A DNA stretch of 39,817 nucleotides. Origin: Dehalococcoidia bacterium. GTDB taxonomy: Bacteria > Chloroflexota > Dehalococcoidia > SM23-28-2 > HRBIN24. Positions 1-39,817 of this stretch are shown here, in pieces. The translations under genes were made by a program, and so were the position numbers. Positions within the stretch are counted from its first letter, which is position 1. Each line of letters begins with the position of its first letter. Location of the stretch: the NCBI GenBank assembly GCA_025062275.1, contig JANXAP010000026.1, positions 1 to 39,817 of the forward strand. Reading direction: 5' to 3'. Under the pieces are notes generated by a model, which was given only the letters and a program-made list of their open reading frames with translations, had not been told where the DNA came from and did not search any database.

Positions 1-86
1 CGGCAGGATTTGGCTTTTTCGGCGAGTATTATATAGACGACACATCGTCCGTCAATTGACGCGCAGGCCATGCTCGAGGCACAAAC

Positions 87-92
87 TATAAA
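87..92 (+). promoter_or_regulatory. -10-like TATAAA before the first gene
   Basis: TATAAA ends 9 nt before the ATG at 102, the same spacing seen before several other unit-opening genes here, which suggests a leaderless or near-leaderless transcript. No good -35 lies 16-18 nt upstream; a TTGACG at 56-61 is too far (25 nt). The rest of 1-101 holds no gene. It has an AT-rich patch at 27-35 and a small inverted repeat, GACGA (36-40) with TCGTC (45-49). Confidence 0.35.
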
Positions 93-101
93 GGCCCGGT
101 C

Positions 102-845
102 ATGATCCGCCTTTCGCCCCTGAAGCTGAGGGTCTACCTCACCTGCCCCCTGCGCTATCGCTACCAGTACCTGGACAGGCTGCGGCCCCGGCTGCGTCCT
201 CAGGACACGGTGGGCACCGCCGTCCACCTCGTCCTGCAGCAGTTTTTCCACCTGCCGCCGCCCGAGCGCAGCGCCGGCCGGCTGCTGGAGCTGTTCGACC
301 AGCGCTGGGCCTCCCTCTCGCCCCGCTACCGCCGCATGCCGGGCGTGGAGGAGCTGCGCGAGCGGGCGCGCAGGCAACTGGAGGAGTTCGCCGCCCGCGA
401 GGACCTGACCGCTCAGCCCTATCTGCTGGAGCCTTATCTTGAGGTGCGGCTGGCTCCGGACGTGGTGCTCTTCGGCCGCCCCGACCGTATAGACCAGGAG
501 GCCGATGGCTCTCTGCACGTCATCGACTACAAGACGGGGGAGCCGCCCCAGGAGGTGGATGCGGGGCAGCTACGACTCTACGCTATAATGGTTCAGAAGG
601 GGCTGGGGCGCCCTGTCTCCAGGGTGTCATTCTGGTTCCTGGACGGGGGTCAGGTCTGGACCGAGGCGACCGTCCCCGCCGCCCTGGAGGAGGCCGAGGC
701 ACGGGCCGTGGCCCTGGCCAGAGAGATGCAGGCGGCGGCCAGCTTCCCCGGTCGGGTGGGGCGCCACTGCGCTCATTGCCCCTTCCTCTACGCCTGTCAG
801 CACCGGGAGGAGATCGCCCAGCGGCGGCAGGCCGAGGGGTGGTAG
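102..845 (+). CDS. RecB/Cas4-like PD-(D/E)XK nuclease with Fe-S cysteines
   Basis: A 247-aa single-domain nuclease of the PD-(D/E)XK superfamily (RecB C-terminal / Cas4-like group). Visible motifs are GRPDRID with Asp128, IDYKTG with Asp142 and Lys144, and the RecB-type Q-x3-Y motif (Gln156, Tyr160). Cys15 near the N-terminus plus Cys223, Cys226 and Cys232 at the C-terminus match the iron-sulfur staple of Cas4 and AddB. Such enzymes cut or resect DNA ends, so a repair role is likely. No CRISPR array or cas gene is nearby, so I do not call it Cas4. It is followed at once by the FmdB pair (1-nt gap). The ATG start is supported by the upstream -10 and by the conserved N-terminal helix carrying Cys15. 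Confidence 0.85.
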   Translation: MIRLSPLKLRVYLTCPLRYRYQYLDRLRPRLRPQDTVGTAVHLVLQQFFHLPPPERSAGRLLELFDQRWASLSPRYRRMPGVEELRERARRQLEEFAAREDLTAQPYLLEPYLEVRLAPDVVLFGRPDRIDQEADGSLHVIDYKTGEPPQEVDAGQLRLYAIMVQKGLGRPVSRVSFWFLDGGQVWTEATVPAALEEAEARAVALAREMQAAASFPGRVGRHCAHCPFLYACQHREEIAQRRQAEGW

Positions 846-846
846 C

Positions 847-1215
847 GTGCCCATCTACGAATACCGCTGCCAGGACTGTGGCCACAAAAGCAGCGTCTTC
901 GTCCGCCGCATCGGCCTGGAAGTGGAGCCTGTCTGCGAGAGCTGCGGAAGCCGCCGCATGAACCGCCTCATCTCGCGGGTGGCCGTCCTGCGCTCCGAGG
1001 ACGACATCTTCCAGGGCCTGGCTGAGGACGTCAGCCTGGACGATGTGGACGAGTCGGACCCCAGGAGCATGGCCCGTTTCATCCGCCGCATGTCCCAGCG
1101 CCTGGGCGAACCCCTGGACGCCGAGATGGAGGCGGAGCTGGAGCGCATGGAGGCAGGGGAGCTGCCCGAGGAAGAAGGGGACGACGAGGGCGCCTCCGAG
1201 GGCGAGGAGGAGTGA
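847..1215 (+). CDS. FmdB-family zinc ribbon protein (copy 1)
   Basis: A 122-aa protein starting at GTG, one base after the nuclease stop. It opens with the FmdB signature MPIYEYRC and carries CxxC pairs at Cys8/Cys11 and Cys30/Cys33, expected to bind one zinc. After the ribbon come about 50 residues of charged helix and a very acidic tail. FmdB-type proteins are named after a putative regulator next to formamidase, but their function is generally unknown. The next gene is a paralogue with identical cysteine spacing. The acidic tail is specific to this copy and might mediate protein contacts; that is inference. Confidence 0.85.
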   Translation: MPIYEYRCQDCGHKSSVFVRRIGLEVEPVCESCGSRRMNRLISRVAVLRSEDDIFQGLAEDVSLDDVDESDPRSMARFIRRMSQRLGEPLDAEMEAELERMEAGELPEEEGDDEGASEGEEE

Positions 1216-1219
1216 GGAG

Positions 1220-1558
1220 ATGCCCATCTACGAGTTCAAGTGCCGGGACTGCGGCCGTCTCACCAGCATCTTCGTCAAGACCATGAGCACACCCTACGAG
1301 GCCCGCTGCAGCCACTGCGGAGGCGAGTCGGTGGAGCGGGCCATCTCCCGGTTCGCCTACCACAAGAGCGAGCAGACCATCCTGGAAGAATACGGGGCCG
1401 AGCCCAAGCGCCTGGAGGACTACAAGGACCCGCGCCAGATAGGCCGCTGGGTGGAGCGCAAGTTCCAGGAATACGGCATGGAGCTGCCCAGAGAGGCGCG
1501 GGAGATGATAGATGCCGCCCGCGAAGGCGAATTCCCAGAGCCGGTAAAGGACCTTTAG
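1220..1558 (+). CDS. FmdB-family zinc ribbon protein (copy 2)
   Basis: A 112-aa paralogue of the preceding gene. The ATG at 1220 follows its stop by 4 nt, and GAGGAG of the upstream gene end serves as ribosome-binding site. It begins MPIYEFKC, with cysteines at 8, 11, 30 and 33 exactly as in copy 1. The remainder is a helical region (ILEEYGAEPKRLEDY, then a segment around EYGMELP) without the long acidic tail. The two copies look like an old tandem duplication that diverged outside the ribbon. A longer reading frame starts further upstream, but the conserved MPIYE start fixes this one. Function unknown. Confidence 0.85.
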   Translation: MPIYEFKCRDCGRLTSIFVKTMSTPYEARCSHCGGESVERAISRFAYHKSEQTILEEYGAEPKRLEDYKDPRQIGRWVERKFQEYGMELPREAREMIDAAREGEFPEPVKDL

Positions 1559-1560
1559 CC

Positions 1561-2202
1561 GTGGACACCTCCCCCCTCGGCGAGATCGCCCAGCGCCTGC
1601 GGGACTATCTGACTGAGAAACACGAGGCGCGAGAAGTGGCCCTCTCCCTCTGTCGGGAGGTGGTGCGCCTCTCGGCCAACGCCGTGCGCGCCGCTCACCG
1701 CAGCGAATTCGAGGCCGCGGCGGAGCTGCTGGCCCAGGCGCGGGCCAAGCTGGACCAGGCCGACGAGGCCCTGCAGCGCCACCGGGACATCTACTACGGC
1801 GGCTTCGTCCACGACGCCGCCAAGGAATATGCCGAGGCGGTCTGCACCCTCGCCCTCCTGTCGGGCCGCCGCCTTCCCACCCCGGAGGAAGTGGGAGTGG
1901 AGGCCCAGGCTTATCTGAACGGCCTGGGCGAAGCGGTGGGCGAACTGCGCCGTCACCTGCTGGACATGCTCCGCCAGGGCGATCTGGCCCGCTGCGAAGA
2001 GACGTTGACGGCCATGAGCGACATCTACGACGCCCTGGTGACCATGGACTACCCCGAGGCCGTCACCGGCGGCCTGCGCCGCACTACCGACGCCGTTCGG
2101 GCTACCCTGGAGCGTACCCGAGGCGACTTCACCCTGGCTTACGTCCAGCGTCGACTGGAGGAGCGGCTGGACGCCCTCCTGGAGGGACGCGGGCGCCCTT
2201 GA
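1561..2202 (+). CDS. Translin-family protein
   Basis: A 213-aa, almost entirely helical protein starting at GTG 2 nt after the FmdB stop. The overall pattern fits the translin/TRAX family. It has an N-terminal KHEAREVALS helix, a middle YYGGFVHDAAKEYAEAV helix, and a C-terminal MDYPEAVTGGLRRTTDAVR stretch. Eukaryotic translin/TRAX (C3PO) binds single-stranded nucleic acid and TRAX supplies RNase activity through acidic residues. Here Glu residues in KEYAEA and the Asp/Glu in the SDIYDAL-MDYPEA region are candidates, but I cannot assign catalysis. Archaeal and a few bacterial homologues exist. The location beside a nuclease and zinc ribbons hints at nucleic acid work; that is inference. Confidence 0.75.
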   Translation: MDTSPLGEIAQRLRDYLTEKHEAREVALSLCREVVRLSANAVRAAHRSEFEAAAELLAQARAKLDQADEALQRHRDIYYGGFVHDAAKEYAEAVCTLALLSGRRLPTPEEVGVEAQAYLNGLGEAVGELRRHLLDMLRQGDLARCEETLTAMSDIYDALVTMDYPEAVTGGLRRTTDAVRATLERTRGDFTLAYVQRRLEERLDALLEGRGRP

Positions 2203-2208
2203 GCTCCC

Positions 2209-2937
2209 ATGGAGGACGCCAGGGCCGCCAAACAGGCCCTCCGGGAGCGGGTCTGGCGGGCGCTTGAGGAGGCGGGAGAGGCCCTTTTCCCCGGGGCATG
2301 GGGCCGCATCCCCAATTTCCGCGGCGCCAGCGAGGCCGCCCGCCGCCTCCGCCAGCTTCCCGTCTGGCGGGAGGCGCGCGTCCTCAAGTGCAACCCCGAC
2401 CTGCCTCAGCTCCCCCTGCGCCGCTCAGCACTCCGCGAGGGCAAGACGGTCTATATGGCTGTCCCTCGCCTCCGTAACCTGGAGTGCTTCATCGAATTGG
2501 ACCCCGCGCGACTGGGCCCGCGGGCCTGGCAGGCCGCCACCATCGCCGGGGCATTCCGCTACGGGCGGCCCGTCCATCCGCGCGACCTGCCCGTCATAGA
2601 CCTGGTGGTGTGCGGGTCGGTGGCCGTGGACCGGCAAGGGGGCCGCGTCGGCAAGGGGGGCGGCTACTCCGACCTGGAGTTCGCCATAGCCGCTCATTTG
2701 GGGAAGGTGGGGCCAGGCACGACCATAGTCACCACGGTGCACCCCCTGCAGGTGCTGGACGAAGAGTTGCCCATGCTGCCCCATGACATCCCTCTGGACT
2801 ACATCGTCACGCCACAGGAGGTCATCGCCTGTTCTCGCCGGCATCCCCGCCCCCGGGGCATTTACTGGGAGATGCTGGAGGCCGAGAAGCTGGCGGCGGT
2901 CCCGGTCCTGACCTGGCTGCGGCAACAGGGGGCATAG
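2209..2937 (+). CDS. 5-formyltetrahydrofolate cyclo-ligase family protein
   Basis: A 242-aa protein of the MTHFS superfamily, which uses ATP to turn 5-formyl-THF into 5,10-methenyl-THF. The family's glycine-rich signature appears as VGKGGGYSDLEFAI around residues 147-160, preceded by the VIDLVVCGSVAVD strand. It is longer than classical FolD-partner MTHFS (about 180-200 aa) and looks closer to the MTHFS-domain (MTHFSD-like) branch, whose substrate is less certain. It begins 7 nt after the translin-like gene and ends just before the LysE-type gene, so it probably sits in the same transcript. An exact folate role is therefore likely but not proven. Confidence 0.75.
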   Translation: MEDARAAKQALRERVWRALEEAGEALFPGAWGRIPNFRGASEAARRLRQLPVWREARVLKCNPDLPQLPLRRSALREGKTVYMAVPRLRNLECFIELDPARLGPRAWQAATIAGAFRYGRPVHPRDLPVIDLVVCGSVAVDRQGGRVGKGGGYSDLEFAIAAHLGKVGPGTTIVTTVHPLQVLDEELPMLPHDIPLDYIVTPQEVIACSRRHPRPRGIYWEMLEAEKLAAVPVLTWLRQQGA

Positions 2938-2938
2938 G

Positions 2939-3577
2939 GTGTCCCTGGGCGCCCTCTTTGCCGAGGTGCTGGTCACCAGCCTGAGCGGCGCCCTCAGCCC
3001 CGGCCCCCTGAGCACCATGGCCGTGCGAGAGGGGGCGAGGGGAGGCGCCGGCGCCGGCCTGCTCCTGGCCCTGGGCCACTCGCTGCTGGAGCTGGGCATC
3101 GTGCTGGGGCTGGCCTTCGGCCTGGAGGATCTTCTGCAACGACAGGACGTGGGCACAGGCATCGCCCTGGCGGGAGGCCTCTACCTGCTCTGGCTGGGGC
3201 GGGGGACCCTCGCCACGGCCCTGGCGGCAGGCCCCCTGCCGGGTGGCCGGGCGACGGCATCGGCCTCGGGGGCAGGCGCACTGCTGGCGGCGGGGCTGGG
3301 CGTCAGCGTCTCCAACCCCTTCTTCCTGGCCTGGTGGGGGACGGTGGGGGCCGGTCTGGTAGGCCAGGCCCTGGACGAGGGGGCGGCAGGGGTGGCCGTC
3401 CTCTACTTCGCCCACGTCCTCACCGACTTCGGCTGGCTGACAGCGCTTTCGGCCCTGACTGCGGGCGGCCGCCGCGTCCTGGGCACGGCCTTCCACCGCT
3501 GGGCGCTGGTGTTGAGCGGCGTGGCCCTTCTCTGCCTGGGCGGCCTCTTCCTGTGGCGGGGCGTCAGCGGCCTGTGA
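2939..3577 (+). CDS. LysE/RhtB-type amino acid exporter
   Basis: A 212-aa hydrophobic membrane protein starting at GTG 2 nt after the previous stop. The N-terminal LSGALSPGP motif followed by repeated long hydrophobic segments (about six) is typical of LysE/RhtB/threonine-efflux translocators. These export amino acids or similar small solutes by proton exchange. The SNPFFLAWWGTV stretch in the middle is also characteristic of the family. The substrate cannot be read from sequence. It is the last gene of the first plus-strand run and faces the minus-strand gene at 3595, with an 17-nt convergent gap and no clear terminator hairpin. Confidence 0.82.
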   Translation: MSLGALFAEVLVTSLSGALSPGPLSTMAVREGARGGAGAGLLLALGHSLLELGIVLGLAFGLEDLLQRQDVGTGIALAGGLYLLWLGRGTLATALAAGPLPGGRATASASGAGALLAAGLGVSVSNPFFLAWWGTVGAGLVGQALDEGAAGVAVLYFAHVLTDFGWLTALSALTAGGRRVLGTAFHRWALVLSGVALLCLGGLFLWRGVSGL

Positions 3578-3594
3578 GGAGGGGGCGAGGGAGG

Positions 3595-4347
3595 CTACTC
3601 TTCTTCCTCGACCTCTCCGCCGGGGCGGGGGAGAAGGGAGACGGGAAAGAGGGGTTCCGCCCTTTCCTCGCGGCGACGGGGCCGCGGGGGCAGCGACTCG
3701 ATGGCCTGACGCAGGGCGGCCAGGGCATCGGCGCCTGCCTTACCCTCCACCACCACCGCCGCCGCGCCCGCATCTCGCAGCAGCCGCAACAGGGAGCCGT
3801 CGGCCTGAGGCGGAACGGGCACCAAGAGAGGCAGACGGGCCAGGGCCGAGAGGCGCTGCAGAGAGAGGCGGGCTGCAACTGTCAGGGGCAGCGAAGGCTG
3901 GGGCGGCAGCAGGGCCGTCAGGGGGAGGGCCTCCAGAAGCCGCAGTTCAGTGTCGCTGGCCTCATGGCTGGCCAGGGCCACCAGGTCCAGCCCCTCCTCC
4001 AGGAGAAGGCCCGCGTCGCTCTGGGCGGGGTCGAAGGCCACGAAGTCCGCCCCCATCTCCCGCACGGAGGCCACGGTAGCGGCTTCGGCCCGGGGCAGGA
4101 GGACGCCCCACGGGACCCCATCCAGTCCTTTCAGCTCCTTCCGCAGCCCCGTCGAGGCCTCCCCGGCCACCAGGAGAGCATCGGCTGCGTCGGCCGGGAC
4201 GGGGAGCCGGGAGGCGTTGCCGTCCACCTGCGCCACCAGCAACAAGGTGGCGCGAGGGCGGTGGGCAGCCACACCAAAGCCCAGGGGAGGCCCTTCGCTG
4301 ACCGAGACGCGTCGCAGCAGTTGCGAGAGGCGGGGCATGGTCGCCAC
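3595..4347 (-). CDS. Hypothetical protein, TIM-barrel-like pattern
   Basis: A 250-aa protein read from a GTG at 4347; an ATG at 4338 (MPRLS) is an equally good start. I do not recognise a named family with certainty. Repeated short beta strands ending in acidic or polar loops (LLLVAQVDG, ADALLVAGE, GVLLPRAE, ADFVAFDP, LDLVALASHE, LPLLVPVPP, AAAVVVEG) suggest an alternating beta/alpha barrel. The C-terminus is low-complexity, ending in a run of Glu. It is the only minus-strand gene in the first 11 kb and is divergent from the histidine phosphatase. Function unknown. Confidence 0.6.
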   Translation of the reverse strand: MATMPRLSQLLRRVSVSEGPPLGFGVAAHRPRATLLLVAQVDGNASRLPVPADAADALLVAGEASTGLRKELKGLDGVPWGVLLPRAEAATVASVREMGADFVAFDPAQSDAGLLLEEGLDLVALASHEASDTELRLLEALPLTALLPPQPSLPLTVAARLSLQRLSALARLPLLVPVPPQADGSLLRLLRDAGAAAVVVEGKAGADALAALRQAIESLPPRPRRREERAEPLFPVSLLPRPGGEVEEEE

Positions 4348-4404
4348 CCATTATGGCCCCTGGCCCCGCTACGGGGCAAGCAGCGCGACGGCCGCCGGCC
4401 GACG

Positions 4405-4410
4405 TAGTAT
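4405..4410 (+). promoter_or_regulatory. -10-like TAGTAT before phosphatase gene
   Basis: TAGTAT ends 9 nt before the GTG start at 4420, so transcription would begin only a few bases before the start codon. There is no convincing -35. It fits the leaderless-start pattern seen elsewhere in this window. Confidence 0.35.
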
Positions 4411-4419
4411 GCTTTAGAC

Positions 4420-5052
4420 GTGCGTCTGCTTCTGGTCCGGCACGGCGAGACGGAATACAACCGCCTGGGCCTGGCCCTGGGACGGGGCGATGTCCCCCTC
4501 AACGTCAACGGCCGTCGCCAGGCCCGTCGCCTGGCCAGGGCCCTGGCCACCGAAGGGGTCTCGGCCATCTACTCCAGCCCCCTTCGGCGCTGCCTGGACA
4601 CGGCCGCGGCCATCGCCGGCGCCTGCGGGCTGCAGGTGCAGGTGCTGCCCGAACTCGTCGAGATGGACATAGGACGGGCCGAGGGGCTGACCTACGCCGA
4701 GGTGCGGGAGAGGTTTCCCGACGTCCTGCAGCGCTGGCTGGGCAGCCAGGACCCGTCCCTGGAAGCCCTGGGCGGCGAGTCGCTGCCGGAGGTGCAGGAG
4801 CGGGCCTGGAGCGCCATCGTCCGTCTGGCCCAGGCCCATCGCGGCCAGACGATCGTGGTCGTCACCCACAACTTCGTCATCCTGGCGGTGCTGGCCCGTG
4901 CCCTGGGGATGCCGCTGGCCTCCTTCCGCCGCCTGCGCCACTCGGTGGCCGCTATCTCTGAGCTGGAGCTGGAGGGGGAGTCGGTGGCCCTGCGACGTCT
5001 CAACGACACCTGTCACCTGCGGCGGGCCGACGGGAGGGGCTGGTTGCCATGA
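4420..5052 (+). CDS. Histidine phosphatase family protein (phosphoglycerate mutase-like)
   Basis: A 210-aa member of the histidine phosphatase superfamily. The catalytic LVRHGETEYN motif sits at the very N-terminus (His8 is the phospho-acceptor), and the second catalytic His is in VVVTHNF near residue 150. Family members include cofactor-dependent phosphoglycerate mutase, alpha-ribazole phosphatase CobC and broad phosphatases. The specific substrate is not evident. The start is GTG, with MRLLLVRHGE leaving no room for a longer N-terminus. A -10-like element lies 9 nt upstream. Its stop overlaps the FtsB-like start by ATGA, implying translational coupling. Confidence 0.85.
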   Translation: MRLLLVRHGETEYNRLGLALGRGDVPLNVNGRRQARRLARALATEGVSAIYSSPLRRCLDTAAAIAGACGLQVQVLPELVEMDIGRAEGLTYAEVRERFPDVLQRWLGSQDPSLEALGGESLPEVQERAWSAIVRLAQAHRGQTIVVVTHNFVILAVLARALGMPLASFRRLRHSVAAISELELEGESVALRRLNDTCHLRRADGRGWLP

Positions 5053-5423
5053 CCAGGCGTGCCATGCCCACGACGGAGAGGCCTCACTGGCAGCGGATCC
5101 TCGCGCGAGCAGTCCTGGCCCTCTCGGCCGCGGCGGTGGTCTATATCCTGGTGACGGGCGGCCTCGGCGCCCTGCGCACCCATCAGCTCCGCCAGCACGA
5201 AGAGGAGCTGCAGGCCGAGGTGTCCCAGCTTCAGGAGCGCCAGCGCTGGCTGGAGGCCTTGCGGGCCTACATGCAGAGCGACGAGTTCGTGGAGATGATG
5301 GCCCGTCAGCAGTTGGGCCTGGTGCGCCCGGGCGAGAAGGGCATCATGGTTGTCTCGCCATCGCCCACTCCGGCCCCGACGCCCACCGACGGCCGGCCTT
5401 GGTGGGAGCGTCTCCTCCCCTGA
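5049..5423 (+). CDS. FtsB/DivIC-type septum formation initiator protein
   Basis: A 124-aa bitopic membrane protein. A transmembrane helix spans about residues 17-39, followed by a coiled coil about 44-72 (RTHQLRQHEEELQAEVSQLQ), then the family's C-terminal element with a short MARQQLGLVRPGE motif around residue 85-97. This layout matches FtsB/DivIC, which joins FtsL and FtsQ/DivIB in the divisome. The tail is a Pro/Thr-rich spacer. ATG overlaps the previous stop (ATGA). Its position just before tilS resembles many bacteria in which divIC or ftsB sits beside tilS, which supports the call. Confidence 0.8.
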   Translation: MTRRAMPTTERPHWQRILARAVLALSAAAVVYILVTGGLGALRTHQLRQHEEELQAEVSQLQERQRWLEALRAYMQSDEFVEMMARQQLGLVRPGEKGIMVVSPSPTPAPTPTDGRPWWERLLP

Positions 5424-6874
5424 CTCCATCGCCCCGGAGAGGGAGCGGCGACTTCCGCTCCCTTCGTTCGCGGCTGGCCCGTTTCCTGGCCCGCAGCGGC
5501 GCGATACGGCCCGGCGAGCGGGTGCTGGTAGCCATATCGGGCGGCCCCGATTCCACCGCGCTCCTCGTCCTGCTCCATTCCCTGCAGGACGAGATGGGCC
5601 TGGAGCTCGCGGCGGCCCATTTCGATCACGGCCTGCGCTCTCGTCAGGAGGCCGAAGCAGACCTGGAGTACTGTCGCGAGCTGGCTGCTCGCCTCGGACT
5701 TCCTCTCCTGGCCGGCAGCGGCGACACAGCGGCCCACGCACGCGGAAGCGGACTGTCGCTGGAAGAAGCGGCCCGGCAACTGCGCTACCGCTTCCTCAGC
5801 GAGAAGGCAGCACAGGTGGGGGCGGAGGTGGTGGCCACGGGCCACACTGCCAGTGACCAGGCCGAGACGGTGCTGTTGCACCTGTTGAGGGGCAGCGGCC
5901 TCGATGGGCTGTCGGGCATGCGCCCCCGCTCGCCCTGGCCCTATGGCCCGGGCCCTAAGCTCGCCCGCCCTCTGCTCTGCCTGTGGAGGGAGGACACGGA
6001 GCGCTGCTGTCGTCTGCTGGGCATAGCGCCGCGACAGGACCCCACCAATCTGGACCTGGCCCCGCTGCGCAACCGCGTCCGCCACCGCGTGTTGCCGCTG
6101 TTGCGGGAGCTGAACCCCCGTGTCGACGAGGCCCTCGTCCGCCTGGCGTCCATCGCTGCCCAGGCAGTGGACTACCTGGAGGGAGAGGCGTCCCGCCGCT
6201 GGGGGGAGCTGGCCCGGGCCGAGGCCAACCGGGTCCGCCTGGACAGGCAAGGGCTGCTGACGCTGCATCCGGCCATCGCTTCGCGGCTGCTGCGGCGTGC
6301 CTACGGGCACCTGGCGGGGCAGGGACGCGAGCCAGAGGCGGCTCAGGTGGAGCAGGCGCTGCAGGTCGTCGGCCGCGGTCGCGGCCGGGCCATGTTGCCC
6401 CATGGCGTCGTCCTGCAGGCGACAGCGAGGGAGGTATGGCTGCGACGAGAGCCCCCGTCCCCAGTGCCCCCGCTCCCCGAGACGCCGTTGCGGATCCCCG
6501 GCCTGACCGAGATAGACGGCTGGGTCTTCCGGGCGGAGCTGGTGCCGCCGCCCTCCTCGCCACGGACCGAAAGCCCCTACGAGGCCTATCTCGATGCCGA
6601 CGCCGTGGGCCTGGAGCTGTCGGTCACTTCCCGTCGCCGCGGCGACCGCCTGCGCCCCCTGGGGCTGGGAGGCGAAAAGAAGCTGCAAGACCTGCTGGTG
6701 GACGCCAAGGTGCCGGCCGAGGAGCGGGACCGGGTGCCCATCGTCCGCTGTCGCTGGGGCATCGCCTGGGTAGTGGGCCTGCGCCTGGACGAACGGGCGG
6801 CGGTGAGGCCTGACACCCGCCTTGCCCTGCACCTGGTGGCCCAGCCGCCGACCGCCCGCTGGGAGGAGGGCTGA
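5402..6874 (+). CDS. tilS: tRNA(Ile)-lysidine synthetase TilS
   Basis: TilS converts C34 of the CAU-anticodon tRNA-Ile2 to lysidine using ATP and lysine, switching its reading from AUG to AUA. The PP-loop SGGPDS is at residues 46-51, and AAHFDHGLRS and ATGHTASDQAET follow as expected. The middle substrate-binding region and the C-terminal TilS domain (SVTSRRRGDRLRPLG...KKLQDLLVD) are both present, so the protein is full length (490 aa). The start is the GTG at 5402, overlapping the previous gene by 22 nt. No other ATG/GTG/TTG lies in frame before the PP-loop core except within it. A CAT-anticodon tRNA lies at 13829-13903. Confidence 0.9.
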   Translation: MGASPPLTPSPRRGSGDFRSLRSRLARFLARSGAIRPGERVLVAISGGPDSTALLVLLHSLQDEMGLELAAAHFDHGLRSRQEAEADLEYCRELAARLGLPLLAGSGDTAAHARGSGLSLEEAARQLRYRFLSEKAAQVGAEVVATGHTASDQAETVLLHLLRGSGLDGLSGMRPRSPWPYGPGPKLARPLLCLWREDTERCCRLLGIAPRQDPTNLDLAPLRNRVRHRVLPLLRELNPRVDEALVRLASIAAQAVDYLEGEASRRWGELARAEANRVRLDRQGLLTLHPAIASRLLRRAYGHLAGQGREPEAAQVEQALQVVGRGRGRAMLPHGVVLQATAREVWLRREPPSPVPPLPETPLRIPGLTEIDGWVFRAELVPPPSSPRTESPYEAYLDADAVGLELSVTSRRRGDRLRPLGLGGEKKLQDLLVDAKVPAEERDRVPIVRCRWGIAWVVGLRLDERAAVRPDTRLALHLVAQPPTARWEEG

Positions 6875-6875
6875 G

Positions 6876-7196
6876 GTGGCCATAGCCCTGGCATCGCTGG
6901 CCCTGGTGCCGGTGCCCTTTATTCTGTTGGCCCGGGCCTTCGGCCTGGAGATCGATGCCGTCATGGTCGGGGCGGGCGCCGGCGGCTGGTGCGTTCACCT
7001 GGCTGTGCGGATGCCCGCCATCGCCCTCCTGAGCAGATGGCAGCGCGAGTGGTGGGGAGTGTGGCTATCGGGCCCCATGAGGGCGACGCCTCTGCTACAA
7101 TGGCCGCTGGACACGTGCCCCACGTCTACACCAACGGCATCGTCACCTTCTATGAGGACGCCCGCCCACAGGGGAGGGTGGATGTGCCCGCTGTAG
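6876..7196 (+). CDS. Short hydrophobic ORF, possible gene remnant
   Basis: A 106-codon frame starts at GTG one base after the tilS stop. The first 65 residues look like real protein: two hydrophobic segments (VAIALASLALVPVPFILLA and VMVGAGAGGWCVHLAV), then a basic RWQREWW patch. The last 35 codons overlap the next gene in another frame and read as low-complexity Pro/Thr/Ser, typical of a shadow frame. A likely reading is a short or truncated membrane protein whose original 3' part has been lost. I cannot name the family. The upstream coupling to tilS and the intact hydrophobic pattern keep it from being dismissed. Confidence 0.35.
   Translation: MAIALASLALVPVPFILLARAFGLEIDAVMVGAGAGGWCVHLAVRMPAIALLSRWQREWWGVWLSGPMRATPLLQWPLDTCPTSTPTASSPSMRTPAHRGGWMCPL
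7093..7101 (+). promoter_or_regulatory. Extended -10 (TGC-TACAAT) before hydrolase
   Basis: TGC directly followed by TACAAT forms an extended -10 ending 13 nt before the GTG at 7115. The in-frame ATG at 7100 overlaps the hexamer and so cannot be used on a transcript from this promoter. This decides the start at 7115 and predicts a leader of only about 6 nt. Confidence 0.5.
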
Positions 7197-7969
7197 TCCT
7201 GATCCACGGCTACAGCGTCGACCTGCGCCTGTGGGACGACACGGTTCCCGCCCTCCTGGAGGCGGGCTTCCGCGTCATCCGTTACGATGTGCGCGGGCAC
7301 GGCCGCAGCCTGGTGCCACCGCGAGGCTACGACTTTCCCACCTACGCCTCTGACCTGGCAGAGCTGCTGGACCGCCTCAACGTGGACCGTCCCATCAGCG
7401 AGGAACTGGCGGTGAAGGATGCCCACCTGGTGGGGCTGTCCATGGGCGGGGGCATCGCCCTGCAGTTCGCCCTGGAGCAGCCGCAGCGGGTCCGCTCCCT
7501 GACGCTGGTGGACTCGGCCCTGCCCGGCTTCACCTATTCGCCCCAGTTCACAGCCCATATCGAAGAGCTGGTGGGCACGGCCCGCCGTCTGGGGCCGCGG
7601 GCCGCCCTGGAGCAGGTCTGGCTGCCTCACCCCATCTTCGACGGGGTGCGCCGCTTCCCGGAGCGCTTCGCACGCCTGAGGGAGATGGTGCTGGCCTTCC
7701 CTGGTCGCGACCTGCTGGCGGAGCCGTCGCCCCCGCCGCCCGTGCAGGCGGTGGAGCGGCTGGCAGAAATACGAGCGCCTACCCTGGTGCTGGTGGGAGA
7801 GCTGGACCTGCCCGACTTCCACCTGGCCGCCCAGGTATTGGCCACCAACCTGCCGCGGGCGCGGCTACAGGTGCTGCCCGACTGCGGCCACGTGCCGCCG
7901 CTGGAGCGGCCTCAGGAGTTCAACCGGGCGCTGGTGGAGTTCCTGCTCGAGGTGGAACGAGGCAGCTGA
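7115..7969 (+). CDS. Alpha/beta-fold hydrolase
   Basis: A 284-aa alpha/beta hydrolase. The oxyanion-hole motif is LIHGYSVD near residue 30. The nucleophile elbow is GLSMGGG with Ser109, an acid candidate is Asp231 or Asp234 in GELDLPD, and the catalytic His259 is in DCGHVPPLERP. This is the typical arrangement of esterases, lactonases and C-C bond hydrolases; the substrate cannot be deduced. The start is the GTG at 7115, chosen because an extended -10 ends 13 nt upstream. The frame is open further 5', but that segment is not hydrolase-like. The nitroreductase follows after 11 nt. Confidence 0.85.
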   Translation: MPHVYTNGIVTFYEDARPQGRVDVPAVVLIHGYSVDLRLWDDTVPALLEAGFRVIRYDVRGHGRSLVPPRGYDFPTYASDLAELLDRLNVDRPISEELAVKDAHLVGLSMGGGIALQFALEQPQRVRSLTLVDSALPGFTYSPQFTAHIEELVGTARRLGPRAALEQVWLPHPIFDGVRRFPERFARLREMVLAFPGRDLLAEPSPPPPVQAVERLAEIRAPTLVLVGELDLPDFHLAAQVLATNLPRARLQVLPDCGHVPPLERPQEFNRALVEFLLEVERGS

Positions 7970-7980
7970 GGAGGCGAGAC

Positions 7981-8598
7981 ATGGACGTCTTCGAGGCCAT
8001 CTACACCCTGCGGGCCATCCGCCGCTTCAAGCCCGACCCCGTGCCCGACGAGCTGATATGGAAGGTGCTGGAGGCGGCCACCAAGGCGCCCTCGGGCGGC
8101 AACCGCCAGCCCTGGCGCTTCGTAGTGGTGCGCGACCCCGAGACCAAGCGCCGCATCGGCCAGTTCTATCTGGAAGGGTGGGAGCGTTTCTACGGCGGCG
8201 AGACGCGCCAGCAGATGCTGGCCGACCCCGACCGCGCCCGCATCTATCGCTCGGCCGACTATCTGGCCCGGCACCTGGCCGAGGTGCCGGTGCTCATTCT
8301 GGCCTGCCTGCGCGCCGGCCCCGGGCCGGTCAGCACGTCCGACCGAGGGTCCTCCATCTTCCCCGCCGTGCAGAACCTGCTGCTGGCGGCCCGCGCCCTG
8401 GGACTGGGCGGAGTGCTGACCACCCTCCATCGCGTCCGCGAGCGGGAGGTCCGCCAGCTGCTGGGCATCCCCGACGACTGGGAGACCATGGCCCTCATAC
8501 CGCTGGGCTGGCCGGCGGTGCCTTTCGGCCCCGTGCGGCGCCTACCGGTGGAAGAGGTGGTCTACTGGGAGCGCTGGGGCGAGAAGCGCTCCCGTTAA
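7981..8598 (+). CDS. Nitroreductase-family FMN oxidoreductase
   Basis: A 205-aa flavoenzyme of the nitroreductase family. The N-terminal AIRRFKPDPVP motif binds FMN phosphate, APSGGNRQPWRFVVV supplies further FMN contacts, and the C-terminal GLGGVLTTLH and GWPAVPFGPVRR segments complete the fold. Members reduce nitro groups, quinones, enones or flavins, or cleave rings (BluB-like), with NAD(P)H or other donors; this one's substrate is unknown. A GAGGCGAG purine stretch precedes the ATG, consistent with co-transcription with the hydrolase 11 nt upstream. Confidence 0.88.
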   Translation: MDVFEAIYTLRAIRRFKPDPVPDELIWKVLEAATKAPSGGNRQPWRFVVVRDPETKRRIGQFYLEGWERFYGGETRQQMLADPDRARIYRSADYLARHLAEVPVLILACLRAGPGPVSTSDRGSSIFPAVQNLLLAARALGLGGVLTTLHRVREREVRQLLGIPDDWETMALIPLGWPAVPFGPVRRLPVEEVVYWERWGEKRSR

Positions 8599-8614
8599 GG
8601 CCTCCCCTTTCCTG

Positions 8615-8623
8615 TGCGATAAT
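8615..8623 (+). promoter_or_regulatory. Extended -10 (TGC-GATAAT) before rarA
   Basis: TGC followed by GATAAT ends 9 nt before the rarA ATG at 8633. A weak -35, TTAAGG (8595-8600), lies 17 nt upstream and overlaps the nitroreductase stop codon. The predicted transcript begins within about 3 nt of the start codon. Confidence 0.5.
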
Positions 8624-8632
8624 GGGCTTGCC

Positions 8633-10030
8633 ATGGCACGCCGCGGCAAGCCCCCACGAGGAGACATGTTCGCCCAGGCAGGGGAACAGCGCACCGCCCG
8701 TGAGGCGCCCCTGGCCGCTCGCATGCGCCCCCGCACCCTGGACGAACTGGTGGGCCAGGAGCACCTGCTGGCCCCGGGCCGGGCCCTGCGAAGGGCCATC
8801 GAGGCCGACCAGGTGCCGTCCATGATCCTCTGGGGACCGCCGGGGACGGGAAAGACCAGCCTGGCCCGCATCATAGCCAGCATGACCCGCTCCCACTTCG
8901 AGCCTATTTCGGCGGTGACGGCCGGGGTGGCCGACCTGAGAAGGGTGGTGGAGGAGGCCAAGGAGCGTCGCGCCCTCTACGGCCAGCGCACCATCCTCTT
9001 CATCGACGAGATCCACCGCTTCAACAAGGCCCAGCAGGACGTGGTGCTGCCCCACGTGGAGGAGGGGGTCATCACCCTGATCGGTGCCACCACCGAGAAC
9101 CCGTCCTTCGAGGTGGTGGCACCCCTCCTGTCCCGTTGCCGCGTCTACATGCTGGAGCCGCTCTCGCCGGAGCACATACGCACCATCGTGCTGCGGGCGC
9201 TCTCCGACCGCGAGCGGGGCCTGGGCGAGCTGAGGGTGGAGGTGGACGACGACGCCCTGGACCTCCTGTGTCGGGCGGCGGGCGGCGACGCCCGCGTGGC
9301 CCTCAACGCCCTCGAGCTGGCAGCCGCGGCTGCCGTGCCCGATGCCGAGGGCAGGCGACGGCTGAGACGGGAGGACATCCTGGAGGCCCTCCAGCGGCCC
9401 GCCCCTCGCTATGACAAGGCCGCCGACCTGCACTACGACACCATCTCTGCCTTCATCAAGTCCGTGCGCGGCTCCGACCCCGACGCCGCCCTCTACTGGC
9501 TGGCACGGATGCTGGAGGCGGGAGAGGACCCCCTGTTCATCGCTCGCCGGCTGGTCATCCTGGCCGCCGAGGATGTGGGCCTGGCGGACCCGCAGGCGCT
9601 GGTGCTGGCGGTGGCATGCCAGCAGGCCGTCCACTTCGTGGGCATGCCCGAGGGCTACCTGCCCCTGGCCGAGACCACCATCTACCTCGCATGTGCCCCC
9701 AAGAGCAACTCGGCCCTGGAGGCCTATCAGCGGGCTGCCCGGGACGCCAGGGCCACTCAGGGGGAGCCGGTGCCCCTCTTCCTGCGCAACCCCGTCACCA
9801 GGCTGATGGAGTCCCTGGGCTACGGCCAGGGCTACCGATACGACCACAGCTACCCGGAGCACTATGCCGGACAGGACCACCTGCCGCCATCCCTGCGCGG
9901 ACGGCGCTACTATATACCTGGAAGCCTGGGCAGCGAGGCCCGGCTGAAGGAGTGGCTGGAGCGCCTGCGGGCACGCCATGCTGCTCCCTCTGACACGCCG
10001 CATGCGAGAGAGACGAACAGCGAGGGATAA
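8633..10030 (+). CDS. rarA: Replication-associated recombination protein A (RarA/MgsA)
   Basis: A 465-aa clamp-loader-like AAA+ ATPase that acts at stalled replication forks. Walker A is GPPGTGKT at residues 68-75 and Walker B FIDEIHRF has Asp126-Glu127. Sensor 1 is [10 protein letters not shown], and the conserved C-terminal tetramerisation part ([17 protein letters not shown], then [16 protein letters not shown]) is complete. ATG at 8633 is the start, supported by the extended -10 only 9 nt upstream and by the normal family length. The last 53 nt overlap the next gene. Confidence 0.93.
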
Positions 10031-10640
10031 GGCCCGGGCCGCCCTGTGGGAGGCAGCCCGGGAGGCCCTGGAGCTTCTGGCCGACGTCACCGCCTCCTCG
10101 TCTGGCACTCCTCTGGACTCGGAGGGCCACCGCCTCTCCTACCTCATGGCCGTGACGGCCATGCGCTCCCTCTGGGCTGCCTGGGAGCTGATGGAGGGGG
10201 GCTATCAGGCCCAGGCTGCCCCGGTGGTGCGTTCGGCCCTGGAGTACTGGGCCGCAGCCGTCTACCTCTGGAAACGGCCCGATCAGGCCCGGCTCTGGCT
10301 GGACGGAAACCCCCGTCGGCTGCCCAGCCTGGAGGAGATGCGTCGCACCCTGCCCAAGCCCTACGCCCAGCGCTGGCGCCGCTCCTACGACCGTCTCAGC
10401 GAGGTGGCCCACCCTCGCCTGCGGGCCTTACTGGCCGCCCTGGAGGAGGCCGGCCATGACCCCCTGCAGGAGGGCAGCAGCCCTGCCCAGGCCGAGGCCG
10501 TAGCCCGCGAAGTGGCGCGCACGTCCCTGGCCATCCTGGACACGGTGCCTCCCCTGGCCCAGTCCCTGGAACGGCAGCCCGACTTGCGGCAGCGGCTGGA
10601 GGCCCTGCGCCAGCGCCTCAAGGACGCCCTGGAGGACTGA
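9978..10640 (+). CDS. Helical hypothetical protein (DUF5677/HEPN-like pattern)
   Basis: A 220-aa all-helical protein. The stretch AMRSLWAAWELMEGGY...VVRSALEYWAAAVYL followed by YDRLSEVAHPR recalls DUF5677-type and HEPN-like helical bundles, where a conserved (S/E)..H near the end of a helix is common. That match is from pattern memory and uncertain. ATG at 9978 overlaps rarA by 53 nt; ATG at 10002 is an alternative that shortens the overlap. There is no signal peptide or membrane segment. Lying between rarA and a cupin, it gives no functional clue by context. Confidence 0.6.
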   Translation: MLLPLTRRMRERRTARDKARAALWEAAREALELLADVTASSSGTPLDSEGHRLSYLMAVTAMRSLWAAWELMEGGYQAQAAPVVRSALEYWAAAVYLWKRPDQARLWLDGNPRRLPSLEEMRRTLPKPYAQRWRRSYDRLSEVAHPRLRALLAALEEAGHDPLQEGSSPAQAEAVAREVARTSLAILDTVPPLAQSLERQPDLRQRLEALRQRLKDALED

Positions 10641-10650
10641 GGCCGCGCCC

Positions 10651-10968
10651 ATGGACGCAGCGAGGCTCACTCCCTGGCAGCGGCCCGAAGGCCCCTCCCG
10701 CGAGGAGTTGGAGGACGCCTTCCGGCGAGAGGGGCTGTCGCCTCGCTGGTGGAGCAACGGCCCCGGCGAGCGCTACGCCGTCCACTCCCACCCGTATCAC
10801 AAGGTGCTCTATTGCTACCGGGGATCCATCCGCTTCGGCCTGGCCGATGGCCGAGGCGCCGTCTTCGAGCTGAGGCCCGGGGACCGCCTCGACCTGCCGC
10901 CAGGCACGCCCCACTGGGCGCTGGTAGGGCCCGAGGGGGTCATCTGCGTGGAGGCACCGAGGGAGTAG
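10651..10968 (+). CDS. Cupin-domain protein
   Basis: A 105-aa single-domain cupin. Cupin motif 1 appears as AVHSHPYHKVLYCYRG with His45 and His47; the usual metal-binding Glu is replaced (Lys51, with His50 next to it). Motif 2 appears as GDRLDLPPGTPHWA with His88. Three metal-binding histidines therefore remain. Small cupins of this type are often metal-dependent enzymes or ligand sensors, and the substrate is not evident. It begins 11 nt after the helical hypothetical and is followed after 5 nt by another small gene, suggesting one transcript. Confidence 0.78.
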   Translation: MDAARLTPWQRPEGPSREELEDAFRREGLSPRWWSNGPGERYAVHSHPYHKVLYCYRGSIRFGLADGRGAVFELRPGDRLDLPPGTPHWALVGPEGVICVEAPRE

Positions 10969-10973
10969 GGGGC

Positions 10974-11324
10974 GTGCGACTGTCGGACCCCGGGGCGGTC
11001 GAGGCCATCGCCGAGGTTCTGGGCGCCCAGGCCCAGCAGGCCCCGTTCCAGGTGCCGCGAGGCCCCCGTCGGCTGAGGGAGGACGAGGAGGGGGAGCCTG
11101 TCTGCCACCTGGCTCTGGAGAGCCAGGAATCGGGCGGCCGACTGCTGGTCACCCTCTGGCCCACCCTAGGACGCGTGGACGTGCGTCTGGGCAACAACTA
11201 CTGGGTGCTGAAAGGGGTGGAGGCCGTAGACCTGTATCCGGGAGTGGAGGTCCTCTTCCGGCGTAACGATCCGCCCGCCTTCCTGTTCGTGTCGGTGAAG
11301 GGGCGGGTGGCCATGGTGGCCTAG
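10974..11324 (+). CDS. Conserved-looking hypothetical, small beta-rich protein
   Basis: A 116-aa protein from a GTG at 10974, 5 nt after the cupin stop and preceded by purine-rich GGGAGTAGGGGG. Segments such as CHLALESQESGGRLLVTLWPTLGRVDVRLG and VDLYPGVEVLFRR look like an all-beta fold with real codon-level protein character. I do not recognise the family. Its TAG stop shares the tetranucleotide CTAG (11321-11324) with the TAG of the convergent minus-strand zinc-ribbon gene, so the two genes overlap tail to tail by 4 nt. Confidence 0.6.
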   Translation: MRLSDPGAVEAIAEVLGAQAQQAPFQVPRGPRRLREDEEGEPVCHLALESQESGGRLLVTLWPTLGRVDVRLGNNYWVLKGVEAVDLYPGVEVLFRRNDPPAFLFVSVKGRVAMVA

Positions 11325-11557
11325 AGCCGCACCCTTCTCCCGCAGCCGAGGCAGGTCCAGAGCTCCGCCTCCCGCTTTGGCCACCCGGGGGACTCGTCCT
11401 GGAAGATGAGCACCTCGGGCAGGGCAAAGGCCATCTCCAGCAGCCAGCGCAGGCGGGCCTTGGGGACCCTCTGCACACGCCAGCGGCTGCCGCCGCAGCG
11501 CCGGCAGGTGGGACCACCCGGCCCCTCCACGGTCTCCTCGCGGCCAGGAGAAGTCAC
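11321..11557 (-). CDS. Small zinc-ribbon protein
   Basis: A 78-aa protein with two CxxC pairs, CRRCGG near the N-terminal third and CLGCGRR at the C-terminal end. These flank a hydrophobic centre (RWLLEMAFALPEVLIFQDES), a two-half zinc ribbon. The GTG start at 11557 overlaps the Nudix TGA stop as GTGA, so it is translationally coupled to that enzyme. The frame is open further upstream but there reads as a shadow of the Nudix gene. Function unknown; coupling suggests the two proteins act together. Its stop overlaps the convergent plus-strand gene. Confidence 0.6.
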   Translation of the reverse strand: MTSPGREETVEGPGGPTCRRCGGSRWRVQRVPKARLRWLLEMAFALPEVLIFQDESPGWPKREAELWTCLGCGRRVRL

Positions 11558-12144
11558 GACTGCAGGAGGTCCAGCAGCTGCTTCAGGATGCGAGCGGTGG
11601 CGCCCCAGATGCGATAGCTGTTCCAGTGGAAGGCAGGCACCAGCACCGGCGTGCCCCGCCAATGTCTCAGCTCCAGCTCCATGTTGCGCCAGTCCAGCAA
11701 GTGGGGCAACGGCACCTCCAGCAGCGATGCCACCTCGCGGGGGTGTGCGCAAAAGCCGTAGCCCGACTCGCAGCGCAGGATACCAACATAGGGGGTCACC
11801 AGGAAGTTGGTGATGGTGACGATGTCGTCCAGGCGGCCGATGACTTCCACGTCCTGGGGATGGATGCCGGCCTCCTCGTAGCTCTCGCGCAGGGCCGTGG
11901 TCAGCAGATCGGGGTCTTCGGGGTCGCGAGCACCACCGGGGAAGGAGATCTGCCCCTTGTGGTGCTCCACGTCGTGGGTGCGCTCGGTGAGGAGGACGTG
12001 GGCCTCGCCGTCCTTCAAGTAGAGGGGGACCAGCACTGCGGCCGGGACCGCCCCGGGCTGCTGGATGGTGAGCGGTCGGTGGGCAGCCAGGGCTATCCGC
12101 GCCTTTTCCAGTAACTCGACACCCGTGGCGACCTCTTCGGTCAT
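11554..12144 (-). CDS. Nudix hydrolase, CoA pyrophosphatase (NudL) type
   Basis: A 196-aa Nudix protein. The NudL/coenzyme A pyrophosphatase signature LLTERT...HKGQISFPGG directly precedes the Nudix box GGARDPEDPDLLTTALRE, which continues SYEEAG with all catalytic Glu residues in place. This group hydrolyses CoA or related pyrophosphates. I take ATG at 12144 rather than the GTG at 12159, because GGAGGGG sits 7 nt before the ATG. A TATACT -10 (12165-12170, minus strand) lies about 20 nt before that ATG. The downstream zinc-ribbon gene overlaps its stop. Confidence 0.85.
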   Translation of the reverse strand: MTEEVATGVELLEKARIALAAHRPLTIQQPGAVPAAVLVPLYLKDGEAHVLLTERTHDVEHHKGQISFPGGARDPEDPDLLTTALRESYEEAGIHPQDVEVIGRLDDIVTITNFLVTPYVGILRCESGYGFCAHPREVASLLEVPLPHLLDWRNMELELRHWRGTPVLVPAFHWNSYRIWGATARILKQLLDLLQS

Positions 12145-12164
12145 GGTCAGCCCCTCCACCTACC

Positions 12165-12170
12165 AGTATA
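12165..12170 (-). promoter_or_regulatory. -10 TATACT upstream of Nudix gene
   Basis: On the minus strand TATACT precedes a Shine-Dalgarno GGAGGGG and the Nudix ATG at 12144. No good -35 is seen. It suggests the Nudix/zinc-ribbon pair can be transcribed separately from the upstream minus-strand genes. Confidence 0.35.
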
Positions 12171-12194
12171 GCTGGCGGCGGAGAGGCCTCTTCT

Positions 12195-12725
12195 TTACTG
12201 CCCTTCCTGCTGGGCAGCGCTGCGCCAGCGGACCAGCGCCTCGCGGAAGCTGCCCACGTCCCAGAAGCACCAGCCCCTCAGGGCCATGCGTCGCAGAAGA
12301 CGGTAGGCGGCACCCCGCACCGGCTCCAGGACCTCCGCATCCGGCGTCCCCTGCCTGTCCTCGCACAGGCAGAGAAAGCGCTCCAGCAGGCCCATCAACC
12401 GCTCCCGGCGCGGACGGAGAGACGATAGGCGCAGGTCGTCGGGAGGGGCCTCCTCCAGGGCGGAAGCGATGTCGGCAGCCAGGCGGGACGCCTCGTCGTC
12501 CGGCAGGGAAACGAGGGCGCCGCGGGCATCGGCCAGCACCCGCCTGAGGGCAGCCACGTCCTGGACCAGGTCGTGGACGGCCGAGTCCATCTCGGCCAGC
12601 AACGACTGCAGGAGGAGCAGGCACGTGCTGGCCTGAGAGCGGGCGTAATCGGTGCTGACCTCCCTGGCCAGGTCCTGCAGGACGCCCTGGACGACGAGGA
12701 TGGACTCTCGCTCGTCGGGCCGCAA
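12195..12725 (-). CDS. Helical hypothetical protein
   Basis: A 176-aa alpha-helical protein beginning with TTG at 12725, one base after the phosphotransferase stop and preceded by GGGGGT. It shows long amphipathic helices (YARSQASTCLLLLQSLLAEM, VHDLVQDVAALRRVLADA), an acidic centre, and a C-terminal FWDVGSFREALVRWRSA segment. No catalytic motif, signal or membrane segment is visible. Genes of this size directly after APH-like phosphotransferases are often encoded together and may be functional partners, but the role cannot be stated. Confidence 0.6.
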   Translation of the reverse strand: MRPDERESILVVQGVLQDLAREVSTDYARSQASTCLLLLQSLLAEMDSAVHDLVQDVAALRRVLADARGALVSLPDDEASRLAADIASALEEAPPDDLRLSSLRPRRERLMGLLERFLCLCEDRQGTPDAEVLEPVRGAAYRLLRRMALRGWCFWDVGSFREALVRWRSAAQQEGQ

Positions 12726-12726
12726 C

Positions 12727-13746
12727 CTAGACCCCCATCAGCTCCAGGATTTCAAGCTCCAGGCGGGAGTTGCCGCGGGCTATCATGGCCAGGACCGGCT
12801 CCCGCGACCTGCCCTGGACTATGGCGCGGGCGCCGGTGATGGTGATGACGGCCAGCTTGACGTTGCCCAGCACCTCCCAGAAGCGCACGGCCTCGGGATC
12901 GATCCGCAGCCCGGTCAGCTCCTGGTAGAGGCGGTAGAACTCCTCCCGGGCCATGATGCCGCCGATGCGCTCGTCGCCGGCCCAGCGCCACGGCCGCAGA
13001 CAGGCCCAGGCCACGTCTTCCATCGGGTCGCCCAGGTGGGCCAGCTCCCAGTCCAGGACGCCACGGATCTCGCCCTCGGCGTCGAAGAGAAAGTTGCCGA
13101 CGCGGTAGTCGCTGTGCACCAAGACGATGCGTTGCGCCGGCGGCGGCAGATGGCGCCGCAGCCACCGCAGGGCGGCCCGCAGGACCGGCTCGGGACCCAG
13201 GGCCTCCCGCTCCAGGACCTGCTCCCACTTCTGGATCTCGCGCAGGGCGCACTCCTCGGGGGACGGCGGGGGCCCCAGCACCTCCTGCAGCCCCAGCGCC
13301 TGCCAGTCCAGGGCGTGGATGGCGGCCAGCACCTCCACGAAGCGGCGGGCGATGCGGTCGTGCACCCGAATGTAAGCGGGGTCGGTGAGCAGAGCCTGCG
13401 GCGACGTCTCGCAGCCGTCGATGCGCTCCATCACGAAGAAGGGGCGCTCCAGGTGCTGGCCGTCCTTCTCCAGCCAGAGCACCCTGGGCACGGGGATGCC
13501 GGCCCGGCCGGCTGCATCCATCACCTGGAACTCCACGTCCCGCTCCGTGACCACCACCGAGGCAGGGGGGTCGCGACGGAGGATGAATCCCCGGCAGAGG
13601 GTGCGGCCTCCCTCTTCCCAGGTGGCATCGAAGGCCCACGTTTCGCGGGAGGCGCCGCCAGGTATCCGACGCACCCCCGTCACCTGGACGGGGCCGGACG
13701 CGGACAGGCGCAGGTTGAGGTACTGGGCCAGCTGCTGCTCGAGCAC
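12727..13746 (-). CDS. APH-like phosphotransferase family protein
   Basis: A 339-aa protein of the aminoglycoside/choline kinase-like phosphotransferase family, closer to the ACAD10/acyl-CoA-associated group than to antibiotic kinases. It has a nucleotide-binding RIPGGASRETWAF loop and a PFFVMERIDG hinge. The catalytic loop is LVHSDYRVGNFLFD (Asp and Asn present), and the metal-binding GVLDWELAHLGDPMEDVAW follows. The substrate is unknown; an antibiotic-resistance role is not implied. The GTG start at 13746 gives a complete family N-terminus. A possible promoter lies at 13773-13802. The helical hypothetical follows with essentially no gap. Confidence 0.85.
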   Translation of the reverse strand: MLEQQLAQYLNLRLSASGPVQVTGVRRIPGGASRETWAFDATWEEGGRTLCRGFILRRDPPASVVVTERDVEFQVMDAAGRAGIPVPRVLWLEKDGQHLERPFFVMERIDGCETSPQALLTDPAYIRVHDRIARRFVEVLAAIHALDWQALGLQEVLGPPPSPEECALREIQKWEQVLEREALGPEPVLRAALRWLRRHLPPPAQRIVLVHSDYRVGNFLFDAEGEIRGVLDWELAHLGDPMEDVAWACLRPWRWAGDERIGGIMAREEFYRLYQELTGLRIDPEAVRFWEVLGNVKLAVITITGARAIVQGRSREPVLAMIARGNSRLELEILELMGV

Positions 13747-13772
13747 GGGGCCTACCCGGCAGGACTTACAAG

Positions 13773-13802
13773 AGAATACACGACGCGCGGGCAGGAGGAC
13801 AA
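13773..13802 (-). promoter_or_regulatory. Possible promoter for phosphotransferase operon
   Basis: On the minus strand TTGTCC (13797-13802), an 18-nt spacer and TATTCT (13773-13778) precede the GTG at 13746 by about 26 nt. Confidence 0.35.
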
Positions 13803-13828
13803 GCAGTCGCTAGAACGAATTCGGCGTC

Positions 13829-13903
13829 TGGTGGGCCCGGAGGGATTCGAACCCCCAACCAACCGGTTATGAGCCGGCCGCTCTGCCCTTGAGCTACGGG
13901 CCC
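13829..13903 (-). tRNA. tRNA with CAT anticodon (Ile2 favoured over elongator Met)
   Basis: A 75-nt cloverleaf on the minus strand with CCA encoded (13829-13831). The acceptor stem GGGCCCG/CGGGCCC is perfect and the discriminator is A. The anticodon stem GCCGG/CCGGT closes the loop CTCATAA, and the T arm has the TTCGAAT loop. Anticodon CAT means initiator Met, elongator Met or Ile2. The first pair G-C rules against a bacterial initiator. The loop context GGCTCATAACC and the TTGGT variable region resemble Ile2 tRNAs, the substrate of TilS (encoded at 5402-6874), but the distinction from elongator Met needs a dedicated model. Confidence 0.9.
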
Positions 13904-13941
13904 CGATGCCCCTACACGGGCGGGGAGAAGGCCCACCCCAA

Positions 13942-13970
13942 ATTTTAGGCCTCCACACTCCACCCCACAA
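13942..13970 (-). promoter_or_regulatory. Promoter for the CAT tRNA
   Basis: On the minus strand TTGTGG (13965-13970), 17 nt and TAAAAT (13942-13947) lie about 38 nt before the mature tRNA 5' end, in the gap after the purL stop. The rest of 13904-13999 shows no gene. Confidence 0.5.
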
Positions 13971-13999
13971 GGCGGCGACCCGACTCGAGGCGCCGGGGG

Positions 14000-16228
14000 T
14001 TAACGGGCTGCGGAGAGCAAGGCCCGCTCCAGGCCGCCCTCGTAGGCGTCCCGCAGGGCCGCCAGAGGCACGTCCAGATAGGCCCCCAGCACCAGTCTCT
14101 GGCCCTCCAGCCGCCCGAGTCGCGACAGGGGCACACCGTGAGCAGCAGCGACGGCGGCGAGCCTTTCGCCCGCCTCCGGTGGGCAGACCAGCACCAGACG
14201 GGACTGGGCCTCGCCAAAGAGGGCGGCGTCGACCCTCCTCCCCGGAGCGAAACCGGTTGCCAGTAGACCCACCTCCTCCCGCAGGCACAGCTCAGCCAGG
14301 GCCACGGCCAGGCCGCCATCGGAGCAGTCGTGGGCGCAGCGCACCAGCCCCTCGGCCATGGCCGCCAGGGCCGCCCGCTGGACACGGACCTCCAGCTCCA
14401 GGTCGATGCGGGGGCGGCCAGCCACCAGCCCGTGGACGTCCTTCAGGTACTCGCTGCCGGCCAGGGAGTCGACATCCAGGGAGGGGCCTGGCCCCAACAG
14501 CCAGACCTCATCGCCAGGTCGGGCGCTGCCCGGACGGGGGAAACGGGCCAGGTCCTCGATGAGGCCCAGCATCCCGACCACCGGTGTGGGGTACACGGCG
14601 CGGCCCTCCGTCTCGTTGTAGAGGCTGACGTTGCCCGACACCACCGGCACCCCCAGGGCACGGCAGGCAGCAGCCATCCCCTCGATCACCCCCTCCATCT
14701 GCCAGTAGACGTGGGGGCGGTCCGGGTCGCCGAAATTAAGGCAGTCGGTGACGGCCAAGGGGCGAGCGCCCACCGCCACCACGTTGCGGGCCGCCTCGGC
14801 CACGGCGATGGCGCCGCCGGCCTCGGGGTCCAGATAGCAGTAGCGGCCATTGCCGTCAGTGGTCACGGCGATGCCCCCCGGGGTGCCCCGCAGGCGCAGC
14901 ACGGCGGCATCGGCCCCGGCCTCCACTACCGTGTTGGTCAGCACCGACTGGTCGTACTGGCGGTAGACCCAGCGCCGCGAGCAAAGGTTGGCGCTGCCCA
15001 GCAGCCGCAAGAGGACTTGCCGAGGGTCGCGGACGTCAGGCAGGGACGCCAGGTCGTAGGAGCGCAGGGGAGCCAGCTCGGGGGGCATCTCGCCGCGCCC
15101 CTCGTAAAGGGGAGGGTCGGTCAGCAGAGAGACCGGCAGGCAGGCTACCTGGCGGCCGCCGTCCAGCACCCGCACCAGGCCGTCGTCGGTGACCTGCCCC
15201 ACGATGGCCCAGGGCACCTCCCAGCGCTGGAAGAGGGCGGCCACCTTCTCCTCGTAGCCTCGGCGCACCACCACCAGCATCCGCTCCTGGGACTCGGACA
15301 GCATCACCTCGTAGGGGTCCATGCCCGCCTCGCGACGGGGCACCCGGGCCACGTCCAGCACCACGCCGGAGCCGGCCCGGGCCGCCGCCTCCACCGTGGC
15401 AGCCGTAAGGCCCGCCGCCCCCAGGTCCTGGATCCCCACCATCCAGTCGGGGTGGTTCCAGGCCAGGTCCAGGCAGGCCTCCACCAGCAGCTTCTCCAGG
15501 AAGGGGTTGCCCACCTGGACAGCGGGTCGCAGCTCCTCGAACCGGGCCGAGGGGTCGGTGCGAGAGGCGAGGCCCGATGCCCCGTGTATACCGTCGCGGC
15601 CGGTGTCGGCTCCCACCAGCATGAGCAGATTGCCCGGGCCTTCGGCCCGCGCCCGCACCAGCTTCTCGCGAGGCGCCACCCCCACGCACATGGCGTTGAC
15701 CAGGGGATTCTGGCTGTAGGCCTCCTCGAAGTAGATTTCTCCCCCCACGGTGGGTATGCCCAGGCAGTTGCCGTAGCCGCCAATTCCCGCCACCACGCCC
15801 TGAAAGAGGTAGCGGTTGCGGCGCTCAACCAGGGGTCCGAAGCGCAGGGAGTCCAGGATAGCGATGGGGCGAGCCCCCATGGCCAGGATATCGCGGACGA
15901 TGCCCCCCACCCCGGTGGCCGCGCCCTGGTACGGCTCGATGGCCGAGGGATGGTTGTGGGACTCGATCTTGAACACGGCGCAGAGGCCGCCGCCCACGTC
16001 CACAGCGCCGGCGTTTTCTTCGCCGCGACGGGTCAGCACCCAGGGGGCATCGGCAGGCAGTCGCCTGAGAAGGGGCCGCGAGTGCTTGTAGCCGCAGTGC
16101 TCGCTCCAGAGGGCACCGAACATGCCCAGTTCCAGACGGTTGGGCTCGCGCCCCAGGCGGCGGACGATGAGGTCGTACTCGGCGCGGCTGAGAGCGATGG
16201 CCTCCAGGAGGCGCTGGTCGACGCTCAT
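14000..16228 (-). CDS. purL: Phosphoribosylformylglycinamidine synthase subunit PurL
   Basis: PurL is the ATP-dependent synthetase half of FGAM synthase in purine biosynthesis. This is the short form that works with separate PurQ and PurS, neither of which is in the window. About 742 aa from the ATG at 16228. Family segments include ALWSEHCGYKHSRPLL at the N-terminus, FKIESHNHPSAIEPYQGAATGVGGIVRD with the substrate and Mg-binding residues, and VHDCSDGG-like AHDCSDGGLAVALAE towards the C-terminus. The alternative ATG at 16243 overlaps a -10-like TAATAT, so I prefer 16228. It stands alone between a tRNA and a gene remnant. Confidence 0.93.
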   Translation of the reverse strand: MSVDQRLLEAIALSRAEYDLIVRRLGREPNRLELGMFGALWSEHCGYKHSRPLLRRLPADAPWVLTRRGEENAGAVDVGGGLCAVFKIESHNHPSAIEPYQGAATGVGGIVRDILAMGARPIAILDSLRFGPLVERRNRYLFQGVVAGIGGYGNCLGIPTVGGEIYFEEAYSQNPLVNAMCVGVAPREKLVRARAEGPGNLLMLVGADTGRDGIHGASGLASRTDPSARFEELRPAVQVGNPFLEKLLVEACLDLAWNHPDWMVGIQDLGAAGLTAATVEAAARAGSGVVLDVARVPRREAGMDPYEVMLSESQERMLVVVRRGYEEKVAALFQRWEVPWAIVGQVTDDGLVRVLDGGRQVACLPVSLLTDPPLYEGRGEMPPELAPLRSYDLASLPDVRDPRQVLLRLLGSANLCSRRWVYRQYDQSVLTNTVVEAGADAAVLRLRGTPGGIAVTTDGNGRYCYLDPEAGGAIAVAEAARNVVAVGARPLAVTDCLNFGDPDRPHVYWQMEGVIEGMAAACRALGVPVVSGNVSLYNETEGRAVYPTPVVGMLGLIEDLARFPRPGSARPGDEVWLLGPGPSLDVDSLAGSEYLKDVHGLVAGRPRIDLELEVRVQRAALAAMAEGLVRCAHDCSDGGLAVALAELCLREEVGLLATGFAPGRRVDAALFGEAQSRLVLVCPPEAGERLAAVAAAHGVPLSRLGRLEGQRLVLGAYLDVPLAALRDAYEGGLERALLSAAR

Positions 16229-16241
16229 AGGCCCGAGACCC

Positions 16242-16247
16242 ATATTA
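16242..16247 (-). promoter_or_regulatory. -10-like TAATAT before purL
   Basis: On the minus strand TAATAT ends 13 nt before the ATG at 16228 and overlaps the other candidate ATG (16243). The -35 position is poor (TGTGCT, 17 nt away). It matches the near-leaderless pattern of other lead genes. Confidence 0.35.
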
Positions 16248-16274
16248 AGGTCTGGGCGGCCGCCAGCACAGGGC

Positions 16275-16397
16275 CTAGCGCAGGCTGGTGTAGGCCTGCA
16301 TGCGCCGGTTCCAGCGCACCACGCCCGCGAGAAGGTCGAACAGCCCTCGCGGGAAGCGGCCGGTAAACAGGACGGCGGTCCAGGCTATCGCTTTGAC
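16275..16397 (-). pseudogene. DUF4389 domain remnant
   Basis: A 40-codon minus-strand frame ending in TAG (16275-16277) reads as VLFTGRFPRGLFDLLAGVV then RWNRRMQAYTSLR. From memory this matches the conserved (V)TGRYPRGLFDF.VGVLRW...AY core of DUF4389 membrane proteins. There is no ATG/GTG/TTG start, and an in-frame TAG lies eight codons upstream of the readable part. Normal proteins of the family are far longer. It is most simply the decayed tail of a lost gene between purL and the DUF309 gene. The promoter of the divergent DUF309 gene overlaps its 5' end. Confidence 0.5.
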
Positions 16398-16422
16398 CCC
16401 CCGCCGCTTTGACGCCTACAAT
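16393..16422 (+). promoter_or_regulatory. Promoter for DUF309-hydrolase-dut operon
   Basis: TTGACC (16393-16398), an 18-nt spacer and TACAAT (16417-16422) end 10 nt before the ATG at 16433, predicting a leader of about 3-4 nt. The -35 lies in a direct repeat, CGCTTTGAC, present twice (16389-16397 and 16405-16413). Confidence 0.6.
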
Positions 16423-16432
16423 CGGTGTCGGG

Positions 16433-16867
16433 ATGGCCAAAAAGGGACCCAAGCCACCTCTCACGGGGACGCCCACGGCCCGCGACCCCGAGGCCCTGGC
16501 AGACGCTGTGCGCCAGTTCAACTCCTGGCGCTTCTGGGACTGCCACGAGACCCTGGAGGAGCTTTGGCAACAGGAGGAGACAGCCCTTGCCGACCTCTAT
16601 CAGGGGCTCATCAAGGCGGCGGCCGGCTTTCATCACCTGCTCCGTCGCAACGGGCGTGGCGCCCGCCTCCTCCTCTCGGGCGCCCTCTCCCTCCTGGCCC
16701 CCTTCCCGCCGCGCTGTCTCGGCCTCGACCTGGAGGGGCTGCGAGAGGGCATCGGTCGTTGCATGGAGCACCTGGACGCCCTGGGCGAGGAGGGGGTCGG
16801 TCGCTTCGACCTCTCCCTCATTCCCGCCATAGACTACCGACCGGAGGAGGGCCATGGCGCCGCGTGA
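16433..16867 (+). CDS. DUF309 domain protein
   Basis: A 144-aa helical protein with the DUF309 hallmark FNSWRFWDCHETLEELWQQEE (residues about 31-51) followed by LYQGLIKAAAGFHHLLRRN. This matches the family consensus FN.g.fweaHE.LE.lW ... QG.iqlaaalhh. The conserved His-Glu and Trp form the presumed active or binding site of this uncharacterised family. ATG at 16433 is chosen over an upstream in-frame ATG at 16409 because the -10 TACAAT lies between them. It overlaps the hydrolase start by 14 nt. Confidence 0.82.
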   Translation: MAKKGPKPPLTGTPTARDPEALADAVRQFNSWRFWDCHETLEELWQQEETALADLYQGLIKAAAGFHHLLRRNGRGARLLLSGALSLLAPFPPRCLGLDLEGLREGIGRCMEHLDALGEEGVGRFDLSLIPAIDYRPEEGHGAA

Positions 16868-17696
16868 GGGCACCGTGACCGTCAACGGCCTGCGTCTCCA
16901 CTATCTGGACTGGGGAGGCGAGGGGCCGGCCATCGTCCTGCATCACGCCACCAGCCTCCATGCCTGGGTATGGCATCCCATCGCCCAGCGTTTGGTCGCT
17001 CGCGGCCGCGTCCTGGCCTACGATGCCCGCGGCCACGGCGACTCCGACAAGCCGGCCTCCGACTACGGCTGGAATCGCTTTGCCCGCGACCTGGTGGGCT
17101 TCATCGAGGCGCTGCAGCTGGGGCCGGCCACGCTGGTGGGACACTCCAGCGGCGGCACCGCTGCCCTGGCCTGCGCCGCCTGGCGTCCCGAACTGGTGAC
17201 CCGCATCGTCGCTCTGGAGCCGGTATTGGTGCCGCCCCAGGTGGAGGGGCGCGTCCCTGGCCACCGACAGCTCTCGGAGGGCGCCCGCCGCCGCCGGACC
17301 GTCTGGCCCAGCCTGGAAGCGGCAGCGCGTCACCTGCGCCAGCGGGAAGCCTACGCTCACTGGCGGGAGGATGTCCTCCGCCTGTACCTCGAGAAGGGCA
17401 CCTTCCTCAGGCCAGACGGCCAGGTGGAGCTGAAGATGAGCGGCGAGCTGGAGGCTCAGGTATACGAGGGCCGCCCTGCCCTGGACATCTGGCCCCTGCT
17501 GTCGTCCGTCCGCTGCCCGGTGCTCCTGGTCATGGGCCGAAGCCCCAGCCCCGGGCTGGACGTGGGGATCCGGGAGGCGGCCCGCCACCTGCCCGATGCC
17601 CGGCTGGAGCAGATGGCCGCCGGCAGCCATTTCTTCCCCCAGGAGCTGCCCGAGGAGACGGCGGGCATCATCGAGGCCTTCCTGGACGAGGCATGA
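16854..17696 (+). CDS. Alpha/beta-fold hydrolase
   Basis: A 280-aa alpha/beta hydrolase. HHATSLHAWVW forms the oxyanion region and LAYDARGHGDSDKP is the standard strand-turn after it. VGHSSGG carries the nucleophile (Ser98), and AAGSHFFPQELPEE near the end holds the catalytic His. The acid is probably the Asp in SPGLDVG. Substrate not determined. The start overlaps DUF309 and the stop overlaps the dut ATG (ATGA), so the three genes are translationally coupled. It is not closely similar to the hydrolase at 7115, sharing only family motifs. Confidence 0.85.
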   Translation: MAPREGTVTVNGLRLHYLDWGGEGPAIVLHHATSLHAWVWHPIAQRLVARGRVLAYDARGHGDSDKPASDYGWNRFARDLVGFIEALQLGPATLVGHSSGGTAALACAAWRPELVTRIVALEPVLVPPQVEGRVPGHRQLSEGARRRRTVWPSLEAAARHLRQREAYAHWREDVLRLYLEKGTFLRPDGQVELKMSGELEAQVYEGRPALDIWPLLSSVRCPVLLVMGRSPSPGLDVGIREAARHLPDARLEQMAAGSHFFPQELPEETAGIIEAFLDEA

Positions 17697-18130
17697 AGGA
17701 CGCCCCCCTCCTGAGGGTGAAGCGGCTGCGTCCCGGCGCTCGCCTGCCGTCCCGCGCCACCGAGGGGTCGGCCGGCCTGGACCTCTATGCCTGTCTGGAG
17801 GGGGAGCTGACGCTGGGGCCCGACCCGGTGCTGGTGCCTACCGGCATCGCTATCGAGCTGCCGCCGGGCTACGAGGCCCAGGTGCGGCCTCGGTCGGGGC
17901 TTTCGGCCCAGGGGGTGGCCGTGGCCTTCGGCACTATAGACGCCGACTACCGGGGGGAGGTGCTGGTGACGATGTATACCGTCGGGACCAGGCCCCCCTA
18001 CACCGTCCGTCACGGAGACCGCATCGCCCAGCTGGTGGTGGCACGGGTGGAGGCCCCCCGGATAGAGGAGGCCGAGGAGCTATCGCCCACAGGCCGCGGC
18101 CCCGGCGGCCACGGCTCCACCGGCCGCTGA
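17693..18130 (+). CDS. dut: dUTP diphosphatase
   Basis: A 145-aa trimeric-type dUTPase, which hydrolyses dUTP to dUMP and keeps uracil out of DNA. All five motifs are visible: GSAGLDLYA, RPRSGLS, GTIDADYRGEV, RIAQLVV, and the C-terminal RGPGGHGSTGR lid. The lid carries His where many bacteria have Phe to stack on the uracil; the mycobacterial enzyme also uses His, so this is a known variant. The ATG overlaps the hydrolase stop (ATGA). It is the last gene of this unit, facing the katG terminator. Confidence 0.92.
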   Translation: MKDAPLLRVKRLRPGARLPSRATEGSAGLDLYACLEGELTLGPDPVLVPTGIAIELPPGYEAQVRPRSGLSAQGVAVAFGTIDADYRGEVLVTMYTVGTRPPYTVRHGDRIAQLVVARVEAPRIEEAEELSPTGRGPGGHGSTGR

Positions 18131-18169
18131 GCCAGCCCTTCTCGCCCGGGACATGTCCGAGGACACACC

Positions 18170-18217
18170 CTCGAATAAGAAAGGCCGCGGGGCTTCCCAG
18201 CTTCGTCCCCGCGGCCT
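18170..18217 (-). terminator. Rho-independent terminator of katG
   Basis: A perfect 11-bp stem, AGGCCGCGGGG (18182-18192) with CCCCGCGGCCT (18207-18217). Read on the minus strand it is followed by TTTCTTATT, a U-rich tract. It lies 20 nt beyond the katG stop. On the plus strand, after dut, no T-run follows. Confidence 0.75.
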
Positions 18218-18237
18218 CTACCGGCGCCCGAGGTGGG

Positions 18238-20736
<2,499 letters not shown>

Positions 20737-21528
20737 TTACCGCGTCTCGGTCTGCTCCCGCTCGGCCAGCACCAGGGCGTAGACCAGCCCGGCCACCAGG
20801 CCGCCGGCCAGCCCCAGCCAGTACATGGCGAAGTCAGCCCAGTGGTTGGCCACGGCGGCGGTAGCGAAGACGCGGGCCACGTTCAGGGCCGCCCCCGTCA
20901 GGGGGAAGGCCAGGACCATGGCCACGAACATCACCAGCCCCACCGCCAGGCCACCGAAGGCCCGCTGGCCGCGCGGGTCCACCAGGGTGGAGAGGAAGGC
21001 CAGCACCAGCACGAAGGTCAGGGCCGCCTCCAAGAAGCCGCCCGTGAACAGGGCCGGCCAGCTCCCGTGATAGCGGTCGCTGAAGGTCAGAACCGCCGAG
21101 CGGGCAGCGTCAGCCGCCATGCCGCGGTAGACGAAGTTGAGCATGAGGGCGCCCAACAGCCCGCCCACCAGCTGCCCCGCTATGTAGAGGAGGCCCTCCA
21201 GCAGGGGCAGCCGCCGAGCCGCCATGACGCCCAGGGTCACCGCGGGATTGATGTGGCCCCCGGAGAAGGGGTGGAAGACGGAGACGATGATTCCATAGGC
21301 GAGAGCGGTGCCCAGGGCGACCGTCAGCAGGCCGATGGAGCCATAGGTGCGCTCGGCCACATGGACCAGCAGGGAGCCGGCCAGGAAGACGAAGGCCAGG
21401 CTACCCAGGAACTCGGCGAAGACGGGACGGGCCGCCTCCACCATCTCCCGCACGTTGGCGGGCACCCAGGTCCAGGGCACCTCCCTGGTGCCCCACCTGA
21501 CCTTTATGGGAGGAAACAACACCGCCAT
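20737..21528 (-). CDS. MIP-family aquaporin/glycerol facilitator
   Basis: A 263-aa six-helix channel of the major intrinsic protein family, moving water, glycerol or other small neutral solutes across the inner membrane. The first half-helix motif is intact (SGGHINPAVTLG). The second reads GAALNVARVF, that is NVA in place of NPA, while the selectivity-filter Arg after it is kept. The N-terminal extension before helix 1 is about 35 residues. ATG at 21528 has AGGAGGTGA upstream, a near-perfect Shine-Dalgarno, and a strong promoter. The next gene downstream is katG; many MIP channels pass H2O2, so a functional link is possible but unproven. Confidence 0.88.
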   Translation of the reverse strand: MAVLFPPIKVRWGTREVPWTWVPANVREMVEAARPVFAEFLGSLAFVFLAGSLLVHVAERTYGSIGLLTVALGTALAYGIIVSVFHPFSGGHINPAVTLGVMAARRLPLLEGLLYIAGQLVGGLLGALMLNFVYRGMAADAARSAVLTFSDRYHGSWPALFTGGFLEAALTFVLVLAFLSTLVDPRGQRAFGGLAVGLVMFVAMVLAFPLTGAALNVARVFATAAVANHWADFAMYWLGLAGGLVAGLVYALVLAEREQTETR

Positions 21529-21615
21529 ACCCTATCACCTCCTCCATCGGGTCGTCAGGGCCGGCGGGCGGCCGGTATCGTCTTTTTCGATGACCGACCT
21601 TCTCTCCTCCGATAA

Positions 21616-21645
21616 CCAATCTAGCCAACAGCGGGCGTGCCTGTC
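21616..21645 (-). promoter_or_regulatory. Aquaporin promoter
   Basis: On the minus strand TTGACA (21640-21645), 18 nt and TAGATT (21616-21621), followed by a leader of about 80 nt ending in AGGAGGTGA and the ATG at 21528. Confidence 0.7.
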
Positions 21646-21681
21646 AAGTATGGCGAGAATGTGGCAGTTTGCGGGGGATAC

Positions 21682-23238
21682 TCACAGTCCCAGGGCCCGC
21701 CTCACCGCTGCCACCTGCTCCCGGGGCGACAGCGAGGCGGACAGCGCCAGCCGCTCGTCAGGAGGCAGCTCGTCCGGGGGCTCCAGGGCCTCCTTCTGGC
21801 GCAGGTAGATCTGCCAGTCGGCGTCGGAGGGGCCGCCCGTGCTCTCCCGCCCCTGCAGCCGTCGCCGCACCAGCTCGTCGTCGGCCTGCAGCTCGATACA
21901 GAGGAAGCGCACTCCCTGCCGCTGGGCCAGCCGCCGCGCCGCCTGGCGCTGCCAGCGGCGCAGGAAGGTGGCATCCAGCACCACCCATCGCCCTTCCCGG
22001 AGCAGCGCCTCGGCCCGCGACAGCATCTCGGCGTAGGTGCGGCGGGTGACGGACGGAGCGTACAGGCCCCGCTGCCAGGGCGCCCGCGCCGACTGCTCGG
22101 GAGGGAGGCCTGCCAGCTCCTTGCGCACCACGTCGGAGGAGACGACAGGGAGACCCAAGGCCCCTGCCAGGGTGGACTTGCCGCTGCCGGCCAGCCCGCA
22201 GGTGATTATCAGGGCCGGCCAGTCGCGGGCCGCATAGCGACAGGCCAGGTCGAAGTAGCGCCGCGCTCGCTCCAGGGCCGCCTCCCTCTCCCCGGGCGGG
22301 ACCTCGGGCTGGCGCAGCAGAAACCCCTCCACCTTGCCCCGCACCGCTGCCCGGTAACAGCGATAGAAGTCCAGCACCTGCGGCAGCCCGCCGTCACCGC
22401 TCGCCTCCAGGTAGGCAGACACGAAGGCTTCGGCCAGGTCGGGACGGCCCCGGAACTCCAGGTCCATAGCCAGGAAGGCCACGTCCCCGGCCACGTCGGT
22501 GCAGCGGAGACGTCGACTGAACTCGATGCAGTCCATGATGCAGACGGAGCCGTCGGGCCAGACGACGACGCTCTCGCTGCGCAGGTCGCCATGACACTCC
22601 CGCACCCGCCCCTCGGCCGCGCGCTGTCGCAGCAGATGCCGACGGCGGCGCAGGAACCAGGACACGTAGCCCCGCAACAGGGCATCCTGTTCCGGGGCGA
22701 TGGTCTCGCCCACGAAGCCCTGCCACTGCTGGAAGTTCTCGCGCCAGGCATAGGCGATGGCCCAGGTGCCGTAACGGGCCACATGAGGGCCCGAAGGGGC
22801 CTCCGCATGGGCCTGGGCGAGACGGCGGGCGATGGCCGCCAGCATCTCCGGCGTGGCCTGGCCCTCCGCCAGCAGGCGGTGCAACATGCGCTCCTCGGGC
22901 ACCCGCCGCATCCTGACGGCATACTCCACCGCCCGCCCCCGACCGTCCAGGGAGAGACGTCCGTCCTCGTCCCTCACCGTCGCCACCCCCAGGTAGACGT
23001 GGGGGCAATAGCGGCGGTTCAGCTCCACCTCGCGCCGGCAGTAGTAGCGCCGGCGGGCGGGAGTGGAGTAATCGAGAAAGCCGAAGTCTACCGCCTTCTT
23101 GACCTTGTAGGCGTAGTCGCCGGCCAGGAACACGTAGGAGATATGGGTCTGGAGGACGTCCACCCGCTCCACCGGATGGGGGTAGAAGGACGGGTCCAGG
23201 AAGGCGCGCAGCACCGGCGGCAGGGAGGAGGCGTCCAT
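21682..23238 (-). CDS. APH-like phosphotransferase fused to P-loop kinase/ATPase
   Basis: A 518-aa two-domain protein. Residues about 1-325 form an aminoglycoside-phosphotransferase-like kinase fold (COG2187 type). It has a YKVKKAVDFGFLDYST nucleotide region, a CHGDLRSESVVV catalytic loop and a MDCIEFSRRLRCTDVAGDVAFLAMDL metal loop. The rest is a P-loop kinase (COG0645, gluconate-kinase-like) with Walker A GLAGSGKST and LDATFLRR as the acidic strand. The fusion is a known architecture with unknown substrate. ATG at 23238 is chosen because an extended -10 ends 10 nt upstream; the in-frame ATG at 23277 is upstream of that promoter. Confidence 0.85.
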   Translation of the reverse strand: MDASSLPPVLRAFLDPSFYPHPVERVDVLQTHISYVFLAGDYAYKVKKAVDFGFLDYSTPARRRYYCRREVELNRRYCPHVYLGVATVRDEDGRLSLDGRGRAVEYAVRMRRVPEERMLHRLLAEGQATPEMLAAIARRLAQAHAEAPSGPHVARYGTWAIAYAWRENFQQWQGFVGETIAPEQDALLRGYVSWFLRRRRHLLRQRAAEGRVRECHGDLRSESVVVWPDGSVCIMDCIEFSRRLRCTDVAGDVAFLAMDLEFRGRPDLAEAFVSAYLEASGDGGLPQVLDFYRCYRAAVRGKVEGFLLRQPEVPPGEREAALERARRYFDLACRYAARDWPALIITCGLAGSGKSTLAGALGLPVVSSDVVRKELAGLPPEQSARAPWQRGLYAPSVTRRTYAEMLSRAEALLREGRWVVLDATFLRRWQRQAARRLAQRQGVRFLCIELQADDELVRRRLQGRESTGGPSDADWQIYLRQKEALEPPDELPPDERLALSASLSPREQVAAVRRALGL

Positions 23239-23248
23239 GGCGCGCCCC

Positions 23249-23257
23249 AATATAGCA
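23249..23257 (-). promoter_or_regulatory. Extended -10 (TGC-TATATT) before kinase fusion
   Basis: On the minus strand TGC followed by TATATT ends 10 nt before the ATG at 23238, predicting a near-leaderless mRNA. No clear -35, as usual for extended -10 promoters. Confidence 0.5.
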
Positions 23258-23339
23258 GAAGGGGTTCTGGCACTCAAGCATTGGGACTGCTAAAGCCCCG
23301 GGCCATGTGGCATTCTTGCTATAAGCGCTATCAAGTCTA

Positions 23340-23368
23340 TTGACAACGAATGCCGTGGGAGTTAGAAT
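23340..23368 (+). promoter_or_regulatory. Strong promoter for zinc ribbon / Nudix-eIF2B-like genes
   Basis: TTGACA (23340-23345), 17 nt and TAGAAT (23363-23368), close to sigma-70 consensus. The leader of about 28 nt contains AGGAGGTG (23389-23396). Confidence 0.75.
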
Positions 23369-23402
23369 GCAGTCGCGACCAGGGTGGCAGGAGGTGATGG
23401 CC

Positions 23403-23582
23403 ATGCGCGAGATGCGACGCTGCCCTCGCTGCAGCGGTATGCTCTTCGTGGAGACCTACCTGGGCAACGAGGCCGACCTGGTGTGCGTGCAGTGCGGCTA
23501 CCGCAGGCCCCTGGAGACGCCCCCCTTCTATGACCGCCGCAGCCGGCGCCAGGAAGGCCAGCCTGCCCGCCGCGCTGCCTGA
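23403..23582 (+). CDS. Small zinc-ribbon protein
   Basis: A 59-aa protein with CPRC and CVQC pairs (Cys7/Cys10 and Cys28/Cys31) enclosing SGMLFVETYLGNEADLV, a compact zinc ribbon. It ends in a basic Arg-rich tail. The start is the ATG at 23403, because AGGAGGTG ends 6 nt upstream. An ATG at 23397 would touch that site, and earlier frames lie in the promoter. TGA overlaps the next ATG (TGATG), so it is translationally coupled to the Nudix fusion. Small proteins of this type are frequent in this phylum; function unknown. Confidence 0.75.
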   Translation: MREMRRCPRCSGMLFVETYLGNEADLVCVQCGYRRPLETPPFYDRRSRRQEGQPARRAA

Positions 23583-24880
23583 TGCCTCCCTCGGCCACGT
23601 CGTCCGTCGTCACCTCCTTCCTGCTCAGGCGAGGCCCGGGCGGGCCTCGCCTGCTCTTTCTGCGTCGCAGCGCCAGGGTGGGCACCTACCGTGGTCGCTG
23701 GGCCGGCATCAGCGGCTACCTGGAGGACGCCGATCCCCTGGCCCAGGCCCTGCGAGAGATAGAGGAAGAGGCTGGCCTCCCGCCCTCTGCCGTGCAGCTA
23801 CTGCGGGCCGGCCGCCCCCTCCCGGTGCCCGACCCCCGCCTGGGACGGCTGTGGATAGTCCACCCCTTCCTGTTCGAGGTCGCCCAGGGGCAGGCACCTC
23901 GCCTGGACTGGGAGCACACCCGCGCCCGCTGGGCGCGCCCCGAGACCGTCTTCCGCCTGCCCACGGTGCCCCGCCTGCCCGAGACCCTGCAGAGGGTCTA
24001 CCCCTTGGTGCCGCCGTCCGTCGAGGCCGCTGCCGAGACCATCGCCTCCGACCGCAGCAGGGGCGCCCGCCAGCTGGCGGCGGCTGCGCTGGAGGCCCTG
24101 GCGGCCGTCGCACCCGCCCCGCCCGTCCGGCTGCGGGCCGCCGCCTGCTACCTGGCCCGCGCCCGCCCTGGCATCCCGGCCATTGCCCTGGCGGTGGCCC
24201 ACGCCTACTCCCGTGCCCTGGGCTCCTCGGACCCGTCTTCTTCTTTGCGTGAGGCTGCAGGTCGTCTGGAGGGGACGGCCAGGGAGGCGGCGCTGCAGGC
24301 AGCATCGGTCCTCCCCGCCGGCACCGTCTTAACCTACAGCCGCTCCTCCACGGTACTGCTGGCCCTTCTGGCCCGTCGCCCAGCCCGGGTGCTCCTGAGC
24401 GAGGGCCGGCCGGGACAGGAGGGGCTGCAGATGGCGCGAGAGCTGGCCAGGGCCGGCATCGACGTGACCCTGGTGGCCGACGCCCAGCTCCCCGGCCTGG
24501 TGGCCGAGGCCGAGGCGGTGGCCGTGGGGGCCGATGCCATCCTGGCCGACGGCTCCTTCCTCAACAAGGCGGGGACCATGCCCCTGGCGTTGACTGCCCG
24601 ACGCCTTCGCGTGCCCGTCTACGTGGTGGCCGAGTCCTGGAAAGTCCTCCCTCCGGGCGTCCGTCCCTTCCCCGAGGAAGGCGACCCGGCCGAGGTGGCC
24701 CCGCCCCTGACGGGGGTGACGGTGCGCAACCCCTACTTCGAGACGACCCCCGGCCCCCTGGTGACGGCCTATCTCACGGAGGAAGGGGCCTTGACCCCGG
24801 CTGCCCTGCGCCCGAAAGCCCTCGCCGCCCGCGAGGCATGGCGGCGGCTTTTCGGGCGCTCCCGGGCCGATTTGGCCTAG
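23582..24880 (+). CDS. Nudix domain fused to eIF2B-alpha-like domain
   Basis: A 432-aa fusion. Residues about 8-145 are a Nudix fold; the REIEEEAGL core of the Nudix box is at 58-66, while the preceding Glu of the box is not obvious. From about 240 the sequence follows the eIF2B-alpha / ribose-1,5-bisphosphate isomerase family: LTYSRSSTVL, LLSEGRPGQEG, GIDVTLVADAQL, VGADAILADGSFLNKAGT, VPVYVVAESWK. That family acts on sugar phosphates or methylthioribose-1-P, or binds nucleotides. Archaeal Nudix-eIF2B-like fusions are known to me. A nucleotide-to-sugar-phosphate salvage pair is one idea, but the reaction is not assigned. Coupled to the upstream zinc ribbon. Confidence 0.82.
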   Translation: MPPSATSSVVTSFLLRRGPGGPRLLFLRRSARVGTYRGRWAGISGYLEDADPLAQALREIEEEAGLPPSAVQLLRAGRPLPVPDPRLGRLWIVHPFLFEVAQGQAPRLDWEHTRARWARPETVFRLPTVPRLPETLQRVYPLVPPSVEAAAETIASDRSRGARQLAAAALEALAAVAPAPPVRLRAAACYLARARPGIPAIALAVAHAYSRALGSSDPSSSLREAAGRLEGTAREAALQAASVLPAGTVLTYSRSSTVLLALLARRPARVLLSEGRPGQEGLQMARELARAGIDVTLVADAQLPGLVAEAEAVAVGADAILADGSFLNKAGTMPLALTARRLRVPVYVVAESWKVLPPGVRPFPEEGDPAEVAPPLTGVTVRNPYFETTPGPLVTAYLTEEGALTPAALRPKALAAREAWRRLFGRSRADLA

Positions 24881-24900
24881 GGGGGACGCTGGACTACACT
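24872..24900 (+). promoter_or_regulatory. Possible promoter for 24931-26944 genes
   Basis: TTGGCC (24872-24877), 17 nt and TACACT (24895-24900), about 30 nt before the GTG at 24931, which has GGAGGGG in front. Confidence 0.4.
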
Positions 24901-24930
24901 GGTATCGTCGGCCCCTAGCGGAGGGGAACT

Positions 24931-25386
24931 GTGTCCCAGTCCCTGCACAGGCTGATGCAGTCGCTGGAGCAGGCCAAGGAGGAGCTGGCCTCGGCCCTGG
25001 AACAGGTGTCTCCTCAGGAGTTCGCCTGGGAGCGGGAGGGGCGCTCCATCCGGCGCACCGCCGAGGAGACGGCCGACCGCCTCAATCTCCAGCTCAGCCG
25101 CCACCTGGCGCGGGCCTTGGGGCTGCCGCCCCCGCCCTGCGTGGTCCCGGCCCAGCTGGGCTCGCCCCGGGAGGCAGCCATCGCCGTGCGCATAGCCCAC
25201 CGGCGCTTTGGCAACCTGCTGCACGACCTCCAGTCCGAGGACCTGGCCCGGGCCGTCACGGTGGATGGCGAGGGTCAGGTAAAGGTGGGAGACCTCGTGG
25301 AGAGGGCGCTGGCCTGTTACCGGGAAGCCCTGGCCCAGGTGAGGGAGCTGCGGGAGGCCTATCGGGAGGCGATGGGCGGGATATGA
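24931..25386 (+). CDS. DinB-like helical protein
   Basis: A 151-aa helical protein from a GTG with GGAGGGG upstream. The pattern of four amphipathic helices resembles DinB/YfiT-type bundles: LMQSLEQAKEELASALEQV, then FAWEREGRSIRRTAEETADRLN, a middle helix, and a last helix DLVERALACYREALAQV. The metal-binding histidines of true DinB proteins are not evident, so the assignment is tentative. Its stop overlaps the next start (ATGA). It may be a protein-binding partner of the transglutaminase-like gene; that is inference only. Confidence 0.55.
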   Translation: MSQSLHRLMQSLEQAKEELASALEQVSPQEFAWEREGRSIRRTAEETADRLNLQLSRHLARALGLPPPPCVVPAQLGSPREAAIAVRIAHRRFGNLLHDLQSEDLARAVTVDGEGQVKVGDLVERALACYREALAQVRELREAYREAMGGI

Positions 25387-26234
25387 GGGAGGGACGCTGG
25401 CACCGACAGGCCCTGGCTCGCGAAGTCCAGGCGCCCGACGACCAGATCGACCTGGCCCGCTGCGCCCTCCTCATCGCCTGTGAGGAGTACCCGGGGCTGG
25501 ACGTGGACTCCTACCTGTGCCTCCTGGACGAGCTGGCCTGTCGCTGCAGGAGGCAGCTGCGACCCGGCAGCGGCCCTTACCACATCATCGGCACCATCAA
25601 TCACGTCCTCTTCCAGCAGGAGGGCTTTCGGGGCAACCGACGCGACTATTACGACCCCGACAACTCCTATCTGAACCGGGTGCTGGAGCGAAAGGTGGGC
25701 ATCCCCATCACCCTTTCGCTGGTCTACATGGAGGTGGCGCGCCGCCTGGGCTTCCCCCTTTGGGGTGTGGCCCTGCCCGGCCACTTCATCGTCAAGCACG
25801 TGGGGCCCGAGGAGGAGGTCTTCATCGACCCCTTCCATGAGGGTGCCATCCTCAGCGTCGAGGAATGCGAGGAGCTGGTTTGGGAGGCCACCGGCCGCTC
25901 CGACCTGCTGAGCCCCCACCACCTGGAGGCCACCACCAGGCGCCAGATGCTACTGCGCCTGTTGCATAACCTGAAGGCCATCTACGTGGGGCGAGAGGAC
26001 TACACCCGCGCCCTGGGAGTCATCGAGCTGGCTCTCACCATCGCCCCCTGGGACCTGGACCAGGTGCGGGACCGGGGCCTGGTCTGCTATCATCTGGGCC
26101 GCTACGGCCAGGCCATCGCGGACCTGGAAAGCTATCTGCGCTTCTGCGACGGCGCTCCCGATTCGGCCAAGATAGCCATGGTGGTGGACATGGCCCGCCA
26201 GCGCCTGGCCGACGAGGGCCAGGAAGGCAAGTGA
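25383..26234 (+). CDS. SirB1-family transglutaminase-like/TPR protein
   Basis: A 283-aa protein of the SirB1 family (transglutaminase-like N-terminal part followed by TPR-like helices). The signature reads INHVLFQQEGFRGNRRDYY then LERKVGIPITLSLVYMEVARRLG, followed by GVALPGHFIVKH and FIDPFHEG, where His and Asp mark the degenerate protease-like fold. The usual transglutaminase Cys is not visible at the PITL position, as is common in this family. Residues about 205-270 form TPR-like helices (ALGVIELALTIAPWDLDQVRDRG). Molecular role unknown. ATGA overlap upstream and GTGA overlap downstream. Confidence 0.8.
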   Translation: MREGRWHRQALAREVQAPDDQIDLARCALLIACEEYPGLDVDSYLCLLDELACRCRRQLRPGSGPYHIIGTINHVLFQQEGFRGNRRDYYDPDNSYLNRVLERKVGIPITLSLVYMEVARRLGFPLWGVALPGHFIVKHVGPEEEVFIDPFHEGAILSVEECEELVWEATGRSDLLSPHHLEATTRRQMLLRLLHNLKAIYVGREDYTRALGVIELALTIAPWDLDQVRDRGLVCYHLGRYGQAIADLESYLRFCDGAPDSAKIAMVVDMARQRLADEGQEGK

Positions 26235-26944
26235 AGGAACGCCGCCCCCTGCTCATAGCCCACGCCTACGGCAACCGCCGCGACCTGCTGGAGGCCGCCC
26301 TGCAGGCGGGTGTCGACATGGTGGAGGTGGACGCCTGGTGCAGGGGCGGTCGCCTGTGGGCCCGGCACGAGCGACGGCTGGGGCCGCTGCCCCTGCTGTT
26401 CGACTGGCGCCGACACGCCTATCACGGCCTGGGACCCTGGGCGGTGCCTCTGGGCAACGGCTACCTGCGCCTGGACGTCAACCCGCTGCCCGTGGACGAG
26501 GTGATGGAGGCCACCAGGGGCCGTTGTCGGCTGCTGGTGGACGTCAAGGGCCGCTACACGCCTGCCTATGCCCGCCAGTATGTGGCCGCCCTGGAGCGGC
26601 TCCTGAAGGCTGCCCCGGGACAACTGGTCCTCTGCGGCCAGGAGTGGGGGGTGCTGGAGGCGGCTCGCCGGGCACTTCCCTCCCTGCCCGTCCGCTACAG
26701 CCTGGAGACGCCGCACCAGTGGCAGAGGCTGTGGCCCCGCCTGCGCGACGGCCTCCGTCCGGACGGCCTCTGTCTGCACCGCTCGCTGGTAGAGCCACAG
26801 CGGGCGGCCCTGTTGGCCGATATGGGCATCGGCTTCTACGTCTGGACGGTGGACAGGCCGGAGGAGGCTCGCCGCGTCCTGGAGTTGGGGGCGGAAGGGG
26901 TCATCACCAACCGCCTGGACCTGCTGGCGTCCCTGCCCCGCTAG
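26231..26944 (+). CDS. Divergent glycerophosphodiester phosphodiesterase-like protein
   Basis: A 237-aa TIM-barrel protein of the GDPD group. It begins LLIAHAYGNRRDLLEAALQAGVDMVEVDAW, where the catalytic His and the metal-binding Glu-x-Asp (EVD) are in place. The Arg of the usual HRG and the PEN(T) motif are absent. The second His lies in ARHERRLG. The C-terminus GFYVWTVDRPEEARRVLELGAEGVITNRLDLL matches the family's V-T(V/D)-D....GVITN.P ending very well. Substrate may differ from glycerophosphodiesters. The GTG start overlaps the previous stop. Its TAG lies inside a perfect inverted repeat shared with the convergent transporter gene. Confidence 0.78.
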   Translation: MKERRPLLIAHAYGNRRDLLEAALQAGVDMVEVDAWCRGGRLWARHERRLGPLPLLFDWRRHAYHGLGPWAVPLGNGYLRLDVNPLPVDEVMEATRGRCRLLVDVKGRYTPAYARQYVAALERLLKAAPGQLVLCGQEWGVLEAARRALPSLPVRYSLETPHQWQRLWPRLRDGLRPDGLCLHRSLVEPQRAALLADMGIGFYVWTVDRPEEARRVLELGAEGVITNRLDLLASLPR

Positions 26945-26963
26945 TCCGCGCCGACTAGCGGGG
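26936..26963. terminator. Bidirectional hairpin between convergent stop codons
   Basis: A perfect 11-bp inverted repeat, CCCCGCTAGTC (26936-26946) and GACTAGCGGGG (26953-26963), with a 6-nt loop. It contains the TAG stop of the GDPD-like gene (26942-26944) in one arm and the mirror stop of the tungstate ATPase gene (26955-26957) in the other. There is no U-tract on either side, so intrinsic termination would be weak; it may block read-through or protect both 3' ends. Confidence 0.6.
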
Positions 26964-28067
26964 TATCAGGTGCACCGACAGCGCCTTGAAGGAGGCCACC
27001 ACCGTCGCCCCCGGTCTCAGCCCCAGCTGCTCGGCCGATGTCGCCGTCACATAGGCCACCAAGGGGAAGCCGCAGTCCAGGTCCACCCGCACCTGGGGGC
27101 CAGGGCCCACGGGCGCGAGGCGCGTAACCCTGGCCGGCAGGCGGTTGCGGGCGCTGCCCGCCTCCTCGCCGCTCCCCAGAGGGGCCAGGACTATGTGCTC
27201 CGGCCGCACGCAGGCCCACGCCCGTCCCTCGCCGCGCAGGGACTCGGCGGCCGCCCACACGATGCGCGGCCCCACCTGAAGCTGGGCCAGACCTCCCTGC
27301 ACGGCCACCACCTCTGCGGGCAGCACGTTCTCCACGCCCAGGAAGCGGGCCACCTCGGCATCGGCCGGCTGGGCGAAGACGGTCTGGGGCGGCCCCACCT
27401 GCCGCAGGCGACCGTCCATGAGCACTGCCACCCTGTCACCCAGTCGCAGGGCCTGAGCGCGGTCGTGAGTGACCAGCACAGCCGTGGTGGCCGTCTCCCG
27501 CAGCAGCGACTCCAGCTCGTCGACCATCTCCTGCTGCATAGGGGCGTCGAGGGCGGCGAAAGGCTCGTCTAGCAGCAGGACCTCGGGCGAGAGGGCCAGA
27601 GCGCGGGCCAGGCTGACGCGCTGGGCCTCTCCCCCCGACAGGTGCCTCGCCGAGCGATGGGCCAGGTGGGCCACTCCCAGCCTCTCCAGCCAGCGCCGGG
27701 CGCGCTGCTTTTGCTCCCGCCTCGGCAGCCCGCGCAGGGACATGCCCAGCCGCACATTAGCTTCCACCGTCATGTCCAGCAGCAGCGGCTCCTGAAAGAC
27801 CACCGCCATGCGCCGTCGATAGGGCAGGGGGTCCCCTGTCACCGGCCTGCCCTCCCACAGCACCTGGCCACTGCTGGGCCGCTCCAGGAGGGCCAGGACC
27901 CGCAACAGGGTGCTCTTGCCAGCACCGTTGGGGCCCAGCACGGCCAGCACCTCGCCGTCCATCACCTCGAGGGAGGACACCTCCAGAACCGTGCGGCCCT
28001 GGCGCCTCACCAGCACGTCCCGCAGCGCCAGCTTGGCTGGCCCGGGGCGGCCCATGCCCTCGTCCAT
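26955..28067 (-). CDS. tupC: Tungstate ABC transporter ATP-binding protein
   Basis: A 370-aa ATPase of an oxyanion importer. Walker A GPNGAGKST is at residues 45-53, then Q-loop VVFQEPLLLDM, signature LSGGEAQRVSLARALA and Walker B VLLLDEPFAALD. After about residue 235 comes a regulatory part ending in a TOBE/Mop-like domain (VVASFKALSVHLIPR), which in related molybdate/tungstate systems binds the oxyanion and inhibits transport. It is the last gene of the three-gene set with permease and binding protein in the same orientation. ATG at 28067 is used; an ATG at 28055 is possible. Confidence 0.85.
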   Translation of the reverse strand: MDEGMGRPGPAKLALRDVLVRRQGRTVLEVSSLEVMDGEVLAVLGPNGAGKSTLLRVLALLERPSSGQVLWEGRPVTGDPLPYRRRMAVVFQEPLLLDMTVEANVRLGMSLRGLPRREQKQRARRWLERLGVAHLAHRSARHLSGGEAQRVSLARALALSPEVLLLDEPFAALDAPMQQEMVDELESLLRETATTAVLVTHDRAQALRLGDRVAVLMDGRLRQVGPPQTVFAQPADAEVARFLGVENVLPAEVVAVQGGLAQLQVGPRIVWAAAESLRGEGRAWACVRPEHIVLAPLGSGEEAGSARNRLPARVTRLAPVGPGPQVRVDLDCGFPLVAYVTATSAEQLGLRPGATVVASFKALSVHLIPR

Positions 28068-28089
28068 CTATCTCACCGTGATGGCGCCT

Positions 28090-28785
28090 TCAGGAGAGGC
28101 GTCGCTGCTGGACCGTCGTCAGCAGCAGGTTTACGGCGAACACCAGAGCCAGCAACAGCAGCGACAGAGCGATGGCCAGATCGAAGTTGCCGCGACTGGT
28201 CTCCAGCACGATGGCAGTGGTCAGGACGCGGGTCTCGCCCTGGATATTGCCTCCCACCATCAGGGAAGCTCCCACCTCGGAGATGGCGGCGCCGAAGCCG
28301 GCCATCACCGCTGCCAGCAGCGGCAGCCTTGCCTCCCGCAGCAACAGCCACAGGGCCTGCCAGCGGGAGGCGCCCAGGGCCAGCACCTGTAGCCTCAGCC
28401 GCGGGGGCAGGGAGCCGATGGCGGCAGCGGTGAAGCCGGTGACGATGGGCAGGGCGATGACGGCCTGGGCGATGACCATGGCCGCCGGCGTATAGATGAG
28501 GCCCAGGGCGCCCAGGGGGCCGCTGCGCCAGAGAAGCACCGCCACCAGCAGTCCCACCGCCACCGGCGGCAGCCCCATGCCCGTGTTCACCAGCGCCAGG
28601 GCCAGGCGCCGGCCGGGGAAGGAGGCCAGGGCCAGGAAGGAGCCCAAGACAACCCCCACAGCAGTGGCCACCAGGGTGGCCGACCCCGAGACGGCCAGGG
28701 TCAGGGCCGTCACCCTCAGCACCTCGGGGTCCAGCTCTACCAGCAGACGGAAGGCGCCGCGTATGCCCTCCCACACCAGGTCCAC
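28090..28785 (-). CDS. tupB: Tungstate ABC transporter permease
   Basis: A 231-aa inner-membrane permease with about five or six hydrophobic segments. The cytoplasmic coupling loop (EAA-like) is around LPPRLRLQVLALGASRWQALWLLLREARLPLL, typical of binding-protein-dependent permeases. The TupB-like features are the N-terminal ELDPEVLRVTALTLAVSGSATL and NTGMGLPPVAVGLLVAVLLW stretches. It starts at GTG (28785), with GGGGAGGGG about 11 nt upstream and 15 nt after the binding-protein stop, so the genes are co-transcribed. The substrate is inferred from the TupA partner. Confidence 0.87.
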   Translation of the reverse strand: MDLVWEGIRGAFRLLVELDPEVLRVTALTLAVSGSATLVATAVGVVLGSFLALASFPGRRLALALVNTGMGLPPVAVGLLVAVLLWRSGPLGALGLIYTPAAMVIAQAVIALPIVTGFTAAAIGSLPPRLRLQVLALGASRWQALWLLLREARLPLLAAVMAGFGAAISEVGASLMVGGNIQGETRVLTTAIVLETSRGNFDLAIALSLLLLALVFAVNLLLTTVQQRRLS

Positions 28786-28800
28786 GGGGCATCCCCTCCC

Positions 28801-29640
28801 CTAGCGTGCACCTGTCAGCTCCCTCTCGTCGCGACCTGCATCAGCGAAGAAGAGGGGTTGGCCATAGCGGTCGATGCCGAAGCGAGCGATGACCTCCTGG
28901 GCCTCGGGCGAGACCAGAAACTCCACGAAGGCCCGCGCCCCCTTGGCGTTCACCTTCGGGTGAAGGGACGGGTTCACCATCATCACGTGGTAGACGTTGT
29001 ATAGCTGGCGGTCTCCCTCTACCAGCACGGTCAGATCGAAGGTGCGGCGCAGGGCCAGATAGGTGGCGCGGTCGGTGAGGGTGTAGCCCCTTTTCTGGGC
29101 AGCGATGGTGAGGGTGGCTCCCATCCCCTGCCCGCTCTGCTGGTACCACCCCTGGCCCGAAGGATCGATGCCCGCCTGCTGCCACAGCCGCAGCTCTAGC
29201 TTGTGGGTGCCCGAGTCATCGCCACGGCTGATGAAGAGGCTCCCCGTGGCAGCGATCTTCCTCAAGGCCTCGACCGGCCCCAGGCCGGCCACCCCTGCCG
29301 GGTCATCGGGCGGCCCCACGATGACGAAGTCGTTGTGCATCACCAGCCGTCGGTCTATGCCATGCCCTTCGGCTACGAACTTCTCTTCGTCCTCGGGCGA
29401 ATGGGCCAGGACAACGTCGGCGTCGCCGCGTCGGCCCATGGCCAGGGCCTGCCCCGACCCCACGGCGATGACCTTCAGGCGATAGCCCGTCCGCTTCTCG
29501 AACATGGGCACCAGCACGTCCAGCAGCCCCGAGTCCTGGGTGCTGGTGGTGGTGGCCAGGATGACCGTGCTGCCGCCACCGCAGCCAGCCGCTGCCCCCA
29601 GAAGGGCTAGCGCCGTCAATATCCCCCACCAGCGTATCAT
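28801..29640 (-). CDS. tupA: Tungstate ABC transporter substrate-binding lipoprotein
   Basis: A 279-aa periplasmic or surface-anchored binding protein. A signal sequence MIRWWGILTALALLGAAAGC with a lipobox-like AAGC puts the lipidated Cys at residue 20. The mature part opens with ILATTTSTQDSGLLD and continues KVIAVGSGQALAMGRRGDADVVLAHSP and VMHNDFVIVGPPDDPAG, the signature of TupA-type tungstate binders rather than ModA. ATG at 29640 gives the signal peptide directly; a longer frame upstream adds an unlikely charged extension. No clear promoter lies between it and the upstream dehydrogenase gene, so it probably belongs to that transcript. Confidence 0.88.
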   Translation of the reverse strand: MIRWWGILTALALLGAAAGCGGGSTVILATTTSTQDSGLLDVLVPMFEKRTGYRLKVIAVGSGQALAMGRRGDADVVLAHSPEDEEKFVAEGHGIDRRLVMHNDFVIVGPPDDPAGVAGLGPVEALRKIAATGSLFISRGDDSGTHKLELRLWQQAGIDPSGQGWYQQSGQGMGATLTIAAQKRGYTLTDRATYLALRRTFDLTVLVEGDRQLYNVYHVMMVNPSLHPKVNAKGARAFVEFLVSPEAQEVIARFGIDRYGQPLFFADAGRDERELTGAR

Positions 29641-29700
29641 GGCCGAGCGACAGCTCCGGGATGGACGTTCGGCAGAAGCCACCGCAACTCGGAGGCCCGC

Positions 29701-30735
29701 TTACGGCTTCAGGAGCACCTTGATGCAGCCCTCTCGCCTCTGGGCGAACATCTCGTAGCCCCGTGGCGCCTCCTCCAGGGGCAGCACGTGGGTGACGATG
29801 ACCGAAGGGTCCAGCTTCCCCTCGGCTATCAGCCCCAGCAGACGGGCCATGTAGTTCTTGGAGGGGCAGATGCCGGTGCGGAAGGAGATGTCCCGCAGGA
29901 AGGCCTGGAAGAGGGGGAAGGGGAACTCGGGTTCGGAGTAGACTCCCACCACCGAGATGGTGCCGCCGCCCCGCACGTAGCTGAAGCAGGACTTGATGGA
30001 GTCCTGGTGGCCCACCGCCTCGATGACCACGTCGGCGCCGCGGCCTTCGGTGTGCTGGCGCACCACGGCCAGGGGGTCCTGCTGGCCCATGTCCACGGCG
30101 ATGGAGCCGAGCCGCTGGGCCAACTGCAGCCTCTCGGGCACCGAGTCGATGGCGATGACGGCGGCAGGGCCGAAGAGGCTGGCCGTCATCTGGGCGAAGA
30201 GGCCCACCGGCCCGCAGCCCACCACTACCACCACGTCCCCCGGCTGGATGCCGCCCATCTCGCAGGCGAAGTAGCCAGTGGCCAGGATGTCGCCGACGAA
30301 AATGGCCTTTTCATCGGGCACCCCGTCCGGGACCTTCTCCAGGGTAAAGTGGCCGAAGGGGACGCGCATGTACTCGGCCTGAGCGCCGGGGGCCATGCCG
30401 AAGCCCAGGATTTGCTGACGCGGGCACTGGCTGGGCCAGCCCTTGCGGCAGAAGAAACACTCGCCACAGCTGGCCACAAAGGAGCCCACCACCCTGTCGC
30501 CGGGGCGCAGGTTGGTAACCCCCTCCCCGACCTCTTGCACGATGCCCACGTACTCGTGGCCCAGCACCCAGCCGGTGAAGGGGAAGGGCATGCGGCCGTT
30601 GTAGACGTGCAGGTCGGAGCCGCAGATGGCGGCGGTGGTCACCTTGATGACCACGTCGGTGGGCTGCTCGATCCGCGGCTCGGGCACATCCTTGACGGCG
30701 ACCTGGAAGGGGCCCTCGAAGGTGACAGCCTTCAT
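29701..30735 (-). CDS. Zinc-dependent medium-chain alcohol dehydrogenase
   Basis: A 344-aa medium-chain dehydrogenase/reductase. Catalytic zinc residues lie in AAICGSDLHVY and LGHEYVG, and the structural zinc has four Cys in CGECFFCRKGWPSQC. The NAD(P)-binding fold carries VVGCGPVGLFA with an Asp at the end of the next strand (AIDSVPERL), favouring NAD. It resembles threonine/sorbitol dehydrogenase-like and glutathione-independent formaldehyde dehydrogenase-like members; the substrate is open. Preceded by a consensus promoter divergent from the ilv operon promoter, and followed after about 60 nt by tupA. Confidence 0.88.
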   Translation of the reverse strand: MKAVTFEGPFQVAVKDVPEPRIEQPTDVVIKVTTAAICGSDLHVYNGRMPFPFTGWVLGHEYVGIVQEVGEGVTNLRPGDRVVGSFVASCGECFFCRKGWPSQCPRQQILGFGMAPGAQAEYMRVPFGHFTLEKVPDGVPDEKAIFVGDILATGYFACEMGGIQPGDVVVVVGCGPVGLFAQMTASLFGPAAVIAIDSVPERLQLAQRLGSIAVDMGQQDPLAVVRQHTEGRGADVVIEAVGHQDSIKSCFSYVRGGGTISVVGVYSEPEFPFPLFQAFLRDISFRTGICPSKNYMARLLGLIAEGKLDPSVIVTHVLPLEEAPRGYEMFAQRREGCIKVLLKP

Positions 30736-30794
30736 CTCTTGGCGACCTCCCGAACCCGAGGATGGTCAGGGCGTAGCGGGAGAAGGACACCAAG

Positions 30795-30823
30795 ACCATA
30801 CCCCCGCCCCCGACCTGTGTCAA
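30795..30823 (-). promoter_or_regulatory. Promoter for adh-tup transcript
   Basis: On the minus strand TTGACA (30818-30823), 17 nt and TATGGT (30795-30800). It lies back to back with the ilv promoter; the two -35 boxes are 45 nt apart. Confidence 0.65.
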
Positions 30824-30868
30824 CCTTGCCCTCGCTCGGGGGAAGGGGGCCGGCGGCGAGGACTTCGA

Positions 30869-30897
30869 TTGACACGGTAGGCGGTTGTGGATATATT
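30869..30897 (+). promoter_or_regulatory. Promoter of ilv-leu operon
   Basis: TTGACA (30869-30874), exactly 17 nt and TATATT (30892-30897), nearly perfect sigma-70 consensus. Transcription would start around 30904, right at the T-box leader. Confidence 0.8.
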
Positions 30898-31133
30898 AGG
30901 AAGTTGAACCGCGTCCATAGGGTAAAGGCGACGAAGGGGAGTAGTAAGGGCGAGACCTGCCCCCAGCGAGCCGGGGACGGTGGAAGCCCGGCGGCAAGGA
31001 CGCCCCGAACTCGCCCCGGAGCCTCCCGGTCGAAAGGTCATCGACCGACCCTCACGAGTAGGCCGGGACGGGTGCGCCCGTTAAAGCGCTAGAGGGCCCC
31101 AGGCCAGAAGCCTCGGGGAAGAAGGGTGGTACC

Positions 31134-31166
31134 GTCCCGCCCTGCGGGGTCCCTTCAGGGCGGGAC
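31134..31166 (+). terminator. Terminator-like hairpin 1 of the T-box leader (no U-tract)
   Basis: A perfect 11-bp stem, GTCCCGCCCTG (31134-31144) with CAGGGCGGGAC (31156-31166). It competes with an equally clear antiterminator: AAGGG (31122-31126) with CCCTT (31151-31155) and CCCGC (31136-31140) with GCGGG (31144-31148). The next bases are GTTCCATTAC, so intrinsic termination here should be poor. Confidence 0.6.
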
Positions 31167-31210
31167 GTTCCATTACTGGCCTGGGGAGGAAGGGTGGTAC
31201 CGCGCGGACG

Positions 31211-31244
31211 AAAAGTCCCGCCCCTTCGGGGTCGGGGCTTTTTT
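31211..31244 (+). terminator. Terminator 2 of the T-box leader
   Basis: AAAAGTCCCGCCCC (31211-31224), a TTCG tetraloop and GGGTCGGGGC (31229-31238), followed by TTTTTT; one C/U mismatch. The competing antiterminator uses AAGGG (31190-31194) with CCCTT (31222-31226) and GGAC (31206-31209) with GTCC (31215-31218). This is the functional attenuator 19 nt before the ilvD start. Confidence 0.88.
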
Positions 31245-31262
31245 AGACCAGGAGGAAGGCCC

Positions 31263-32984
31263 ATGACCGGCGAAAAGGGACGCTACCGTAGCAACGCCGT
31301 CAAGACGGGGCCCCAGTGGGCACCCCACCGGGCCATGTATCGGGCCATGGGCCTCAGGGACGAGGACATCTACCGCCCCTTCGTGGGCGTCGCCTCCTCC
31401 TGGAACGAGGCCACCCCCTGCAACCTTCACCTGGACCGGCTGGCCAAGGCGGCCAAGGAGGGCGTCCGCGCCGCCGGGGGCACCCCCAGGGAGTTCGTGA
31501 CCATAGCCGTCTCCGACGGCATCGCCATGGGCCACCAGGGGATGAAGGCCTCCCTGGTCTCCCGCGAGGTCATCGCCGACAGCGTGGAGCTGATGATGCA
31601 CGCCCATCAGTACGATGCCCTGGTGGCCATCGCCGGCTGCGACAAGTCGCTGCCCGGCATGGCCATGGCCATGGCCCGCCTGAACGTCCCCGCCATCTTC
31701 GTCTATGGCGGCACCATTATGCCCGGACGTTACCGGGGACGGGACGTGACCATCCAGGACGTGTTCGAGGCAGTGGGCGCCTACGCCGCCGGCCAGATAT
31801 CAGACCAGGACCTCTACGAACTGGAGTGCTCCGCCTGTCCCAGCGAGGGCTCCTGCGCCGGCATGTACACCGCCAACACCATGGCGGCGGCCATGGAGGC
31901 CCTGGGCATCGCCCTGCCCGGCAGCGCCTCGCCCCCCGCTCCGTCCCGCGAGCGGGACGAAGTGGCGCGGGAGAGCGGCCGGGCCGTGATGCGCCTGCTG
32001 GAAATGGAGATACGGCCGCGGGACATCCTCACTCGCAACGCCTTCCTGAACGCCATCGCCGTGGATGCGGCCGTGGGCGGCTCCACCAACGCTGTCCTGC
32101 ACCTGCTGGCCATCGCCCGCGAGGCGGGAGTGGAGCTGACGTTGGACGACTTCGACCGCATCGCCCGGCGGACTCCCCACATAGCCGACATGCGCCCTGG
32201 CGGCCGCTATGTGATGCTCGACCTGCACCGGGTGGGCGGCATCCCCAGGGTCATGAAGGAACTGCTGGACGCCGGCCTCATCGACGGCGACTGCCTGACG
32301 GTCACCGGCCGCACCGTACGCGAGAACCTGGCCGACTTCCCCCTGCCCGACATCCAGCAGGACGTGGTGCGGCCCGTCAGCGATCCCATCAGCCCCACCG
32401 GCACCATCTGCGTCCTGCGCGGCAACCTGGCGCCCGACGGGGCAGTGGTGAAGACGGCCGGCGTCCGTCACCTGGTCCACACCGGCCCTGCCCGCGTCTT
32501 CGACTCGGAGGAGGACGCCTTTGCCGCCATCTCCCAGCGGCGCATCCGTCCCGGGGACGTGGTGGTCATACGTTACGAGGGTCCCAGGGGCGGGCCCGGC
32601 ATGCGGGAGATGCTGGCCGTCACTGCCGCCCTGGTGGGCCAGGGCCTGGGCGAGCAGGTGGCCCTCATCACCGACGGACGTTTCTCGGGCGCCACCCGCG
32701 GCCTGATGGTGGGCCACGTGGCCCCCGAGGCCATGGTAGGCGGCCCCATCGCCCTCCTCCAGGACGGCGACGAGGTCACCATAGACGTCCCCAGCCGCCT
32801 CATCGAGGTCCGGGTGCCGCCGGAGGAGATGGCCCGCCGAAGGGAGGCGTGGACGCCGCCTCCGCCGCGCTTTCCCTGGGGGGCCCTGGCCAAATACGCT
32901 TCCCTGGTAGGCTCCGCCGCTCAGGGCGCCGTATGCCCCCCGTTGCTGGGGGTGACCACTAGAGGCCAGGAGCGTATGGGGTGA
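31263..32984 (+). CDS. ilvD: Dihydroxy-acid dehydratase IlvD
   Basis: IlvD dehydrates 2,3-dihydroxy acids to 2-keto acids, the third step of valine and isoleucine synthesis and a precursor step for leucine. A 573-aa protein with the three cluster cysteines of the family, Cys53 (EATPCNLH), Cys126 (AGCDKSLPG) and Cys198 ([15 protein letters not shown]), so it is an Fe-S enzyme. The C-terminal domain ([36 protein letters not shown]) is complete. ATG at 31263 follows AGGAGGAAGG. First gene of the T-box-controlled operon; ilvB follows after 40 nt with its own AAGGAG. Confidence 0.95.
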
Positions 32985-33024
32985 AGTCCGACACACGAGG
33001 CACAGACAGGAAGGAGCGATAACC

Positions 33025-34752
33025 ATGGAGATGACTGGAGCCGAGATGGTGCTGGAGTGCCTGGCCCGAGAGGGGGTGGAGGCCATCTTCGGCCTGCCCG
33101 GCGGAGCCAACCTGCCCCTTTACGACACCCTGCCCCGCTACTACCCCAAGCTGCGCCACTACCTGGTGCGGCACGAGCAAGGGGCCGCTCACGCCGCCGA
33201 TGCCTACGCCCGCGTCACCGGCCGGCCGGGGGTCTGCTTCGCCACCTCGGGCCCCGGGGCCACCAACCTGGTCACCGGCATCGCCAACGCCTGGATGGAC
33301 TCGGTGCCCCTGGTAGCCATTACCGGCTGTGTCATCCGCCCTCTCATCGGGCGCGATGGCTTCCAGGAGGCGGACATCACCGGCATCACCATTCCCATCA
33401 CCAAGCACAACTACCTGGTGCGGGACGTGAACGAGATCCCGCGGGTCATGCGGGAGGCCTTCTACATCGCCAGCACGGGGCGGCCCGGCCCGGTGCTCAT
33501 CGACATCCCCCGCGACGTGCAGCAGGAGCGGGGCGAGTTCTACTGGCCCGAACGGGTGGAGCTGCGGGGCTACCGTCCGCGCCTCTACCCCGACCCGGCC
33601 GAGGTGGAGAAGGCGGCCCGCCTCATCTACGAATCGGAGCGGCCCCTCATCCTGGCCGGGCATGGGGTCATCATCTCTCAGGCGTATTACGAGCTGAGGG
33701 AGCTGGCGGAGAAGGCCAACGTCCCCGTCATCACCACCTTGCTGGGGATCAGCGGCTTCCCACCCGACCACCCTCTCTATCTGGGCATGCCGGGGATGCA
33801 CGGCATGCACTGGAACAACCTGGCCATCTCCGAGGCCGACCTGCTCATCGGCATCGGCATGCGGTTCGATGACCGGGTGACGGGGCGGCTGAAGGACTTC
33901 GCCCCCAGGGCCAAGATCGTGCACATCGAGGTGGACCCGGCCGAGGTGGGCAAGAACGTTCGGCCGGCGGCGGCCCTGGTGGGAGATGCCCGCATCTGCC
34001 TGCAGCAGCTCAACCGTCTGGTCCAGCACAAGGAGCGGCCCGACTGGTTCTCTCGCCTGGACGAGCTGAAACGGGAGCACCCGTCCCTCGTCTACCCCGA
34101 GGACACGGAACAGGCGCTACCCCAGTACGTGATCCACAAGATCTACCAGCTCACGGGCGGCGAGGCCTATTACGTTACGGGGGTGGGCCAACACCAGATG
34201 TGGGCGGCCCAGTTCTTCTGGTCCAAGAAGCCCAACTCCTTCATAACGTCCGGCGGACTGGGCACCATGGGGTTCGAGGTGCCGGCGGCCATAGGCGTGC
34301 AGGTGGCCAAGCCCGGTGAGCTGGTGTGGGCCATCTGCGGCGACGGCGGCTTCCAGATGACCATGGAGGAGCTGGGGGTGGTGGCCGAATATGGCCTGCC
34401 CATCAAGTTCGCCATCATCAACAACGGCCACCACGGCATGGTGCGCCAGTGGCAGAGCCTCTTCTACCGGGGGAACCTGGTGGCCAGCCCCCTCAAGAAC
34501 CCCGACTTCGTGAAGATCGCTGAGGCCTACGGCATCCTGGGCCTCCGGGCCACTCGCCGCGAGGAGGTGGTGCCCGTGCTGGAGCGCGCCCTGGAGCACC
34601 AGGGGCCGGTGCTCATCGACTTCCACGTGAAGCAGGACGAGGACTGCTTCCCCATGGTGCCACCAGGCGCCTCCCTGCAGGAGACCATAGGCCTGCCCAA
34701 GGAATACATCGAGATGGTGCGCAGGCGCCAGATGGCGGAGGTGGGAAGGTGA
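33025..34752 (+). CDS. ilvB: Acetolactate synthase large subunit
   Basis: The catalytic ThDP-dependent subunit that condenses pyruvate with pyruvate or 2-ketobutyrate. 575 aa with the ThDP-activating Glu51 in LVRHEQGAAHAADAYAR and the FAD/structural SGPGATNLVTGIANAW segment. The cofactor motif ICGDGGFQMTMEELG...KFAIINN lies around residues 435-470. GRDGFQEADITGITIPITKHNYLV is the herbicide-binding-region signature that separates it from related ThDP enzymes. The ATG follows AAGGAGCGATAACC. The stop overlaps the ilvN start (GTGA). Confidence 0.95.
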   Translation: MEMTGAEMVLECLAREGVEAIFGLPGGANLPLYDTLPRYYPKLRHYLVRHEQGAAHAADAYARVTGRPGVCFATSGPGATNLVTGIANAWMDSVPLVAITGCVIRPLIGRDGFQEADITGITIPITKHNYLVRDVNEIPRVMREAFYIASTGRPGPVLIDIPRDVQQERGEFYWPERVELRGYRPRLYPDPAEVEKAARLIYESERPLILAGHGVIISQAYYELRELAEKANVPVITTLLGISGFPPDHPLYLGMPGMHGMHWNNLAISEADLLIGIGMRFDDRVTGRLKDFAPRAKIVHIEVDPAEVGKNVRPAAALVGDARICLQQLNRLVQHKERPDWFSRLDELKREHPSLVYPEDTEQALPQYVIHKIYQLTGGEAYYVTGVGQHQMWAAQFFWSKKPNSFITSGGLGTMGFEVPAAIGVQVAKPGELVWAICGDGGFQMTMEELGVVAEYGLPIKFAIINNGHHGMVRQWQSLFYRGNLVASPLKNPDFVKIAEAYGILGLRATRREEVVPVLERALEHQGPVLIDFHVKQDEDCFPMVPPGASLQETIGLPKEYIEMVRRRQMAEVGR

Positions 34753-35315
34753 GCGACGGAAAGCACAACGGCAGACGCTTCCACACCATCATCGCCCTGG
34801 TGGAGGACCGGCCGGGCGTCCTGAACCGCATCGCCTCCAAGTGGCGGCAGCGGGGCTTCAACATCGAGAGCCTGGCCGTAGGCCATTCGGAGACGCCGGG
34901 CCTTTCGCGCATGACCCTGGTAGTGGACGCCAGCCACGACGCCGACCAGGTGGTCAAGCAGCTGGACAAGCTGGTGGACGTAGTGGACATCCGCGACGTC
35001 TCGGACGAAGACATCGTGGCCCGCGAGATGGCCCTCATAAAGGTGCGCTGCGACGCCGGCAACCGTAGCCACATCATCGAGGTGGTGGACATCTTCCGGG
35101 CCAACATCATCGACGTATCGCCCGAGTCGGTCATCGTGGAGGTGACGGGGGACGAGGGGAAGATCGACGCCATGTTCGAGCTGCTGAAGGACTACGGCGT
35201 CATCGAGATGGTGCGCACGGGCCGGGTGGCCATGCTGCGGGGCGCCGAGGCCTCCCACCCGGTGTCGAGAGAAGAAGAGAGCTACGAGCGCTACCCCGGC
35301 CAGGAGACCTGGTAG
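34749..35315 (+). CDS. ilvN: Acetolactate synthase regulatory subunit
   Basis: The small subunit that stimulates IlvB and carries valine feedback inhibition. 188 aa. The N-terminal ACT domain reads [22 protein letters not shown] then [10 protein letters not shown], with the second half ending in the ACT_5-type domain ([25 protein letters not shown]... [26 protein letters not shown]). It is slightly longer than the typical ~160-170 aa, through a charged C-terminal tail. The start is GTG overlapping the ilvB stop. AGGAGGAAAGG after its stop serves ilvC, 11 nt downstream. Confidence 0.94.
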
Positions 35316-35326
35316 GAGGAAAGGCG

Positions 35327-36325
35327 ATGGCCAAGGTCTATTACGACCAGGACGCCGACCTGGGGCTGCTCCAGGGCAAGAAGATCGCCGTCATCGGCTT
35401 CGGCTCCCAGGGGCACGCCCACGCCCTGAACCTCAAGGACTCGGGGCTGGACGTGGTGGTGGGCCTCTATGCCGGCTCCAAGTCCTGGCAGCGCGCCCAG
35501 GAGGCGGGCCTGGCGGTGACCACCGTGGACGAGGCCGTCCGCCAGGCCGACATCATCATGATGCTGGCGCCCGACCAGAGCCAGCGCCAGATCTACCAGG
35601 AGAGCATCGCCCCCCACCTGCGGCCGGGACAGATGCTCATGTTCGCTCACGGCTTCAACATCCACTTTCACCAGATCGTCCCGCCGCCCGATGTGGACGT
35701 GACCATGGTGGCCCCCAAGGGGCCCGGCCACCGCCTGCGGGAGCTGTTCGTGCAGGGCCTGGGGACGCCAGCCCTGCTGGCCGTGCACCAGGACGCCAGC
35801 GAGAACGCCCGCCCCATCGCCCTGGCCTACGCCAAGGGCATCGGCTGCACCCGCGCCGGCGTCATCGAGACCACCTTCGCCGAGGAGACGGAGACGGACC
35901 TGTTCGGCGAGCAGGTGGTTCTGTGCGGCGGCGTCAGCTCCCTGGTCAAGGCCGCCTTCGAGACGCTGGTGGAGGCGGGCTACCAGCCCGAGGTGGCATA
36001 CTTCGAGTGCCTGCACGAGCTGAAGCTCATCGTGGACCTGATGTACGAGGGGGGCCTTTCTTACATGCGTTACTCCATCTCCGACACGGCCGAATACGGC
36101 GACTACACCCGCGGCCCCCGCATCATCGACGGTCGCGTGCGCGAGACCATGAAGCAGGTGCTGGCCGAGATCCAGAGCGGCCAGTTCGCCCGCGAGTGGG
36201 TGCTGGAGAACCAGGCCGGGCGACCGGTGTTCCTGGCCCTGCGGGAGCGCGACGCCCGCCACCCCATCGAAGAGGTGGGGCGCCGCTTGCGGGCCATGAT
36301 GCCCTGGCTCAAGGGGACCAAGTAG
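35327..36325 (+). CDS. ilvC: Ketol-acid reductoisomerase IlvC (class I)
   Basis: IlvC isomerises and reduces 2-acetolactate or 2-aceto-2-hydroxybutyrate with Mg2+ and NAD(P)H. 332 aa, the short class I form. The dinucleotide motif is [19 protein letters not shown] (residues about 18-36), and the cofactor-specificity loop is [12 protein letters not shown]. The catalytic knotted domain includes [13 protein letters not shown], the acidic metal ligands in [17 protein letters not shown] and [23 protein letters not shown] after AGGAGGAAAGGCG. The ferritin-like gene begins 9 nt after the stop, with AGGAGG within the gap. Confidence 0.96.
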
Positions 36326-36334
36326 GAGGCGGAA

Positions 36335-36763
36335 ATGGGCAGGCCCAAGGCTAGCCAAGAGTTCATCGACATGCTCAACGAGGCCCTGTCGGAGGAGATG
36401 GCTTCCATCTTCCAGTACATGTGGGACCACATACTGGCGCGGGGGATGGAGAGCCCGCCCATCGCCGAGAAGTTCAAGGAGCTGGCCATGACCGAGATGC
36501 GCCACGCCTACATGCTGGCCGAGCGCATCGACCTGTTGGGCGGCACCCCCACCACCAAGGTGGGCGAGATAAAGATCGGCGGCGACCTGCGCCAGATGGT
36601 CGAGGACAACCTGGAGCTGGAATACGAGGCCATCGCCATGTACCGGCGCCTCATCAAGCAGGCGGAGAAGGAGGACGACCCGGCCACCCGCCGCCTGCTG
36701 GAGGACATCCTCAAGGACACCGAGGAGCACGCTCGCGACCTGGAAAGCATTTTGGGGAAGTAG
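36335..36763 (+). CDS. Ferritin-like / bacterioferritin-type protein inside the ilv-leu operon
   Basis: A 142-aa four-helix protein of the ferritin-like superfamily. Expected di-iron ligands are Glu in NEALSEEMASIFQY (helix A), Glu and His in EMRHAYMLAERI (helix B, E-x-x-H), Glu in ELEYEAIAMYRRLI (helix C) and Glu-x-x-His in KDTEEHARDLE (helix D). This is the bacterioferritin/DUF2202-like arrangement. It sits 9 nt after ilvC with a good AGGAGG and before leuA, so it is under the T-box. It is the only gene of the operon with no biosynthetic step. Storage or delivery of iron for the Fe-S enzymes IlvD and LeuC is a reasonable inference. Confidence 0.85.
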   Translation: MGRPKASQEFIDMLNEALSEEMASIFQYMWDHILARGMESPPIAEKFKELAMTEMRHAYMLAERIDLLGGTPTTKVGEIKIGGDLRQMVEDNLELEYEAIAMYRRLIKQAEKEDDPATRRLLEDILKDTEEHARDLESILGK

Positions 36764-36794
36764 GGGAGAACCCTTGGTAATCGAGATCCTCACC

Positions 36795-36879
36795 CTCAAC
36801 CTTCCCGAGCCCTCCCCGGGCGCTAGGCCCGGGCGAGGGCGTCCGGCAGTCCGCTAGACGACGGTCCTGGGAGGTTGAG
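36795..36879 (+). promoter_or_regulatory. Foldable leader sequestering the leuA ribosome-binding site
   Basis: CTCAACCTTCCC (36795-36806) can pair with GGGAGGTTGAG (36869-36879), 11 bp with one bulged base. That arm contains the leuA Shine-Dalgarno GGGAGG (36869-36874). Between them lies a second strong hairpin: GCCCT (36809-36813) with AGGGC (36836-36840) and CCCGGGC (36815-36821) with GCCCGGG (36827-36833). No T-run follows. It could limit leuA translation or mark an RNA processing site. Confidence 0.5.
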
Positions 36880-36883
36880 AGAG

Positions 36884-38431
36884 ATGGCTGAAGACCGGGT
36901 ACTCATTTTCGATACCACCCTGCGCGACGGCGAGCAGACGCCAGGGGTGGCCCTCAACGCCGAAGAGAAGCTGGAGATAGCCCGCGCCCTGGAGCGGATG
37001 CGGGTGGACATCATCGAGGCGGGCTTCGCCGCCTCCTCGCCGGGCGACTTCGAGGCCGTTAGCCGTATCGCCCGGGAAGTGCGGGGGTCCGTCATCGCCA
37101 CCCTCTGCCGGGCGGTGCCCGAGGACATCGACATCGGCTGGGAGGCGGTGAAGGAGGCCGAAAGCCCCCGCCTGCACGTCTTCATCTCCAGCTCCGACAT
37201 CCACATCATGCACATGCTGGAGAAGGACCGGGAGCATGTGCTGGAGATGGCCCGCACCATGGTGGCGCGGGCGGCCAAATACTGCCCCGACGTGGAGTTC
37301 TCGCCCCAGGACGCCACTCGCTCCGACCCCGAATACATCTACCGGATGCTGAAGGAGGTCATAGACGCCGGGGCCACCACCGTCAACATCCCCGATACGG
37401 TGGGCTACGCCATCCCCGAGGAGTTCGCTGCCTTCATCCGCAGCATCCTGGAGCGGGTGCCCAACATCCACAAGGCGCGCATCTCCGTCCACTGCCACAA
37501 CGACCTGGGGCTGGCCGTGGCCAACTCGCTGGCCGCCGTGCGCGCGGGAGCGCGGCAGGTGGAGGTATGCGTCAACGGCATCGGCGAGCGGGGCGGCAAC
37601 GCTGCCCTGGAAGAGGTGGTGATGGCCCTCAAGACCCGCCGCGACTTTTTCGGTGTGGACACGGGCCTCGACACCACCCAGATATACCGCGTCAGCCGTC
37701 TGGTCTCCCAGCTGACGGGGGTGCCCGTGCAGCCCAACAAGGCCATCGTGGGGGCCAACGCCTTTCGCCATCAGTCGGGCATCCACCAGCACGGCATCGT
37801 CAAGCTGCGAGAGACCTACGAGATCATCGACCCGCGGGACGTCGGCCTGCCGAGGGGCGGCATCATCGTCCTCAACAAGAACTCGGGCCGCCACGGCCTG
37901 CGGGCACGGCTCCGGGAGCTGGGCTACGAGCTGGCCGAGGAGGAGCTGGACAGGGTCTTCCGCGCCTTCAAGGAGCTGGCCGACAAGAAGGGCGAGATCG
38001 ACGACCGGGACCTGGAGATGCTGGTGATGGAGGAGCGGCGGGCCAGCGTGGAGGTCTACAAGCTGGACCTGCTACAGGTGAGCTGCGGCAACCAGCTGGT
38101 GCCCACCGCCACGGTGCGCCTCCTGGGCCCCGAAGGGCAGGTCCTGCAGACCACCGCCACCGGCACCGGGCCGGTGGACGCCTCCTACCGCGCCATCAAC
38201 GCCCTGGTGGGCGTCCCCAACCGGCTGCTGGAGTACCAGGTCAAGAGCGTCACCGAGGGGATAGACGCCCAGGGCGAGGTGACGGTGCGGATCGAGGTGG
38301 ACGGCCACACCTTCGTGGGCATCGGCTCCGATACCGACATCGTGGTGGCCTCGGCCAAGGCCCTCATGGACGCCCTCAACCGCGCCCTGACGCGGGTGCC
38401 GCGAGAGGAACGGGCCTGGTCCAACCCCTAG
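36884..38431 (+). CDS. leuA: 2-isopropylmalate synthase LeuA
   Basis: LeuA condenses 2-ketoisovalerate with acetyl-CoA, committing carbon to leucine. 515 aa. The barrel begins [19 protein letters not shown] with the metal and catalytic Arg-Asp. [17 protein letters not shown] gives the metal-binding histidines, and [20 protein letters not shown] and [14 protein letters not shown] are also family signatures. Residues about 385-510 are the C-terminal leucine-binding regulatory domain ([18 protein letters not shown]), so it is the full-length, feedback-inhibited type rather than homocitrate synthase. ATG at 36884 is used; an in-frame TTG at 36875 lies inside the ribosome-binding region. Confidence 0.95.
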
Positions 38432-38453
38432 GCGCCGAGAGGAGGCTGGAAGG

Positions 38454-39817
38454 ATGACCCCCAAGACCATGTTCGAAAAGATCTGGGAATCGCACCTGGT
38501 CCACCAGGAGAACGGGCTGGCCATCCTCTACGTGGACCTGCACCTGGTGCACGAGGTGACCTCGCCCCAGGCCTTCGACGGCCTGCGGCTGTCGGGAAGG
38601 AAGGTGCGCCGCCCCGACCTCACGGTGGCCACCTGCGACCACAACGTGCCCACCTGGCCCCGCAGCCAGCCCATCACCGACGAGATATCGCGACGGCAGA
38701 TCGAGGCCCTGGAGCGCAACTGCCAGGAGTTCGGCATCACCTATTTCGGGCTGCAGTCGGACCGCCAGGGCATCGTGCACGTCATCGGCCCCGAGCTGGG
38801 CCTCACCCAGCCGGGGATGGTCATCGTCTGCGGCGACTCCCACACCTCCACCCACGGCGCCTTCGGGGCCTTCGCCCTGGGCATCGGCACCTCCGAGGTG
38901 GAGCACGTGCTGGCCACCCAGACCATCAAGCTGAAGCGCCCCAAGACCATGGAGATACGGGTGGAGGGGCAACTGCCCCGCGGCGTTACGGCCAAGGACA
39001 TGATCCTGGGCATTATCGGCCGCATCGGCGTGGACGGCGCGGTGGGCCACGTCATCGAGTACACCGGCAGCGCCGTCCGCTCCCTGTCCATGGAGGGGCG
39101 GATGACGGTGTGCAACATGAGCATCGAGGCCGGCGGCCGCGCGGGCATGATCGCCCCCGACGACGTCACCTTTGCCTATCTGCAAGGGCGCCCCTTCGCC
39201 CCCAAGGGCAAGGACTGGGAGGACGCCCTGGAATACTGGCAGTCGCTGCCCAGCGACCCGGGCGCCAAGTACGACAAGGTAGTGGTGCTGGACGCCGCCC
39301 AGATGGAGCCTTACGTGACCTGGGGCACCAACCCGGGCCAGGTGGTGCCGGTGACGGGGCGGGTTCCCGACCCGTCCTCGTTCCCCACGCCGGAGGAGCG
39401 CGAGGCGGCCGAAAGGGCCCTGCGCTACATGGGCCTGGAGCCGGGCACGCCCATCGTGGACATCCACGTGGATCGGGTGTTCATCGGCTCTTGCACCAAC
39501 GCCCGTATCGAGGATCTGCGGGCCGCCGCCGAGGTGGTCAAGGGCAAGAAGGTGCACCCCCGCGTGCGGGCCATGGTGGTGCCCGGCTCCACCCAGGTGA
39601 AGCTGCAGGCGGAGCGGGAGGGGCTGGACCGCATCTTCAAGGAGGCGGGCTTCGAGTGGAGAGAGTCGGGCTGCTCCATGTGCCTGGGCATGAACCCCGA
39701 CATCCTCCAACCCGGCGAGCGCTGCGCCTCCACTTCCAACCGCAACTTCGAGGGACGCCAAGGCCGCGGCGGCCGCACCCACCTGGTGAGCCCGCAGATG
39801 GCAGCGGCGGCGGCCAT
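38454..39817 (+). CDS. leuC: 3-isopropylmalate dehydratase large subunit LeuC (3' end cut)
   Basis: LeuC isomerises 2- to 3-isopropylmalate with LeuD. The first ~454 residues are in the window and the frame runs off its end, so only the last few residues are missing compared with the usual ~465. It shows [16 protein letters not shown] at the start and [33 protein letters not shown]-type catalytic loops. The [4Fe-4S] cysteines are in [14 protein letters not shown] and [15 protein letters not shown] at 38454 has GGAGGCTGGAAGG in front. LeuD and LeuB would be expected downstream outside the window. Confidence 0.95.

Follow-up and report, generated by a model that had tools for sequence, protein, structure and literature searches.

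How can a T-box leader with a single Stem I serve two discriminator modules placed one behind the other? This question is raised by the leader of ilvD in the window, that is, the whole 39,817-nt stretch of Dehalococcoidia DNA analysed here. Vitreschak et al. reportedly described duplicated terminator-antiterminator elements in 2008. A 2020 review names the partially tandem T-boxes, in which one Stem I is followed by at least two discriminator/terminator modules, and states that their mode of action is unknown (PMC7583486). The window and its relatives have this same layout, and the double module itself is thus not new, being the mark of a described class. The results below concern Stem III, for which the leader encodes one 5' strand and two candidate 3' partners, such that either discriminator might be completed in turn.

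One Stem I and two discriminator modules

The leader before ilvD is a genuine leucine-specific transcriptional T-box (Table 1). A covariance search with RF00230, which the sequence-only reading had proposed for counting Stem I elements, gave a single match at gathering level (30922-31157, 96.4 bits against a threshold of 93); it contains the sole Stem I, and its 3' end is module 1. The putative promoter ends at 30897, compatible with a transcription start near 30904. Specifier, tRNA and genes agree with one another, as the class demands: the codon is CUC, the same genome encodes a tRNA-Leu(GAG) whose A73-CCA end matches the UGGU of both modules, and ilv/leu genes lie downstream, beginning with the ATG of ilvD at 31263. 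The same leader stands in front of ilvD relatives that are 84-93% identical. The branched-chain amino acid gene run also includes a small ferritin-like ORF between ilvC and leuA (36335-36763). The only other T-box that RF00230 finds in the genome is a single-module leader in front of a trpB-like gene (L002, G000:C21:7392-7657). Six-frame ORFs that span the leader were set aside as mechanical.

Table 1. Features of the ilvD leader and its surroundings (positions in the window)
Feature	Position	Strand	Evidence
Putative sigma-70-like promoter, TTGACA-17-TATATT	30869-30897	+	consensus 11/12; 0.0 expected in shuffles
Stem I, single copy; AGUA/GAA specifier loop, apical AGCGA..GGUG loops	30922-31018	+	RF00230 alignment; 88/97 identical to HRbin24
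Specifier codon CUC (Leu), read by tRNA-Leu(GAG)	31010-31012	+	GAA-CUC-G in RF00230 alignment
Stem II and IIA/B region	31019-31088	+	RF00230 alignment
RRRxG purine string AGAGG, precedes Stem III; single copy, common to both modules in the proposed model	31091-31095	+	sequence; motif per PMC7583486
Stem III 5' strand CCCCAGGCCAG, predicted to pair locally (31097-31104) or distally (31097-31107)	31097-31107	+	folds; inverted repeat
Local Stem III 3' strand GCCTcGGGG, separated by 5 nt from the module 1 GGGTGG downstream	31110-31118	+	-12.3 kcal/mol; C-G to U-A in HRbin24
Module 1 antiterminator: A1 31121-31126/31151-31156, T-box UGGUACC 31127-31133, A2 31135-31140/31144-31149	31121-31156	+	constrained fold -15.9 kcal/mol
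Module 1 competing hairpin, no U-tract, followed by UUCCAUUA	31133-31167	+	-30.0 kcal/mol; U-tract score 2.06
Predicted distal Stem III 3' strand CTGGCCTGGGG, separated by 5 nt from the module 2 GGGTGG downstream	31176-31186	+	perfect 11-bp inverted repeat; compensatory change in HRbin24; offset-5 rule across leaders
Module 2 antiterminator: A1 31189-31194/31222-31227, T-box UGGUACC 31195-31201, A2 31202-31209/31215-31221	31189-31227	+	constrained fold -18.8 kcal/mol
Module 2 intrinsic terminator, U6 tract 31239-31244	31210-31244	+	fold -26.7 kcal/mol (hairpin 31210-31243); terminator scan match
ilvD, first gene of the run ilvD-ilvB-ilvN-ilvC-(ferritin-like)-leuA-leuC	31263-32984	+	ORF translation

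The sequence-only reading had described one Stem I followed by two T-box sequences 68 nt apart, each with its own antiterminator and its own competing hairpin, and a U-tract in module 2 only, and all of this was borne out. The first T-box core (GGGTGGTACCG) starts at 31124 and the second at 31192, and a 20-nt direct repeat of 95% identity has the same spacing of 68. Under constrained folding both antiterminators pair GAAGGG with CCCTTC and have, in addition to an inner helix, a UGGUACC bulge of 7-8 nt, and in both modules antiterminator and terminator are mutually exclusive in silico. Module 1 has a U-tract score of 2.06 and module 2 one of 4.22; the former is, together with that of HRbin24, the lowest of the 53 leaders scored, among which a module 1 lacking a U-tract occurs in this genus only. 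A further pairing concerns the first T-box: once hairpin 1 has formed, its GGUGG (31125-31129) can pair with CCAUU (31170-31174). This pairing resembles a built-in CCA end, and it is seen in the window and HRbin24 only, the two being identical.

With ordinary RF00230 T-boxes the leader shares Stem I with its specifier, the Stem II region, the order RRRxG-Stem III-AA, an antiterminator with a UGGN bulge, an intrinsic terminator and a branched-chain amino acid operon; it differs from them in that a further discriminator and terminator follow the first, and in that the Stem III 5' strand has two predicted 3' partners. Unlike partially tandem T-boxes that have a U-tract in each module it lacks that of module 1, and its class assignment rests on module number. 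Fully tandem T-boxes (e.g. in trp operons and thrS; PMC12452182) would likewise apply serial tests to the charging state of one tRNA, but they have a Stem I in each unit; no second Stem I was found here, with one RF00230 match and a 68-nt period too short to hold another. A single Stem I means a single anticodon contact, hence the suggestion that two tRNA acceptor ends are captured found no support.

One Stem III 5' strand and two candidate 3' strands

In T-boxes, Stem III follows the purine string RRRxG and is itself followed by the AA that precedes the antiterminator; the 2020 review describes the RRRxG motif and its necessity (PMC7583486). The local Stem III of the window is formed by CCCCAGGC and GCCTcGGGG (31097-31104/31110-31118). 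The same 5' strand begins a perfect long-range stem, which the sequence-only reading had taken to be 10 bp long (31097-31106/31177-31186) and which in fact comprises 11 bp (31097-31107/31176-31186). Its energy was reached by none of 200 dinucleotide shuffles (p 0.005, the floor of the test). Since its 5' arm is the ordinary Stem III 5' strand, and since the spacing to GGGUGG is 5 nt at both modules, the long-range stem is best described as an alternative Stem III. Thus, the modelled folds make it a well-supported second Stem III, mutually exclusive with the local one and holding module 1 in its loop. No RRRxG purine string precedes the distal strand in the sequence.

In RNAfold predictions for the growing transcript, the local Stem III persists until position 31176 is reached, and from 31187 onwards the distal 11-bp stem has formed. 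Compared with the state devoid of the distal stem, the distal state is more stable by about 12 kcal/mol in the window and about 11 kcal/mol in HRbin24, these being energies for 37 C that leave out tRNA, tertiary contacts and kinetics, while the growth temperature is probably higher.

Conservation of the distal stem

The exact leader of the window is carried by two sequences only. Its closest relative, HRbin24 (G001, same genus), has the same layout and keeps the distal stem. The two leaders are 88% identical overall, with 58/58 identical positions in module 1, 88/97 in Stem I, 21/29 in the stretch of the purine string and Stem III, and 55/60 in module 2; outside module 1, 227/267 positions are identical, and the chance of 58/58 is about 1e-4 at 85% identity. 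Module 1 is, by this sequence comparison, the best-conserved part of the leader. In HRbin24 the 11th distal pair is changed from G-C to C-G: the only change in the distal arm, C to G at 31176, is accompanied by G to C at 31107. Position 31107 lies in the loop of the local Stem III, so this compensatory change cannot be put down to the local stem. At the third pair, C-G is replaced by U-G in the distal stem and by U-A in the local one, so that both stems survive. The comparison of related ilvD leaders that had been proposed as a check thus returned a conserved module 1 and a conserved distal stem with a compensatory change.

More distant ilvD leaders vary in module number. The genome G007, of another family, has both modules and a distal stem of 5 + 7 bp around one bulged A, different in sequence and the same in position. 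Both modules are also present in three genomes of a third family (G004, G008 and G010), before a 50%-identical ilvD paralogue; in their leaders (L038-L040) the UGGC of module 1 mismatches A73 of tRNA-Leu, and module 2 has UGGU. Two genomes of the same family as the window (G002 and G003) have a single module of module-1 type with a U-tract, and in the single-module ilvD leaders of family f4 the module is mostly of module-2 type. The simplest reading of the ilvD tree, offered as a suggestion only given inner supports of 80-82% and the presence of the paralogue, is an old double module followed by different single losses. The ilvD leader of G045 (L004) has T-box cores 172 nt apart, which is too long for the partially tandem class and shorter than the usual full tandem.

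A pattern scan of 84,980 genomes gave at least 120 stretches. Among the matches listed, the fetched loci included about 50 real double or triple modules, from Negativicutes, Alicyclobacillus, Paenibacillus, Lysinibacillus/Priestia, Clostridia, Synergistota and Chloroflexota, and, judging translations by eye, a variety of genes lies downstream of them (NSS- and SSS-type transporters, DAHP synthase, amino-acid-binding protein, diaminopimelate decarboxylase, ilvD and ilvN). Further searches gave matches, some of them not T-boxes, in 14/183, 43/300 and 6/261 genomes. The test set comprised 95 non-redundant leaders in 48 sequence clusters from Synergistota, Negativicutes, Bacilli, Clostridia and Chloroflexota. 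Nine of the 95 partially tandem leaders have three or four modules. The median U-tract score is 4.57 in the first and in the last module, and most partially tandem leaders are strong in both. Three leaders of Bacilli (L295, L296 and L299) carry four discriminator modules of 88-89 nt behind one Stem I, and related three-module leaders precede an NSS-family transporter gene.

Across the class, an anchored comparison of helix energy with shuffles gave a combined p of 1.5e-5 over 24 clusters for the distal helix, and 1.4e-7 for the local Stem III, which served as the positive control. An offset scan took the best anchored helix that the Stem III 5' region can form with the linker: in 46/95 leaders the end of this helix lies exactly 5 nt before the GGGTGG of module 2 (about 4 expected). 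By cluster, the offset-5 helix is best in 20/48 (about 2 expected), and 16 of these 20 have no comparable hairpin of their own; a narrower first version of the scan gave 42/95 leaders and 17/48 clusters. In the other 28/48 clusters the offset-5 helix is not the best, and some leaders there have either a complete second copy of Stem III or a different helix. A different loop-out helix (e.g. GGAACACC/GGTGTTCC) is seen in leaders of the Dialister type (L084, L130 and L153): here the distance from the end of the 3' arm to module 2 is 16 nt in place of 5 nt, and a GAGCG-like purine motif comes after this arm.

In a fixed register, with no fitting, the cells of the distal Stem III are paired at 90% in Synergistota, 87% in Negativicutes and 100% in Bacilli; when the register is slid by 1-3 nt, 23-68% are paired. 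Double changes affect 4/7 pairs in each of Synergistota (15 cells) and Negativicutes (22 cells), 37 cells in total, a cell being a sequence and not an independent event. In Negativicutes it is the distal Stem III that co-varies (ATCTGAT/ATCAGAT, ATCCGA/TCGGAT, ATCGAT/ATCGAT), the local one being weak. An anchored search for RRRxG with a local hairpin found both in 31/53 leaders, several groups having a weak local Stem III. Without an anchor, the energies of duplexes that the upstream region forms with the linker reached p<0.05 in 6/58, and contiguous helices in 7/58; this test has little power and mixes in Stem IIA/B and G+C effects, and was therefore dropped in favour of the anchored, offset and fixed-register tests. 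Taken over these phyla, the pattern of pairing and covariation indicates that the distal helix is under selection. The earlier proposal that the long stem excludes module 1 and brings Stem I near module 2 thus gains from the compensatory change in HRbin24 and from the covariation in other phyla, whereas its view of a separate spacer helix gives way, the 5' arm being the normal Stem III 5' strand.

A proposed strand exchange and the alternatives

The established or well-supported parts are one Stem I, two foldable modules, a local and a distal Stem III that exclude each other, and a distal helix that is conserved and co-varies. The account we favour, and hold to be probable though far from certain, joins them in a co-transcriptional exchange of Stem III strands by which module 1 would pass the end of one tRNA on to module 2. 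The tRNA-Leu would stay bound on Stem I throughout. As polymerase advances, the 5' strand would first pair with the local 3' strand, and discriminator 1 would be completed around the acceptor end of the tRNA. Once the distal 3' strand emerges, the longer helix would displace the local one and release module 1 as a closed loop, so that the same Stem III would be rebuilt, with the same purine string, right next to module 2. There the same tRNA would be tested again, and the U-tract terminator would make the final decision. Genera with U-tracts in both modules would have two terminating tests; in this genus the first would no longer terminate efficiently. Such an exchange in time and hand-over of the tRNA end may bring the benefit of two serial tests, with lower leak and a sharper response.

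An unlikely alternative makes module 1 a sensor and not a terminator, with its result passed on to terminator 2. With uncharged tRNA, antiterminator 1 would form, and the 3' strand of hairpin 1 (31158-31166, GGGCGGGAC) would be left free to pair with the 5' strand of terminator 2 (31215-31223, GTCCCGCCC), blocking that terminator; with charged tRNA, hairpin 1 would sequester its 3' strand and terminator 2 would form. Such a relay would account for a hairpin 1 that has no U-tract and is nevertheless 100% conserved, and the cross-complementarity (12 nt, 92%) is present in 6/6 double leaders of the order, at -19 to -24 kcal/mol. However, single-module leaders outside the order share GTCCCGYCCC/GGGRCGGG (G048), so that the cross-pairing arises from common motifs without selection, and it would form a pseudoknot with the distal Stem III. 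The conservation of module 1 might possibly reflect either this blocking of terminator 2 by the freed strand or closure of the module 1 T-box by the internal CCAUU.

Two ordinary terminators in series, with independent modules of which the first is a weak terminator or a pause, are less probable still. The long stem would then be a passive side effect of a duplication that took in module 2 and the 3' half of Stem III. Most partially tandem leaders do have strong U-tracts in both modules, and some contain a complete second Stem III (e.g. L087 and L143). Duplication of the Stem III 3' half could indeed give rise to the distal complementarity, but it explains neither the pairs that take in loop nucleotides of the local Stem III, which co-vary in HRbin24 and in L245-type leaders, nor the double changes, which like the 5-nt offset across phyla need selection. 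That module 1 is a decayed duplicate or a structural spacer, its U-tract lost and module 2 alone at work, is very improbable: the low U-tract score common to HRbin24 only, and the GGUGG/CCAUU pairing that would give a closed domain after hairpin 1, speak for it, but module 1 is identical throughout in two species whose leaders otherwise differ, and its T-box, A1 and A2 are intact.

A full-text literature search, outside which the 2008 Vitreschak paper fell, found no description of a shared Stem III, and in the literature so covered a shared, co-varying Stem III is undescribed. Extended to partially tandem T-boxes as a class, a shared Stem III that exchanges strands and hands one tRNA between discriminators, at up to four stations, is a tentative proposal that we regard as doubtful as a whole; in the genus of HRbin24 the first station, once a terminator, would have become a non-terminating checkpoint or relay, and an internal CCA-like strand would later close its T-box. 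Leaders of this kind would escape covariance models that, like RF00230 here, end with the first module. The strand exchange favoured above would explain how module 2 has access to Stem III and a purine string though one copy is encoded. One 5' strand able to complete either discriminator offers a concrete and testable answer to how partially tandem T-boxes work and, if true, would mean that an RNA can re-test the same tRNA several times during its own synthesis.
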